Source: a virus. From it: a stretch of DNA of 59,533 nt. The DNA lies in IMG/VR virus record IMGVR_UViG_3300023180_000058, positions 1 to 59,533 of that record. One strand, given 5' to 3'. The notes under the pieces are model-generated. The model did not search any database and was not told the DNA's origin. It saw nothing but the letters and a program-made list of their open reading frames with translations. The position numbers and the translations under genes were made by a program. Below are positions 1 through 59,533 of the stretch, piece after piece. How positions within the stretch are numbered: position 1 is the first letter of the stretch; every line of letters begins with the position of its first letter.

Positions 1-1803
1 ACAAGACCAGCGATACGTTATACATCAAGAGAGTTTGAAACAATCAAGCAGGATTTGGTGTCTTTCATTAAAAGATATTATCCGGATACTTTCCAAGACT
101 TCCAAGAGGCTGGCTTTGGCTCAATGGTCCTTGACACCACTGCTTATGTTGGTGACATTCTTTCTTTTTACTTAGATTACTCTGTTAATGAGTCCTTTTT
201 AGATACCGCCGGCGAGTTTGAGAATATAATAAAGATCGCTAGGCAGATGGGCTACCGCTACCAGCCAAACAAAACATCAACCGGCATTTGTTCGTTCTAT
301 GTTTTAGTGCCAGCAACAACCTCCAGCGACTTAGAAGGCGGCGCAGCACCAAACTATAGCTATGCTCCCGTGTTATCAAGAGGGACTTCACTCAAAACAT
401 CTTCAGGGATAGCGTTCACGTTAGCAGTAGACGTTGACTTTTCCAACCTTAATAACGAAGTCGTTGTGGCCGAAAGAGATGATGAAACAGGCCGACCCAC
501 ACGATTCGCAATAAAAGCATTTGGCCGTGTTATTTCCGGAAAAACATCGGTCCTACAAAGAACCATTGGAGAGTTTAAACCATTCCAGAAAGTCAGGTTA
601 AACAATAACAACATTATTGAGATACTTTCTGTCTCTGACTCAAATAATAACGAATACTTCCAAGTACCAAACTTAGCTCAGGACACAATTTATAGACAAG
701 TGCCTAACAACGGCCCAGATAAAGCATTTGTAAAGTACCTCCTACAACCAAAAGCAACCCCGAGAAGGTTTGAGGTTCTTAGAGAACAGGGGGCGATTTA
801 TCTTAGATTTGGATACGGCTCAGAAGAAGAGGTCGAGAGTCAAGAAAAAACAATCATACCAAGCAAGAAAACACTAGATTTATTTGGTAAAGAATATATT
901 TCAGATACTTCATTTGATCCAAACGTTCTTCTAAAGAGTGGTAAGTTTGGAGTATCTCCAGCAAACACGGTCTTAAACATAATCTACAGAGAGAACACCA
1001 ATGCGAATGTCAACATTGCCGCCGGTGCCTTAAACGCAATTGCGAGACCTTTTTTTAAGTTTACTGATGCTGCAACCAACGACAGCTTAAAAACACAAGT
1101 AATAAACAGCTTAGAAGTTACCAATGAAGAACCTATTACTGGCGATCTGTCCCCGTTAACAACTAGTGACATAAAAGTTCTTGCTTCTAATTCTTTGTTT
1201 GCACAGAACAGAGCAGTAACGGCAGCCGACTATAAAGCCTTGATATCAGCAATGCCTTCTGGTCTCGGAGGAGTTAAGCAAGTTGCAGCTTATAAAGATT
1301 CTGCTAGTCTGAAAAATAACATAAACTTATTTATCTTGTCAGAGGATGATTCCGGAAAGCTTTCTGTACCTACCGACTCAATGTTTAATAATATCAAAGC
1401 ATGGCTGACCAGATACAAACTAATAAACGATTCAGTTGACATCTTTTCTGCAAAAATCGTAAATGTTAAAATAGACTTTGTTGCTGTAGCCGAGGATGGC
1501 TATGACAGGGCATCCGTTTTAGCAAGAATCAAAAGAGATTTAGCAAGATACCTACGACAAAATCCAAATCAAATAGGTGACCCAATTCACGTAACAAAGC
1601 TTACAAATGTTATTAATGAAACAGAAGGTGTTGCTGATGTAATACGTATTTTCCTGGAAAGAAAAACAGGAGTAGATTATTCCTCAACTGTATACAACTT
1701 AAATGCAAACTATTCATCAGATGGCAGGAAGATCTTTATACCAAAAAATGTTATTTGGGAAGTTAAGTTTCCAAACCAAGACATCAATGGAGAGGTAAGA
1801 TAG
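1..1803 (+). CDS. 6: Baseplate wedge protein, gp6-like (5' end missing)
   Basis: The frame is open from base 1, so the true start lies upstream; about 600 residues are visible. The visible N-terminal part carries the pattern YTSREF..IK..L..F.KRYYPDTF.DF.EA.FGSM.LD..AYVGD.LSFYLDY..NESFLDTA, which I recognise from the gp6 baseplate-wedge family of marine T4-like phages. The gp6 family builds the wedge ring around the hub and is structurally related to the P2 J protein; that role is family knowledge. The downstream gene starts on the last base of this stop codon, which suggests translational coupling. The family call is firm; the exact position in the baseplate is inferred from homology. Confidence 0.85.
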   Translation, partial: TRPAIRYTSREFETIKQDLVSFIKRYYPDTFQDFQEAGFGSMVLDTTAYVGDILSFYLDYSVNESFLDTAGEFENIIKIARQMGYRYQPNKTSTGICSFYVLVPATTSSDLEGGAAPNYSYAPVLSRGTSLKTSSGIAFTLAVDVDFSNLNNEVVVAERDDETGRPTRFAIKAFGRVISGKTSVLQRTIGEFKPFQKVRLNNNNIIEILSVSDSNNNEYFQVPNLAQDTIYRQVPNNGPDKAFVKYLLQPKATPRRFEVLREQGAIYLRFGYGSEEEVESQEKTIIPSKKTLDLFGKEYISDTSFDPNVLLKSGKFGVSPANTVLNIIYRENTNANVNIAAGALNAIARPFFKFTDAATNDSLKTQVINSLEVTNEEPITGDLSPLTTSDIKVLASNSLFAQNRAVTAADYKALISAMPSGLGGVKQVAAYKDSASLKNNINLFILSEDDSGKLSVPTDSMFNNIKAWLTRYKLINDSVDIFSAKIVNVKIDFVAVAEDGYDRASVLARIKRDLARYLRQNPNQIGDPIHVTKLTNVINETEGVADVIRIFLERKTGVDYSSTVYNLNANYSSDGRKIFIPKNVIWEVKFPNQDINGEVR

Positions 1804-3224
1804 TGGCTTATAAAAAGTTTTTTGCAAATAAAGACAACACAATAACAAATGCCTCAAAGTTTGGTGGCACAACAAGAGCGACCGGTTCCAATATGGGTCT
1901 AGCAGACTCTGTTGAGATCTTTAAGCTCTATGGCAACATAACAACTTCGTCAGTGGAACAAAGCCGTGCCTTGTTTGAGTTTGACACCGCAGAAATAAAC
2001 ACAGCAAGAACTAACAGCCAGATTCCTGCCTCTGGTTCCGTTTCGTTTTATCTTAACTTGTTTAATGCTAAAACCCCATTCACAACACCAAGAAACGTCG
2101 ATCTAATAGTCCAAGCTGTTTCTAGATCGTGGGACGAAGGCCGTGGAATGGACATGGACGAATACAAAGATCTAGGCGTATCAAACTGGGTCTCTGCTTC
2201 CACTACTGCCGGCTGGACAACTGCAGGCGGTGACTTTCTTGATTCAGCCATTTACAACAAAACTTATCGCCTAACAGAAGGAACAGAAGATTTGTCCATT
2301 GATATATCAGATCTTGTAGAAGATTGGATTGATGGCACCCAAGCGAACTATGGAGTTATTGTAAGGCTCTCAGGTTCTTTGGAGACCGACTCTGACTCTT
2401 ATTACACAAAGAAGTTTTTTGCTCGTTCATCAGAGTTCTTTTTCAAGCGCCCAACAATAGAAGCTCGTTGGAACTCTTCTGTCAAGGACCAAAGAGGAGA
2501 CTTTTATGTTTCTTCTTCAATGTTGTCATCAGAAAACCTCCACACTGTTTATCTTTACAACAACTTTCGTGGTGTTCCAACAAACATTCCTGCGATAGGC
2601 ACTGGCGAGATTTATGTAAAGATCTTTGACGCAGCATCAGGCGGCACAGAACTAAGCTCAGCAGTATCTGTTAGTTACCCAATAACTGGCGGCTATGCTG
2701 ATACCGGTCTTTATTCTTGCTCGTTTGATCTAAATACAACGTCATCAACAGTGTATGATCGATGGTTTAACGCAGATTACTCAACTTGTTTCCACACTGG
2801 CACAATAGAACTAAGCACTTATAATGCGCAAGAAGATAATAAAATAGAGCCCTTGATTCTTTCTATTACAAACTTAGAAGATTCTTATAGTCGGGCAGAA
2901 ACAGACACAAGAATAAGGCTATTTACCAGAAAGCGCAACTGGTCCCCAACTGTCTATACGGTGGCGAGCACAGCAATAGAAAACTATTTTGTCGACAACA
3001 TTTATTATAAAGTAATAAGAAAAGTTGATAATGTTGATGTTGTTCAGTATGGCACAGGCTCAGCACAACACACTCTTTTGTCTTATGATAAGCAAGGCTC
3101 TTATTTCGATTTTGACTTCTCTAGCTTAGAGGCTGGTTATATGTATGAGTTCAAGTTCATTATTAAAGAAGGAACTATTTATAATGAATACCCAACCGGC
3201 TTTAAGTTTAGAGTAGACGAATAA
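1803..3224 (+). CDS. Virion protein with DNRLRE/CBM96-like domain
   Basis: A 473-residue protein with a GTG start whose G is the last base of the preceding TAG stop. The N-terminus (MAYKKFFANKDNTITNA) is a motif I associate with structural proteins of marine T4-like phages. Residues about 50-195 look like a DNRLRE-type beta-sandwich: FEFDTAEI, then SRSWDEGRGMDMDEY, then LSIDISDLVEDWIDGTQANYGVIVRL, which matches the usual 'DxW..G...N.G..i' ending. Such domains are found in extracellular adhesive or carbohydrate-binding proteins. The rest (200-473) is beta-rich and unrecognised. It lies between the gp6-like gene and the giant LamG gene, so a role in the baseplate periphery or fibres is inferred. 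The binding target is unknown. Confidence 0.6.
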   Translation: MAYKKFFANKDNTITNASKFGGTTRATGSNMGLADSVEIFKLYGNITTSSVEQSRALFEFDTAEINTARTNSQIPASGSVSFYLNLFNAKTPFTTPRNVDLIVQAVSRSWDEGRGMDMDEYKDLGVSNWVSASTTAGWTTAGGDFLDSAIYNKTYRLTEGTEDLSIDISDLVEDWIDGTQANYGVIVRLSGSLETDSDSYYTKKFFARSSEFFFKRPTIEARWNSSVKDQRGDFYVSSSMLSSENLHTVYLYNNFRGVPTNIPAIGTGEIYVKIFDAASGGTELSSAVSVSYPITGGYADTGLYSCSFDLNTTSSTVYDRWFNADYSTCFHTGTIELSTYNAQEDNKIEPLILSITNLEDSYSRAETDTRIRLFTRKRNWSPTVYTVASTAIENYFVDNIYYKVIRKVDNVDVVQYGTGSAQHTLLSYDKQGSYFDFDFSSLEAGYMYEFKFIIKEGTIYNEYPTGFKFRVDE

Positions 3225-6200
3225 TGACAATAAAAAAGTATTTTGAAAACAATTCTTTTTCAAATAACTCATTAACTGATCTAGAAAACAAGGAAGGAAT
3301 AGACTTTGAGTCATTTGAGTATCTTGATGAGTTAGAAAAGCAAAGAACAAGATTTATCCCCAACGTTGACTTTTCTAAGCCGGAAAACTTTGCTTTTTAC
3401 GGTCTTGCCGAACAGTATTACAAAGATGCAATTGCCCGAGTCATTAATAACTATCCTTATGATGGCTCTAAAAAAGAGTTGACCGAATGGTATAATGATT
3501 CAACTTACTTTGACTTATACGTTTTTGAGAATGAATACCCCAGGTCTAATGGTTATGGCATCTTTTCCGCAGATGGTTGGGGCACGCAAACATCAACAGT
3601 GGATGGTTATGGCCTTCCAGCAACCTTAGAATACATTTTTATCAAGGGCGGTCCAAACGCAGGCCCCAACAACACATACGTCGGCGGCAACATTTATGAC
3701 CCGTCTAAACAAAGAAATTCAAACTTAGCGCTAAATCTAGACACAAAAGGCGCCACAGTTGAGTTCTGGCTTAAAAAAGACGAGTTCATCCCCAGTTCAA
3801 CAGCCCGAGAGGTTGTTTTTGATCTTTGGAACAATGAACTAAGCAGTTCTGATGATTATGGTCGGTTTAGAATCGAACTAAACACCTCAAGCGCCGGCGC
3901 CGGTAATTTTGCTTCCTCTAAGGCTTTCAGAGCCATTATTCACTCTGGTTCCAACAGACAAGAAGTTCTACTGGGCGACTATACAACAACCGCCTCGTTT
4001 ATCTCTCAAGGATGGACGCATTTTGCTTTTGCGACATCAAAAAGCACCATAAAACTTTATAAGAACGGCGAACTAGACTCTTCTGCGACTTACGGATCAG
4101 ACTTTGGGAATGTCTCTGGCACGCTAAACGCTTTTGTGGGCGCACTTATAACAAACCCTTCCGGTTCTACCGCAACAACCGGCTCTGGTAAGCTTTCAGG
4201 ATCTGTTGATGAGTTTAGATACTGGAAAACCACCAGAACTGAGCGAGACATAGAAAGAAATTGGTTTACAAACGTTTATGGCGGAACCAATACAGACGAC
4301 GCAAACACAGACCTCGGCGTTTACTTCAAGTTCAACGAAGGAATAACAGGGGATACAACAATAGATGCAACTGTCCTAGACTATTCAGGACGTATTTCTA
4401 ATGGCGCTTGGACCGGTTATACCTCCAACTCACGCAACATAGGCTCAGCGATTGTTTCAGCCTCTGCCGCCGAGAAAGAGTTTAAAGATCCAATCTTAAG
4501 AACCACAAACGCTCTTTATACCACTTATTATAACAACTCCCTGGAGAAAGGAAAGCGCCATGATCTAAATAACTCATCAAATATTTACTTTTCATTCCCT
4601 GATTGGATTATTGATGAAGACCTAGAAAGTGGAGAGAAACTGCTCCAATTAGCACAAGCAGCTGCAAGTTATTTTGATACGGCACAACTGCAAGTTCAGT
4701 CTCTTAGAGAACTAAAGGACATAGAGTATTCTTCGCAAACTGACGTACTAGACGATAAACCAAATCCTTTTGCAGAGCGTTTATTGACTGAAAGAGGAAT
4801 GATAGCGCCCGACTTCTTTGTCGAGAGAACAGTATTAGAAGACCTTTCTCAAAAAACATCAGGAGAAACTCTAGAATCAGATTTATTTGATCTAAAGAAT
4901 CTTATTTATCAAAACATCTATAACAACTTAGCGGATCTAGTAAAACAAAAAGGCACAAGAGAAGCAATACGAAACATCCTCCACACCATGGGAGTCGGTG
5001 AAGAGCTAGTTTCTGCCAAGACTTACATAGACAGTGAAAAACTAGTATTAGAAGACGAAAAATCTTACAACAATCAAAGCATAAGGTTCATTGATTTCTC
5101 TAAGATAAACTTTAGAGATGCTGTTGTTTATCAGACTGGCTCAACCTCAAACGAACTAGGATACATAAGTTCTTCATCAGATAAAAATGCATTATGTGTA
5201 GAATCTTTTGTTCGGTTCCCAAAAATAGATGAAAATACAAACATTGATCTTATACCAAACTTTTTAGTTTCTTCTCTTTTTGGCTTTCACGACATTGATG
5301 ATACTTCAGCACCATACAACACTTGGCAATCACCGGCTGCTGCTAGTGCTTTCGTAAGAGCGGTCAAGAATAACTATCTTGCTGAGCAAGTATACTTTGA
5401 GCTTAGTTCTTCCGTAGTAGGTGTCACCGCTCTGACATCTTCTAACTTCTACAACGTATACAACAACAGCGACTGGTACTTCTCGGTTCAGCTGCAGCCG
5501 CAAGACATTTTATTTCCTTCTTCGTCAGCCCCTGATTACGATCTAATCTTTAGTGGGTACTCATACTCAGGAAACAATCTAAATGAGTCATTTGTTGTAT
5601 CATCATCAGTAAGCCGAGCAACAGCACTTTCATTCCTGCAGACTAACCAGAAAGCCTACATCGGCGCAGAGCGAACAAACTTTACTGCCGGAACGGTATA
5701 CAGTTCAGATGTTAGAAACGCCGGTTTGAGATTTTGGCTTAGAAATCTAACAGTTGACGAGCAGAAAGATCACGCTCAGGACTTCTTAAACTATGGATCT
5801 TCAACCAGGCTAGATAATGCATATTCTTTGACCAGTTCCGTAAGACAAGGAGATCTAGCACCAACTGACTATCTTGCTCTCAACTGGCAGTTTGACAAAA
5901 TCACCACAACAGATGCATCCGGATTGATTGAGGTATTAGACTCAACTTCTGGCTCTTCCGAAAGAAGAACAAGAGGAACATACGTCAATGAAATAGCCGG
6001 GTATCACCATCCAGCCACATCATACGAGTTTCCAACATCTTCAACAGATGTTGTGCAGACTTTGTTTATTGACTCTTACTCACCTGTAGAGTTTGATGGC
6101 TACAACTCTGACAACTTGATTCAGATCAAGACAACAGAAAACGAAAAATACGGCCTAAACTCACGCTTTGTTTCATTTGTGAGCACGGTAGAGAAAAGTG

Positions 6201-9200
6201 CGCAAGCGGGCATCAACGAAGAAATGCTAAAAATGTTTGGCTCCGTCAAGGAACTAGCATCAAACTTTGCCCAGCCAGCAGATCGATACAAAAAAGAATA
6301 TAAAAACCTAAGATTCCTAAGAGAGCGATTCTTTAAGAACGTTGCAAACGACGTTGATGTTGAAGACTTCCTGCATTTCTATAGGTGGATTGACAACGCA
6401 GTCCAGGCGCTCGTCGGGCAGTTCATACCTGCTGCAGCAAACTTTAATGAAGATGTATTTAACGTTATAGAATCGCATGTTCTTGAAAGAAACAAATACC
6501 AAACCAAGTTCCCAACTTTGGAACATCGTCAGCCAGGCCTAATAGGCTCAGCGCAAAGCCTTAGTTCTCTTTCTCCTATTTGGAGATTAGGCCACGCTCC
6601 AATTCCAGAGGCCCAAAATACAAACAGTGTGTGGTGGAAGCTTAGAGTTGAGCGCTCAAATCCCGTTATTACCTCTGGGGATTCTAACGTTGATGCTGAC
6701 CGAGAACAGATAAGGCTAGTTAAACTTTCAACTGTAAATAGATCTTATACAACCCCACAAAGTTTTAAGGTTGATGATTTTTATACCGAAAAAGACACAA
6801 GAAAAGCAACTTATTGGGATTCAGCAATAAAAGAGTTTGGAACAATCGTAGGCAGTGAAACTGAAGATTATCTTGTTTCTTATGCCAATGATGTTGCTTC
6901 TCTTGAAGATAGCAATGATGTTGTGGAACCAAATAAAAAAGTTAGAATGGACTTTAAAGTTCAGAATAACAGAGAGTCCAGCGAGTCATACTCTTACGGT
7001 AAAGGTCATTTGCTTGCACCATACACAATGTGGAGTTCTTCTATTGACACAGGATACCAAGCAGACTTATCAAGCAACTTTAAAACAGACATTGGTATCA
7101 ACAATCAACACGACGATACATACTCAAAGTTCCGCAATGCCCCTCTACAGTCTCCATTCACTGAAGGGTGGGTAGGTGGTAGGCAGTACCGTCACATTGC
7201 TTTAAACAACGGCTCAGACGCATTTGGAACACGTCCGGAAGGCTTTTATTTAACTCTTACTGGAAGCTCAAACAAGCAGATCAGAGTCACAAAAACATCT
7301 TATACCAACGATGGAACAGCCGATTCTGATACACCTCGTGCTTCTTTATTCCGTGATGAACTAGCAAAAAGACCTATAAACATAGCAAACAGGCAATACT
7401 CAACCGCCTCTTCACGCTTGGGCAACTTCCGGAATGAATACGAAGTTGTAATGACCAACGGAAGAACCAAAAACAATCTTTGGTTCCACGATAACTTTGC
7501 AAGTGTTTTGTCACAAACAGAGATCTGGAACTTAAACCTAGAGCCGGGTGTTGCCGCAGTTACTGCCGAGGCTGCAAGCGGCCAAATAGTAATCAACAAC
7601 AACTCTCTCAATGGAGAAACACTAACAATACCTTATACTGATGTCGACTCTGTTACATTCACTTATAAACCTAGCCCAACTGGGCCGCTAGACATTCAAA
7701 TAGGCGGTGGTGCCGGTGTTACTGCTACCAACACTAGAAACAAGATTGCGTCTGCCGCCGCTGCTCCTTTAAATACCCTGCTGAACGTTGGAGGATCTAG
7801 TGCTACTATAACACTAGAATTCAAAACTGCATATGTCGGCGCCGATCGGAACAACACGATAACATCAACAGCCGGCGGAAAGCTAAGCCTCAGTGGTTTT
7901 TCTGGCGGAGTAGACGGAGTTGATTATGTGCCAGCAACCCCATACGCAAACGGAACACTGCCTACAAGAGAAGTTGTAAAATCAGTTATAGTCAACCGCT
8001 TCTCTGCTCCTGGAGGTCCTGAGATCCAATCTCGTGGCTATTTAGAGCCTACTGGTGAAGAATTCTCACCTTATAATGCTTATCCTTTCCGAAACACAAG
8101 CGTTATTTACTCAAGCGGATCAGGAAACAATGATTTCACTGGCGCACTAGGTCCAAGAGTAAACACTTACACAAACATCCACACACAAAATGATGGATTG
8201 AGAGTGCTTCTTTCTAGGCGAAGAGGCAAGTATGGTGTCGACTCTGTTTTTGGTTCAGTAAGAGAACTTGACTACAACACAACTGGCTCTTATCAACAAG
8301 TCTATGATAACCCCATAAGCCAATCAACAGGAATCAACTACGACAACTTTTTTGTTTCACACCAAATCCCAAGAACCCCAGCCAACTATTCTTGGGTTGC
8401 GAATGCCCTAAATGGTTCTAGCGGATCTTTCTCATACTCTAGAAACGCAACAATCCCAAGCGGCTCAACTTCGCAAGCAGTTCCATTTGCCGAGTTGATT
8501 AGTTCCATAGAAAGAACTACAACAGACAACAGAGCATTCACTGGTTTGTTTAGTGGCTCATCAACGCCAACTAGTGCGGTATTGACCTCTTCCATTTACG
8601 CCTCAATGGTTGATCAGGGAACCACAGAAATCACAAACGAACTTACTGCCTCGAATGTTGGTATAAACAACTTCCACATTTATACACACGCAATAAACAA
8701 CTCTATCTTTGGGCATAACTCATTTAGCCAAATAAGAGGCGGAGATACAAGACAAGCAAGATCACTAAGAGAAAATAATACTTTATCATTTAGTTACTTA
8801 GGATCCCGTCGAAAAGTTGACGGCGGCAGCATACCAATAGAACTGGTCAAAAACATCTCAATGGCGCCGATAGTGGAGCATTACCCTGTAAAACATCAGT
8901 TGTTGATTGGGGACAAGAAACCAAACTTCCAGTATTCATTTGGGAACGAACTTGAGTATCTTCCGTTATCAGACAAGCAAATAAATGCTATAGCCGGCAC
9001 AACCGAGATACGAAGAAAGAAAAAAACAAACTTCAATTATATTTCTGATTCTTATGTTTTAGGTACCTCAACACAACTAAGAAACATTGTATACAAGCAA
9101 AACATTTGGCCAAAAGCTGAAAGAACATTTATAAAAGAAAGCCGACAAAGAACACAGTTTGCAATCAATTGGTGGAGTTCTGGAAGATCAACAAGAAGTA

Positions 9201-12200
9201 GAAATGATGTTGATAACTCCCTAGGGAATAACGTTCTAACACAGTCTATTTGGGCTTTAGACGGTGTATTGAATCCAACTGACCAACCCCAAAATTTATT
9301 TACGACTTTTGTTTCCAGCAGTACAGATCAATACAGCAATAAATATATCTTTGGCGCTGGTGAGTTAAATAACGACTGTAGTCTTTCCTATGCAGTGTTA
9401 GCTTTCGCCTCCAGTGGCAGTCTGCGGTTTGGAGGTATACCACCAAGTCCCTTCGAACAACTCACCGCTGATCAGGTATTGATGGAATCCAAGGTAAAGT
9501 CATCTACACTTTATTCTAGACCGTTTACAATAAACGTTCAAAATCTAATCTACTCCTACACTGGATCGGGATTTCCGGATGTTCAGGCATTCGTTCCACA
9601 TCAAATAATAGGCGCCACGCCATGGACCGCAGCCGAGGAAGCAGGAAAAGAACCTTTCTACTATGAGGACTATGATGCTTATGTGCAAGAAGCAAGATCT
9701 GCCGGAAAAGAATATTCCGTCATTCCGGAATTTAGAATAAGCGAAACAATAGATCAGATCCTAACCGGAGAAGATGGCCTGTCGACTATCTTGTCTCCAA
9801 TGCTTTCAATCACCGGAGGGTACTTGGTCGATGACACAAATAATGCTTTCTATACTGATTATGTAAACTCAGACTTTCTAAAATATTTCAATGTCATAAA
9901 GAACAAGCACGATTCGGCCGGAATAGAAAACGCCGGTGTTCTCAAGCTTTCCTGTAAAGCAATTAAAAAGTTCTTACCTTATGAAGGTTTTTATCCGGCG
10001 CAGCGTGTTCTGCAATTAGGTACTTTATTCAGCCAGTCCTTTAGTGACGTCATAACAACTAACGGCACCGGGCACCCATTAAGAACCAATGGAGTCAATG
10101 CTGGTGGTTCGTTTAGAACTGCCATGGCGCCATTCTTTAGTCCGGGTGTTCTTTGTAACAGTATCAAATCAGGAATCTCAGTCGGATATCCAATATTCAC
10201 ATCAAGTTTTGACGTTCTAACACAGTGTACCGGAACTTATTTAGGCAATGGCTCCACTGCAGTTTATGATGGGTTCTCCGCTAGAATCTCTGCCTCGTTC
10301 AATTATAGAATGCCATTTGAGTCGGTGACAGATCCACTAAGTTTCATCACTACAATTATTGATTCCGAGCCTGATGAATCAGCAGTATTATACAGCACTG
10401 CCTCGTATGACTCAAGTCGTGCTGGTTCTCCATTATACTCATACGCTGTAAACAACTTCCTAGCAGAAACAATGAATCTGTTTTTGGCTAACCGCTCTGT
10501 TTCTTCTTTGGTATCATCCGGAGAAAATGATTTCGGGCCTTTTATCCCTGGCAATGAATACAGGATGAAAGTTAGAGTCTTTGAGGAGGGTATCGATATG
10601 TACACCGGCGATCGTTCCTTCGGTCCGGCTGTTGATGATGCCAATAATACAAATGGGACACCGGTTTCTTACCTTCCTTTCTTACCTCCTTATGACATTG
10701 GAAGCACAACCCAGGAAGAAGGTGTAGAGCTAGTCTTCAAACCAACTGCCGAGATTCACTCAATTGACTACATACTAAGCAATCTTACTGAATCATTTAC
10801 AATTTATGATGATCTTGGTATTGCCGAAGGCGATTCTTTTGGAGTCGATGGCCGAACTAAACTAACAGATTCTATACAACTCAAAAGGAAAGTAGAGGTT
10901 GGAAAATCCTCTCGTGCAGTTCCATCGGCGCCAGAATACGCAATCTCAATACAACCAAAGTGGGAAACGCCAGTATTAGACTTCAGCCATAGAACATCTT
11001 CTATGAACGTCACTAATACAAGTGCACAGCTGACATTTGAAGTTGACTATAGCCAATTAAGTTCAGGCGACACGGTAACTCTGCCAGATGGTAACATTGG
11101 CGTTACGTTTACAGCCAAAAATGCAAACAGTTTCTCAGACGGCGAGGTTAGAATAGGTGTGTCTGCCAACGAATTTTTGCAAAACCTTCATGCATGCATA
11201 ACTTCTAGCGTCGGCGGCATCTACTCAAAGGCAACCACGCTGAACAACAATTTTACCTGCTCGGTTAACTCCAATGCATTTACCATGTCAGCCCGAGTGC
11301 CGGGTGCGCTAGAAAATGTTGTATACAGCACCAGTGATGCAAACGCATTCTTCAATTTTAACGAAACCATCGGCTCTGGCTTTTATGATAACTCCTCTGT
11401 GTCCGACAACTATTATGTTGGAATGTGGCATCAGTACGGCCGGATCCCAACCGGGTCTCAAGGCATCAAGATGCAGATCACAGAGCCAATAATAACAGAC
11501 ACAACCGGCTCACTAGCACAAGCACTTGGCTTTACGAACACGCCGGTAAAAATAGGTGAAATTGCTGACAAAAGAACCGTAAAAGAAGCTATCGTCGCCA
11601 TTCCGTATACGATTGTCGAAGGAGAAAAAAGATTATTCCCCATAGACTACGCACAGTTCCAATCTGCAAAAACCTTTGTTAGAAACGGCGAGAGGAACGA
11701 AAGGCCACCAGTAAGAGATGAGTATATCAATTTAGCAAGAAAAGGACAGGAGTATGTTCTACCACCTAAGTATGACTTTTTCTATAACACCATGCGTCTG
11801 TCTCCTTCGCCATCAGCTGCAGGGCTGCGTGAAGGAATAGCGCCATTCGCAATGTTTATTTTTGAATTCAATATGACACTCAACAGACAAGATCTTGCGG
11901 ATATTTGGCAGAACTTACCACCAACATCAACAAGCGGTAAAAAAGATCTAACTTCTGGGTTTGACAAAGAAGAAAGCACTGTAGACGTAGCTTATGGTGA
12001 AGAAGGTTCTTGGTTCCCTGAAGGTCTCCCGGCTAATACTCGCTGGATGGTGTTTAAAGTCAAACAAAGAGCTGCTTATGATTATTACGAACAAGTAAGA
12101 AACTCCTCACTGGCGAAAGGGCTCGGAGAGAGAGTCAACGCACAAGGTGCATTCGTCAATCCAACCTACAGTTATAACTGGCCTTATGATTTCTTTTCTT

Positions 12201-12412
12201 TTGTGGAGTTGGCCAAGGTCGACGTTGAAGTCGCTAACAACACCACAGAAGCAACTACACCAAGTAGATTTGCAGCTGCCGCAAGTGGACGAGGGGCCAC
12301 AAGACGACGAGGCGATTCCGGCGCTGCTGAAGGTGGAGCAACATCAAGAACAACACCCGAACGGGCGGGTGTACCAAGGGGCACCGCCCCGGATTCCCCT
12401 ACCGGTGGATAA
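3224..12412 (+). CDS. Giant virion protein (3062 aa) with LamG-like domain
   Basis: The largest gene of the window. Its ATG overlaps the preceding TAA by one base. The N-terminus (MTIKKYF) echoes that of its upstream neighbour. Residues about 166-390 form a LamG/concanavalin-A-like sandwich: ATVEFWLKKDEF, then GWTHFAFA...IKLYKNGELD, then GSVDEFRYWKTTRTERDI. Residues about 470-620 contain LIYQNIYNNLADLVKQKGTREAIRNILHTMGVG, a pattern I know from large tail or baseplate proteins. The remaining ~2400 residues are Ser/Thr/Asn-rich, beta-looking and unrecognised. The last ~50 residues are a Gly/Arg/Ala-rich tail. It is probably a baseplate-attached adhesion or wedge-extension protein; it could occupy the gp7 position. 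No catalytic motif was seen. Confidence 0.6.
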   Translation: MTIKKYFENNSFSNNSLTDLENKEGIDFESFEYLDELEKQRTRFIPNVDFSKPENFAFYGLAEQYYKDAIARVINNYPYDGSKKELTEWYNDSTYFDLYVFENEYPRSNGYGIFSADGWGTQTSTVDGYGLPATLEYIFIKGGPNAGPNNTYVGGNIYDPSKQRNSNLALNLDTKGATVEFWLKKDEFIPSSTAREVVFDLWNNELSSSDDYGRFRIELNTSSAGAGNFASSKAFRAIIHSGSNRQEVLLGDYTTTASFISQGWTHFAFATSKSTIKLYKNGELDSSATYGSDFGNVSGTLNAFVGALITNPSGSTATTGSGKLSGSVDEFRYWKTTRTERDIERNWFTNVYGGTNTDDANTDLGVYFKFNEGITGDTTIDATVLDYSGRISNGAWTGYTSNSRNIGSAIVSASAAEKEFKDPILRTTNALYTTYYNNSLEKGKRHDLNNSSNIYFSFPDWIIDEDLESGEKLLQLAQAAASYFDTAQLQVQSLRELKDIEYSSQTDVLDDKPNPFAERLLTERGMIAPDFFVERTVLEDLSQKTSGETLESDLFDLKNLIYQNIYNNLADLVKQKGTREAIRNILHTMGVGEELVSAKTYIDSEKLVLEDEKSYNNQSIRFIDFSKINFRDAVVYQTGSTSNELGYISSSSDKNALCVESFVRFPKIDENTNIDLIPNFLVSSLFGFHDIDDTSAPYNTWQSPAAASAFVRAVKNNYLAEQVYFELSSSVVGVTALTSSNFYNVYNNSDWYFSVQLQPQDILFPSSSAPDYDLIFSGYSYSGNNLNESFVVSSSVSRATALSFLQTNQKAYIGAERTNFTAGTVYSSDVRNAGLRFWLRNLTVDEQKDHAQDFLNYGSSTRLDNAYSLTSSVRQGDLAPTDYLALNWQFDKITTTDASGLIEVLDSTSGSSERRTRGTYVNEIAGYHHPATSYEFPTSSTDVVQTLFIDSYSPVEFDGYNSDNLIQIKTTENEKYGLNSRFVSFVSTVEKSAQAGINEEMLKMFGSVKELASNFAQPADRYKKEYKNLRFLRERFFKNVANDVDVEDFLHFYRWIDNAVQALVGQFIPAAANFNEDVFNVIESHVLERNKYQTKFPTLEHRQPGLIGSAQSLSSLSPIWRLGHAPIPEAQNTNSVWWKLRVERSNPVITSGDSNVDADREQIRLVKLSTVNRSYTTPQSFKVDDFYTEKDTRKATYWDSAIKEFGTIVGSETEDYLVSYANDVASLEDSNDVVEPNKKVRMDFKVQNNRESSESYSYGKGHLLAPYTMWSSSIDTGYQADLSSNFKTDIGINNQHDDTYSKFRNAPLQSPFTEGWVGGRQYRHIALNNGSDAFGTRPEGFYLTLTGSSNKQIRVTKTSYTNDGTADSDTPRASLFRDELAKRPINIANRQYSTASSRLGNFRNEYEVVMTNGRTKNNLWFHDNFASVLSQTEIWNLNLEPGVAAVTAEAASGQIVINNNSLNGETLTIPYTDVDSVTFTYKPSPTGPLDIQIGGGAGVTATNTRNKIASAAAAPLNTLLNVGGSSATITLEFKTAYVGADRNNTITSTAGGKLSLSGFSGGVDGVDYVPATPYANGTLPTREVVKSVIVNRFSAPGGPEIQSRGYLEPTGEEFSPYNAYPFRNTSVIYSSGSGNNDFTGALGPRVNTYTNIHTQNDGLRVLLSRRRGKYGVDSVFGSVRELDYNTTGSYQQVYDNPISQSTGINYDNFFVSHQIPRTPANYSWVANALNGSSGSFSYSRNATIPSGSTSQAVPFAELISSIERTTTDNRAFTGLFSGSSTPTSAVLTSSIYASMVDQGTTEITNELTASNVGINNFHIYTHAINNSIFGHNSFSQIRGGDTRQARSLRENNTLSFSYLGSRRKVDGGSIPIELVKNISMAPIVEHYPVKHQLLIGDKKPNFQYSFGNELEYLPLSDKQINAIAGTTEIRRKKKTNFNYISDSYVLGTSTQLRNIVYKQNIWPKAERTFIKESRQRTQFAINWWSSGRSTRSRNDVDNSLGNNVLTQSIWALDGVLNPTDQPQNLFTTFVSSSTDQYSNKYIFGAGELNNDCSLSYAVLAFASSGSLRFGGIPPSPFEQLTADQVLMESKVKSSTLYSRPFTINVQNLIYSYTGSGFPDVQAFVPHQIIGATPWTAAEEAGKEPFYYEDYDAYVQEARSAGKEYSVIPEFRISETIDQILTGEDGLSTILSPMLSITGGYLVDDTNNAFYTDYVNSDFLKYFNVIKNKHDSAGIENAGVLKLSCKAIKKFLPYEGFYPAQRVLQLGTLFSQSFSDVITTNGTGHPLRTNGVNAGGSFRTAMAPFFSPGVLCNSIKSGISVGYPIFTSSFDVLTQCTGTYLGNGSTAVYDGFSARISASFNYRMPFESVTDPLSFITTIIDSEPDESAVLYSTASYDSSRAGSPLYSYAVNNFLAETMNLFLANRSVSSLVSSGENDFGPFIPGNEYRMKVRVFEEGIDMYTGDRSFGPAVDDANNTNGTPVSYLPFLPPYDIGSTTQEEGVELVFKPTAEIHSIDYILSNLTESFTIYDDLGIAEGDSFGVDGRTKLTDSIQLKRKVEVGKSSRAVPSAPEYAISIQPKWETPVLDFSHRTSSMNVTNTSAQLTFEVDYSQLSSGDTVTLPDGNIGVTFTAKNANSFSDGEVRIGVSANEFLQNLHACITSSVGGIYSKATTLNNNFTCSVNSNAFTMSARVPGALENVVYSTSDANAFFNFNETIGSGFYDNSSVSDNYYVGMWHQYGRIPTGSQGIKMQITEPIITDTTGSLAQALGFTNTPVKIGEIADKRTVKEAIVAIPYTIVEGEKRLFPIDYAQFQSAKTFVRNGERNERPPVRDEYINLARKGQEYVLPPKYDFFYNTMRLSPSPSAAGLREGIAPFAMFIFEFNMTLNRQDLADIWQNLPPTSTSGKKDLTSGFDKEESTVDVAYGEEGSWFPEGLPANTRWMVFKVKQRAAYDYYEQVRNSSLAKGLGERVNAQGAFVNPTYSYNWPYDFFSFVELAKVDVEVANNTTEATTPSRFAAAASGRGATRRRGDSGAAEGGATSRTTPERAGVPRGTAPDSPTGG

Positions 12413-12415
12413 AAA

Positions 12416-13423
12416 ATGAGCTTATTCGATTCAAAACAAGAAGTAATAAACATAGAACTAACTTCATATGGAAAAAAGAAGCTAGCATCAGGAAAGTTTA
12501 GGCCTTCCTTCTATGCTTTTTTTGATGATGACGTTATTTATGATGGAGCTTATGCTGCCTTGACAGAAAGCGCAAATGGCGAAGCAGACGATCGTGTAAG
12601 AAAAGAAACACCATACTTAAAAACAACTTATTCTATTGTTGGCGCTGATACCAAACTAAATAAAGGCAACGGCGACCAAGAACTTTTTGACAACATTCGC
12701 TTATATGAAAACAACAACTTACTCAAATATGGCTTAGGAACATCAAAAATAGGCGAAGTAACCGGATCTCAAATCAGTGTTAACTTTTTAGATGGCACAC
12801 TAACAAATGTATATACTACTGCTTCTGCATTTATCTTTGGGGAGAAAACTGCTTACGACAAGCCTCAGACAAAACTGGTTACACAAAACTTGGATTTATC
12901 CCCACACATAAGAAGCTTGCCGGACCCGTCAATGACATTCCCACCAGAGTTGACTGACCCTGATAGAATAGAACCGGCCATTGTTTCTCCGGTTCTCCAA
13001 GATAATAAGTATGTTTTTCTTGAAGTTGACGAGCTGCTCTTAGCGGTTGACGAACTAAACTCTATTGAGGCTTATGACAACTTTGAAATAAGCGTCTACA
13101 AGATCGAAACAAACGAAAATGACGAAGAAGAATATAGAAAACTAAACTTTAAAACCAAGCAAGAACAAGTCAATGAAGAAGGGTTTTTGATGGATGAAGC
13201 TGAAATCTCAGCACAAAACTCTACAATAACACCAGATGATGTTGAATATTATTTTGACATACAAATCGACGAAGAAATAGACCCGGCACTACTTACTAGT
13301 AAAGTTCCAAGAGATTCACTTGGGTACCCGATTTTAGACAATCCCTTGATTCAGAATACGTTTGATATAAGACTAGATGCGGACTTCTCCAGAAAAAGAG
13401 ATGACGCTGGGGAGCCTTGCTAA
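12416..13423 (+). CDS. Virion protein with 'LT..G...LA.G.F' N-terminal module
   Basis: A 335-residue protein starting 4 bases after the giant gene. The N-terminus reads SLFDSKQEVINIELTSYGKK followed by LASGKFRPSFYAFFDDD, and the same module occurs at the start of the gene at 19423 (LTDEGRRRLAEGKGTF..FALGDDEIDY). I recognise this module from structural proteins of marine T4-like phages, but no function is established to my knowledge. The remainder is acidic, with a stretch rich in Asp/Glu around residues 215-285. It may act as a connector between the large tail proteins that flank it. The downstream ATG overlaps its stop codon. Role inferred from position only. Confidence 0.55.
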   Translation: MSLFDSKQEVINIELTSYGKKKLASGKFRPSFYAFFDDDVIYDGAYAALTESANGEADDRVRKETPYLKTTYSIVGADTKLNKGNGDQELFDNIRLYENNNLLKYGLGTSKIGEVTGSQISVNFLDGTLTNVYTTASAFIFGEKTAYDKPQTKLVTQNLDLSPHIRSLPDPSMTFPPELTDPDRIEPAIVSPVLQDNKYVFLEVDELLLAVDELNSIEAYDNFEISVYKIETNENDEEEYRKLNFKTKQEQVNEEGFLMDEAEISAQNSTITPDDVEYYFDIQIDEEIDPALLTSKVPRDSLGYPILDNPLIQNTFDIRLDADFSRKRDDAGEPC

Positions 13424-16131
13424 TGATTATAACTACAACTGGCCAGGGCGCCGCAAAAATAAACTTTGATAAGTTGTATGTTTCTGAATCGGGGACGAAA
13501 GTAGATCTAAGTCTTGAAATTCCAACAAGGTCAGCCGTTAAATATGCCCGACTAGGCATACAGATGCAGTTCCGGCTGACAACTGTTGCTATCCCTGATG
13601 ACTTACAATACAATGCGTACAAAGAAGACCAAGACCGGCTAAAAAGAGATGTTCTGCAAAAAAGCCTCCCAACAGAATCAAAATACGTTGATATTGATTT
13701 TTCTTTTTTAGATAGCGCACCCATAAGAACAACACCAGATGGCAACAGCGTATATAGGATAGGTACTTTTGATGTCCAACACACACAAGAAGCATTTAAA
13801 AGAAGAAACATTTTTGCTTTTTGTACTAGGATAATCGACTATTCTCCATCATTTCTTTCCAGAGTCACAAGATTTATAAGTTCTACTTTTTTTTCAATAA
13901 AAGAAGGAAATGAAATATACACGCCGCCAAACCCTGACGTCTTAGTACTGGAAGCTTCTTTGAACACCCTGTTAAGAAACGCACTGGAGGTTGAACCCGA
14001 AACCACCGTATCCAAGCCGACAGCGTTCTCTCAGCTGTTTCCAAGCATAAAAGATGATGGATTTAACTTTTTATATTTCCTTGATTTAAGACAGGTCCTA
14101 GAAAACAACTCTGATTTATTTTCTTTGTTATCTAAAAACGAGCAAGAAAGAGCAATAGAATCAACAATCATCAAAGATCAGTTGTTTTTAAAAGAAAGCA
14201 ATGTTAAACCTACAGCGCCAGAGTTCTTGAATAACGCTTTACAAGTTTCACAAGCAACCGGTCGCACGATCTTAAACCTCCCAGAGAACGTTATAGCTTT
14301 TACCGGCGGCGACGAGATAAAAGAATACTCAAAAAATCTAAAATACAAATTTAATACAAACATTATTTTTCTTAATGGCATTTATCCTGTTATAGAGCGA
14401 CTAATAAATAACATAAGAGAGATTGAAAGCTTTAGATCCTTTATGGACGACGCTTTTGCCAGGACAGTTTTTTATAATAGAAGAACACAAGCTTTTTACC
14501 GAAATGGCTTGCCAACATTACGAGAAGATCTTCGGAGAGAGTTTAACATCAGCAAAGCTCAAGATTATCCGGATCGCATAGACTATTTTATCAAAGTCAT
14601 GGAAGAGATAATCCAAGCAACTGCAAAGTTTGATTCTGTTTTTCTGGAGCCGATTGTGCGACGAGCTGTTGAACAACTAAGAAAACTAATCTCTTTGGAT
14701 GAAAATGCGAACACAAATGAATACTCTTTTGAGTTATTCTTTAGGTTCTTTGATAGCCTAGTGAAAGAACTTCAGCAAGTTTTCCTTGGGGTTGGTTTCC
14801 AATTATCGGGCGCCTTTAGCGGGAAGGGAAAGAGTGGGAGCTCAACAAACCCTGAGAAAACTCTAATCAAAGTCAAGCACTTTTTTGGATATGAGTTTAA
14901 GCCAGAAGATTATTATTTAAAGTATTCTTACATGGACAACACGACACAGGCCAGCTTCCCGACGATACCCGAAAGCACTTATAGGCTTTTGATGAACAGA
15001 AATATACGCAAGTATTTCACATCAGACACCCCCACAAGGTCTCCTGCCATAGCCGGTGAAGAGAATAAGGATCGTTATAGTGTAGTGCCAACAATGAACT
15101 ATCTTACTGTCCGATCGGTAAAGAAGCGAAACGAAGTTGTTTTTGATAACACTAGTCCAAATTTTTCTTCGGAGATGTCAGAAGTCCAAGGCGCAAAATC
15201 TAGTTATCTAACAGCATTAAACATCATCAAAAATAAACTGCTAAGCATCAACATTGAGCGCCTTGAAGACATATCACCAGAAAGCCCAGCGCTAAAAGCC
15301 AGCTTATACAATGCGATAAACGAAGTATACAACCTTATTTCCTTTATTCCATTTCCTTTCGTTGTCGACAAATCTGATGACTTTAGAAGAGAAACAACCG
15401 ATTCTATCCTAGAAAGCGCAGTATCAAATGATGTTTTGCGTCCATCGGAAGACGAAAATAACGAAATCGTAGAAGCAATCTACAATCTGGATGGAGATTT
15501 TGAGAATCTAGACGAACTAAACGCAACCATTGAGAACAGACTAAGTGTCCTAACTCTATTTCTAGATTATGTTGAGAATCTAATAGAGCACCCAGCCAAT
15601 CATGACTTCGCCTTGTTAAATGCTAGATTGAGAAATTCAGATCAATTTTTAAGATCCATAAGATCAATCAGTGGAATTGAGACAGTTAACGGCGAGGGTA
15701 GGACTACCTCAGAGATTAGATTACCATATCCTTTATATTCGCTTTATGAGACATTCCAAACAACTCCAGCTGGAGGAAGAATAACTTTCTTTTGGGGCGG
15801 GCGGTCAGTCTTGGAAAACCCTCTCAATTCATCGTTTATCAGGCTCAACTTCGCAAACATCAAAGAAATACAAGTCTTAACAGGATTTAACACCCTAGAA
15901 GGCGGCCGCCCAAATCTTGCCAGTCCTGTTTTTGAGGCTGTATCGCCATTTGAAATTTTTGAGCCGAACAGCGCACTATTTTGTAAGATGTCTAATTATA
16001 ACATAGGGTATAAAAATACTATGTGGTATTTGAACAGCAATAACCTTTTGGGGCTCAAGGGAGAAGCAGAGCATTTCCTCATGATCAACATTGAGTCAAG
16101 TCCCGTAGTGTCCATCGAGCCCGGTACTTAA
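13423..16131 (+). CDS. Large virion protein of unknown function (902 aa)
   Basis: I place the start at the ATG of the TAATG overlap (13423); an in-frame TTG two codons upstream (13417) is less likely. The protein begins MIITTTGQGAAKINFDKLYV and has mixed alpha/beta character, with several amphipathic helical stretches (about residues 190-330 and 400-450). No domain was recognised and there is no signal peptide or membrane segment. Placement inside the run of large tail genes and tight spacing support a structural role, probably baseplate or fibre-associated. It could also be a baseplate assembly factor. Confidence 0.5.
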   Translation: MIITTTGQGAAKINFDKLYVSESGTKVDLSLEIPTRSAVKYARLGIQMQFRLTTVAIPDDLQYNAYKEDQDRLKRDVLQKSLPTESKYVDIDFSFLDSAPIRTTPDGNSVYRIGTFDVQHTQEAFKRRNIFAFCTRIIDYSPSFLSRVTRFISSTFFSIKEGNEIYTPPNPDVLVLEASLNTLLRNALEVEPETTVSKPTAFSQLFPSIKDDGFNFLYFLDLRQVLENNSDLFSLLSKNEQERAIESTIIKDQLFLKESNVKPTAPEFLNNALQVSQATGRTILNLPENVIAFTGGDEIKEYSKNLKYKFNTNIIFLNGIYPVIERLINNIREIESFRSFMDDAFARTVFYNRRTQAFYRNGLPTLREDLRREFNISKAQDYPDRIDYFIKVMEEIIQATAKFDSVFLEPIVRRAVEQLRKLISLDENANTNEYSFELFFRFFDSLVKELQQVFLGVGFQLSGAFSGKGKSGSSTNPEKTLIKVKHFFGYEFKPEDYYLKYSYMDNTTQASFPTIPESTYRLLMNRNIRKYFTSDTPTRSPAIAGEENKDRYSVVPTMNYLTVRSVKKRNEVVFDNTSPNFSSEMSEVQGAKSSYLTALNIIKNKLLSINIERLEDISPESPALKASLYNAINEVYNLISFIPFPFVVDKSDDFRRETTDSILESAVSNDVLRPSEDENNEIVEAIYNLDGDFENLDELNATIENRLSVLTLFLDYVENLIEHPANHDFALLNARLRNSDQFLRSIRSISGIETVNGEGRTTSEIRLPYPLYSLYETFQTTPAGGRITFFWGGRSVLENPLNSSFIRLNFANIKEIQVLTGFNTLEGGRPNLASPVFEAVSPFEIFEPNSALFCKMSNYNIGYKNTMWYLNSNNLLGLKGEAEHFLMINIESSPVVSIEPGT

Positions 16132-16145
16132 GAATAAAAATTATA

Positions 16146-19100
16146 ATGCCAGCATCTTTATCAAATAGAAGTTTACAGTTTTACAACAATGAAACTGTTT
16201 TTGATTTAAACTTAAAGCAGACAGTCTTCCTTCCGACGGACGCCAGCGTCGACGTTTTCCGTTATCTAACCGGACTGGCCAGATACAAAACAACAACCGG
16301 TGAAGAAGTCACGTTAGGTAACATTACTGAGTTTGCCGTCGACGGCGGCGCAGAGATTATTGACAGTTCCGGCGGGGGTACCGTTGTAAGATTTGATGAG
16401 GGCTTTCAGCGTGATTACCGCATACCTTTCTCAGAGATCGCATTTATAAGAAACAGAACAACCCAAAAGGTTGATAACGATCCAGGATCTTTATTTTATG
16501 AGTCTTTTCAAGACATTAGATTTTACTTTCGAAGTTTAGATTGGGTGAAAATCTTTTATTCAAAGGAGGTCTTCGAAGAGTTTCTTCAGAGGGGCGATTT
16601 CGAAGGAGAACTGTACGTCTCCGCCAGTGAGGACGTACCCGACATCGAGGGCGAGCGAATGCTGATGGAGAAGTGTGAGGCGACAATATCTGACTTGGCG
16701 CCGAGAACCGCCGGACTTAGTTCGATAGGATTCGTTCGTCGCCCGGCATCCATGTCGACGTGGTTAGATACATTTACGATCAATTCATATTCAGACCTAA
16801 ACATCAACACTAAAGCGCCAGTGCCCGAGACGCTAATAAAGATGGAGAAAGAGTCAAATTTAGAAGCAGTATCTGATTTAAGATTTATTGTCGACGAGAA
16901 CTACAATTTCTTATCTAGAGAGTTCGAATTCGGAGAAAGAGCGCCGGCAAACCGATTCTACACAGGCTTTGAGGAAAGTTTGATGCCATCAAGCTATCTT
17001 TTAAGTGTAATATCATATTTAGAGGGGTTGCTACAAGATGCTGAGGCCGAGAGACCAAGAACGAGAACTGAAGGCGAAATAAAAAGTATTGGTATGTATA
17101 TTGGTGTTCTCAAGAGTGCACTCTTTTTTGGTGATAATAATTTTGAACAACCACTACAATCAAGGTTTGGCCCGAAATCTAAAGATAAACTAACAAGAGA
17201 TTTATACAACAAGTTTGGCATTTCAATCAAAAACCTTGATGATTTTCAGTTCCAAGTGGCATATGGAGATTTGGCTGAACAACAAAAGAGAAGATTAATC
17301 TTGATTGATCCGACAGTCTCACAAAACTTTAATTTTCAATCGCTCTTCCCATTCGGCAACAGAATAGAGATCTCGGATCTTCCTTCAAGTCAGCCTAATT
17401 TGCACCTGTTGGACACCCTGACACGCTATAGCCTAGAAACAGAAATAATGCTTAACTTGATGGATGGCACGACAACACCTGGCAGTGTGATAACATCAAG
17501 ACGAAAAAATCTCTTCATTGCTGATTACTTTACCGGACGACGAACAACAACCTCGTCTAGATCAACAAGAGAGTTTGATTTTTCTACAATCTTCGACAAC
17601 ACAACACAACCATATACCATTAATAGTTTGACCGGAAGAATTGGATTTTTTGATAAATCCGACATTCTTGATCAAATAGTTCAGTTTAACTCAAACTTTA
17701 CAACACCCTACAAGAATAATCTCAACTTAACCAACTATAGAGATGAAGGATTTGCTTCAAACCTTGAATTTCTTAATCAACTTAGAATAACCATCCAAAA
17801 CATTTCATCAGACAGCCTTCCGAGCCTTCAAGACCTATTTTTGTCAAGAAAGAACAATTATTTTGAGATTTTTGCTTACAAGGTTGTTAAAAGAAACATT
17901 TCAACAGGAGCCCAACAGCAATTCTTTATTCTCAACAGACAAAAAGAACTTGTAGAGTTTTTTGATACTCAAGTTAAGCCAAATCAAGAATACGAATACT
18001 CTTTATCTGCATTAGCATTTGTTTTAGAAAATTCTTATCGCTATGAGAAGCCTCTAGATGAAGATATAGAATCTGGTGTTGACCTTGATGGAGGTTTTCG
18101 TTCCGAACAAAACAGATACATTTTAGGCTCAAGGGTAAGAATCAGACAACAACCAAAGATAATAGAACTTCCATTGGCTTTTGAGAACTCAGTTTTAACA
18201 GACGCTCCTCCAGTTAGGCCGAACGTTGAGTTTTATCCAGTAAAAGACTTTAATGACAGAGTTAAGATTAGACTCTCATCAATGAACGCAACAGAGCACG
18301 CATTGCCTGTGGCGATTGAGAGCGGAGATGTAGCTTTATTCCAAAAGATAAGACGATCTCAAAAAGTAAATACAAATGAAAAGATAAGATTCCACTCAGA
18401 CGAGACCCCAGCAGCCTTTGAGGTGTTCAGGTTGGAACAAAAGCCAGAATCAATTCAAGATTTTGTTAGAGGAAAAAGAATCATAAGAAGTGTAACATCA
18501 AATGATCAAAGCACAGATGGCACTTCCTTTATGGATGGTATAGTTGCTAATGTAGACTATTACTATCTTTTCAGAACCTTGGACTTTCACGGAAACATCT
18601 CCAACCCAACTGAAGTATTTAAGTTTACGTTAGTTGATAACGAAGGAGCGCTCCAGCCTTTACTTTCTACGTTTTCTCTTGAAGAAATGTTTGGCACTCT
18701 ACAGGAATTCGGACTTTTCTTCAGAAAAAAGAAAAAAGATACTAACTCCAAAAATGTAAGAAGGTTTATAAAGATTAGGCCTAACGCTCAAGAAATCTCT
18801 TTTGTTCCTGGACAATTTAATGGAAAGAGATCAGAGGATGTTTCATCAGTAACTCTTGGTAGAGTCGTTGTACCATCATTTTTTCCAGGAAGTGAAGGGC
18901 CAGATAGGGTAGAAACACAAAACAACATTATCAATCAAAGATACATGCTTGAATTAAAATCTAAAAAAACAGGCAAGTCAATCTTTATTGAGTTTAAATA
19001 TGTTCTAAACAATTTTAACATTGCAACATTGGAAAGAAGAACCATGGTACCGGATACTGTCACAGAAAGAGACATACAAGATGCCATAGCAAGAAGAAAC

Positions 19101-19334
19101 GAAGGCGGACCGGACGGTGGGTACCGTGGAGGGGAAGTCTCCGAAATTCTGCCACCGGGTACCAGCACAAGAACGATCCCCGCAGGCAGCAGCGACGGCG
19201 ACTCCGGAGGTGGTGGCAAACTTCCCGACGATAGACGTGACACCGGCGAGCGTAGTGACTTTGGAGGATACGGAGGTGGTGGCAAACTTCCCGACGATAG
19301 ACGTGGCACTGGCGATCGACGATTCCTTCCGTGA
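16146..19334 (+). CDS. Large virion protein (1062 aa) with Gly-rich repeat tail
   Basis: The gene starts 14 bases after its neighbour. The body is unrecognised; around residues 560-770 it looks like fibronectin-type or beta-sandwich material (YEYSLSALAFVLENS; VDYYYLFRTLDFHGN). From about residue 1005 the composition changes to a Gly/Asp/Arg tail containing two copies of GGGGKLPDDRR, 22 residues apart, and it ends RRFLP. The DNA of this tail and two patches near 16230-16400 and 16600-16760 look more GC-rich than the rest of the gene. A second frame is also open across the tail (19117-19380), so a frameshift or sequencing error near the end cannot be excluded. Structural role inferred from context. 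Confidence 0.5.
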   Translation: MPASLSNRSLQFYNNETVFDLNLKQTVFLPTDASVDVFRYLTGLARYKTTTGEEVTLGNITEFAVDGGAEIIDSSGGGTVVRFDEGFQRDYRIPFSEIAFIRNRTTQKVDNDPGSLFYESFQDIRFYFRSLDWVKIFYSKEVFEEFLQRGDFEGELYVSASEDVPDIEGERMLMEKCEATISDLAPRTAGLSSIGFVRRPASMSTWLDTFTINSYSDLNINTKAPVPETLIKMEKESNLEAVSDLRFIVDENYNFLSREFEFGERAPANRFYTGFEESLMPSSYLLSVISYLEGLLQDAEAERPRTRTEGEIKSIGMYIGVLKSALFFGDNNFEQPLQSRFGPKSKDKLTRDLYNKFGISIKNLDDFQFQVAYGDLAEQQKRRLILIDPTVSQNFNFQSLFPFGNRIEISDLPSSQPNLHLLDTLTRYSLETEIMLNLMDGTTTPGSVITSRRKNLFIADYFTGRRTTTSSRSTREFDFSTIFDNTTQPYTINSLTGRIGFFDKSDILDQIVQFNSNFTTPYKNNLNLTNYRDEGFASNLEFLNQLRITIQNISSDSLPSLQDLFLSRKNNYFEIFAYKVVKRNISTGAQQQFFILNRQKELVEFFDTQVKPNQEYEYSLSALAFVLENSYRYEKPLDEDIESGVDLDGGFRSEQNRYILGSRVRIRQQPKIIELPLAFENSVLTDAPPVRPNVEFYPVKDFNDRVKIRLSSMNATEHALPVAIESGDVALFQKIRRSQKVNTNEKIRFHSDETPAAFEVFRLEQKPESIQDFVRGKRIIRSVTSNDQSTDGTSFMDGIVANVDYYYLFRTLDFHGNISNPTEVFKFTLVDNEGALQPLLSTFSLEEMFGTLQEFGLFFRKKKKDTNSKNVRRFIKIRPNAQEISFVPGQFNGKRSEDVSSVTLGRVVVPSFFPGSEGPDRVETQNNIINQRYMLELKSKKTGKSIFIEFKYVLNNFNIATLERRTMVPDTVTERDIQDAIARRNEGGPDGGYRGGEVSEILPPGTSTRTIPAGSSDGDSGGGGKLPDDRRDTGERSDFGGYGGGGKLPDDRRGTGDRRFLP
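19205..19305 (+). repeat. Two 35-bp direct repeats, 66-bp period, in the 3' end of the 1062-aa gene
   Basis: Identical 35-base copies lie at 19205-19239 and 19271-19305. The 66-base offset is a multiple of three, so the repeat is in frame and encodes the GGGGKLPDDRR peptide twice. This could shrink or expand by recombination or slippage. Confidence 0.9.
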
Positions 19335-19394
19335 ACTCAATCCGACAACTGATGACGATACAACTTATATAATAGAATAAAAATTATTTAACAA

Positions 19395-19403
19395 CTATTT
19401 ATA
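19395..19403 (+). promoter_or_regulatory. Candidate late promoter CTATTTATA
   Basis: An exact CTATTTATA ends 19 bases before the ATG at 19423, followed by an AAGGAG ribosome binding site at 19411-19416. It is one of eight similarly placed copies in the window. It resembles the T4 late promoter TATAAATA in base composition and placement, but has TT where T4 has AA in the middle of the octamer. Confidence 0.55.
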
Positions 19404-19422
19404 GTAAGAAAAGGAGTAACTC

Positions 19423-20370
19423 ATGGCATTTTTAGACAATTCAGGCGACATTATACTCGATGCAGTCTTGACAGATGAAGGGCGACGACGCCTAGCAGAA
19501 GGAAAAGGAACATTTAGAATCACAAAGTTTGCTTTAGGCGACGATGAGATTGATTATGGACTTTACGACAAGGACCACCCAAGTGGGTCTGCCTATTTCG
19601 ATCTAGAGATCCTTCAAACTCCTATTTTTGAAGCATTCACGAACAATGGGTCGTCAATGAAGTCAAAAATCATAACAATCAACAATCCAAACTTGCTTTA
19701 CCTGCCGGTCATCAAACTCAACGATACGGACAGCCGAGGACCAGTAGCATCAAATTTTGGTGCAGATACATTTTTAATCCCTGTCGATAAAACAACAAAC
19801 GATAAATTCTCAGGGGATACCATTGGCATCTTGCGCTCTCCTGCTGACGATGAACTATCCTCTACCGGCGATAAATTCATTAGGGTAGATCAGGGTCTAG
19901 ATACTACGTCTATTAGCCCCGGCGCTGGCCTATCATCCGATCTTAGAGAAGATACATTTATAATCGAGATGGACAATCGATTAGGTGGTCTAATTTCTGG
20001 CGAAGGAAAGACCCCGACAGAAAAGACCCCAAGTAACGTTGATGATGATGATATTGCAACTTACATGGTCAGTGCAACAACAGACAGAACCTTTGTAACA
20101 GCGAATGAAAATACAACTGGACAAACTGATCAGGTTATTTCAGGTCCTAGAGGAAATATTTTGCAGTTCCGTATTCGTCCGAAGATTGACTTGGCAGAAT
20201 CAGATTACTACTTTGACTTATTCGGTTCTGTTGATACTAGCGCCACAATTGACAATTACGAAGATCTATCAGCCAATGTTAAGTATATTGACTCATTTGT
20301 TACAATCTATGGTGCGTCAACCGGTTATACCGTCCAGATACCAATCAGGTTCTTAAAAGATAATTCATAA
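19423..20370 (+). CDS. Virion protein with 'LTDEGRRRLA' N-terminal module
   Basis: A 315-residue protein with a strong AAGGAG site 6 bases before the ATG and its own candidate late promoter. It begins MAFLDNSGDIILDAVLTDEG and continues RRRLAEGKGTF..FALGDDEIDYGLY, a very conserved opening that I associate with T4-like marine phage structural proteins. It shares this module with the gene at 12416. The rest is beta-rich and ends with a pattern like a domain of a fibre or baseplate protein (VTIYGASTGYTVQIPIRF). Having a private promoter and strong ribosome site suggests many copies per virion. Exact role unknown. Confidence 0.6.
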   Translation: MAFLDNSGDIILDAVLTDEGRRRLAEGKGTFRITKFALGDDEIDYGLYDKDHPSGSAYFDLEILQTPIFEAFTNNGSSMKSKIITINNPNLLYLPVIKLNDTDSRGPVASNFGADTFLIPVDKTTNDKFSGDTIGILRSPADDELSSTGDKFIRVDQGLDTTSISPGAGLSSDLREDTFIIEMDNRLGGLISGEGKTPTEKTPSNVDDDDIATYMVSATTDRTFVTANENTTGQTDQVISGPRGNILQFRIRPKIDLAESDYYFDLFGSVDTSATIDNYEDLSANVKYIDSFVTIYGASTGYTVQIPIRFLKDNS

Positions 20371-20389
20371 TAAATAAAAGAGAGAAAAA

Positions 20390-21415
20390 ATGGCATCAAC
20401 ATTTAAAACATTCGGAACTGACGACCAAACAGTAACAACAACAAACCTTCACGAGGTTATTCCAATTACTGGCACAATTGTATCAGGAACTTATTCTGAC
20501 AACAATATCAAAAACTATGCTCACGGTATGTTTCAGTCTGTTTATGATTATCCCTATCTAAGCTCCTCAGCAAATCATATATTTGATATAACTGTTGGTT
20601 ACTCTGCAAATTCATCATTATCTGGCGCTGCTAATACCCAGAACGCCAAGAAAATAAATATTTATAATCAATTTGCAAAAGTTTTAGTTCAGCCTGATGT
20701 TACTGGCTCAATTCAAGATTTCGATCAGGACGGTAATATATCAGCCGGCGGAACTAAAATGCAAGAATGTTTCTTTTTTCCCTTCTCACGTCTACTTGTG
20801 AAAGATGAGATTAAAAAAGGCTCATTCCAAATGACTGCTTATTTGAGTGGTACTTACACTAGTTTGACAGCTTCTGGTACTGTTTATGATGCGTACGCTG
20901 AGACTGATTATAAAGTCAACTCGCCTGCTGGAGAGTACGGTTTGTTATACACCAGCTCAGAGGGTACCGGCACTCCAGTTGGCCACGTTTATTATCAAGC
21001 GGGAATTGCTGTTTTGACAGCCAGTGTCTTTAACCTTTATGCTCAACCTGCCGGCTTTAATGCTGACGATGAAGACATTGATGCAGTTTTAACCGGATCA
21101 TCAATATCTGGCTCGGCTGATGGTTTTAGACACAGGCTTGTGAATGTCCAGTTTAACAACACAACGGAACTCAACTCAAGTATCTACTTCTGCCGTGCCG
21201 GTTCCAACGAGTTTAATTATTCCTCAAACCCAACTTATCTATCTGGCTCACAAGTTGTCATTAAGAACGCTAGAACAGATACTCCTGCGTCTTATGTTAC
21301 TTCCATTGGTCTATACTCATCAGACAATGTTCTTTTAGCTACCGCAAAGCTTTCAGAGCCACTCAAAAAAGATCCAACAAACGAGCTTACATTACGAGTC
21401 AGACTAGACTACTAA
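20390..21415 (+). CDS. Fibre/baseplate-like virion protein, paralogue of the next gene
   Basis: A 341-residue protein with a GAGAG ribosome site shortly before the ATG. The sequence is Ser/Thr/Gly-rich and beta-looking. Its C-terminal third, with EFNYSSNPTY, then YVTSIGLYSSDN, then a closing LRVRLDY, matches the end of the next gene (ELNQSENPTF, YISKIGLYDEDK, FKLKLDI). I read this as a shared C-terminal attachment or folding domain. The pattern 'ELN.S.NPT' is familiar from marine T4-like virion proteins of unassigned function. The following ATG comes one base after its stop. Role inferred: fibre or baseplate appendage. Confidence 0.5.
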   Translation: MASTFKTFGTDDQTVTTTNLHEVIPITGTIVSGTYSDNNIKNYAHGMFQSVYDYPYLSSSANHIFDITVGYSANSSLSGAANTQNAKKINIYNQFAKVLVQPDVTGSIQDFDQDGNISAGGTKMQECFFFPFSRLLVKDEIKKGSFQMTAYLSGTYTSLTASGTVYDAYAETDYKVNSPAGEYGLLYTSSEGTGTPVGHVYYQAGIAVLTASVFNLYAQPAGFNADDEDIDAVLTGSSISGSADGFRHRLVNVQFNNTTELNSSIYFCRAGSNEFNYSSNPTYLSGSQVVIKNARTDTPASYVTSIGLYSSDNVLLATAKLSEPLKKDPTNELTLRVRLDY

Positions 21416-21416
21416 A

Positions 21417-22574
21417 ATGAAGTTCTATCAGTTCAAGCAAAACGATGTGGTTGACCAACTTCGAGTGGTCAACCCATCGTGCTCCTTTTTTGTTAACGAT
21501 AGAACTGTTTATTATAACGGAGCGTCAAATAGCCCTGCCTCGCTTGGTTCAACAATAAACAGTGTTCCATCCGGCTTCGTTTCCCTTTACGAGATGAATG
21601 TTGATCGTGCTAGCGATAATTTGATTTATCCTGTTATTACCAAGGGCTCCTCCCTGGACTACATAGGCACTGTTACCACGGCTTCTTATGATGCGCTTCT
21701 TTATGGAGATGAGATTACAGGATCTTACCCTCTTTCCGCTAGCATTACAAGAAATTTTTATACGGGATCAACAAGAAGAGAAATAGTATCTTTAAAAAAT
21801 ACTCTAAACAGACGTAGGCTTTATTCTAACCATTTTGCGTATTCTTCATCACTTGGAGATAAGGACACACAAGACATAGCGCTTATTGATGTTCCTTCCA
21901 TCTTCTTTGGGTCAGGAATAAAAGCAAACACTCTGAAATTAGATTTTTATGTTACTGGAACACTCACAGGGCGTCTAGAAGCAAATGCTAAGGGCGAACT
22001 AGTTCAGACACTTCCACAAGATGCAAATAGCGGTTCAGTTGCTGGGGTGGTGCTAGGAGACATGGGCGCTATACTAATAACCGGCTCTTGGGACGTAACA
22101 ACTTCCGCAATAGAAGACTATGATCAAAATGCTGGCGATGATAAATTTAAATGGTATTATTATTTAGCCGGCATACAAGGGAATATAGAGTACTCAGCAA
22201 ACACACTGCCATCCTCTTCTTTCCATCTTCATTTTGAATCTACCAGCGAAGTCAATACAAAGCTAATGTTTTGCACAGCACCTCGTGGAGAATTAAACCA
22301 ATCTGAAAACCCAACATTCTATACAAAAGATAGTCACAAACCTATAGAATTCACTGGGTCTGTTAGTAGTTTTAGAGAACCAGTAAGGATAATAAAAAAT
22401 ATAACATCAGCATCTTATCAAGATCCAACAGCGCCATTTGAGAAAACAACTTATATTTCTAAAATAGGCTTATACGATGAAGATAAAAACCTTATTGCAA
22501 TTGCTTCTTTAGCTAGGCCAGTAAAGAAAACTGAATCAAGAGACATAACTTTTAAATTAAAGCTTGACATCTAA
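21417..22574 (+). CDS. Fibre/baseplate-like virion protein, paralogue of the previous gene
   Basis: A 385-residue protein that starts one base after the upstream stop and is probably co-translated. Its C-terminal domain (from about residue 270) parallels that of its neighbour: ELNQSENPTF, TYISKIGLYDEDKNLIAIASL, then a closing KLKLDI. The N-terminal part differs (MKFYQFKQNDVVDQLRV). The pair looks like a diverged tandem duplication. The codons for the final Leu-Asp-Ile also form the TTGACA of the candidate promoter for the next operon. No enzyme motif was seen. Confidence 0.5.
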   Translation: MKFYQFKQNDVVDQLRVVNPSCSFFVNDRTVYYNGASNSPASLGSTINSVPSGFVSLYEMNVDRASDNLIYPVITKGSSLDYIGTVTTASYDALLYGDEITGSYPLSASITRNFYTGSTRREIVSLKNTLNRRRLYSNHFAYSSSLGDKDTQDIALIDVPSIFFGSGIKANTLKLDFYVTGTLTGRLEANAKGELVQTLPQDANSGSVAGVVLGDMGAILITGSWDVTTSAIEDYDQNAGDDKFKWYYYLAGIQGNIEYSANTLPSSSFHLHFESTSEVNTKLMFCTAPRGELNQSENPTFYTKDSHKPIEFTGSVSSFREPVRIIKNITSASYQDPTAPFEKTTYISKIGLYDEDKNLIAIASLARPVKKTESRDITFKLKLDI

Positions 22575-22592
22575 TAAAATATATGATAAGAT
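22564..22592 (+). promoter_or_regulatory. Sigma70-like promoter before the DNA-metabolism genes
   Basis: A perfect -35 TTGACA (22564-22569), a 17-base spacer and -10 TAAGAT (22587-22592, 4 of 6 matches). The expected start of transcription falls at about 22599, the A of the next ATG, so the mRNA could be leaderless; no good Shine-Dalgarno sequence lies before that ATG. The -35 overlaps conserved coding sequence, so part of the match may be chance. Confidence 0.5.
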
Positions 22593-22598
22593 CATTAT

Positions 22599-23117
22599 AT
22601 GATTTTAGGTTTAGATATAAGTACAAGTATAACAGGTGTAACGTTATTAGATTATAATAATAACATTATTTTAAATAATTCTATAGATCTTCGTAAGTAT
22701 AAGAATTTCTTTTTAAAGAGTGAAAAAGTTGCTGAGTATTTTAAAAATCTTTCTCAAAAACCAGATAAGATTTTTATTGAGCAATCTTTACAATCTTTTC
22801 GATCGGGATTTAGCTCAGCTGCAACTCTTTCTACTCTCTCTCGTTTTAATGGCGTTGTCTCTTGGCTTGCTTATAAAGAATGGTGTATAGAGCCGGAGTA
22901 CATTGCTGCATCCTCGGCCCGAAAACTTGCCGGTATCAAAATAATCAAGGGAACGCCGGCAAAAAAACAAGTCCTGCAACATTTGCTTGACACGGATCCC
23001 TCATTCGTGGTAGAGTATACAAGACATGGCAATCCCAAGCCCGACACTTTCGATCGGGCTGATTCACTTATCATTGCCAGGGCGGGACTACAACTATGCA
23101 CGGACGAGAAAAACTAA
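22599..23117 (+). CDS. RuvC-like Holliday-junction resolvase
   Basis: 172 residues with the RuvC/RNase H fold signature. The opening MILGLDIST supplies the first acid (D6), IEQS the second (E61), and FDRADSLIIA the last pair (D152, D155). The length is typical of RuvC-type resolvases. Enzymes of this family cut branched DNA such as four-way junctions, and in phage they resolve recombination intermediates before packaging. T4 uses the unrelated endonuclease VII, so this would be a functional substitute. The primase gene overlaps its end by 22 bases, and the Mre11-Rad50 fusion follows. A role other than junction cleavage is possible, because the family also includes general endonucleases. Confidence 0.85.
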   Translation: MILGLDISTSITGVTLLDYNNNIILNNSIDLRKYKNFFLKSEKVAEYFKNLSQKPDKIFIEQSLQSFRSGFSSAATLSTLSRFNGVVSWLAYKEWCIEPEYIAASSARKLAGIKIIKGTPAKKQVLQHLLDTDPSFVVEYTRHGNPKPDTFDRADSLIIARAGLQLCTDEKN

Positions 23118-24055
23118 ACATTTTAAAACAAGCACTAGGGCAAGGGCACAAGCAGGGCAAAGACGAGTTTTACTTTTCTTGCCCTTTTTGCGATCACCAT
23201 AGACCAAAGTTGGCTGTAAATCTTCAGAAGAATGCATTTCACTGTTGGGTATGTGACGCATCAGGGCGAAACATTCGTCGTTTGGTGAAGAAGTTTGGTA
23301 ATTGGTCTCTTCTAAAAGAATGGGATCGGTTCTCAAGAAAGATTGACTTTTCTGAATTTGACGAAAAGATTCTTTTTGAGATCTCAGATGAAGAAGAACA
23401 GCAGGTGGTTCAGCTTCCAAAAGAATACCAAGCGCTTCATAAAAGAGAAATACCTTTAACCCTGCGCCGACCACTCAATTATCTACGTTCCAGAGGCTTG
23501 ACTGACTTTGATATTGCTTATTGGAAGATTGGCTTCTGCGAAAAAGGAAAGTATGAAGGGCGTTTATTGGTTCCTTCATTTGCTGAAACAGGGTCGGTTA
23601 ACTATTTTATCACCAGAGCCTTTGATAAAAAGGTTTGGCCGGCTTATAAGAACCCAAAAGCTAGCCGAAACATTGTTTTTAATGAACTTTTCGTTGATTG
23701 GGATAAAAGAGTTGTGATCACAGAGGGTGTTTTTGATGCTATTGTTGCCGGACCAAACTCTATTCCGCTACTTGGTTCTACAATGACCGAAAACTCACTT
23801 CTTCTTCGTAAGTTAATTGAACACGACAGTGCTGTTTATCTTGCTTTGGATCCAGATGCATATGAAAAAGAACTAAAAATTATGAAATTATTGTTAGATT
23901 TTGACTTAGAAGTATATAAAATCAACATTCACGGCTTTGATGATCTTGGAGAGATGCCTAAGAATGAGTTTTCTCTAAGAAAAAAGAAAGCAAAAAGAAT
24001 CTTGCAAGAAGATTTATTTGAACTAACTGCTAGAAACTTACTGGAGGCTATCTAA
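23096..24055 (+). CDS. DNA primase (zinc-finger plus TOPRIM)
   Basis: 319 residues. The N-terminal zinc ribbon has CPFC at 29-32 and CWVC at 50-53. A TOPRIM domain follows, with the catalytic Glu in VVITEGVFDAI (E210) and the metal-binding LDPDAYEK (D252, D254). This is the DnaG/gp61 type of primase that makes RNA primers for the lagging strand. No helicase domain is attached, so the replicative helicase must lie elsewhere. The gene overlaps the resolvase gene, and its TAA overlaps the ATG of the nuclease/ATPase gene. Confidence 0.88.
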   Translation: MHGREKLNILKQALGQGHKQGKDEFYFSCPFCDHHRPKLAVNLQKNAFHCWVCDASGRNIRRLVKKFGNWSLLKEWDRFSRKIDFSEFDEKILFEISDEEEQQVVQLPKEYQALHKREIPLTLRRPLNYLRSRGLTDFDIAYWKIGFCEKGKYEGRLLVPSFAETGSVNYFITRAFDKKVWPAYKNPKASRNIVFNELFVDWDKRVVITEGVFDAIVAGPNSIPLLGSTMTENSLLLRKLIEHDSAVYLALDPDAYEKELKIMKLLLDFDLEVYKINIHGFDDLGEMPKNEFSLRKKKAKRILQEDLFELTARNLLEAI

Positions 24056-27000
24056 TGCGACTAGCACACATTTCTGATACCCACATCAGAAACTACAAAT
24101 ACCAAAAAGAGTATCGACAAGTATTTTCACATCTTTATAAGACTTTAAAAGAAGAAAATGTCGACTTTATTGTTCATACAGGGGACATTGCACACACAAA
24201 GACCCAGATTTCACCCGAATTTGTGGAGCTAGCATCAGAATTTTTATCAGGCTTGGCTGACATTGCGCCAACTTATGTTCTTTTGGGCAATCACGACGGA
24301 AATCTTAAGAACTCAGCACGCCAAGATGCCCTAACCCCCATCGTGCAGAACCTAAAGCACCCAAATCTGCACCTTTTCAAGGGTTATGAGCAAATAAATC
24401 TTCCAGAAAAGTTTGCTTTACACGCTATGTGTGTTTTTGATGACCAAACCAACTGGAATCTTGAGCCCGATCAGGATTTTATCAACATTGCCCTCTACCA
24501 TGGCTGCGTTCGTGGTTCAGAAACCGACATTGGGTGGGTTTTAGAAGGTGAAGTTAACTTAGAAACCTTCCAGAACTTTGATTATGGCTTTTTTGGAGAC
24601 ATTCACAAGACAAATCAAATGTTGGACGACCACGGACGTTTCCGTTATCCAGGATCAACCATTCAGCAGAACTTTGGCGAGTCAAACGATAAAGGAATCC
24701 TTATTTGGGACATTAAAGACAAAGAAAAGTTTACTTGCAAGCATGTTCAGCTGGAAAACCCCAAGCCTTTTATCACAATCAACCTAACAAAGGCTGGAAG
24801 GCTACCAAGAAACACCAGTATTCCATCAGGCGCCCGAGTTCGTCTTATTTCAGAGCATAATCACCCTATTTCAGCGCTTAAAAAGGCTGCTGACGTAGTA
24901 AAAACTAAGTTTAAGCCAGAATCAGTTGCTTTTCTCAACAAGTTCTCAGGTGCTCGTGGCGCTTCAACCTCAGCGCACGCAGAAAGAATGAACATGCGTG
25001 ATGTTAGCGTCCAAGAAAAGCTTATGAAAGAATATCTTGCTGATTATGAACTAACCAACGAACAACTTTCGCAGGTATTCGCTCTTAACAAGCAAATCTC
25101 AGCACTTATCAACGAAGATGAAGAAACAAAAAGAAACATTCATTGGAGTTTAGAAAACTTTAAGTTTGATAATCTTTTTAACTATGGAGAAAACAACTCT
25201 CTGGACTTTGCAAAGTTAAACGGCATTGTTGGTATCTTTGGAAAAAACTATTCAGGCAAGTCCTCGATTATTGATAGTATTCTTTATACTATTTTTAACT
25301 CTAGTTCTAAATCTGTTCGTAAGAATGTGGATCTTGTCAACCAAAATAAAGAAAATGCCGAAGGCGAAGTAAAATTCTCTATTGGTACCAAAGAGTTTAC
25401 AATTAAACGACAAAGCAAGAAGTACATCAAACGACTTCACGGTAAAGAAAGCACCGAAGCAAAAACAGATCTTGATTTCTCAGTATACGATCCAGCAACC
25501 GGCGAAACTGAATGCCTCAATGGTCAAACAAGAAATGAAACTGACGCAAACATTCGCCGGTATTTGGGAACGCTTGATGATTTTCTTTTAACTTCAATGA
25601 TGTCTCAAATGAACTCACTTAATTTTATCAATGAAGGCACAACAAAGCGAAAGGAAATCTTGGCTAAGTTTCTTGATCTTGAGATCTTGGACAAGAAATT
25701 CAAGAAAGCAAAAGAAATCTCACAAGACAAGCGTGCCTTGGTGAAAGGATTGGAGGGTGTTGATCACGACGCTCAGATTGAAGCCGAAGAAGCAACTCTT
25801 GTAGAACTAAAAGACAAGATCTTGAATGTAAAACTTCGTTGTAATGAACTAAACAATGTTTTAGATGGTCTCAAACAAGAAAAAAGCAAGATTCAACATC
25901 AAATAGATTCACAAAAAGAAATCGACATTGACATTGAAAGTGTTTTGAGCGAGATCAAAAACTTACAATCCAAAGAAACAACCTTAGAAAACGAAATAAA
26001 AGAAATCTCAGTTCGTATTGAGAGTTGTAAGGATTTTATTCAGGGCTTTGATTTAGAAAGGGTCTTGACACGCAAGGAGGTGCATTCTGAGACACTCAAA
26101 TACCTTACAGGCGTCACGGTATTGCTAAAAGAAAGAAAGCGGGAGAAGGACGACATAAAAGACAAACAAAGGCTACTTTCTTCTGTTCCTTGTGGTAAAC
26201 AGTTCCCCACTTGTCGTTTTATCAAAGATGCCCACGAAGCAGTTAGTTCTTTTGATATTGTTCAGCAGGCAATCAAAGGGTTGGAAGAAAATGTAAAGGT
26301 GCATGAAGATAAAATCAAGAAACTCAACATTGATGAGGTCAATGATCTTCTAGAAAAGTACGAAAACATTGTAGCAGCCAAAGAAGACACCGAAAATCTC
26401 CTGAAAAACAAGGAAATGGAGCTAAAAATGGCTCAAATGTCCTTGGCTGGCCTTTTGACCAAGAAAGAAACATACGAGAAGAACGAAGAAGAAATCAAAA
26501 AAATCTCCGAACTCAAAGAACAGTTAGTTATTGCATCTAGAACAATTAAAAACACTCAAAGAGACTGTGATGACTGCAACGAAGACCTTTTGGTACTTCT
26601 TGGGGATGAAGCAGGTGCAAAAGCAAGGATTGATTTAGCGAACCAAACAAAAGCAAAACTCAAAAAAGCAAGAGAAGATTATTCTACATTTGTTTATTTT
26701 ATGCGCTGCGTCCATCCAAACGGGATCCCTTATGATGTAACAAAGAAGATGCTTCCAGTTATCAATGAAGAGATCGAGAAAGTGCTTTCTGGTATTGTTG
26801 ACTTCCAAGTGTTCTTTGAAGAAGACGGAAACAAACTAAACATTTTTATCAAGCACTCAAAGTTTGACGCAAGACCAATTGAGCTAGGATCAGGAGCAGA
26901 AAAGACTCTTGCCGCAACTGCTATTCGTTTAGGGCTTCTAAACGTCTCTTCTTTGCCCATTCCAAACTTTGCTGTGTTGGATGAACCGGCAACTGCACTT

Positions 27001-27159
27001 GACGCCGAGAACATGGATGGCTTTATTAAGATTCTTCAGATGTATCGTGAAAATTTTGAAACAGTATTCCTTATTTCTCACTTAGATTCTCTTAAAGACA
27101 TTGTTGATGATGAGGTGCTAATCCAAAAGAAAAATGGATATGCTTTTGTAAATGTCTAA
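24055..27159 (+). CDS. Fused Mre11-Rad50 (SbcD-SbcC, T4 gp47-gp46-like) protein
   Basis: 1034 residues holding both subunits of the DNA-end processing complex. Residues 1-~340 are a calcineurin-like nuclease: SDTH (7-10), HTGDIAH, LLGNHDG, LYHG and FGDIH. Residues ~365-1034 are a Rad50-like ATPase: Walker A GKNYSGKS at 396-403, two coiled-coil arms, a hook with C713 and C720 (CGKQFPTC, spacing C-x6-C rather than the classical C-x2-C), signature LGSGAEKT, and Walker B FAVLDEPATALD near 971-982. In T4 these are two genes, 47 and 46, that resect DNA ends for recombination-dependent replication. No stop or frame break lies between the two parts, so the fusion is real in this sequence. It is the last gene of the DNA-metabolism run; the next promoter begins on the base after its stop. 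Confidence 0.92.
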   Translation: MRLAHISDTHIRNYKYQKEYRQVFSHLYKTLKEENVDFIVHTGDIAHTKTQISPEFVELASEFLSGLADIAPTYVLLGNHDGNLKNSARQDALTPIVQNLKHPNLHLFKGYEQINLPEKFALHAMCVFDDQTNWNLEPDQDFINIALYHGCVRGSETDIGWVLEGEVNLETFQNFDYGFFGDIHKTNQMLDDHGRFRYPGSTIQQNFGESNDKGILIWDIKDKEKFTCKHVQLENPKPFITINLTKAGRLPRNTSIPSGARVRLISEHNHPISALKKAADVVKTKFKPESVAFLNKFSGARGASTSAHAERMNMRDVSVQEKLMKEYLADYELTNEQLSQVFALNKQISALINEDEETKRNIHWSLENFKFDNLFNYGENNSLDFAKLNGIVGIFGKNYSGKSSIIDSILYTIFNSSSKSVRKNVDLVNQNKENAEGEVKFSIGTKEFTIKRQSKKYIKRLHGKESTEAKTDLDFSVYDPATGETECLNGQTRNETDANIRRYLGTLDDFLLTSMMSQMNSLNFINEGTTKRKEILAKFLDLEILDKKFKKAKEISQDKRALVKGLEGVDHDAQIEAEEATLVELKDKILNVKLRCNELNNVLDGLKQEKSKIQHQIDSQKEIDIDIESVLSEIKNLQSKETTLENEIKEISVRIESCKDFIQGFDLERVLTRKEVHSETLKYLTGVTVLLKERKREKDDIKDKQRLLSSVPCGKQFPTCRFIKDAHEAVSSFDIVQQAIKGLEENVKVHEDKIKKLNIDEVNDLLEKYENIVAAKEDTENLLKNKEMELKMAQMSLAGLLTKKETYEKNEEEIKKISELKEQLVIASRTIKNTQRDCDDCNEDLLVLLGDEAGAKARIDLANQTKAKLKKAREDYSTFVYFMRCVHPNGIPYDVTKKMLPVINEEIEKVLSGIVDFQVFFEEDGNKLNIFIKHSKFDARPIELGSGAEKTLAATAIRLGLLNVSSLPIPNFAVLDEPATALDAENMDGFIKILQMYRENFETVFLISHLDSLKDIVDDEVLIQKKNGYAFVNV

Positions 27160-27168
27160 CTATTTATA
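27160..27168 (+). promoter_or_regulatory. Candidate late promoter CTATTTATA
   Basis: An exact copy of the motif starts on the base after the TAA of the Mre11-Rad50 gene, 17 bases before the ATG at 27186. An AAAGGAG site follows at 27174-27180. It separates the DNA-metabolism genes from the following membrane-protein genes. Confidence 0.55.
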
Positions 27169-27185
27169 ATAACAAAGGAGACATT

Positions 27186-27404
27186 ATGATGACTTGTAAT
27201 AGTTGTAAATCAACAGATATTGAAAAAGGTTTCTTAGACAACATAGTAGAGAAGGCAATAAGCAGAAAGTTTCTTGCTTGGCTTACAGCAACTGGGCTTT
27301 TAGCCTTTGCGGACCTAACATCGTCTGATTGGGTAACGATCACTACCATCTTTATCGGCTCGCAAGCTGCTGTTGATGCTGTAGCAAGACTTCGATCGAA
27401 GTAA
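27186..27404 (+). CDS. Small membrane protein, possible holin
   Basis: 72 residues. The start is one of two adjacent ATG codons (27186 or 27189) behind a strong AAAGGAG. The N-terminus has two cysteines (CNSC). Residues about 30-65 are hydrophobic and could form one or two membrane helices (FLAWLTATGLLAFADL and WVTITTIFIGSQAAVDA). Size, topology and late-type promoter fit a holin, but no endolysin is adjacent and the family is not recognised. Another small inner-membrane protein is equally possible. Confidence 0.4.
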   Translation: MMTCNSCKSTDIEKGFLDNIVEKAISRKFLAWLTATGLLAFADLTSSDWVTITTIFIGSQAAVDAVARLRSK

Positions 27405-28247
27405 ATGGACTTCGGCATCAAGGATATATTTTTAGTTGCCCTTCTTTTGATTATCTTTGGGGTGGCTGCTGGCTCAATTTATAATAAAAAGCAAAACCAG
27501 CGCCTTATAAACGAACTACAAAATAATCTTGCAGCCGCCCAGGGGTCGATTGAGATCTTAGAAGGTGTAGAATTTAGATTAGCACAAGATTTATCCTTCA
27601 AAGAAAGACAAATAGCCAGCCTTCTAGGAGAAAACACTAGACTTGACGACGCAGCCAAGGAGTTAGAAGGAAAGTTAGTTTTCCTAGCTCAGGTAAATGC
27701 TACACTAAGAGAAAAAATTGAGTTTACCAGCGATAATGAGAACTCTAATGCGGTTACAACTGTTATAGAGTATCGTTGTGATGAAGAAATAACAAACACA
27801 ACAATAACAGAAGAAACCGAAGGTATACCAAACCTAAGAGTTGACTTTGACTTAGAAAACTCAGGTTATAGGGTTTTGGGCTTTACAGAAAGCAACCCTC
27901 CGCACGCAGAACTATCTTTATCCCAACTTAGTCCTTTTGTGTTAGACTTAGCGCTAAACCAAGGACCAGATGGAGAATGGAGCGCTATAGCAGCCGAACA
28001 AACAAACCGGCTGGAAATAGAGATAGGCGAACTTGTCATGAACAGCAGACGCCTAAGAGAGCGCTGGTATGAAAGATTTGGAGTAGGTATTGCTGTAAAT
28101 GCCGGTTTAGGCACTCTTGCAGCTGGTCCGGCCTTTCACTTAGAGACAAGAACGCTTGATTATAATGTGAATACTACTTATGATACAGTAAGCCAATCTA
28201 TTATTAGCGGTCTAACTATTACGTATCGGCCTTTTAGGAGAAGGTAA
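27405..28247 (+). CDS. Membrane-anchored coiled-coil protein, unknown
   Basis: 280 residues. The start directly follows the TAA of its neighbour. An N-terminal hydrophobic segment (about residues 7-25, FLVALLLIIFGVAAGSI) is an uncleaved-looking anchor, followed by a coiled coil (about 30-105) rich in Leu/Glu/Gln. The C-terminal part ends in alternating hydrophobic strands (GLGTLAAGPAFHLETRTLDY, then SGLTITYRPF), like a small beta domain. The anchor plus coiled coil resembles i-spanin architecture, but at 280 residues it is long for one. Together with the previous small membrane protein it might belong to a lysis or envelope-modifying pair; this is inference. Confidence 0.45.
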   Translation: MDFGIKDIFLVALLLIIFGVAAGSIYNKKQNQRLINELQNNLAAAQGSIEILEGVEFRLAQDLSFKERQIASLLGENTRLDDAAKELEGKLVFLAQVNATLREKIEFTSDNENSNAVTTVIEYRCDEEITNTTITEETEGIPNLRVDFDLENSGYRVLGFTESNPPHAELSLSQLSPFVLDLALNQGPDGEWSAIAAEQTNRLEIEIGELVMNSRRLRERWYERFGVGIAVNAGLGTLAAGPAFHLETRTLDYNVNTTYDTVSQSIISGLTITYRPFRRR

Positions 28248-28580
28248 GTGAGCCTAAAAAACCTTATTGAGCAAATAACTTTGGAACTTCTTGATGAAGA
28301 ATGGTCTAAGAGCAAAAGAAAAAAAAGAAAGAAAAACTGCGACAACCCAAAAGGCTTTACAATGAAGCAGTTTTGCAAGAACCAAAAAACACGCTCAAAG
28401 CCAGGCGAGAAAACTAACGAAGAGCTAGAGCAAGATCTAGAAGAAACAATAAAGAAGATTGCCGACAAGTATGTTGTTTACCCAAAAAAAGGAGGTAAAC
28501 GACTTGGAACACACAAAACTAAAGAAGCAGCCAAAAAACAACTTGCCGCAATAGAAATAAGCAAAGCAAAGAGAGGATAA
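28248..28580 (+). CDS. Basic protein with C-terminal 'GKRLGTHKTKEAA' motif
   Basis: 110 residues. GTG start immediately after the preceding TAA, with an AGGAGAAGG stretch just upstream. Very rich in Lys. It has a middle CDNPKGFTMKQFCKNQ segment, with two Cys that could bind metal, and a C-terminal VVYPKKGGKRLGTHKTKEAAKKQL segment that I have seen in other phage proteins of unknown role. Nucleic-acid binding is plausible from the charge but not shown. Confidence 0.5.
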   Translation: MSLKNLIEQITLELLDEEWSKSKRKKRKKNCDNPKGFTMKQFCKNQKTRSKPGEKTNEELEQDLEETIKKIADKYVVYPKKGGKRLGTHKTKEAAKKQLAAIEISKAKRG

Positions 28581-28584
28581 ATAA

Positions 28585-29418
28585 ATGTTCCAGCAGTTTT
28601 GGAAAATATTTGAGTCCGCAGAAAAAGAAAGAGGCTTTTTGCTTCAAGAACAGAAAAATAAACGCTCTTTAAAAAAAGAAGAAATAAGAAAAACAGTCTT
28701 GTCCAAAGAGGTCTTCAAACAACACGACGATTTATCATCCAAAGTTTGGAATGAAGACGGCCACTTAAAATTAGAAGTCAAACTTAAACTAAAAAGAATA
28801 GCAAATGCATTTCTCCGAGATCACAACGTTGACCCAGACGCTGTGGAAGACATTTACTTCACTGGCTCACTCGCCGGGTATAACTATCATCCTGATTCTG
28901 ATATTGACCTACACATTGTGGTCGATTTTTCCAAAGTTAATCAAGATATTGACTTGGTTCGTGATCTTTTTAATTCTCGTAGATTGGTGTGGAATGAGCA
29001 ACATAACATAACCATCTTTGGCCACGAAGTTGAGATTTACATTGAGGACGTTGATGAAGTATACGATGATGAAGACCGTCCTGTATACTCAATAACCAAA
29101 GATCAATGGATCAAAAAGCCAAGAAGAGAAGACCGAGACTTTGATTATGATTCTGCGATGAAGAAAGCGCACCTGATTATGCATCAAATAGGCTTGGTGC
29201 GAGAGTTGATGAACCAAGAGAAGTTTGTTGAGGCAAAACGACAAGCCGTCCGCATTTTCGCAAAACTTAAAAGAATGAGAAAAGCAGGCCTTCAAAGAGA
29301 GGGTGCTTATTCACCAGAAAATATTGCTTTTAAAATTCTTCGCAAACAAGGATACATTGATCAATTGGCTCAGTATAGATCTGACTCCCATGACCTAATG
29401 ATGTCTCTACCACAATGA
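28585..29418 (+). CDS. Nucleotidyltransferase-fold (pol-beta superfamily) protein
   Basis: 277 residues. The active-site signature is clear: TGSLAGYNYHPDSDIDLHIV, with G94-S95 and the acid pair in DSDIDL (104-109), followed by a third acid candidate in HEVEIYIED. The superfamily transfers nucleoside monophosphates to RNA, proteins or small molecules. The substrate cannot be told here; the C-terminal ~110 residues are helical and Lys/Arg-rich. The gene overlaps the Nudix gene by four bases, so the two may work in related nucleotide chemistry. RBS GAGAGGA precedes the ATG. Confidence 0.75.
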   Translation: MFQQFWKIFESAEKERGFLLQEQKNKRSLKKEEIRKTVLSKEVFKQHDDLSSKVWNEDGHLKLEVKLKLKRIANAFLRDHNVDPDAVEDIYFTGSLAGYNYHPDSDIDLHIVVDFSKVNQDIDLVRDLFNSRRLVWNEQHNITIFGHEVEIYIEDVDEVYDDEDRPVYSITKDQWIKKPRREDRDFDYDSAMKKAHLIMHQIGLVRELMNQEKFVEAKRQAVRIFAKLKRMRKAGLQREGAYSPENIAFKILRKQGYIDQLAQYRSDSHDLMMSLPQ

Positions 29419-29849
29419 TTAAAATAAAAATAAATAAAATGAAAAAAGACTCTGAAATCTCAGGACACGTTATTATTTTCAAAGATAAAGACCACTTTCT
29501 TTCGCTAAAAAGAGGACCAACAGATCCTTGGATGCCTAACCGCTGGTGTTCAGTTGGCGGGCACGTTCACGTTGATGAAGAAATCAAAGACGGAACTTGC
29601 CGAGAAGTAAAAGAAGAATGTGGCTTAACAGTAAAACCAGAAGATCTTATTGATACTGGTGTAATAAAGAAAAAAAGAATTTATTTCTTTACAACAACAA
29701 AGTATACTGGTGATGTTTATTTAGATGGAAAAGAACACTCAGATTATAAATGGTGCTCTATAAAAGATCTAGATAGTATGGAAACAGTGCCAGACTTGAA
29801 AGAAATCGTATTTATCGCTAAACAAAAGGTATATAATGCTCCCACTTGA
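29415..29849 (+). CDS. Nudix hydrolase
   Basis: 144 residues. The full Nudix box is present at 49-71: G49, E55, R63-E64-V65, E67-E68 and G70, with the standard spacing. Nudix enzymes hydrolyse a nucleoside diphosphate linked to another group; candidate substrates include damaged dNTPs, NAD derivatives or capped RNA, and the sequence does not decide between them. Start chosen at the ATG of the ATGA overlap with the nucleotidyltransferase gene; an in-frame ATG 8 codons later is possible. The next gene overlaps its end by 14 bases. Confidence 0.92.
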   Translation: MIKIKINKMKKDSEISGHVIIFKDKDHFLSLKRGPTDPWMPNRWCSVGGHVHVDEEIKDGTCREVKEECGLTVKPEDLIDTGVIKKKRIYFFTTTKYTGDVYLDGKEHSDYKWCSIKDLDSMETVPDLKEIVFIAKQKVYNAPT

Positions 29850-30243
29850 TGATAAAAAACTAAACGAAATAGCAAAACTAGAAAAAGCAATAAAAGAACG
29901 ATGGGGTGAAGAAGCAATCAAAACACCTCAAAGTGGATGGGACGAGACCAAAGAAAAAGACTATAAAGAACAACGAAAAGAGTTGGCTCAAAAAATCCAA
30001 TCTAATGACGCCGAGACTTTAGAAGAGCAAAAAGGATTTTTTATTACAAAGAGACTACTTAGTAAAGAAAGCAAATCTAAATGCCCTATTTGTTCTTCAC
30101 AGATCAAGACCTTAAAAGACGAAACTTGTAAAACCAAATGGGATTCTTGTTTCAAGTGTTATGTTCAGTGGATCGAAGGAAGAGAAGAAAGGTGGAAAGA
30201 AGGATGGAGACCAGATGAAAATTACAAAAGCAAGATTAGTTGA
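29836..30243 (+). CDS. Small zinc-ribbon-like protein
   Basis: 135 residues. Helical, charged N-terminal half, then a metal-binding pattern CPICSS...C...CFKCYVQW with two C-x2-C knuckles about 20 residues apart. It ends in a charged stretch with several Trp (GREERWKEGWRPDEN). It overlaps the Nudix gene upstream and the next gene downstream (ATG at 30215). I do not recognise a family with an assigned function; a nucleic-acid or transcription-factor binding role is possible. Confidence 0.55.
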   Translation: MLPLDDKKLNEIAKLEKAIKERWGEEAIKTPQSGWDETKEKDYKEQRKELAQKIQSNDAETLEEQKGFFITKRLLSKESKSKCPICSSQIKTLKDETCKTKWDSCFKCYVQWIEGREERWKEGWRPDENYKSKIS

Positions 30244-30715
30244 GGCCATCAAAGAAGAAATAGCCGGTCTAGACGAGGCAACCTTTGGAGGTCTTTTTGG
30301 CCGTGGCAAGAAAACCCCACTCCAAAGACCACGAAGAGGTCCGAGCGGAGCGGACGATCTAGATGTTCGTGCTACCGAGATCGAAGCCGGTGATTCCACT
30401 GCTGGGCTTAACAGAGGACAGATGAAGGCATACAGCGCTGCAATTGCAGATGCTGCTGCAGACGCTGCCAAGATGGATGCCGAAACTTCACAAAAAGACT
30501 TTGAGCGTGTTATGGGCTGGGCAAATGATCAGGGCATAGCAACAGAAAAAGACATTGCACGAGCAGTGCTTGATGCAATAGAGACAATGGACAGTGGTAT
30601 GATAGCCAAGATCCAAGAGCCTCTTCTTGGTGACGAAGATTTCATTGAGCAGCTAGCAAAAAAGATTGCCCAATACAAACACCCTCAGTCGTCTCAGGAA
30701 CCCCAGGGAGAATAA
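30215..30715 (+). CDS. Hypothetical protein, 'MKITKARLVEAIKEEI' start
   Basis: 166 residues. An in-frame upstream extension to 30161 exists, but I prefer the ATG at 30215 because it has GGATGGAG upstream and opens with the MKITK..L...I.EE pattern common at the start of marine phage proteins. It has an Ala/Asp-rich middle section (SAAIADAAADAAKMDAE) and a helical C-terminus. It lies two genes before the terminase large subunit; a small-terminase role is possible but there is no motif for it. Confidence 0.5.
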   Translation: MKITKARLVEAIKEEIAGLDEATFGGLFGRGKKTPLQRPRRGPSGADDLDVRATEIEAGDSTAGLNRGQMKAYSAAIADAAADAAKMDAETSQKDFERVMGWANDQGIATEKDIARAVLDAIETMDSGMIAKIQEPLLGDEDFIEQLAKKIAQYKHPQSSQEPQGE

Positions 30716-30718
30716 CAA

Positions 30719-31210
30719 ATGACACCAGTCCAAGCACTAGCACAAGCAGCCGCACTAGCTTACGATGGCGGTACCGACGCCAACGGTGACCCACTTAAGA
30801 TTGGCCTTCGCCGTGAAGAGGGCGATTTCATTAAAGATAGCCGTCACATGGACGGGTTCACTGTTCGTACTGCTGGCGACATTCTTACAATTACTTATCA
30901 AACAGACATCAAGCTTAAAGAAGTTTATGGCGGTGGTTTTGAAGAAGAAATGGAAAGAGTTATGGCTGATATCGCCAAATACCTAACCAACCGAGCAAGT
31001 CAGATACTTGGAAAGCGTGTTAGTCTTGGCGCAGACGGTGAAGTTGACGTACTTGTTCAGTCAACATCAAATGTGCGAGTTTTTGCAATTGCGATCAAGA
31101 AGTACAGGATTAACGGAATGAAGGGAATAGATGAGAACCCTCCTATTCCAGCACAAGATAAGTTGATGGAGACTTACCGCCGCTTTGCTAAGAGCGCTAG
31201 GAGCCTATAA
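30719..31210 (+). CDS. Hypothetical protein upstream of terminase
   Basis: 163 residues, alpha/beta pattern: DGFTVRTAGDILTITYQTDI, then helical EEEMERVMADIAKYLTNRASQIL, then strands (GEVDVLVQSTSNVRVFAIAIKKYRI). No family recognised. Being directly upstream of terminase it could be a packaging or head-completion factor; this is position only. Confidence 0.5.
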   Translation: MTPVQALAQAAALAYDGGTDANGDPLKIGLRREEGDFIKDSRHMDGFTVRTAGDILTITYQTDIKLKEVYGGGFEEEMERVMADIAKYLTNRASQILGKRVSLGADGEVDVLVQSTSNVRVFAIAIKKYRINGMKGIDENPPIPAQDKLMETYRRFAKSARSL

Positions 31211-31215
31211 CTAGT

Positions 31216-32787
31216 GTGCTTAGTAAAGAACAAGTAATAAAAGAGATTGTTAGGTGCGGCAAAGATCCCAACTATTTTATTGAGAACTATGTTCGCATCT
31301 CTCATCCCGAAAAAGGTCCTATACCATTTAGGACTTATCCCTTCCAGAAAGACCTTCTTCAAGATTATAACGCTTACCGCTTCAACATAATCTTAAAAGG
31401 ACGTCAGCTTGGTATCTCAACAATAACCGCAGCATACTCTGCGTGGCTTATTCTTTTCCATAGAGAAAAGAACATTCTTGTTGTTGCGACCAAACTCTCA
31501 ACAGCCGGCAACCTGGTTAAAAAAGTTAAGTTCATGATAAAGAACTTACCACCTTGGTTGCAGATAGCTGATATAGCAATAGACAACAGAAACTCATTTG
31601 AGTTAACGAACGGCTCACAAATAAAGGCTTCTTCAACATCAGGAGATGCCGGCCGTTCAGAAGCACTATCACTTCTAGTAGTGGATGAGGCTGCTCACGT
31701 TGATGGCTTGGACGAGCTTTGGAAAGGCTTGTATCCAACACTATCAACCGGAGGTCGTTGTATTGCCTTATCAACACCAAACGGGATTGGCAATTGGTTT
31801 TATCGTATGTATTCCGACGCCGACGCTGGCCTAAACGACTTCCACCCAACCAGTTTACCTTGGGACGTTCACCCTGAGCGTGATGAAGAATGGTATAAAA
31901 AAGAAACAAGAAACATGACCAAAAAGGAGATAGCACAGGAGTTAGAATGCTCCTTCTTATCTTCAGGTGAGACTGTTATTGATGCTGAATATTTAGAATG
32001 GGTATTTGCGCAAGTCCAAGAGCCCCTATACAGAGACGGCTTTGATAGGAACCTTTGGATTTGGCAAGAATACGATCCAGCATCAAAATATTTTATGGCT
32101 GTTGACGTTGCTAGAGGTGACGGCGAAGATTATTCTGCTTTTCACGTTTGGAACATTACCACAAATGAAATAGTTGCAGAATACCAAGGAAAAGTCGCCA
32201 TAGATATGTATGCCAATATGGTGCATCAAGCCGCAACAAGATATGGCACGTGTTTGGTTGTTGTAGAAAGTAATAATATTGGTTTTATGCTTATTGACAA
32301 GTTGAAAGATCTAAGATATAATAACTTATATTATTCTAAGGGAGATGGATTTATTGATCCTTTAATAGCAGAAAACACTGCCGGCGCAACACCCGGCTTT
32401 GCTACTTCTTCTAAGACAAGGCCATTAATCATCGCTAAAATGGAAGAAATGATCCGCAACCAACTAGTTATAGTGAGATCTAAGAGATTATTTGGAGAAT
32501 TTAAAACTTTCGTCTGGAAAAATGGCAGACCTCAAGCAATGAGATCAAAGCACGATGACTTGGTAATGTCTTTTGCAATTGCTTGTTGGATTAGAGACGC
32601 CGTATATGAAGAAAGCGCTTATGACCGAGAAAAATCAGAGAAAATGATGAACGCATTCTTTACAGACAAGAGAGAACTAAATACAACTATCCCTGGAATG
32701 ATTGGCCACTTACCAGTTATAAAATCAAAACAGGCCAGCGAAGCAAAAAAACAACAGCAACAATATTCTTGGCTGTACAAGGGCTAA
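31216..32787 (+). CDS. 17: Terminase large subunit (gp17-like)
   Basis: 523 residues with a GTG start; no ATG is suitably placed. ATPase half: Walker A-like KGRQLGIST (61-69), Walker B LLVVDEAAH with D157-E158, and the motif III-like LSTPNG. Nuclease half: FMAVDVARGDGEDYSAFH with catalytic D297, and SKHDDLVMSF near residue 440. It pumps DNA into the prohead through the portal and cuts the concatemer. Somewhat shorter than T4 gp17 (610 residues). The portal gene starts 3 bases after its stop, as expected for the packaging module. Confidence 0.97.
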   Translation: MLSKEQVIKEIVRCGKDPNYFIENYVRISHPEKGPIPFRTYPFQKDLLQDYNAYRFNIILKGRQLGISTITAAYSAWLILFHREKNILVVATKLSTAGNLVKKVKFMIKNLPPWLQIADIAIDNRNSFELTNGSQIKASSTSGDAGRSEALSLLVVDEAAHVDGLDELWKGLYPTLSTGGRCIALSTPNGIGNWFYRMYSDADAGLNDFHPTSLPWDVHPERDEEWYKKETRNMTKKEIAQELECSFLSSGETVIDAEYLEWVFAQVQEPLYRDGFDRNLWIWQEYDPASKYFMAVDVARGDGEDYSAFHVWNITTNEIVAEYQGKVAIDMYANMVHQAATRYGTCLVVVESNNIGFMLIDKLKDLRYNNLYYSKGDGFIDPLIAENTAGATPGFATSSKTRPLIIAKMEEMIRNQLVIVRSKRLFGEFKTFVWKNGRPQAMRSKHDDLVMSFAIACWIRDAVYEESAYDREKSEKMMNAFFTDKRELNTTIPGMIGHLPVIKSKQASEAKKQQQQYSWLYKG

Positions 32788-32790
32788 AAA

Positions 32791-34731
32791 ATGGCATATA
32801 AAAAAACAATCATACCTAAAAGAAGTTCAGAAAACACAAGAAACCCGGACAACCCACTTTACAAAGCACTTACCCGGCTCTTTTCAGGTCCAATCGTCAA
32901 TTATCGACACGAACAGGCAAGAAAATACCGCCGAAAGGAACTTGATAAGTTTAACTGGACTTCTGCATCAGGAAAAGAGTTCAAAAAAGCCGATTACGAG
33001 AAAAACTACTCGTTTTACGGCGATTTTATGCTCAATCAAAACCGGAATGATCGATATATTGACTTCGATCAGATGGAGTACATGCCAGAACTAAACTCTG
33101 CGCTTGATATTTATGCTGATGAGATGACTACCTCAACGGACATTCGTAAAATGCTTACGATTAACTGTTCGAACCAAGAAATCAAGACAGCATTGCAGAT
33201 TTTGTTTTATGATGTTCTTAATGTTGATCTCAATCTTTACGGATGGGCAAGAACTCTTTGTAAGTATGGAGACTTTTTCCTTTATCTAGACGTTGATGAA
33301 AAACTAGGCATCCAAAATGTTGTTGCTATGCCCCTCAGCGAAATAGAAAGACTGGAAGGGCAAGATGAAAACAATCCAAACTACTTACAGTTTCAGTGGA
33401 ACTCAGGTGGCTTGACTTTCGAGGACTGGCAAATAGCTCATTTTCGTATTTTAGGAAACAATAAGTATAACCCTTATGGTACCTCTGTTCTTGAGGGCTC
33501 TCGCCGTATTTGGAGGCAACTAACACTTGTAGAGGACGCAATGATGTCTTATCGCATCGTAAGAGCGCCCGAACGCCGAGTGTTTTATGTTGATGTTGGC
33601 GCCGTAGCCCCGCAGGACGTAAGCACATACATGCAAGAGGTTATGACCACCCTCAAACGAAATCAGATCATTGATGCAGACAGCGGAAGAGCAGATCTTC
33701 GCTATAACCCAATGTCTGTAGAAGAAGATTACTACATTCCAGTTCGTGGAAGCCAACAAGGAACAAAGATTGAGACATTAGCAGGGGGCCAGTTTACTTC
33801 ACAGATCGAAGACGTAAAATATCTTCGTGAAAAACTGTTTTCCGCTATCAAGATCCCACAAGCTTACCTAGTTGCTGGTGAGAATGCAGAAGACCGAACA
33901 TCTCTCTCACAAAAAGACATTCGCTTCGCCAGAACCATCCAGCGCCTTCAAAAAGCTTTGATATCCGAACTTACAAAGATTGGAATGGTTCACCTTTATA
34001 CTTTAGGCTTTAGAAAGTCTGATCTTACAGGCTTCAACCTCAAGCTTAATAACCCGTCTAGGATTGCCGAACTTCAGGATCTAGAGACAATGAAAACACA
34101 GTTTGAGGTTGCCTCATCCGCAACTGAAGGCTTTTTCTCCAAGAGATACATTGCCGAGCATATTTTCAACATCTCACAAGAAGAGTTCCTTCGCAACCAG
34201 CGTGAAATGTATTTTGACCGTAAGTTCTCTTCTGCTCTTGATGCTGCTGCAGCCTCCGACGAGCAGGAAGCCCCACTTGGTGGAGGTGACATAGGAGCTT
34301 TTGGAGCGGACTCTGAAACACCGGATCTAGGCGCAGAGGAAACACCGGATACTGAAGCTGCTGAGCCAGAAGAGGACATTCTAAAAGTCGCTCCTGGTAA
34401 GAGGGACGATTCTGGAAACATCCTAACAACAACCCCTGCTTCAAAAGGCAAAATGTATCGGCCAAAGAAAGATGGAAGAATCAAGAAAAACCGAATGGCA
34501 ATGAAGTCAATGGCCATTCCAGAGTTCGCAACAGGCAACACAACAAGGTCAAAGATAGGCCTTCCAAAGCCTTCTGAAATCTTTTTTGAGAACGTAGAAC
34601 CAACCTTGGGAGGGATGGTTGAGAAAAAAGAAACTAGTTATACAGTAGAGGGCGATTTTGAGGAGCATTCCAAAGAAATCGACAATCTTTTAGAATCACT
34701 GGAGAGGAAAGATGATAACCAAGTACAATAA
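32791..34731 (+). CDS. 20: Portal vertex protein (gp20-like)
   Basis: 646 residues. Typical portal segments: QMEYMPELNSALDIYADEMT, LNLYGWARTLCKYGDFFLYLD, NPYGTSVLEGSRRIWRQL, then the long helix region with VRAPERRVFYVDVG and the LREKLFSAIKIPQAYL segment. The gp20 dodecamer forms the DNA channel and nucleates head assembly. It is longer than T4 gp20 (524) because of a C-terminal extension from about residue 480: an acidic Gly/Glu/Pro-rich part, then a basic KPKKDGRIKKNRMAMK-like part. The next gene overlaps its end by 20 bases. Confidence 0.96.
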   Translation: MAYKKTIIPKRSSENTRNPDNPLYKALTRLFSGPIVNYRHEQARKYRRKELDKFNWTSASGKEFKKADYEKNYSFYGDFMLNQNRNDRYIDFDQMEYMPELNSALDIYADEMTTSTDIRKMLTINCSNQEIKTALQILFYDVLNVDLNLYGWARTLCKYGDFFLYLDVDEKLGIQNVVAMPLSEIERLEGQDENNPNYLQFQWNSGGLTFEDWQIAHFRILGNNKYNPYGTSVLEGSRRIWRQLTLVEDAMMSYRIVRAPERRVFYVDVGAVAPQDVSTYMQEVMTTLKRNQIIDADSGRADLRYNPMSVEEDYYIPVRGSQQGTKIETLAGGQFTSQIEDVKYLREKLFSAIKIPQAYLVAGENAEDRTSLSQKDIRFARTIQRLQKALISELTKIGMVHLYTLGFRKSDLTGFNLKLNNPSRIAELQDLETMKTQFEVASSATEGFFSKRYIAEHIFNISQEEFLRNQREMYFDRKFSSALDAAAASDEQEAPLGGGDIGAFGADSETPDLGAEETPDTEAAEPEEDILKVAPGKRDDSGNILTTTPASKGKMYRPKKDGRIKKNRMAMKSMAIPEFATGNTTRSKIGLPKPSEIFFENVEPTLGGMVEKKETSYTVEGDFEEHSKEIDNLLESLERKDDNQVQ

Positions 34732-35536
34732 GAAAAGAAACACCGCTTTTCTTTATGAAGCATTAGTTAGAGAGCTTACAAAAGCGGCTCTTGTAGATGA
34801 TAAAGAAAGAGCAGCCAAGGTAACTAAGATTGTAAAGGAGCACTTCAAGAAAGGCACCCTACTTTATAAAGAGCTTCACCTTTACCGAACACTTTTAGAA
34901 ACAAAAGACATGGGCGAGCCTCACTTGGCAGATCGTCTAATCCAAGAAAGCAAGTTTTCGTATGCGATGGCAGACCGAAAGCAAACATTCAACGCACAAA
35001 CAAAGCTTATTGATGCCATAAACAAGCAACTAGGTACAAGCGTATACAACAACTTTGTTCCAAACTACAGAAATCTAGGTACTATACATAACATACTACA
35101 GGGCGTGGAAAACACCAAAAGCCGTGTCATAATGGAAAGCAACCTAGTCAAGAAGCTTTGTGGTCAAGAAACACTCAAAGAAAAGAAAGAGTATAAACCA
35201 ATAGACACATTAGTTTATCGTGAGTTTGTTAAGAAGTTCAATGATGAATATGGCACGATGCTTTCAGAAGGTCAAAAGAAAATAATCTCTCATTTCATTA
35301 CCTCGTTTGCTGATAATGGAGTTGAGTTCAAAATGTTCATCACAGAAAAACTCAATGAACTAAAGTATGCCCTAGAAAGTTATGAAGCAAAAAACCCAGT
35401 TATCTCAGAAGGTATACAAGACATCACAAAGAAGTTTAATAACTTTGAAAACTTAGAGTTGAATGAAGAGCTTCTTTTGAATACCCTTAAGCTTCAATCT
35501 CTAGTAGAGGAGATCAACTATGGCGATTCAAATTAA
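34712..35536 (+). CDS. Conserved-looking helical protein between portal and protease genes
   Basis: 274 residues, mostly alpha-helical and charged. Starts MITKYNKKRNTAFLYEALVRELTKA, with a GGAGAGGA ribosome site inside the portal gene. No domain recognised. In T4 the small prohead core genes 67 and 68 lie between 20 and 21, so a prohead-core or assembly role is the natural guess, but the sequence lacks the short acidic character of gp67. Overlaps both neighbours. Confidence 0.5.
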   Translation: MITKYNKKRNTAFLYEALVRELTKAALVDDKERAAKVTKIVKEHFKKGTLLYKELHLYRTLLETKDMGEPHLADRLIQESKFSYAMADRKQTFNAQTKLIDAINKQLGTSVYNNFVPNYRNLGTIHNILQGVENTKSRVIMESNLVKKLCGQETLKEKKEYKPIDTLVYREFVKKFNDEYGTMLSEGQKKIISHFITSFADNGVEFKMFITEKLNELKYALESYEAKNPVISEGIQDITKKFNNFENLELNEELLLNTLKLQSLVEEINYGDSN

Positions 35537-36056
35537 AGTAAGCGATTCCTCAACACCGGATACTCCTCCGGATCGCACCATTAAACTAAAAGCGAAAAAA
35601 GCGCTCAACGGCGACATTATGGTCAACGATCATCCGGATCTTCACATAGTCGTCTCACGTAAAGATGCTAAAATAGTAACTTTTCCAAAGACGGAAATGG
35701 GGGAGCACACTTATCATTCACAAGATGATCTTTTCTCTTATCTTGCAGATTATGGCGTTATCGCACACGGTTCAATGCAGGGTGGTATTATGATGGGGTC
35801 TATGGAGGCTGCTATAATGAGCCCTCCGGAAGGTTCTAAAATTGACTTTGTGGAAGTTGTTTTATCAAGGCTTTATGATTATTTCCAAATGGAAGAACCA
35901 AGCTTTGCAATGAACGATAAGTTTGAAGACAACGAGCAAGAGCGGCTTACAGATCCAGAGGTATACACAGATCTAGGGGACGTTCCGCAAGCAGAAAAGA
36001 AAGGCTCAATCGACCCTCGTTTTGCTCGCAGGTATTACATTACTTATCACTTCTAA
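35520..36056 (+). CDS. Hypothetical protein in the portal-protease interval
   Basis: 178 residues, overlapping the previous gene by 17 bases and ending in a TAATG overlap with the next. It has a beta-rich N-terminal half (IKLKAKKALNGDIMVNDHPD), a Gly/Met-rich centre (HGSMQGGIMMGSMEAAIM) and ends RFARRYYITYHF. Not recognised. Context suggests a head-assembly part. Confidence 0.5.
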   Translation: MAIQIKVSDSSTPDTPPDRTIKLKAKKALNGDIMVNDHPDLHIVVSRKDAKIVTFPKTEMGEHTYHSQDDLFSYLADYGVIAHGSMQGGIMMGSMEAAIMSPPEGSKIDFVEVVLSRLYDYFQMEEPSFAMNDKFEDNEQERLTDPEVYTDLGDVPQAEKKGSIDPRFARRYYITYHF

Positions 36057-36325
36057 TGCCGTTACCGCTTTTTATTCTGGCTAGTTATGGCTTGACACAG
36101 ATTTTGGTTTATGGATCAATCTTTAATAGCGTCAGGCCAAAGCACCACTTTTTCCACTGCCCTATGTGCGTTGGTTTTTGGGCTGGTTTGCTTATTTACT
36201 GTATTCTAAACACGCCAGAACTCTCATACGGCTTTGCTTATGGGTGCCTTTCATCAGGCACTTCTTATGCCTTGTGCCAAATCTTTGGAGATGAAGGAAT
36301 AAATTTTAGAATTTATAAAACTTAA
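36056..36325 (+). CDS. Small membrane protein (DUF1360-like)
   Basis: 89 residues with two or three hydrophobic segments. The motif HCPMCVGFWAGLL near residues 34-46 matches the 'C..C.GFW.G' pattern I associate with DUF1360-type small membrane proteins, found in several phages and in bacteria. Function unknown. It starts within the stop of the previous gene and is followed by a candidate late promoter, so it closes this gene run. Confidence 0.55.
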   Translation: MPLPLFILASYGLTQILVYGSIFNSVRPKHHFFHCPMCVGFWAGLLIYCILNTPELSYGFAYGCLSSGTSYALCQIFGDEGINFRIYKT

Positions 36326-36327
36326 CA

Positions 36328-36336
36328 CTATTTATA
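36328..36336 (+). promoter_or_regulatory. Candidate late promoter CTATTTATA
   Basis: An exact copy of the motif, ending 17 bases before an ATG at 36354 and followed by AATGGAG (36341-36347). The distance to that ATG equals the spacing seen for the copies before 27186, 47118 and 48787, which argues that the small ORF at 36354 is translated. Confidence 0.55.
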
Positions 36337-36353
36337 AAAGAATGGAGATTATT

Positions 36354-36413
36354 ATGCCTTGGACACAAAAATGGGCTCTACAGCCGGTTCGACGCTGCTG
36401 CAAGGGGTCTTGA
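36354..36413 (+). CDS. Possible 19-aa leader peptide before the prohead protease
   Basis: A 19-codon ORF (MPWTQKWALQPVRRCCKGS, then TGA) sits behind a candidate late promoter and an AATGGAG ribosome site. It ends 34 bases before the prohead protease ATG. The same frame after the TGA stays open for 13 more codons, to a TAA at 36453-36455, so readthrough would overlap the protease start. The second half of the ORF lies inside a predicted stem. Whether the peptide is made is unknown; it could equally be an incidental ORF in a structured leader. Confidence 0.35.
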   Translation: MPWTQKWALQPVRRCCKGS

Positions 36414-36433
36414 ACCGAGCGGGTGGCGCCCGC
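36385..36433 (+). promoter_or_regulatory. Structured leader (two hairpins) before the protease gene
   Basis: Hairpin 1: CGGTTCGAC (36385-36393) pairs with GTC...GAACCG (36407-36409 and 36412-36417), with a two-base bulge. Hairpin 2: GCGGG (36419-36423) pairs with CCCGC (36429-36433). The AAAGGA ribosome site (36435-36440) follows at once, so folding could hide or expose it. The block is visibly more GC-rich than its surroundings. Confidence 0.45.
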
Positions 36434-36447
36434 CAAAGGAAATTTAG

Positions 36448-37071
36448 ATGCATAAACAATTATTGAGAGAGTTCTATGAACTTTGTGACGGTGGGGTTTG
36501 TCAAGACTTTTTAACAGAAGGTGAAAAGCGCAGAGTATCAGAAGGCGCTGTTATTCTTACTGGATGTTTGCAAAAGTATGGTGAGCGAAACGGCAATGGT
36601 CGTGTCTATCCGGAAAAAACACTTCGCAGAGAAGTAGATAACTACAAAAAAGTAGTTGCCGATCGTCGTTCTGTTGGTGAATTAGACCACCCTGATGACT
36701 CAGTTGTGAATCTTAAGAATGTTTCACATTTGATTACAGATATTTGGCTAGACGGCAATAAAGTAATGGGTAAGTTAGAAGTTCTACCCACTCCAGCAGG
36801 AGACATCTTAAAAGGTCTTGTAAATGCCGGCGTAAAAATAGGTATTTCTTCAAGGGGTCTTGGATCAGTTCGTGAAACTCGTGAAGGAACAATGGTTAAC
36901 GACGACTTCCAACTTATTTGCTTTGATATTGTTCAGGAACCATCAACACCAGGTGCTTTTATTGGCCCCACAAGATCTTCTTATATGAATGAAGACCTTA
37001 CAAGAACCGCTTTGGACAATACCAAAGAGCAAATAATACTTTCAAAAATTTATGACCTAGTAGGATTATAA
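36448..37071 (+). CDS. 21: Prohead core protease (gp21-like)
   Basis: 207 residues, close to T4 gp21 (212). Herpesvirus-protease-like serine peptidase: catalytic His in VGELDHPDD (H81) and nucleophile Ser in IGISSRG (S134/S135), with the flanking pattern NGNGRVYP at 49-55. It matures the prohead by cleaving scaffold and capsid proteins after (I/L)-x-E sites in T4. The ATG has AAAGGA 7 bases upstream and is preceded by a folded leader. TAATG overlap with the next gene. Confidence 0.93.
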   Translation: MHKQLLREFYELCDGGVCQDFLTEGEKRRVSEGAVILTGCLQKYGERNGNGRVYPEKTLRREVDNYKKVVADRRSVGELDHPDDSVVNLKNVSHLITDIWLDGNKVMGKLEVLPTPAGDILKGLVNAGVKIGISSRGLGSVRETREGTMVNDDFQLICFDIVQEPSTPGAFIGPTRSSYMNEDLTRTALDNTKEQIILSKIYDLVGL

Positions 37072-37463
37072 TGAATAAAGATGAACTCACAAAGATTTTA
37101 AAGCCTCTTATCAAAGAGTGCGTAAAAGAAGTTATTATGGAAGAGCCAGGAGTTCTTGCTCACATAATCAAAGAATCAGTGCAAGGCGTCTCTGTCTCAA
37201 CTATAACTGAAAGTAGAGATGAAGAGCCTATTCGTAAGTTTATGAAAAAAGCACAAAAAGCCAAGCCAAAGAGAGATCTCAACGAAACCAGAAAACGTCT
37301 CTTGGACTCAATCGGCGGCGCAGGCAACTTTGGCGGCGTGAACATTTTTGAAGGAACGGAGCCGCTAGCAGCCGCACCTTCCTCGCAACAAGAAAAATTC
37401 GGTGCTCTAAGGGACACAGATCCTAACGACGCCGGTGTAGATTTATCAGCTTTCGGACTATAG
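37071..37463 (+). CDS. Small protein, possible prohead core component
   Basis: 130 residues. The N-terminus is helical (MNKDELTKILKPLIKECVKEVIMEE), the middle is basic (AQKAKPKRDLNETRKRLL), and the C-terminus is Gly/Ala/Pro-rich and ends in DAGVDLSAFGL. No family recognised. Translationally coupled to the prohead protease, so it could be a gp67/gp68-type core protein or a protease substrate. Confidence 0.45.
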   Translation: MNKDELTKILKPLIKECVKEVIMEEPGVLAHIIKESVQGVSVSTITESRDEEPIRKFMKKAQKAKPKRDLNETRKRLLDSIGGAGNFGGVNIFEGTEPLAAAPSSQQEKFGALRDTDPNDAGVDLSAFGL

Positions 37464-37470
37464 GAGACCA

Positions 37471-37797
37471 ATGAGAAAGTACAACAAGTCAAGTAGAGGA
37501 AAATTTGAAGAATATGACCGAAAACTTGACAAGAAAAGAAAGAAGTATGGAAAGAAAATCAATGCCCTAGATGGAATTGAGCCATACCAAGTGGAAGTAA
37601 GGAACGGAGATGTCATGAAGGCATACAAAGTTCTAGAGAGGATGTTGAAGAAAGATCGCATCCTTGAAACTTACAGAGAAAGACAATATTACAAAAAACC
37701 TTCGGATGTTCGCAGCGAAGAAAAGCGAAGAAAAAAGAGAAGGCAAGAAAAAGAAAGAATAAGAAGACAGCTTGAAGAAGCAAAAGATAATTCTTAA
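37471..37797 (+). CDS. bS21-like ribosomal protein
   Basis: 108 residues. Residues 38-95 follow the bacterial small-subunit protein bS21: V-E-V-R-N-G-D-V-x-K-A-x-K..., then KKDRILETYRERQYYKKPSDVR, then a long Lys/Arg-rich helix. Cellular bS21 has the same order (V.VRE.E..D.AL..FKR..EKAGVL.E.RRREFYEKPT..R). A ~35-residue basic N-terminal extension is extra. In cells bS21 sits at the mRNA-exit/anti-Shine-Dalgarno platform of the 30S subunit. Phage-encoded bS21 is known, for example in pelagiphage HTVC008M and some huge phages. Here it has its own TAGGAG site inside the head-gene run. Confidence 0.75.
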   Translation: MRKYNKSSRGKFEEYDRKLDKKRKKYGKKINALDGIEPYQVEVRNGDVMKAYKVLERMLKKDRILETYRERQYYKKPSDVRSEEKRRKKRRQEKERIRRQLEEAKDNS

Positions 37798-37813
37798 TCT
37801 TAGGAGATAATCA

Positions 37814-38203
37814 ATGAGCGCATTTCAATATAGGAGTGGGTTGGGTAGCTCTGCTGCTTACCAAGTAAGTGCGATACCTTTTCTTAAAAAACAGACTACC
37901 AGTTTTCCAGGTGGGGCTACAAAGGAATTTACCTTTCCGCAAGTTACAAAATTTATAAAAATTGTTAATACCTCCGGTACTAGCACTTTGAATGTAGGTT
38001 TTTCATACTTGGGTGTAGACTCTGGTGACAATTATTTTACAGTTGGCCCCAACAGTGAATCTGCTATATATTATTGGAGAGTTTCAAGTGTTTTTGTAAA
38101 ACCATCCGGCGGCAGTGGAGCTATAGAAATTCACGCTGGTTTAACAACAGTTTCGGATCTAGAACTAACCAACAACTGGTCTGGATCGGTAGGAGTAGGA
38201 TAA
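37814..38203 (+). CDS. Small virion protein, tandem paralogue A
   Basis: 129 residues, beta-rich, starting MSAFQYRSGLGSSAAYQVSA and ending NNWSGSVGVG. It shares start, end and several internal blocks with the gene directly downstream. I associate the FQYRSGLG opening with marine phage proteins near the capsid genes. The small beta fold and position before scaffold and capsid suggest a head-decoration protein; no experimental role is known to me. TAGGAG lies 7 bases before the ATG. Confidence 0.5.
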   Translation: MSAFQYRSGLGSSAAYQVSAIPFLKKQTTSFPGGATKEFTFPQVTKFIKIVNTSGTSTLNVGFSYLGVDSGDNYFTVGPNSESAIYYWRVSSVFVKPSGGSGAIEIHAGLTTVSDLELTNNWSGSVGVG

Positions 38204-38204
38204 G

Positions 38205-38615
38205 ATGAGTGTTTTTCAGTATAGAAGTGGGTTAGGAAACTCTGCTTCTTATCAAGTAAGCTCAATACCCTACTTGTTAAAGGGCAGCCAAATTACCAAT
38301 GATACTATAGTTGAAATAGTTTTTCCAAATGTAACTAACTTTATAGAAATTTTTACAACAGCCGGTTCTGGAGATCTAAGAATAGGGTTTTCATCTCTAG
38401 GGATCCAAAAATCTGCCCCAGCCGGCACTAACTATATTCTGCATTCAGCTGGGACAAGTGAGATTTACGGCTGGCGTGTAACATCTTTGTTCTTACAGAG
38501 ACAAGCGACTGCTCCAACGGCCGTGACCGTGGATTATGAGATTCGTGCTGGTCTAACAACAATCGCCGCAAGTGAACTAGCCAATAACTGGTCAGGTTCT
38601 GCCGGCGTAGGATAA
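38205..38615 (+). CDS. Small virion protein, tandem paralogue B
   Basis: 136 residues, beginning one base after the paralogue's stop. MSVFQYRSGLGNSASYQVSS at the start and NNWSGSAGVG at the end mirror copy A; the middle differs by a few short insertions. The DNA of the first ~60 bases is also visibly similar, so this is a tandem duplication that has diverged. Two copies might let the capsid or neck carry two related subunits at different sites. Confidence 0.5.
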   Translation: MSVFQYRSGLGNSASYQVSSIPYLLKGSQITNDTIVEIVFPNVTNFIEIFTTAGSGDLRIGFSSLGIQKSAPAGTNYILHSAGTSEIYGWRVTSLFLQRQATAPTAVTVDYEIRAGLTTIAASELANNWSGSAGVG

Positions 38616-38666
38616 GATTATTATAAGCTATTTTTAGGAAAAACAAGTATTTTTAAAAAAGACACA

Positions 38667-38675
38667 CTATTTATA
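38667..38675 (+). promoter_or_regulatory. Candidate late promoter CTATTTATA
   Basis: An exact copy in the 92-base gap before the scaffold gene, 32 bases upstream of its ATG, with AAGGAG at 38695-38700. It would drive scaffold and major capsid together. The rest of the gap is AT-rich with no convincing terminator. Confidence 0.55.
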
Positions 38676-38707
38676 AGTGGTATTATACTTTATTAAGGAG
38701 TTAGTTA

Positions 38708-39778
38708 ATGTCAATGCTTGAACAAGCCATCGTAGATGCAAAAGACCTTCGTGAGGTTGCAAAAGCAAACGCCGAAGCCGAGGTTCTTGAAAAATATTCA
38801 TCACAAATCAAAGAAGCCGTCGACCGCCTTTTAGAGCAGGACGACGAAGAAATGGAAGCAGGGGACCTTGGAGCCGAAGCGGAAGCTGAAGTTCTAGACC
38901 TTGATGCTGCCGAAGAGACAAGCGAGGTTGAAGACGATCTACCAATGTCTTATGAAGCCCAGCCGGCCGATGAAAAAGAAGAAGCCGAGCAAATGATTGA
39001 CGACGTTTCTGACTCAATTGAACAAGCTCAAAACGTCCTTGATCAACTCGCCGTAAAAGTAGCGAAAATGGGCGAAGAAGATGGCGACGAAGAAATGGTC
39101 ACTATTGACCTAGACAAGCTTGAGGACTCCGAAGTAGAAATAGAAGACGCTACCGGTGAGCCAGAGGCTATAGCAGAAGAGATCGACATTTCTGAAGACG
39201 AGCTTCTTGGCCTTATGGAAAAGCTTACCGTTGATACTTCAGCGCAAAAAAGCGGCTGGGCAGGACGCCCCGACAGCCAAGTGTTCTTTGAACAAGAGCT
39301 TGAGCTAGCCCGCATGAGATCAACTGAGCTTGAAGAAGATAACGCTGCATTCAAAGCAGCCGTTAGAGAACTTACCGAGAGCAAGAACAGTTTAGAAAAA
39401 GAACTAACAGAAAAAAACAATGTAATAAAGAATACTGCAGTATTGGTTGAAAGCTTGCAGAATAAGCTTTCAGAGTCTCATCTCGTTAACACAAAACTGT
39501 TTTATACAAACAAAGCCCTATTAGATGACTCCTTGAATGAGCGGCAAAAAAGTAAAATTGTCGAAACAATCAACCGGGCCGACACGACCGATAAGGTCAA
39601 AGCTGTGTTTGAAACTCTATGTGAATCGGTTTCGTCTGAACCTGCAAAGAATGCTGGCCCAGAAAACTTGACTGAAGCGCTAAAAGTTAGAACACTTGTG
39701 GCTCGCCCCTCAAAAAAACAAACAATAAGCGAGTCAAGCGACGTTCTTCGTATGAAGAGACTAGCAGGCATACTTTAA
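38708..39778 (+). CDS. 22: Prohead scaffold protein (gp22-like)
   Basis: 356 residues. Directly before the major capsid gene, as in T4. Extremely acidic middle (about 45-180, long Asp/Glu runs), then helical and coiled-coil regions (about 195-290), ending SSDVLRMKRLAGIL. Scaffold proteins of this type form the prohead core and are degraded by the gp21 protease. Several (I/L)-x-E tripeptides are present as potential cut sites. Longer than T4 gp22 (269). The call rests on composition plus position. Confidence 0.85.
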   Translation: MSMLEQAIVDAKDLREVAKANAEAEVLEKYSSQIKEAVDRLLEQDDEEMEAGDLGAEAEAEVLDLDAAEETSEVEDDLPMSYEAQPADEKEEAEQMIDDVSDSIEQAQNVLDQLAVKVAKMGEEDGDEEMVTIDLDKLEDSEVEIEDATGEPEAIAEEIDISEDELLGLMEKLTVDTSAQKSGWAGRPDSQVFFEQELELARMRSTELEEDNAAFKAAVRELTESKNSLEKELTEKNNVIKNTAVLVESLQNKLSESHLVNTKLFYTNKALLDDSLNERQKSKIVETINRADTTDKVKAVFETLCESVSSEPAKNAGPENLTEALKVRTLVARPSKKQTISESSDVLRMKRLAGIL

Positions 39779-39799
39779 TATAAAAGGAGAAATTTTAAA

Positions 39800-41518
39800 A
39801 TGTCAGTACTTAAGACACTCACAGAGGGCATTGAGCCCCGTGACCTTCACAAGGAGTCAAGTGCACTACTTAATAAGTGGGAGCGAACAGGACTTCTTGA
39901 GGGTCTAAACACAGAAGACCATCGTCACCAGATGGCTCGACTACTTGAAAACCAGGCCAAGGAGCTTCTTCGTGAATCATCCGCAATGAACTCCGGCGAC
40001 GTTGAAGGCTTTGCAGCAGTTGCATTCCCCCTCGTTCGACGTGTATTCGCATCACTTGTTGCCCAGGACCTAGTTTCTGTTCAGCCGATGTCACTTCCTT
40101 CAGGACTAATCTTCTTCCTAGACTTTACTTTCTCAAGTGATGGTACGACAATGCCACGTCTTGGCTATGCTGCCGATACTTCAGTTTACGGTGGAGGAAG
40201 AGTTGCTTCACAGATCACCGGAGGTGTTATTCTTACCGGCGCCAACGTTGAGACCGGCCCTTACGCACTTAACAACGGCTTTGCATCACCAACTGCTTCC
40301 GTGACTATTGCAACAACAATCGTTGCTTCAGGCTCTGTTACAGATGGCGGTGCCCTTGTATTTGGCGGCAGTTCAACAGGCTACGATCTCCAGAGACTTC
40401 TTCGCTTCGACGCTGACCTAACTTCAGGTTCGGCTTTCGCTGCTGCAACAATACCGCTTGCCACCCTAACAAGTGGCCAGTTCAACGAGGATAACTTTGT
40501 TGGCCTAACCCTTACCAGCGTTAGCGACGGACGTCAAGTTCGACGACTTACTGGCTTTGACCCAACAGACTCAACAAAGGTTCTTGTTGTTCTTGAGGCT
40601 TCAGGCTCAGAGACATCGAACACTCTTTCCTCATCACTAGATGCCGTAACAGCATGCACCCTCCCAATTGACGACGACTTCATTGGCGGCGCCCTTGGTG
40701 CAGTTGTTGGTGATGCAACTTGGGGACTTGAGGGCAACCCTAATATCCCTGAGATTGACATCAAGGTCGACTCCGTATCAGTCACCGCAGTCACCAAGAA
40801 GCTTAAGGCGAAGTGGACTCCGGAACTTGGTCAGGACCTCAACGCATACCACAACATGGACGCAGAGGTTGAGCTTACTTCAATCCTTTCAGAGCAGGTT
40901 GCTCTTGAGATTGATCGTGAGATTCTTGAAGACCTTGTTAAGGGCGCAACTGCTGGTACATTCTACTGGTCACGTCGACCGGGTCGTTTCCTCGACCGTG
41001 AAACCGGCGCTGATATCGCCAATGGGACCCAGAACGAGAGCCTTCTTGGAGCCGACTTCACTGGTAATGTTTCAGAGTGGTACGAAACTCTCATTGAAAC
41101 AATCAATGATGTTTCCGCTCAGATCCACCGTAAGACACTTCGTGGCGGCGCCAACTATATTGTTGTCTCCCCTGAAATGGCTAACATTCTTGAGTTCACC
41201 GCCGGCTTCCGTGCTGCTGTAACTCACGATGATGACCGTGGGTCCGTTGGTGCTGTTCGTGTTGGTTCACTTTCCAAGAAGTTTGACGTTTATGTCGACC
41301 CCTACTTCCTACGCAATGTCGTACTAGTTGGTCGCAAGGGCGCTTCCTTCCTTGAGAGTGGCTACGTATACGCTCCGTATGTTCCTCTCCAGGTGACTCC
41401 GACTATCTTCGGTGTCGAGGACTTCGTACCTCGTAAGGGTGTCATGACCCGTTACGCCAAGAAGATGGTTCGTCCGGACATGTACGGTCTAGTTGTCTGC
41501 AAGGATTTCCTTGGCTAA
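39800..41518 (+). CDS. 23: Major capsid protein (gp23-like)
   Basis: 572 residues (T4: 521). Conserved blocks: SGDVEGFAAVAFPLVRRVFA near 65-84, LVSVQPMSLPSGLIFFLDF, KAKWTPELGQDLNAYHNMDAE, and the C-terminal VTPTIFGVEDFVPRKGVMTRYAKKMVRP. Likely prohead-protease cut sites of the (I/L)-x-E type are LLE (ending at 50) and LRE (ending at 59), which would remove an N-terminal propeptide as in T4. The gene uses CGT/CGA and GC-ending codons more than its neighbours, as expected for the most abundant protein. AAGGAG precedes the ATG. A strong terminator follows. Confidence 0.97.
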   Translation: MSVLKTLTEGIEPRDLHKESSALLNKWERTGLLEGLNTEDHRHQMARLLENQAKELLRESSAMNSGDVEGFAAVAFPLVRRVFASLVAQDLVSVQPMSLPSGLIFFLDFTFSSDGTTMPRLGYAADTSVYGGGRVASQITGGVILTGANVETGPYALNNGFASPTASVTIATTIVASGSVTDGGALVFGGSSTGYDLQRLLRFDADLTSGSAFAAATIPLATLTSGQFNEDNFVGLTLTSVSDGRQVRRLTGFDPTDSTKVLVVLEASGSETSNTLSSSLDAVTACTLPIDDDFIGGALGAVVGDATWGLEGNPNIPEIDIKVDSVSVTAVTKKLKAKWTPELGQDLNAYHNMDAEVELTSILSEQVALEIDREILEDLVKGATAGTFYWSRRPGRFLDRETGADIANGTQNESLLGADFTGNVSEWYETLIETINDVSAQIHRKTLRGGANYIVVSPEMANILEFTAGFRAAVTHDDDRGSVGAVRVGSLSKKFDVYVDPYFLRNVVLVGRKGASFLESGYVYAPYVPLQVTPTIFGVEDFVPRKGVMTRYAKKMVRPDMYGLVVCKDFLG

Positions 41519-41545
41519 GAACTAGTCTGAACTAGGATAAAAGAG

Positions 41546-41577
41546 ACCTCCGGTGGAAACACCGGGGGTTTTCTTTT
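41546..41577 (+). terminator. Rho-independent terminator after the major capsid gene
   Basis: Stem ACCTCCGGTG / CACCGGGGGT (41546-41555 with 41560-41569, one G-T pair), GAAA tetraloop, then a T-rich run (TTTTCTTTT). It separates capsid transcription from the neck genes. Confidence 0.93.
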
Positions 41578-41585
41578 GCCGAGAA

Positions 41586-41594
41586 CTATTTAAG
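41586..41594 (+). promoter_or_regulatory. Candidate late promoter CTATTTAAG
   Basis: A variant of the motif (last three bases differ) just after the capsid terminator, 28 bases before the ATG at 41623, with AAGGAG at 41608-41613. Same variant as at 47091. Confidence 0.5.
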
Positions 41595-41622
41595 ATAGAG
41601 CACTTATAAGGAGAATACACGA

Positions 41623-42885
41623 ATGTCTTTGCCTGTCCTAACACCTACTTCCCAAACATCAGCAATAATACTTCCTCAGACCGGGACAGCAACTGATGTG
41701 GCCGCAACTTTACCATACGGCATTTATTCTTCATCAGACTCCTTTCTAACAGGCGCCTCAGACCAAGTTGCTTATACTTATAAAATGCTTGGCGGCGACG
41801 TTTTGGACATTGAGCTTACAGCCGGCAATGTTTATGCGGCTTATGAAGATGCTTGTATAGAATACTCTTATCTTGTTAATTTACATCAAAGCAAAAACTC
41901 TCTTTCTGACCTGCTAGGATCTTCAACTGGTTCTTTTGACTCGGACGGCACAATAATAGCCGGCGACGCTTCCGGCTCAGCAGCTGCTATAAAGTATACT
42001 CGCTTTTCATTTGAATACTCACGCAGAGTTGGTGATGCTGTTGGCACAGAAGTTCGTGTTGGTGGCTTGACCAACATTTACTCAGCTTCGATTGATGTTG
42101 AGGTCAATAAGCAAGACTATGACTTAGAAAGCATCTTAAGAGCAGATCCAGTTCATTCATCAAGAGTGGGAACAGATAGTAGAATCTTAATTAGAAAAGT
42201 TTTTTATAAAACCCCACAAGCAGTGTGGCGCTTTTATGGCTATTATGGCGGTTTGAACGCTGTTGGCAACTTATCTAGTTATGGTCAGTTTGCTGATGAT
42301 TCAACTTTTGAAGTTATTCCAACTTGGCAAAATAAAGCCCAGGCAATGGCTTTTGAAGACGCTATTTACACAAGAACAAGCGGCTTTTCATATCAGTTAA
42401 GAAACAACCAACTTCGTATTTTCCCTTCTCCAACCACTTTTCAGCCCAAAAAGATGTGGATCGAGTATTCAGTAGATGAATCACCACTTTCTTCGTCTAT
42501 TGGTTATGTTGAAAAGCAAATCAATGGTGTAAACAACTTAAACACCCTTCCATACGAAAATGTGCCGTATGCTTCTATTAACTCAATAGGCAAACATTGG
42601 ATTCGGCGCTATGCTCTTGCTGTATCAAAAGGACAACTAGGAGAGGTACGTTCTAAGTTTGCCACAGTTCCTATTCCTGGCGAGTCTGTGACGCTGAACG
42701 GTACTGCCCTAAAAGATGAGAGCAAGGCAGAAAAGGAAGCCCTTAGAAATGAACTCAAGACCATTATGGACGAGTTAACTTATACCAAACTTGCCCAAGA
42801 CGACCAAACAAAGATCTCGGCAGTGGTTGAGACCTTTAAAGCTATTCCAATGCCGATCTATACTGGCCCACAAGGTAGCGCATAA
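41623..42885 (+). CDS. Neck/head-completion protein, gp13-like by position
   Basis: 420 residues. Starts the neck block right after the capsid terminator and is followed by gp14-like and gp15-like genes, which is where gp13 is expected. It contains YTYKMLGGDVLDIELTAGNVYAAYEDACIEYSYLVNLHQSKN, a segment I recall from structural proteins of T4-like marine phages. Longer than T4 gp13 (309). Gp13 and gp14 seal the filled head and form the neck; that is family knowledge and the assignment here is mainly positional. TAATG overlap with the next gene. Confidence 0.5.
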   Translation: MSLPVLTPTSQTSAIILPQTGTATDVAATLPYGIYSSSDSFLTGASDQVAYTYKMLGGDVLDIELTAGNVYAAYEDACIEYSYLVNLHQSKNSLSDLLGSSTGSFDSDGTIIAGDASGSAAAIKYTRFSFEYSRRVGDAVGTEVRVGGLTNIYSASIDVEVNKQDYDLESILRADPVHSSRVGTDSRILIRKVFYKTPQAVWRFYGYYGGLNAVGNLSSYGQFADDSTFEVIPTWQNKAQAMAFEDAIYTRTSGFSYQLRNNQLRIFPSPTTFQPKKMWIEYSVDESPLSSSIGYVEKQINGVNNLNTLPYENVPYASINSIGKHWIRRYALAVSKGQLGEVRSKFATVPIPGESVTLNGTALKDESKAEKEALRNELKTIMDELTYTKLAQDDQTKISAVVETFKAIPMPIYTGPQGSA

Positions 42886-43373
42886 TGGCAGATAACAAAT
42901 GGTCTAGACCAGCTCAGCCGCCGCCGCCACTCTTTTTCAATGAGAAAGAGCGAGATCTGGTAAAACAAGTAAATGATGAACTAATAGAAAGAGTAATAGG
43001 ACAAACAGTTGCTTATTACCCACTTTCCTTAGAACATACAAACTATCATTCACTTTATGGGGAGGCAATCCAAAAATCTTTCCTTCCTCCAGTTAGAGTA
43101 TACGCATTAGTCAAGTTTGATGGTATTCAAACAGAAACATCAAACTACGGCCTGGACAAAACTGCTTCAATAACTGTAAACTTCCATAAAAGAAGGCTTA
43201 CAGAGGACCAAGATCTTTATGTTAGAGAAGGAGATTTTGTGTTGTATGACGAGATTTTATACGAAATAACAACCCTTATGGAGCCTAGGCTTTTATTTGG
43301 GCAAGCAGACAGAAGATTTGAGATTTCAGCCAAGTGCTTGAGATCAAGAGAAGGTTTATTCGATGGACAATAA
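42885..43373 (+). CDS. 14: Neck protein (gp14-like)
   Basis: 162 residues. HTNYHSLYGEAIQKSF..PVRVYALV, then the conserved-looking middle (YGLDKTASITVNFHKRRL) and GDFVLYDEILYEITTLMEP fit the gp14 neck family, which has the same 'LYGED...' and 'F.RRR' elements. Shorter than T4 gp14 (256). It would join head and tail with its neighbours. It overlaps the gp15-like gene by 11 bases. Confidence 0.6.
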   Translation: MADNKWSRPAQPPPPLFFNEKERDLVKQVNDELIERVIGQTVAYYPLSLEHTNYHSLYGEAIQKSFLPPVRVYALVKFDGIQTETSNYGLDKTASITVNFHKRRLTEDQDLYVREGDFVLYDEILYEITTLMEPRLLFGQADRRFEISAKCLRSREGLFDGQ

Positions 43374-44160
43374 CGGATCAGAAAGATTAATACACATCCC
43401 ATTCGAACCCTCAACATTGGAAAACATTGACGAGGCTGTTTTTAACTTTGTCAATGAAGATCTAAACATTAGCACAAGAACAAACAAAGGCTTCAAGAAA
43501 GTTCCGGTTATTTGGCAAGGATCAGAACGAGCTTGGTATACAAAGAAAGATCCAAGAACAAATGACATTCTAAACTTTCCGATTATTACTGTTGCGAGAA
43601 CCGGCCTATCAAAAGATCCTTCAAAAAAAGGAATCTTCCAAGGGAACGTCCCACCAGATTCTAATGGTGCTTCTATTCAGATTGCAAAAAGAATAATGCA
43701 AAGTAAAACAGCAGATTTCTCCAATGCATTTGCAAAACAACAAACCGGACAGTCAACGCAGAACCAAAGAAGAAAAAAGACAAAAGTTGTTTATGACTTT
43801 ATTGGTATACCTCAAGTGGTGCACATCAATCCAATTTATGAAGTAACCCTTACCTCGTTATACACCCAGCAAATGAATGAAATGATTCAGCCTTTTATGG
43901 TACGAACCGGAAACATAAACTATAAGGTAGTGGAGAACAACTTTCACCGCTATGAGTTGTTTATGGATTCAAATTACAATATCTCAGACAACTCAGCAAA
44001 TTTAGGCGAAGAACAAAGAAAGTTGGAAGCAAAAATAACTTTTAATTTAATTGGTTATTTATTTGGCGAATATGTCAACGAAGAAAAACCAAAAATAATA
44101 ATCAGGGAAAGCATTGTAGAATACAAATTTCCAAAAGAAACAACAATTTTAACCCTGTAG
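43363..44160 (+). CDS. 15: Tail completion / sheath terminator protein (gp15-like)
   Basis: 265 residues (T4 gp15: 272). The second half matches the family pattern: VHINPIYEVTLTSLYTQQMNEMIQPFM, GNINYKV.ENNFHRYELF, NLGEEQRKLEAKITFNLIGYLFGE. The gp15 hexamer caps the tail tube and sheath and docks the tail to the neck. Situated directly before the sheath gene, as in T4-like genomes. The start at 43363 overlaps the upstream gene. Confidence 0.8.
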   Translation: MDNNGSERLIHIPFEPSTLENIDEAVFNFVNEDLNISTRTNKGFKKVPVIWQGSERAWYTKKDPRTNDILNFPIITVARTGLSKDPSKKGIFQGNVPPDSNGASIQIAKRIMQSKTADFSNAFAKQQTGQSTQNQRRKKTKVVYDFIGIPQVVHINPIYEVTLTSLYTQQMNEMIQPFMVRTGNINYKVVENNFHRYELFMDSNYNISDNSANLGEEQRKLEAKITFNLIGYLFGEYVNEEKPKIIIRESIVEYKFPKETTILTL

Positions 44161-44181
44161 GTGTTTTTGAGAATTTTTCAA

Positions 44182-44190
44182 CTATTTATT
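44182..44190 (+). promoter_or_regulatory. Candidate late promoter CTATTTATT
   Basis: A one-base variant of the motif in the 72-base gap before the tail sheath gene, 42 bases from the ATG; AAGGAG follows near 44218. A TATAAT (44198-44203) also lies in the gap with a weak -35 (TTTTCA, 17 bases upstream), so a second promoter is possible. Confidence 0.45.
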
Positions 44191-44232
44191 ATTGAACTAT
44201 AATTATATAATTCAACTAAGGAGTTTTAAGCA

Positions 44233-47088
44233 ATGCCCGCAGACAAATTTAGATTTATTTCACCTGGAGTTCAAGTAGCAGAAATTGATCGTTCAGGAAT
44301 CCCGGCTGAGGCACCCCCAGTTGGCCCCGCAGTAATTGGTCGTACCCCGCATGGACCAGCAATGACCCCTGTTCGTCTTGAGTCAACAGATGACCTTTAT
44401 AGAATCTTTGGCGCCCCGTCGCCTGGAGGTAGAGGTGGAGATGTATGGCGTGAAGGAAACTTTGCCGCCCCGACTTACGGAGCATTCGCCGCCGAAGCTT
44501 ACCTTCGCAACAACAACCCAATAACATTTGTTCGATTGGCAGGAGAACAACACCCAGAAGCGACCACGACCGGTTACGCTGGCTGGACAGCGCTCGAAGC
44601 TACAGGCGTATTCGTTGCTAATGTTGTCTCTGGAACTAATGGTTTTGAGCAAACAACTGCTTCACTCGGCGCAGTATTTTACTTAACAGATGCATCTGCA
44701 TCTGTACAGCTTATAAGCACCACGAACGGCCAAACCACTCCGGTTGATGCCGCTGGTACATTGGTTCAGAATGAATCTTCTAACGCATTTGACCTTACAT
44801 TTACGGCAATTGTCAAAAACTACCAAGGTTCCAACCACCTTACTGCCACGTTCAATTTTGATCCAAACTCAGAAAAGTACATTCGTAAGGTATTCAACAC
44901 AAACCCGCACTACACAAATTCAGATCTTTATGACACCGGCACAGTATTGAATTACTGGCTAGGAGAGACTTTTGAAAGCTCACTAGAAGAGATTGTGTGT
45001 GGCGGCGGTCCCGGTACTGGTGCGCCAACTACGCTTAGTGGCACTGGGAAGAACGCTTTTGCTTTCGTTGCCCCACTAACCGGTTCGGAAGCAGACCTAG
45101 CAGACCGTGTCGATGCGTCTGCCGGAGCAAAGAGTGGCCTAGTGTTCTCACAAGATCTTACGCAAGAAACAGGCTCCTATCAGCCACAAAATCAGCAGAA
45201 ACTTTTCCGTTTTGCTGCTACTGATAATCGAGGCGAGTGGGACAATAAAAACGTCAAGATATCAATTGCAAACGTAAAAGCAGCAGTTAACCCAACTGTC
45301 GACCCTTACGGCACTTTTGATGTTTTCGTGCGAGCTGCTAGCGATACAGATAACGCCCTAAATCTTTTAGAATCATTCACAGGTCTAAATCTAAATCCAG
45401 CATCCCCAGATTATATTGCTCGTCGAATTGGCGATAGATACCTAAGCTGGAACACGACTGAAAAATACTACGAAGAGTATGGAACATACAACAATGTCTC
45501 AAAATACATTCGTATGGAAATGAATGATGAAGTCGACAACGCTACCGCTAACCCAGCAGTTCTTCCGTTTGGTTACTTTGGGCCAATAAGAACAGCAACT
45601 CAAATAGACACAGGTACTCCAGGTACTGGTGCTGGTTTGGTTGTCGGTGAAGCTTCAATGTTTGCCGGTGCGACACTTACAACCGGCTCTGAATACTCTG
45701 GCCCCGCTTTCACTGCTAGCATGGGCGCCCGAATTGAGTTTCCTAGGATTTCACTTCGCCAGTCAGGCACTTACGGCGTCTCAGCGCCGAAGAGCGCTTT
45801 CTATGGTGCACGCACACAAGGCACATTCGCCAGACGTGATAACGGCTATGCTGATTACACCAGACGACTCTCTTCAGACCTAGACGATCCTTACGGCTCA
45901 GGGGGCACGCTTACGGGTACCGGCCTAGAATACTCTTACATCTTCTCATTAGATGATGTCTCGGGCTCGGCCGCAGTTCCTGTTTATGTTTCAGGTTCAC
46001 GAGCAGATGGAGAATCTTTCAGAGGAACAGGGGATATCGATACCCTTCTTGATGCTAGTGTCAACTCATTTACATTACCGCTAGTTGGCGGAACAGACGG
46101 CTTGGACATTACAGAGCCAGAGCCTTTTGCAAACCGACTAATAGGAGCGTCTGAGCAAACTTCATATGAGCTATACTCAGTTCGTAAGGCAATCGACATG
46201 CTTAGAGACCCTGATGTGATTGAGCACAACGTTGTAACCGTACCGGGCTTGTCCGATCCTCTTGTAACTGATTACTTGGTTGATATGGCCGAGGAAAGAA
46301 AAGACACATTGGCTATTATCGACATTGAAAACGATTATAAGCCTCGTTTTGAGTTGCTAGCTGGACAGATAGGAACAAACAGAACTGCACTTCCTGATCC
46401 TAGCGCTGCTGTAACCCAAATGAAGGCACGAGGTTTCGATAGTTCTTACGGTGCTGCTTACTACCCGGCAGTTCAGATAAGAGACCGAGGATCAAACACT
46501 GTATTGTATGTCCCTGCGACAGTGGCAGCGTTGTCAGCGTTTGGTTATACAGAGAGAGTTGCGGAGCCTTGGTTCGCACCAGCTGGCTTCAACCGTGGCG
46601 GCCTCTCAGCTGGCTCAACCGGTATTGTAGCAACTGGCGTTTCTAAGCGACTATCCTCAAAGGAAAGAGACGACTTATACGGCGTAAACGTTAACCCGAT
46701 TGCGCAGTTCCCACAAGAGGGGGTTGTTATCTTCGGGCAGAAAACACTTCAGGCCAGTGCTTCTGCACTTGACCGAGTCAATGTTCGTCGGCTTCTTATT
46801 TTCATCAAGAAGGAAATCTCAAGAATTGCAGATTCAATCTTATTCCAGCCGAACGTTCGTGACACTTGGGCACAATTCCTTCTTAGAGCACGCCCGCTCT
46901 TGGACGATGTCAAAGCTAAGTTTGGTCTAGAAGATTATAGACTTATTCTTGATGAGACAACAACAACGCCTGATCTAATCGATCGCAACGTACTATATGC
47001 AAAAGTGCTCCTTAAGCCGACTAGGGCAATTGAGTTTATTGCAATCGATTTCGAAATCTTCCGCTCCGGCGCAAGTTTTGATAGCTAG
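44233..47088 (+). CDS. 18: Tail sheath protein (gp18-like)
   Basis: 951 residues, long for the family (T4: 659). The N-terminus FRFISPGVQVAEIDRSGIP is the sheath start, and the C-terminal domain (about 640-951) is canonical: APAGFNRGGL, LYGVNVNPIAQFPQEGVVIFGQKT, RVNVRRLLIFIKKEI, then FGLEDYRLILDE. The extra ~300 residues lie in the middle (about 110-620), where sheath proteins carry surface domains. The sheath contracts and drives the tube through the cell envelope. The AAGGAG ribosome site and private promoter fit high expression. Confidence 0.97.
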   Translation: MPADKFRFISPGVQVAEIDRSGIPAEAPPVGPAVIGRTPHGPAMTPVRLESTDDLYRIFGAPSPGGRGGDVWREGNFAAPTYGAFAAEAYLRNNNPITFVRLAGEQHPEATTTGYAGWTALEATGVFVANVVSGTNGFEQTTASLGAVFYLTDASASVQLISTTNGQTTPVDAAGTLVQNESSNAFDLTFTAIVKNYQGSNHLTATFNFDPNSEKYIRKVFNTNPHYTNSDLYDTGTVLNYWLGETFESSLEEIVCGGGPGTGAPTTLSGTGKNAFAFVAPLTGSEADLADRVDASAGAKSGLVFSQDLTQETGSYQPQNQQKLFRFAATDNRGEWDNKNVKISIANVKAAVNPTVDPYGTFDVFVRAASDTDNALNLLESFTGLNLNPASPDYIARRIGDRYLSWNTTEKYYEEYGTYNNVSKYIRMEMNDEVDNATANPAVLPFGYFGPIRTATQIDTGTPGTGAGLVVGEASMFAGATLTTGSEYSGPAFTASMGARIEFPRISLRQSGTYGVSAPKSAFYGARTQGTFARRDNGYADYTRRLSSDLDDPYGSGGTLTGTGLEYSYIFSLDDVSGSAAVPVYVSGSRADGESFRGTGDIDTLLDASVNSFTLPLVGGTDGLDITEPEPFANRLIGASEQTSYELYSVRKAIDMLRDPDVIEHNVVTVPGLSDPLVTDYLVDMAEERKDTLAIIDIENDYKPRFELLAGQIGTNRTALPDPSAAVTQMKARGFDSSYGAAYYPAVQIRDRGSNTVLYVPATVAALSAFGYTERVAEPWFAPAGFNRGGLSAGSTGIVATGVSKRLSSKERDDLYGVNVNPIAQFPQEGVVIFGQKTLQASASALDRVNVRRLLIFIKKEISRIADSILFQPNVRDTWAQFLLRARPLLDDVKAKFGLEDYRLILDETTTTPDLIDRNVLYAKVLLKPTRAIEFIAIDFEIFRSGASFDS

Positions 47089-47090
47089 GA

Positions 47091-47099
47091 CTATTTAAG
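47091..47099 (+). promoter_or_regulatory. Candidate late promoter CTATTTAAG
   Basis: Starts two bases after the sheath stop, 18 bases before the tube ATG, with AAAGGAG between. Same variant as at 41586. Confidence 0.5.
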
Positions 47100-47117
47100 A
47101 TAAAGGAGAAATAATAA

Positions 47118-47675
47118 ATGGCATTTTGGAGCAGCACAGCAACTTCTGAACCTCGTCGAAATTTTAAGTTCTTAGTTCGGATTTCCGACGCTAATGGCTT
47201 GATTCCAACTTGGGTGGTCAAATCGATTAACCTTCCAGAGATCAACGTCGGAGAATCAGAACACAAGTTTTTAAACCACACCTTCTACTTCCCAGGCACC
47301 GTTACCTATAACGAGATTTCATTTACGGTAGTCGATTCTATTAATGACGAGATATCACAAAGAGTTCTTGCAAAGTTTGCAAACTCAGGGTATAACATCC
47401 CAACAGGAGAAATTCCAGCTAACGATTCCCTAATGACAAAGAGTCGTTCTGTTAATTCGCTCGGAAATGTTACTATTGAGCATTTAGGATCCGGAGAAGA
47501 CGGACAAGATGGCATCATTAGCTTTGCCCTTACTAACGCTTGGATTAAGCAAGTTCAGTTTGGCCAAAATTTGGCATACGACAGTGAGGACCTCTCAGAG
47601 ATTTCAATGACGCTTAAATACGACTTCTTTAACTTCTATAACGGCAGCACTGCTGTCCCAAGCTTCGGCGCATAA
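47118..47675 (+). CDS. 19: Tail tube protein (gp19-like)
   Basis: 185 residues (T4: 163). Typical gp19 opening (RRNFKFLVRI...GLIPTWVVKSINLPEI), the FYFPGTVTYNEISFTVVD strand, and ending LSEISMTLKYDFFNFY. It polymerises into the inner tube through which DNA passes. Own promoter and strong ribosome site; sheath-then-tube order is standard. Confidence 0.97.
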   Translation: MAFWSSTATSEPRRNFKFLVRISDANGLIPTWVVKSINLPEINVGESEHKFLNHTFYFPGTVTYNEISFTVVDSINDEISQRVLAKFANSGYNIPTGEIPANDSLMTKSRSVNSLGNVTIEHLGSGEDGQDGIISFALTNAWIKQVQFGQNLAYDSEDLSEISMTLKYDFFNFYNGSTAVPSFGA

Positions 47676-47701
47676 AAACTTACTAACCTCATAGGAGTAT
47701 A

Positions 47702-48550
47702 ATGAGAAACAATCAAGACCGTTTGGGGGCTCCCGAAGTTCCCCAAACATCCCCGGAACCAGCACCTGCAATGGCCCAGCAAGGTGCTGATTTTTCTTTT
47801 GTGGCCGCAAATGATATTGTTGAACTTCCATCAGGAGGCGAGTTTTATCCAGAGGACCATCCTCTTCGAAAAAACCCAACAGTGGAAGTAAGACAAATGA
47901 CTGCCAAGGAAGAAGACATTCTTTTAAACCAGTCTTATATAAAGCAAGGCACTGTTGTTGAAAAGCTTTTACACTCTTTGATCGTAACAAAAGACTTTGA
48001 CTTAGATGACCTTTTGGTTGGAGACAAAAATGCGATCTTGACACAAATACGAAGATCTGCTTATGGTGATGAATATCCCGTTGAGGCAGTTTGTCGTTCT
48101 TGTATGAAAAAGACTGAAGTAACTTTTGACTTGGAAGAATGTGTTCGCAACAAGCCTCTAACTTTGTCCGAAGGTGTTGAGGCAACAGGAAAAGGAACGT
48201 TTGCTTTTACGGCGCCAAAGACAAAAGCCAAAATCGAGATACGCTTTTTAACAGGTAAGGACGAAAAAGCCTTAGCCGACAAGGAAAAGAAATATAAAAA
48301 GCATAACGTTGACTTTTCAGCATCTTTAGAAACTTACAGGCTTATTATTGTTTCTGTAAATGACAATCCTGCTTTAGTTGGAACTTATGTAGAAAACATG
48401 CCTCTTCGTGACGCCAAAAAGCTTAAAGAGGTAATGAAAGACATCCAGCCAGGAGTTGATATGAAGGGTGACTTTGTTTGTCCTTCCTGTGATACGGAGG
48501 TTGAAATGGATCTACCAATCAACTTTCGCTTCCTTTGGCCTGACATCTAG
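47702..48550 (+). CDS. Baseplate hub/assembly protein (T4 gp26-like family)
   Basis: 282 residues. It has the 'ELPSGG.FYPEDHPL...V.VRQMTAKEEDIL' opening and the 'D...IL.QIRRSAYGDEYPVE..CRSC' segment of the T4 baseplate hub family (gp26-type, PF12322-like), ending FRFLWPDI. Two knuckles, CRSC (about residues 131-134) and CPSC (near 262), may bind one zinc. Between tube and tape measure, this family occupies the place of tail-assembly chaperones in other phages. A second ORF overlaps its end in the +1 frame. Ribosome site ATAGGAG. Confidence 0.72.
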   Translation: MRNNQDRLGAPEVPQTSPEPAPAMAQQGADFSFVAANDIVELPSGGEFYPEDHPLRKNPTVEVRQMTAKEEDILLNQSYIKQGTVVEKLLHSLIVTKDFDLDDLLVGDKNAILTQIRRSAYGDEYPVEAVCRSCMKKTEVTFDLEECVRNKPLTLSEGVEATGKGTFAFTAPKTKAKIEIRFLTGKDEKALADKEKKYKKHNVDFSASLETYRLIIVSVNDNPALVGTYVENMPLRDAKKLKEVMKDIQPGVDMKGDFVCPSCDTEVEMDLPINFRFLWPDI

Positions 48551-48725
48551 TTACCAAGAAGTAATATACGAAGAGTTGTTTGCCTTAAAATACCATGGCG
48601 GATTTTCTTTGTTTGAATCTTACTCAATCCCAGTTGGTTTAAGAAAATGGTTTATTCAAAGATTGATTAGACAAAAAGAAGATGAAGAAGAACAAATAAA
48701 AAAAGCAAGAAAAAGCAACAAATAA
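48468..48725 (+). CDS. Small overlapping ORF, tail-assembly chaperone-like (possible frameshift product)
   Basis: 85 codons from a GTG at 48468, overlapping the gp26-like gene by 83 bases in the +1 frame. The likely functional part starts near SFGLTSSYQEVIYEELFALKYHGGF and continues FESYSIPVGLRKWFIQRL, a pattern I know from small genes following gp26-type genes. The GTG has AGGAG 12 bases upstream, which is weak. A CTT-T slip site (48533-48536), four codons before the upstream stop, could instead join both frames. An independent start or coupled re-initiation remain possible. A terminator follows. Confidence 0.6.
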   Translation: MTLFVLPVIRRLKWIYQSTFASFGLTSSYQEVIYEELFALKYHGGFSLFESYSIPVGLRKWFIQRLIRQKEDEEEQIKKARKSNK

Positions 48726-48726
48726 G

Positions 48727-48755
48727 AAAACCCGCTTTATGGCGGGTTTTCTTTT
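48727..48755 (+). terminator. Rho-independent terminator
   Basis: Perfect nine-base stem AAAACCCGC / GCGGGTTTT (48727-48735 with 48742-48750), loop TTTATG, then CTTTT. It begins one base after the stop at 48723-48725. The A/T ends make it partly bidirectional in form, but no opposing gene is present. Confidence 0.93.
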
Positions 48756-48760
48756 ATAAA

Positions 48761-48769
48761 CTATTTACT
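48761..48769 (+). promoter_or_regulatory. Candidate late promoter CTATTTACT
   Basis: A variant with the conserved CTATTTA core, immediately after the terminator and 17 bases before the ATG at 48787; TAGGAGG ribosome site between. The terminator-then-promoter order supports a real restart of transcription. Confidence 0.5.
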
Positions 48770-48786
48770 GTGTTAGGAGGAGTTTT

Positions 48787-49122
48787 ATGTCTGAACAAAA
48801 AGAAATTAATGAAGATACCACATTGAATTTAAATTTGGTTCAAGAGTACTATGCTGCTCGCCAAGGAGCTCAGTTAAAATCAGCAGTATTAAAGATGCTT
48901 GGATTTAAAGATTATTCAAGAATTTTTGATGTTTCCCACATTACCGGAACAAGAACTCAAGTTGATTCTTTTACAAGGGCCATCGGTGGTGAAAAAAGAT
49001 ATATGAAAGCTGTTGAAAAATATGGTTTGAACGACCCTCGCACTTACGCTTCAAAGTCAAAATTGAATACAGCTGTTAGAAACTTTGAGCGTGAAACTGG
49101 AATGAAGTGGCCCATTAAGTAA
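48787..49122 (+). CDS. Hypothetical small protein before the tape measure
   Basis: 111 residues with a strong TAGGAGG site and candidate promoter. Helical and basic (for example RAIGGEKRYMKAVEKYGL, then SKLNTAVRNFERETGMKWPIK). No family recognised. Its position suggests a tail-assembly factor or a small virion protein. Confidence 0.55.
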   Translation: MSEQKEINEDTTLNLNLVQEYYAARQGAQLKSAVLKMLGFKDYSRIFDVSHITGTRTQVDSFTRAIGGEKRYMKAVEKYGLNDPRTYASKSKLNTAVRNFERETGMKWPIK

Positions 49123-49146
49123 TTTTCGTTTTAAGGTAGCTTTGTA

Positions 49147-51429
49147 ATGGCAAATGATGATAACAATCAAAATCAAGATCTTGAGAATCAACAAGAATTA
49201 GCTAACTACAAGGAATTTTTAAAGGAGAAACAAAAAACTTTAGAGTTCACGCTAAAAGAAATTGAAGCCCAAGTAAAGACTAATCAGCTAACACAAGGAC
49301 AAGCGGATCTTCTTACAGAGATAGCGAAAACCCAAGACGAAATTCGGCAACTAAAACGAGAAGGGCAAGACATAGATGTAGAGGAATTAGCAAATCTCCA
49401 AAAAAAGCTAGAATTAACACAAAACCTCTCAAATGCAATTAATGACGCCGCAACACAAGGCGGTCTCTTAGCTGATAAAATTGCCCCGATAAGTAATTCT
49501 TTCTCCAGGGCGGCAGTAGCTAGTTTTGAAGCTGGAAAAGGCATTAGAGGCATGGGGGCCGCAATTAAAGCTTATGGTTTAAATGCCGCCAAGGGCCTAA
49601 GTTTTTCAAAGGTGCTTTTTTCCGGCGTAGAGCGTTTGATAGAATCAACCATAGCGGCAGTTTCTGCTGCTGATGCCGCCGGTGCTTCTTTCGTTCAGGC
49701 TACAGGGGCTTCTCGTGACTTTGCAAGAGCAGCATTTGACACTAGAGAATCCTTGGGTCTTATGGGCATCAGCGGCGCCGAAGCCGTTGGAACAATGGGA
49801 AGGCTGTATTCAGGGTTTAGCGAGTTTTCAGAGCTATCCCGAGACTCACAACAAGACTTTACAGTGTTGTCTGCGCAAATAGAAAAGCTTGGTGGCGACG
49901 CCGCAGGTATGGCACAGACATTTACAAAAGTTGCAGGAATGTCTTTGGCTGAAACAGAAACGGCAATGAGAGAAGTCGCCGGCGCAGCAGATGCTCTCGG
50001 CATACCTTTTAGTCAAGTATCGGCTGATCTTGTCGCAATGGGCGAGTTGTTTGCAAAGATGGGATCCGGTGCCATGGATGTCTTTTTGGAGTTGCAAGCA
50101 GCTTCAAAAGCAACCGGATTGTCCGTTCAGGAACTTTATAACATTGTTGGTCAATACGACACCTTTGAGGCTTCATCCCAAGCAGCCGGTCGCCTAAACA
50201 TGGTCCTAGGCGGCAACTTGCTTGATACGTATTCTCTTTTGAATGCCACAGAAGAAGAAAGAATAGAGTTGCTACAAAGAGCAATGGAACAATCTTCATT
50301 GACTTTTGACGAAATGGACCGCTACCAAAAAAGGGAAGTTTCAGATGCCCTTAACATCTCCTTGGAAGAAGCGGCACAACTTTTTGGAACAACTCGTGGC
50401 GAAGTAGAAAAAACCGCCGCAGAGCTAATGCACGCCGGAATGACTCAAGAAGAGCTAGCACAAAGAACAAGAGATGCCTCAACCGCAATGGATAAGTTTA
50501 AAGTTCTTATGGGTAACTTGGCAATATTAGTTGGACCTATTGTTGAAAAGCTCAATGATATAGTTGATGGGCTTTTAGGCATGACAGAAGGGATGGGGGC
50601 GACAAAAGCAGCCTTGTTGGTTCTGTCTGCTGGGCTTGCAGCAGCTGCACTCTCGGCTGGGCTTCTTGGCCTTAGAATGAGAATTGCTGCAGCTGCTGCT
50701 GGCCCGGCCGGAAGATCAATGGCCGCCGGTATCGGTGCCGTAAGCAAAGCAAGCACGAAAGGCGTCGTTGGACTCGGAATCTTCGCCGCCGCCGCCCTCG
50801 TCACAGGCGCAGGCGTCTGGTTGTTAGTTCGAGGCCTTGCTGCCCTGGTTTCAGAGTTTCACGGGCTAGATCCAGACACCATCAGAGCCGCTGCCGGTGC
50901 CTTGATTAAGTTTAGTGCTGCTACTGTACTAATGGGCGTTAGTCGCTTCATGGGTGGCAGTGGAGCAGTTAAAAAGCTAGTAAAAAACATCAATAAATTA
51001 GAAACTGACAAAGTTAATTCTTTTGCTGCAGCAATGTCTTCACTGGAAGGTCTGGCCAATGTCGACCTTGCGGGTTCGGGAGTACCAGGGTTTATAAGGG
51101 ACGTTGGCGAAGCTTTAAATGAACTTCCCGACAGCACAGAAAAAACGGTTGCTTTTAAGGCAACAGCAGATTCGTTGGCCAACTTAATGCAAATTGGCTC
51201 GTCCGTTGAGGCAGAGCAATTAGAAAGAATAAAAATGATCATTGATGCTGTCTCAAACGCTGAAGGCGCTGAAAGCACTAACAGACTAGCAGATGCAATC
51301 AACAGTCTGGTTAGAGGGCAGGCCAACAATCAAGGAACAACAAACACAATAGAACTTGATGGCCGAGTATTGGCTAGGTGGATTGACAGACATGATGCAA
51401 CACGGTTCAGGGCCTCAATTGAACGCTAG
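49147..51429 (+). CDS. Tape measure protein (gp29-like role)
   Basis: 760 residues. Charged helical N-terminal part (1-~100, Gln/Glu/Lys-rich), then Ala/Gly-rich helices, and two hydrophobic stretches at about 489-513 and 539-570 (ALLVLSAGLAAAALSAGLLGL; VGLGIFAAAALVTGAGVWLLV). This layout, and the place after the tube and chaperone-like genes, is typical of tape measures, which set tail length and may help DNA cross the inner membrane. Longer than T4 gp29 (590). No peptidase or lysozyme motif found. Confidence 0.8.
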   Translation: MANDDNNQNQDLENQQELANYKEFLKEKQKTLEFTLKEIEAQVKTNQLTQGQADLLTEIAKTQDEIRQLKREGQDIDVEELANLQKKLELTQNLSNAINDAATQGGLLADKIAPISNSFSRAAVASFEAGKGIRGMGAAIKAYGLNAAKGLSFSKVLFSGVERLIESTIAAVSAADAAGASFVQATGASRDFARAAFDTRESLGLMGISGAEAVGTMGRLYSGFSEFSELSRDSQQDFTVLSAQIEKLGGDAAGMAQTFTKVAGMSLAETETAMREVAGAADALGIPFSQVSADLVAMGELFAKMGSGAMDVFLELQAASKATGLSVQELYNIVGQYDTFEASSQAAGRLNMVLGGNLLDTYSLLNATEEERIELLQRAMEQSSLTFDEMDRYQKREVSDALNISLEEAAQLFGTTRGEVEKTAAELMHAGMTQEELAQRTRDASTAMDKFKVLMGNLAILVGPIVEKLNDIVDGLLGMTEGMGATKAALLVLSAGLAAAALSAGLLGLRMRIAAAAAGPAGRSMAAGIGAVSKASTKGVVGLGIFAAAALVTGAGVWLLVRGLAALVSEFHGLDPDTIRAAAGALIKFSAATVLMGVSRFMGGSGAVKKLVKNINKLETDKVNSFAAAMSSLEGLANVDLAGSGVPGFIRDVGEALNELPDSTEKTVAFKATADSLANLMQIGSSVEAEQLERIKMIIDAVSNAEGAESTNRLADAINSLVRGQANNQGTTNTIELDGRVLARWIDRHDATRFRASIER

Positions 51430-51438
51430 GAGAAACAA

Positions 51439-52311
51439 ATGGCAGATTACATAATCGATTATGCAAACGTAAAGAATTATTATTTTATTTTCTATTCTGT
51501 GGTTTCCGGTGATAAGGTTGAATTCCCAGCTTTGTTAACTAAACTAGACGATAAGTTCTCTCCGAGTTGGAACCCTCAAAAAGTCTTCGGCCGACAAGAT
51601 CCGATTTTAACTTTTCAAGGAACTGAAAGAACAATGGACGTTGCTTTTGATGTCCCTTCCCATAGCAAAGAACAAGCATCATTAAACTTAGCTTCTCTTA
51701 ACAAACTAATCAATTTTCTTTATCCAGGGTTTATTGAAGCAGGATCTGCAAATGCAATCTCGGCGTCTCCCTTATTGCGAATAAAATTTGCGAACTTAAT
51801 CTATGACCAATCACGAGGGGTGCCCAGCGACGACCCAAAAAGTGGATTAGTTTGCGGCATAACCAACTTTTCCCATAGTTTTAAATTTGATGGGTCTGCT
51901 GGCTGGGTTGATGAAGTTGGTTCGGCAATCCCTGCTTTCTTTTCGGTGAGCTTTTCAGCCACAATCCTTCACACGCACGATCTTGGGTACATTGAAGGAG
52001 AGCCTGCCATTACGAGGGGGTTCATTAATGAAAGCGCTTTATACCCTTATTATATACGTGATGAAGTTGTCGAGCAAACCATGACACGAGCTTTTTCCGT
52101 CGGAAGCGATGTCGCAGATAGAGCCATCTCCTCCGCCGACGACATCAGGGAGGAAAACCTGCCTCCGGTTCTACAGGGCAGCGTATTTCGGTCGCAAGAC
52201 TTTAATGAGCCGATCGAAATTGACACTTCTATCCCAATCCGTGCCCCCAGCGCCCGTACGGCGGGTCGTTCTCTCACCCCAATAACCGAAAGCGATGCTA
52301 GCAGCGATTAA
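51439..52311 (+). CDS. Baseplate-tail tube junction protein (gp48/gp54-like)
   Basis: 290 residues. Pattern FPALLTKLDDKFSPSWNPQ..FGRQDPILTFQGTERTMDVAFDVPSHS, then LINFLYPGF and SPLLRIKFANLIY, with a closing ATILHTHDLGYIE. I recognise this set from tube-initiator/baseplate proteins of T4-like phages (gp54 or gp48 type). Such proteins lie at the top of the hub and start tube polymerisation. The last ~80 residues (from about 210) are low-complexity and less conserved-looking. AGGAG precedes the ATG. Confidence 0.65.
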   Translation: MADYIIDYANVKNYYFIFYSVVSGDKVEFPALLTKLDDKFSPSWNPQKVFGRQDPILTFQGTERTMDVAFDVPSHSKEQASLNLASLNKLINFLYPGFIEAGSANAISASPLLRIKFANLIYDQSRGVPSDDPKSGLVCGITNFSHSFKFDGSAGWVDEVGSAIPAFFSVSFSATILHTHDLGYIEGEPAITRGFINESALYPYYIRDEVVEQTMTRAFSVGSDVADRAISSADDIREENLPPVLQGSVFRSQDFNEPIEIDTSIPIRAPSARTAGRSLTPITESDASSD

Positions 52312-52323
52312 AAGATTTAAACA

Positions 52324-52659
52324 ATGTCAAGATACACAAACAAAAGAATCTTCCAAGCCAATAGAACACCGGCAGCAAAAGACATACTAAGATCAAGAAA
52401 TCTAATAAACACAAGATTAATTGAAACAGCACTTGCCCAGCCTCTTTCTAATGAGGAAAGAGGGCAATATTCAATGCGAACCGTTATTTGGCAAAGAAGA
52501 ACTAGATTGTTTAAGCTAGCTTTTGAGTTTTATGGAGACTCAAAACTTTGGTGGATTATTGCTTGGTTTAATCAAAAGCCAACCGACGCACACTTTTCTG
52601 TTGGGGATGAAGTTTTGATTCCTTTTCCATTGGATCAAATCTACGAGAGGCTTATTTAG
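52324..52659 (+). CDS. 53: LysM-like baseplate protein (gp53-like)
   Basis: 111 residues. The second half is a LysM-type fold as used in baseplates: W..RTRLFKLAFEFYGDSKLWWIIAWFNQKPTD, then GDEVLIPFPLDQI. Gp53 of T4 (196 residues) clamps the wedges around the hub and has this module; here it is shorter. The next gene begins directly after the stop. A P2 X-like tail protein with the same module is the alternative. Confidence 0.7.
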   Translation: MSRYTNKRIFQANRTPAAKDILRSRNLINTRLIETALAQPLSNEERGQYSMRTVIWQRRTRLFKLAFEFYGDSKLWWIIAWFNQKPTDAHFSVGDEVLIPFPLDQIYERLI

Positions 52660-55600
52660 ATGGCTACAATTAATCCACAACGTTTAAATCCTGAACAAGT
52701 TGCTCTTATAAATGAGAATGTTCAACTGCGTATAAATATAATTATTCCGTACGAGGAATGGAACGACCGACGGCGGCAAGGTTTCAGTTCCGGCACTGCG
52801 GTAACACCAAATGGCGACCCTATAAACGAAGACCTTTATTTGTCAACTTTGGAGGAGATCGGGGTAAATAGAGCTCAAGTTTTAGAAGTTAACGACCCCC
52901 CTATAACACCCTCTCGTTTCCAGGGCCAGCTGAACGACCAGCTCCAACCAATTAAAGACGAAGAAGATAAGGTAATAGCCGGCGGCGGCCCTGGCGGGAG
53001 CTACGGCATACCAACGTTTATAATAGATCCAGCAACCGGACAAACGAGCGCCCTTGCTCAGTCAGAAGGAATTCCCCTTGCAGGCGAGATCCAAGAGCTA
53101 ACTGGCGAAGCAGCCGTAACTTTCTTGTTAAACAGACAGCAAGGCGTCCTGGCCACACTAAACGAACGGATAATAGAAGACTTCTTTGACATGGAAATGA
53201 CAAAACAAACAAACGTCATACCAGCAAGTTTTAGAGACGGAGGCTTGCTGATCAACTTCCTTCAAAAAAGACCAAGCCTTCTTCCATTCTTCGCAATGCG
53301 CACACCATATCTGTCTTTGTTGGTTCCAAAGATAAGATTGTTTAAAAGAGTATATAGAAGACAGACTGATGGCTCATATGCAATCCATAGCGATGGTGAT
53401 CTAGAGTTTAAGTTTAAGTCGTTTACAAAAAACTCAGACATCGATGACATAACTAGCTACAATTTTGGAAGGGCCGGTGGCGCAGGGATTAAAAGTGTTA
53501 ATTGGTCCTATGAAGGAACAAACCCAGAAGCTGTTAGGTCGTTTGTTAACTTTGATATATCATTGTTCTTTCAAAGTTTAAGCGATTTTGTTGGCACCAA
53601 TACTAACGACGCCGAAGAAGCCTTAAGAAATCGAGACAGTGTTGATTTAATTAATCTTATTGGTGCTGGTATTGGCGTAGCAGACGAAGATGGCCAAGTA
53701 GAGTTTAAATTTGAGATAACAGCACAACTAGGTTGGGAACTCGATCGATCAATCAACCACAACCTTGCTGAAGATCAGAAAATAGAAGAGATCAAAGCAA
53801 TCATCAGCCAGACAAACACAAACCTTCGCCTTTCTCTACAAGAGCACAACATTAATTTTAACGAAGATGGTACTTTAACCTTAGACATAAGCTATTATTC
53901 CGCTATTGATGAAGTTTTCTCAGATGAGAGTCTTAACATTTTACGAATTGGCCTCCCGGAAGAGGGCACGGCAATCCAGTCGATCGAAGAAGCAAGAGCA
54001 ATTTTGGATTTAAGTACTCTAGGGACTCCAGGGGGCGCCTCTGGTGAATTAGATCCGTGCGCAGTCTCCACACTGGCGGACGCCATTCGTCCCAGTGTTT
54101 CTGATCTTGTAGATAATGAAGAGCCAACCGAGGAAGAGTTAGCCATCGCCGCAGCGTTGCAAGGTTCTGATGATGAAAACATAATTCAGAACTATAATAA
54201 TATATTTAGGAAGATGATCGAAAGCAATAAGATTTACAGATTACAAGTCAGCACGGCTCAGGTTATCGGTTCGGTGAGCAGTCGCATTAATAATAATGAT
54301 GCTGCACAGAGTGAGATTGTGATTAGGAATCTAACAGAAGATGTAATAAGAAATATAAGCACCGGTGATGACCTAAGAGTTGGAAAAATAACAATAGAAT
54401 CAGTGGAGCCTCCTGCGGATCAACAAGCTATCGATGCTGCTGCAGAAGCCGCACGTGCAGCCGATTACGAGGTTGGTCCAAACCTAGATGGTATTGATTT
54501 GGGGCAGGCCCTAGATCTGGAAATACTAAATAAATATGCTGACGTCGGTCAAGGGCGAGGCCCCCTAACCATTGACTTTATAAGACTAGGAGACCTTTTA
54601 GACAACATAATAAGCGGATTGAAGGAAATACCAGGAACGCCTCTACAGGAAAGGGAAGAAGACTTCTTATTCGTAACCGGTCTTTACACCTACAGAGATA
54701 TCGCAGCAGGTATACGAAAGGCATATAATTATTCTGATATGCTTATTTCTATTGATGCTTTTAGGTCATTTTTTACTGAGAAGATCATAAGGCCACTAAA
54801 AGTAAAATACAACCTAACAGACTTTATTATCGATATCGCAAATAAATTTTCTTATGTCAACTCAGTCCGGACGGCTAGCCAGGGCACTTTTGTTGTTGCC
54901 GAAGGCCGACCGACATTTGCAGCCTTCCAAGCGCCTTATTACAACTTGCGGGGATTCGTAGACGCACAAGATTTCATCCGAGCGCTCCCACCCGTCAGCC
55001 TAATTGGTATTGTGCCGGAGACCTACGCACAGTTAGTTAGGATCTACAACCCAACGTCATCCCCTAGCCCCAGAAGAGAAATAAGTTATTTTATTTTACG
55101 CAGTAGTGGTTACGCTATACAGAGAGATGGTGATGAACAAGAGGATATTAATGAAGGGATCTACCATTTAAAGCTAGGCTCTGATAGAGGCATCTTAAAA
55201 TCAGTTAAGTTTAGAAAAGATGAAATTAGAGGCCGTAGAGAAGGTAGGATTGTTCGTGCCGGCGGCTTAAATCTAACAGCGCTAAGAGAAAAGTACGACG
55301 CTACAATAACAACCTTTGGTGCACCCTTCATCTTTCCAGGAATGTATATATATCTTAACCCTTCCTTGATTGGCTTTGGTGCTGGGGCCGCCTCTGCCAC
55401 AAACGTTTTAGGTTTGGGTGGGTATTACTTTATCAATAAAGTTAGGAACTCAATTAGCTCAGACGGATCATTTGATACAGAAATTGAAGCAAGCTGGGAA
55501 GCCTCTGCCGGCACCGATTGTAACGAGCCCGAACTCGAAATTATCCGTTCCCCTGTCAACGCAGAAAATCCATTGGGATTGTTTGACCCCGTTACCGGAG

Positions 55601-55800
55601 AAATTGCTGGATCGCCCGCATCGTCGACGCCACCCGCTGCCGGAGGCTCTGCTGCCGAGCCGATATCACTCGAACCGGAAGACGTCGCTGAAAGAATCAA
55701 CACATCTCCTGCCGGGCAGTACGTCAGAGCAGTTGGCGGTACCGATGGGGTTGTGGTCGTTCCCAGAGGCGGTGGCGGTGGCGGCCGAGTCGGTTGGTAG
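52660..55800 (+). CDS. Large baseplate hub-like virion protein (1046 aa)
   Basis: It directly follows the gp53-like gene. The N-terminal ~130 residues are Pro/Gly-rich. Residues about 200-370 hold FFAMRTPYLSLLVPKIRLFKRV, then GAGIKSVNWSYEGTNPEAVRSFVNFDISLFFQS, which looks like a hub or sheath-type structural domain. Near the C-terminus, LGGYYFINKVRNSISSDGSFDTEIEASWEA resembles the end of gp27/gpD-type hub domains. The final ~75 residues are low-complexity and finish with six Gly (GGGGGGRVGW). No lysozyme or peptidase motif was seen. Hub role is an inference from these fragments and position. Confidence 0.45.
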   Translation: MATINPQRLNPEQVALINENVQLRINIIIPYEEWNDRRRQGFSSGTAVTPNGDPINEDLYLSTLEEIGVNRAQVLEVNDPPITPSRFQGQLNDQLQPIKDEEDKVIAGGGPGGSYGIPTFIIDPATGQTSALAQSEGIPLAGEIQELTGEAAVTFLLNRQQGVLATLNERIIEDFFDMEMTKQTNVIPASFRDGGLLINFLQKRPSLLPFFAMRTPYLSLLVPKIRLFKRVYRRQTDGSYAIHSDGDLEFKFKSFTKNSDIDDITSYNFGRAGGAGIKSVNWSYEGTNPEAVRSFVNFDISLFFQSLSDFVGTNTNDAEEALRNRDSVDLINLIGAGIGVADEDGQVEFKFEITAQLGWELDRSINHNLAEDQKIEEIKAIISQTNTNLRLSLQEHNINFNEDGTLTLDISYYSAIDEVFSDESLNILRIGLPEEGTAIQSIEEARAILDLSTLGTPGGASGELDPCAVSTLADAIRPSVSDLVDNEEPTEEELAIAAALQGSDDENIIQNYNNIFRKMIESNKIYRLQVSTAQVIGSVSSRINNNDAAQSEIVIRNLTEDVIRNISTGDDLRVGKITIESVEPPADQQAIDAAAEAARAADYEVGPNLDGIDLGQALDLEILNKYADVGQGRGPLTIDFIRLGDLLDNIISGLKEIPGTPLQEREEDFLFVTGLYTYRDIAAGIRKAYNYSDMLISIDAFRSFFTEKIIRPLKVKYNLTDFIIDIANKFSYVNSVRTASQGTFVVAEGRPTFAAFQAPYYNLRGFVDAQDFIRALPPVSLIGIVPETYAQLVRIYNPTSSPSPRREISYFILRSSGYAIQRDGDEQEDINEGIYHLKLGSDRGILKSVKFRKDEIRGRREGRIVRAGGLNLTALREKYDATITTFGAPFIFPGMYIYLNPSLIGFGAGAASATNVLGLGGYYFINKVRNSISSDGSFDTEIEASWEASAGTDCNEPELEIIRSPVNAENPLGLFDPVTGEIAGSPASSTPPAAGGSAAEPISLEPEDVAERINTSPAGQYVRAVGGTDGVVVVPRGGGGGGRVGW

Positions 55801-55811
55801 ACAATAAAACA

Positions 55812-56900
55812 ATGGCCATACAAGAATTCAACATAGGGAAATTCATACAAAACTACTCAAGAAGGGTTAGAACAAATTATAATAGCGATCTAGATTATAA
55901 ACTTTTCTTGGATCCAGACTTATTTCCACTTATTCCAAAAGATACCAAGCTTGTTGGGTTTAGTCAAGATTCTTTTGTTTTAGAAGAAGTAGCCGAACAA
56001 TACAAAAAGTTTACAGATCTAATAACAAGAAAGATGTTTCAAAAGAAAGTTGGTTTTGAGTTTTATAACTTTACAAAAAAACCAGACTTTTCCAATAACA
56101 ACTTATTAGAAGCATACACAAATAATCTAAATACTTATTATGGTTTACTTGTAGGTTACATAAACGGAAGAAACATAAAAATAAGAAATATCACAGATTT
56201 TTATAATACCTTTTTAGATTACATTGGAAGATACTCTAACATCCTTCCCTTGACTTTTTATAACTTAAACTTTAAGAAAAGGCTATTTTTTGAAAACAGC
56301 GGATTATCAATAGTTATAAAGCAAAAAGGAGTTGGTAACCCAACAGGAATCCTTGAAGACTTTCTTTCCTTTAGAAACATCAGAAGCACCAACGACTATG
56401 TAAGGCTAGCAAATTTACAAGGTTTTGAGGTAGATCTTGCAAACCCTTATCGTTTGGTGTATAATCCATTCAGAAAAATAAATAACGTTGACATCAAGCA
56501 GTTTTATGCTGATAACTTTTTTAACTATTTTAATTTAGAGTTTAGTTATCTTGACACAATGGTCACAACAATGTATAACCAATACAACAAAGACCGTTTT
56601 ACAAACCACTTTTCCGATAAAGACAAAGTTTATTTTCCAAACGAGATGTGCAAGAACCAAATAAGAACAATAAAAGAAAACATCAATAAAGAAGGAACAT
56701 TAACAAAAGAGCAAAAACTAAAACTATACTTCTTTGCGCTTTTATCAGAAACAAACCAAAACGAGATGCCAAATAAAGATAAAGTATTACATAATGCTTT
56801 GGCCGTGGCGGATTCTCTTGACATGCCGTCTGCAATGCGCTATACTGCAGCCCAAGTCAGGAGATCGTCCAAGACAATCACTCTCACCCCGGTTTTTTAA
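55812..56900 (+). CDS. Virion-like protein of unknown function
   Basis: 362 residues from the ATG at 55812; an in-frame GTG at 55794 is less likely because it overlaps the preceding stop region without a ribosome site. Rich in Phe, Tyr, Asn and Lys. It has TGILEDFLSFRNIRS..DYVRLANLQGFEVDLANPYRLVYNP, which resembles segments of some baseplate proteins of marine phages. AT-rich compared with the previous gene. The next gene starts inside its stop codon. Confidence 0.5.
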   Translation: MAIQEFNIGKFIQNYSRRVRTNYNSDLDYKLFLDPDLFPLIPKDTKLVGFSQDSFVLEEVAEQYKKFTDLITRKMFQKKVGFEFYNFTKKPDFSNNNLLEAYTNNLNTYYGLLVGYINGRNIKIRNITDFYNTFLDYIGRYSNILPLTFYNLNFKKRLFFENSGLSIVIKQKGVGNPTGILEDFLSFRNIRSTNDYVRLANLQGFEVDLANPYRLVYNPFRKINNVDIKQFYADNFFNYFNLEFSYLDTMVTTMYNQYNKDRFTNHFSDKDKVYFPNEMCKNQIRTIKENINKEGTLTKEQKLKLYFFALLSETNQNEMPNKDKVLHNALAVADSLDMPSAMRYTAAQVRRSSKTITLTPVF

Positions 56901-58084
56901 TGTTCCAAACCCTTGATACGAAAAACAAATGCCACGCTGTCTATGAAGACGGCGTTTTTCATTTTGACGGTGTTGAAACAAAAACCGCAAAAACTTGGTC
57001 CTATCACCACGCAACCGATAAGGAAGATCTGCAAGTTGCAAACATTTGGGCTGGTGGTCGTTCCTTAAAAGAATGTTGCCCAGCCGATGTTATGCCAGAA
57101 TACTTGGAAATCGAGAAAAAACTCCAAGCTTTCAACATGGCTTTTAGCGCCGTTGACTTCAACATCCAAGAATGGTGCGTGTACGACTTTATGCCGCTTT
57201 CTTTTTTGATTGACCTTTGCGAGGTAAAAAATAAAATAACTAAAAACGTCCTGCAAAACTATACCAAGCCAAAATCTTATGATCATTTATTGGAAGTGCA
57301 CCGCTTTCTTTCTGAGATGAACTATAAGGAAGTTCTTTTTGATTTTGATGTGGCGGCACAGGCAAGCACAACAAAGGCCTTACAAAGCAAACTACGAAGC
57401 CTGAAAGGCATAAATAAGTGGGTGCACTACGATCCTTACGGCACGATTACAGGAAGGTTGAGCACAAAGCCAAATACGTTCCCGATTCTTAACCTTCCGC
57501 ACGAGTTTAAAACAGCCGTGCGCCCACATAACGATCTTTTTGTTGAGTTGGATTATAACGCAGCTGAACTTCGCACAATGTTGGCCCTGGCTGGTAAAGA
57601 ACAACCCGAAGAAGACATTCACGAATGGAACATGAAAAACGTGTTCTCTCGTATTGAGGATCGTGATCAAGCAAAGAAAAAAGCTTTCCAGTGGCTTTAT
57701 GGCAAAACCGCCGCAAACAAAACTTTAGAAAAGGTTTACGATAAAGAAAAAATCAAAGCCGATTGGTTTCATTACGATTTTATCAATACACCGTTTGGTC
57801 GTGCGATTGAAAGCGATGACGACCATGCAATCAACTATGTTATTCAGTCAACAACCGCAGACGTTGTTTATGAAAACGGAAACAAAGTCAACAAACTTCT
57901 GAAAGGGCGCCAAACAAGCCTGGCTTTTATTATCCACGACTGTATTATTTTGGACTTAAGCAAAAAAGATCTTGATTTGATCGACAATTTGGTGCATACT
58001 TTCTCCAACACTCGTTTCGGAGACTTTAGAACGACCCTTAAGGCAGGTAAAACACTCGGTAGCCTCAAGAAGATTGCTTTATGA
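56900..58084 (+). CDS. Miniature family-A DNA polymerase (no exonuclease domain)
   Basis: 394 residues. Palm and finger motifs of Pol I are all present: TGRLSTKPNTFPILNLP (184-200), motif A LDYNAAELR with D218, DIH-like (239-241), motif B R255-x3-K259-x3-F263-x3-Y267-G, NYVIQSTTAD (312-321), and motif C IIHDC with H346-D347; the usual Glu of HDE is a Cys here. No 3'-5' exonuclease or 5'-nuclease domain is visible, and the N-terminal ~170 residues are unrecognised. Family-A polymerases copy DNA; T4 itself uses a family-B enzyme. It may be a partner of a separately encoded exonuclease, or a repair polymerase. TAATG overlap upstream and ATGA overlap downstream. Confidence 0.85.
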   Translation: MFQTLDTKNKCHAVYEDGVFHFDGVETKTAKTWSYHHATDKEDLQVANIWAGGRSLKECCPADVMPEYLEIEKKLQAFNMAFSAVDFNIQEWCVYDFMPLSFLIDLCEVKNKITKNVLQNYTKPKSYDHLLEVHRFLSEMNYKEVLFDFDVAAQASTTKALQSKLRSLKGINKWVHYDPYGTITGRLSTKPNTFPILNLPHEFKTAVRPHNDLFVELDYNAAELRTMLALAGKEQPEEDIHEWNMKNVFSRIEDRDQAKKKAFQWLYGKTAANKTLEKVYDKEKIKADWFHYDFINTPFGRAIESDDDHAINYVIQSTTADVVYENGNKVNKLLKGRQTSLAFIIHDCIILDLSKKDLDLIDNLVHTFSNTRFGDFRTTLKAGKTLGSLKKIAL

Positions 58085-58941
58085 TTAAAAAAGTTATTGG
58101 TATTGGCGACGGCGGAAGCCAGATTGCCGAACATTTTAAAAAGTATTATGATTATTCTGTTTTTTGCGTTTCTGAAAAAGGTGATATCAAGCTCCCTGAA
58201 GCAAAAAAAGTAGAAGATCTAGAAAGCAAAATGTTCGAGACCAAGAAAAAATGGTCAAAAACATTAAAAGCTTTTGCTGCAGACGATGAATTACTTTTTA
58301 TTGTTAATGGAGCAGCAAGATCAGCAGCAACTTCCTTGGTTTTAATGGGAGAAGTCAAAGAAAACCCAAAAACGGTGATCTTTGTTAAATCAGACCCAAA
58401 TACAATCAACGGAACAGCAAAATTGCAACAAAGAGCCGCTCTAATGGTTATGCAGGAGTTTGCACGCTCTGGATTGATCGAAAAAATGTTTATTGTTGAT
58501 AACATGGCATTAGAAAAGATCAACCCAGAAGTTAATATTCTAAATTATTATGAGCAACTAAACGATCTTATTGTTTCAACTTTTCATATGATCAACTTTT
58601 GCAAGGACCAGCGCCCCGTGCTAAATACAACGGACGATCCAGTGGAAACCGCCCGTATTGCAACGCTTGGGGCATTTAATGTCGAGAATGGCGAAAAAAA
58701 GCTTTTTTATTCTCTTGACTTCCCGAGAGAGACAAGCTATATTTATGTTCTGAACGATGAGGCACTAAAAGAACCGGCTAAACTGATGAACATTAAAGAC
58801 ATCAACACGGCTGCAAACAATGCAGAGCCATCAAATGCATCGTCATTTGTTATTTATCGTTCGGACTTAGAACACAACTATGGATATATTGTGCAATACA
58901 GCACGATGATTCAAGAACAGTTGATAGAAAACCAAAACTAA
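58081..58941 (+). CDS. Divergent tubulin/FtsZ-fold-like protein
   Basis: 286 residues. The layout follows FtsZ/tubulin: opening strand plus glycine loop VIGIGDGGSQIAEHF (residues 5-19; FtsZ has VIGVGG.G.NAVN), then DELLFIVNGAARSAATS (69-85) where FtsZ has the GGGTGTG nucleotide loop, then TVIFVKSDPNTINGTAKL..RAALMVMQEF (FtsZ T.PF.FEG..R...A), FIVDNMALEKI (FtsZ 'IPND.L'), and LNDLIVSTFHMIN. The signature loop is degenerate (only one Gly remains), so GTP binding may be lost or altered. A Rossmann-like protein of another family is the alternative. Coupled to the polymerase gene by an ATGA overlap. Confidence 0.5.
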   Translation: MIKKVIGIGDGGSQIAEHFKKYYDYSVFCVSEKGDIKLPEAKKVEDLESKMFETKKKWSKTLKAFAADDELLFIVNGAARSAATSLVLMGEVKENPKTVIFVKSDPNTINGTAKLQQRAALMVMQEFARSGLIEKMFIVDNMALEKINPEVNILNYYEQLNDLIVSTFHMINFCKDQRPVLNTTDDPVETARIATLGAFNVENGEKKLFYSLDFPRETSYIYVLNDEALKEPAKLMNIKDINTAANNAEPSNASSFVIYRSDLEHNYGYIVQYSTMIQEQLIENQN

Positions 58942-58942
58942 G

Positions 58943-59016
58943 ACATCACGATCGCCGCCGGACATTTTTTCGTTTTTACGTGGATAAGATCCGGCGCTCG
59001 ATCGTCTAACTGATGT
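58943..59016. repeat. Long nested inverted repeat in the gap before the gp32-like gene
   Basis: Three arms pair in order. ACATCACGATCG (58943-58954) and GCCGGA (58957-58962) face TCCGGC (58990-58995), CGATCG (58999-59004) and TGATGT (59011-59016). That gives 18 pairs with small internal loops around a 27-base T-rich loop. It starts right after the tubulin-like stop. It could act as an RNA hairpin, a protein-binding cruciform or an origin element. Confidence 0.6.
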
Positions 59017-59035
59017 GAGGCGCTCACGGGCGCTC
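58993..59035 (+). repeat. Three GGCGCTC direct repeats
   Basis: Copies at 58993-58999, 59019-59025 and 59029-59035 (spacing 26 and 10 bases). The middle copy sits in the small palindrome GTGAG-GCG-CTCAC (59015-59027). They lie just upstream of the sigma70-like promoter and could be iterated protein-binding sites. Confidence 0.55.
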
Positions 59036-59048
59036 GACCGATGGGAAA

Positions 59049-59065
59049 CGAACGCTTGACGTTCG
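59049..59065. promoter_or_regulatory. Candidate operator: CGAACG / CGTTCG inverted repeat
   Basis: CGAACG (59049-59054), five-base spacer, CGTTCG (59060-59065). It covers the -35 element TTGACG at 59056-59061, so a protein bound here would block RNA polymerase. Confidence 0.5.
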
Positions 59066-59084
59066 CTACTCTCTGGTGTATAAT
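59056..59084 (+). promoter_or_regulatory. Sigma70-like promoter for the gp32-like gene
   Basis: -35 TTGACG (5 of 6), 17-base spacer, -10 TATAAT (59079-59084, 6 of 6). Expected transcription start near 59091, giving a leader of about 47 bases before the ATG at 59138. This is the best host-type promoter in the window and contrasts with the CTATTTATA motif at structural genes. Confidence 0.82.
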
Positions 59085-59095
59085 AAACTAAATTT

Positions 59096-59114
59096 GGTGA
59101 CCATTCGGGTCGCC
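59096..59114 (+). promoter_or_regulatory. Leader hairpin before the gp32-like gene
   Basis: GGTGACC (59096-59102) pairs with GGTCGCC (59108-59114), one G-T pair, loop ATTCG. It lies 23 bases before the ATG, upstream of AAAGGAGG. T4 gp32 represses its own mRNA through a folded leader; this hairpin may serve the same purpose. Confidence 0.45.
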
Positions 59115-59137
59115 ACGGCCAACCAAAGGAGGTACAC

Positions 59138-59533
59138 ATGGCTATTGATATGAGCAAGATGAAAAAGAAGTTGGATCAGCTGAACAATAAGGGCAGCACC
59201 GGAGGCCAATACCTAAAGATGGAGCTAGGGAATACTTATGAGATTCGTATTCTTCCTACGCCTGATGGCGATCCATTCAAGCAGTATTTTGTCCACTATC
59301 GTGTGGGCGACTCTCAGCCGTTCCTTTCACCGAAGAAGAACTTTAATGAGGACGATGCGCTTGATCGGTTCGTGCGAAAGCTTTATGATGAAGGCTCGGA
59401 AGAAAGCCGAAACATGGCTCGTGACTTGTCTGCCAAGGCTCGTTTCTTCTCGCCTGTAATTGTTCGTGGCCAGGAAGATGAAGGTCCGAAGGTTTGGTCA
59501 TACTCAAAGACTGTTTACCAGGAACTTCTAAAG
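59138..59533 (+). CDS. 32: ssDNA-binding protein, gp32-like (3' end missing)
   Basis: 132 codons to the end of the window with no stop; the gene continues beyond. It starts MAIDMSKMKKKLDQLNNKG behind AAAGGAGGT. Residues 28-60 (LGNTYEIRILPTPDGDPFKQYFVHYRV) and 90-110 (ARDLSAKARFFSPVIVRGQEDEG) match the gp32 OB-fold region of T4-like phages. Gp32 coats single-stranded DNA and organises replication, recombination and repair. The zinc finger and acidic tail, if present, lie outside the window. It has its own sigma70-like promoter, possible operator and leader hairpin, which fits early and autoregulated expression. Confidence 0.88.
   Translation, partial: MAIDMSKMKKKLDQLNNKGSTGGQYLKMELGNTYEIRILPTPDGDPFKQYFVHYRVGDSQPFLSPKKNFNEDDALDRFVRKLYDEGSEESRNMARDLSAKARFFSPVIVRGQEDEGPKVWSYSKTVYQELLK

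Follow-up and report, generated by a model that had tools for sequence, protein, structure and literature searches.

The stretch of DNA analysed here (59,533 nt in length, hereafter the window) belongs to a large aquatic phage which has its own gene for the ribosomal protein bS21 among its capsid genes. The genes and features of this region are the following, all on the plus strand:

31216, + strand: TerL
32791, + strand: portal, followed by three small genes
36448..37071, + strand: gp21-like prohead protease (Peptidase_S77; PF03420, 2.2e-28; PHROG 207, 6.6e-53)
37071..37463, + strand: small conserved protein in the interval between protease and bS21, in the same place in relatives
37462..37467, + strand: Shine-Dalgarno (SD) sequence AGGAGA, ending 3 bases 5' of the bS21 ATG
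37471..37797, + strand: phage bS21 gene, 108 aa, ATG start (matches to PF01165 and to bS21 in the PDB)
37471..37581, + strand: basic N-terminal extension of bS21, residues 1-37 (alignment A1, dN/dS)
37582..37755, + strand: bS21 domain, residues 38-95 (Pfam match to residues 40-92, predicted helices)
37687..37704, + strand: YYKKPS turn, residues 73-78 (from the sequence; KPS invariant in alignment A7)
37738..37740, + strand: Arg90 of bS21, at the position of Tyr54 of F. johnsoniae bS21 (KPS + 12)
37814-38203 and 38205-38615, + strand: two tandem paralogous ORFs 3' of bS21, 48% identical to each other
38708..39778, + strand: acidic scaffold-like protein directly 5' of the capsid gene (position, composition, synteny)
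39800..41518, + strand: gp23-like major capsid protein (PF07068, 2.1e-72)
41623, + strand: neck
44233, + strand: tail sheath
47118, + strand: tube

The genes from TerL to tube, bS21 included, lie on a single strand and are separated by short intergenic gaps. An earlier note on this DNA had placed the bS21-like gene inside the head-gene block, and it is indeed found there, with the prohead protease upstream and the scaffold-like and gp23-like genes downstream. The small protein at 37071..37463 matched no Pfam or PHROG family; the product of 38708..39778 matched no Pfam family and is called a scaffold from its position and composition only. No T4-type late promoter (TATAAATA) was found upstream of the head genes of the window, and sigma-70-like sites numbered 13 against an expected 7.1 (sd 3.1). 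In relatives the stretch between bS21 and the scaffold gene ranges from approximately 0.9 to 2.9 kb, and given this variation in length the paralog pair at 37814-38615 looks like a variable cassette.

Judged by sequence comparison, the ORF at 37471-37797 is a genuine bS21. Residues 40-92 score 38.2 bits against PF01165 (E=1.2e-9; curated cut-off 27 bits), PHROG 21469 ("ribosomal protein S21") matches with E=1.3e-3, and bS21 chains of the PDB match with E=1e-5 from the single sequence and 1.6e-8 from a family profile, mitochondrial bS21 ranking first. Neither five composition-preserving shuffles nor the reversed protein gave any S21 match, which rules out an artefact of lysine and arginine composition as the source of the assignment. 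A start codon further downstream is ruled out by the conserved SD at the 37471 ATG and by purifying selection on the extension; the AGGAGA keeps its position in the relatives L002-L013 and has a duplex energy of -7.3 kcal/mol. AlphaFold2 (seven relatives) predicts helices at 48-73 and 77-106 which meet at the YKK turn (74-76), with a modest confidence for the window protein (mean pLDDT 70, pTM 0.34), and Foldseek with this low-confidence model gave zero significant matches. The reading of the earlier note thus holds as regards the bS21 identity with its PF01165 match and the YYKKPS block, and the two helices joined at the KP turn are predicted. When full-length window bS21 was searched by tblastn against 50,697 phage records nothing was found at E<=0.01, while the domain alone gave weak matches in public phage records (best E ~2e-3), pelagiphage bS21s at the top. 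The bS21 proteins of solved ribosomes, both mitochondrial and bacterial, share with the window protein the Pfam family, the two-helix plan and the KP turn; however, the domain match begins at residue 3-23 of the PDB chains and at about residue 40 of the window protein.

Conservation of the locus was surveyed in the best 80 relatives of the protease in IMG/VR, which were chosen by protease in order to avoid sampling by bS21. As 16 of these loci end too soon 3' of the protease, 64 were evaluable. A bS21 frame was present within 4 kb downstream of the protease in 60 of them (median distance 484 nt), in all 60 on the protease strand; two of the other four gave insignificant candidates only and two gave none. 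Its presence in 60 of 64 loci sampled by protease makes bS21 a near-core gene of this lineage. Slot-mates carry ordinary bS21, with PF01165 E-values down to 2.5e-14. As far as the loci of the relatives extend, the genes flanking bS21 keep their order, and the same order is also found in L015 (TerL 58%), where bS21 is without the extension.

One relative with the extended bS21 sits on a contig of 168,882 bp, and since its two ends both align to one and the same part of the window it appears to be a nearly complete, circularly permuted genome. Pfam families found in this relative (L025-L029) include chaperonin (Cpn60), Clp protease, Hsp20, UvdE, DNA polymerase III alpha subunit, IMP dehydrogenase and adenylosuccinate synthetase; of the families listed, none concerned photosynthesis or otherwise pointed to a host. 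It also encodes a complete one-piece tmRNA (RF00023; L025:9696-10006, minus strand) with the tag ANNNVEFDSVALAA, and several tRNAs; no tRNA is present in the 59,533-nt window. A non-coding gap of the window (58941-59138) holds a motif of about 50 bases which recurs three times in the 169-kb relative, near 97.7, 100.0 and 104.5 kb. These recurrences lie close to an array of about a dozen tandem paralogs of 120-168 aa (L026:12407-15005 and L027:67-2314; about 92-102 kb of contig IMGVR_UViG_3300020595_000009) with the repeat unit NGxKxWxLNGKxHREDGPA.

The extra basic N-terminal extension described by the earlier note is real, with 14 K/R against 6 D/E in residues 1-37. Invariant positions in alignment A1 are KYN, YD, N31-A32 and I36-Q40 (IEPYQ), and AlphaFold2 predicts, with modest confidence, a helix at 13-26. 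Comparison of the window bS21 with its nearest relative gave dN/dS of about 0.09 for the extension, 0.12 for the core and 0.29 for the C-terminal tail, rough values from few sites; the extension and the bS21 domain are under purifying selection. The same extension was found in 13 IMG/VR relatives. In this window clade 38-40 residues precede the domain, as opposed to mostly 0-24 in the other slot-mates, from which the extension sequence is absent; L114 and L119 have 34 residues before the domain, of a sequence unlike that of the window clade, and the 58 residues of L139 are probably due to a misplaced start. The extension alone had no convincing match among solved proteins (best 0.09). No cellular relative of the extended form was found in bacterial or archaeal genomes with patterns drawn mainly from this divergent clade, a search which leaves room for cellular sources.

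The clade also stands apart in the domain itself. At a protease identity of 60-70% the bS21 domains of the window clade and of the others are 34% identical (maximum 47), against a median of 46% (maximum 79) for the other pairs. By this measure the domain of the window clade is more diverged than its neighbours predict, which may reflect either faster change or gene replacement, and could indicate a changed function. A small tree, only a hint given its approximately 55 columns, groups the window clade (support 0.87) and places it adjoining mitochondrial bS21 and L117.

The mean SD pairing energy in the window is -5.6 kcal/mol at gene starts versus -1.7 kcal/mol at internal ATGs. By capsid and terminase the nearest cultured phages are Microcystis phage Mel-JY01, where the energy at starts (-5.3) is similar to that of the window, and Flavobacterium phage immuto, which is without bS21 and avoids SD (-0.3 at starts versus -2.2 at internal sites). 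SD is also depleted at the gene starts of the 484-kb metagenomic phage LR756508, which carries a bS21 ahead of its own scaffold-like and capsid genes. Tyr54 of F. johnsoniae bS21 has been reported to help block the anti-SD (PMC9976891), and Bacteroidetes bS21 phages are reported to keep an aromatic residue at this position (PMC9723584). The equivalent residue is Arg in the window and Arg or Lys across its clade, i.e., basic and not aromatic. Within the survey of protease relatives position 54 is Tyr in an SD-avoiding phage (L041, mean -0.02) and Phe in a phage with weak SD (L084, -1.75), but His in one with strong SD (L138, -7.19), so that a trend between aromatic residues and weak SD is made up of very few cases. 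The strong use of SD together with the lack of an aromatic anti-SD-blocking residue indicates that the window phage is not of the SD-blind Bacteroidetes type. The comparison with the anti-SD of the host suggested by the earlier note is in this way answered in part, from the side of the phage, by its SD-led starts and the basic residue at the Tyr54 position. The simplest reading is that the host reads SD and would lie outside the Bacteroidia; alternatively, the phage bS21 may instead free the anti-SD of an SD-blind host.

Several features of the locus have precedents. In 388 of 900 published bS21 phages core structural genes are reported at most 10 genes away (PMC9723584). The phages described by Chen 2022 (PMC9723584) resemble the window in having bS21 near prohead protease and major capsid genes; they too are large, and they carry chaperone, Clp protease and sugar genes. 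In their clades a to e, however, bS21 is described as lying on the other strand from the structural genes, whereas here it shares their strand, in the window as in 60 of 60 relatives; furthermore, they are reported to have an SD-less Bacteroidetes host and an aromatic residue 54, unlike the SD-led genes, the basic residue 54 and the 38-40-aa extension found here. The bS21-encoding Pelagibacter phages (HTVC008M and others; PMC6375957) are likewise phages of an aquatic bacterium; their bS21 is approximately 39-49% identical to the window domain over about 40 residues, and an extension such as that of the window goes unmentioned in the account given there. Mel-JY01 (PP395634) has the same slot and strand as the window, the order being protease, small gene, annotated RpsU, scaffold-like gene and capsid. 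Its genes are also SD-led and its capsid and terminase are about 44-46% identical to those of the window, but its RpsU has 75 aa, lacks the extension and is only 28% identical to the window bS21. Directly 3' of RpsU Mel-JY01 encodes a lysine-rich protein (L033:9431-10597) whose C-terminal half is ADP-ribosyltransferase-like by eye.

We consider it probable, though well short of certain, that the product of the gene is a functional viral bS21 which is made late, enters the host 30S subunit and favours SD-led late phage mRNAs. From the position among the head genes we infer late expression of the window bS21, and late transcription together with head genes has been reported for other bS21 phages by metatranscriptomics (PMC9723584); the lack of a T4-type late promoter upstream of the head genes speaks against it. 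Translated from the head-gene mRNA, the protein would enter the host 30S during capsid protein synthesis, either replacing or alongside the host bS21, as pelagiphage bS21 is reported to enter E. coli ribosomes (PMC6375957). There, next to the SD/anti-SD helix, it would tune initiation so that the abundant and strongly SD-led late phage mRNAs are favoured, a bias of the 30S towards phage mRNA being a published hypothesis (PMC6375957, PMC9723584). The extension would probably add a platform contact near the mRNA exit, with 16S rRNA, a neighbouring ribosomal protein or the mRNA. We regard as doubtful the more far-reaching proposal that the arm and the re-shaped domain make the 30S phage-specialised through a new contact with the mRNA leader, 16S rRNA or another phage factor.

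It is unlikely that the protein is instead a basic internal head or core protein derived from bS21, packed in the prohead or bound to DNA and possibly injected, with no ribosomal role, even if it is very basic and encoded between the protease and the scaffold and capsid genes. In T4 the equivalent protease-to-capsid region is where genes of the prohead core are found. Selection nevertheless preserves the bS21 core and its KPS turn, the slot-mates hold ordinary bS21, and inspection of the extension revealed no obvious gp21-type cleavage site ([I/L]xE in T4) which would release it. Packaging of phage bS21 into virions has been raised by Chen 2022 (PMC9723584). Less plausible still is a dominant inhibitor, which would enter host ribosomes and slow host translation with no favouring of phage mRNA. 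Pelagiphage bS21 in E. coli ribosomes is reported to bring GFP synthesis in vitro down to about 5% (PMC6375957), so that the effect of a viral bS21 may be inhibition and not redirection, or it may depend on its own host; that test, however, used the ribosomes of a foreign host, and the window bS21 is grouped with the late genes, at a stage at which translation is needed by the phage too. Least probable is a plain dosage effect, in which bS21 occupancy of host ribosomes is restored as a long infection proceeds and phage mRNA is not preferred, since, for all its retention by nearly all relatives and the loose, exchangeable binding reported for bS21 (PMC6375957), a plain copy would have no need of an extension conserved within this clade or of a domain that has diverged to an unusual degree.

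A late-made phage bS21 which biases 30S initiation, including its placement by protease and capsid genes, has already been put forward (Mizuno 2019; Chen 2022). What is provisionally new here is the near-core slot, a clade with a conserved extension and a diverged domain, and a type which uses SD and is non-aromatic at position 54. No description of an extended, diverged bS21 clade was found in the parts of the phage-bS21 literature consulted, and its novelty is provisional, being judged by that literature and not by all published phage bS21 sequences. Whether phage-encoded ribosomal proteins yield specialised ribosomes is a question raised in the publications of 2019-2022, and the lineage offers natural variants for a direct test, arm against no arm and SD-using against SD-avoiding phages, with infection experiments feasible through the cultured same-slot relative, Microcystis phage Mel-JY01. 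If the more far-reaching proposal on the arm and the re-shaped domain were true, the bS21 of the window clade would be a dedicated viral initiation selector and not a spare host part.
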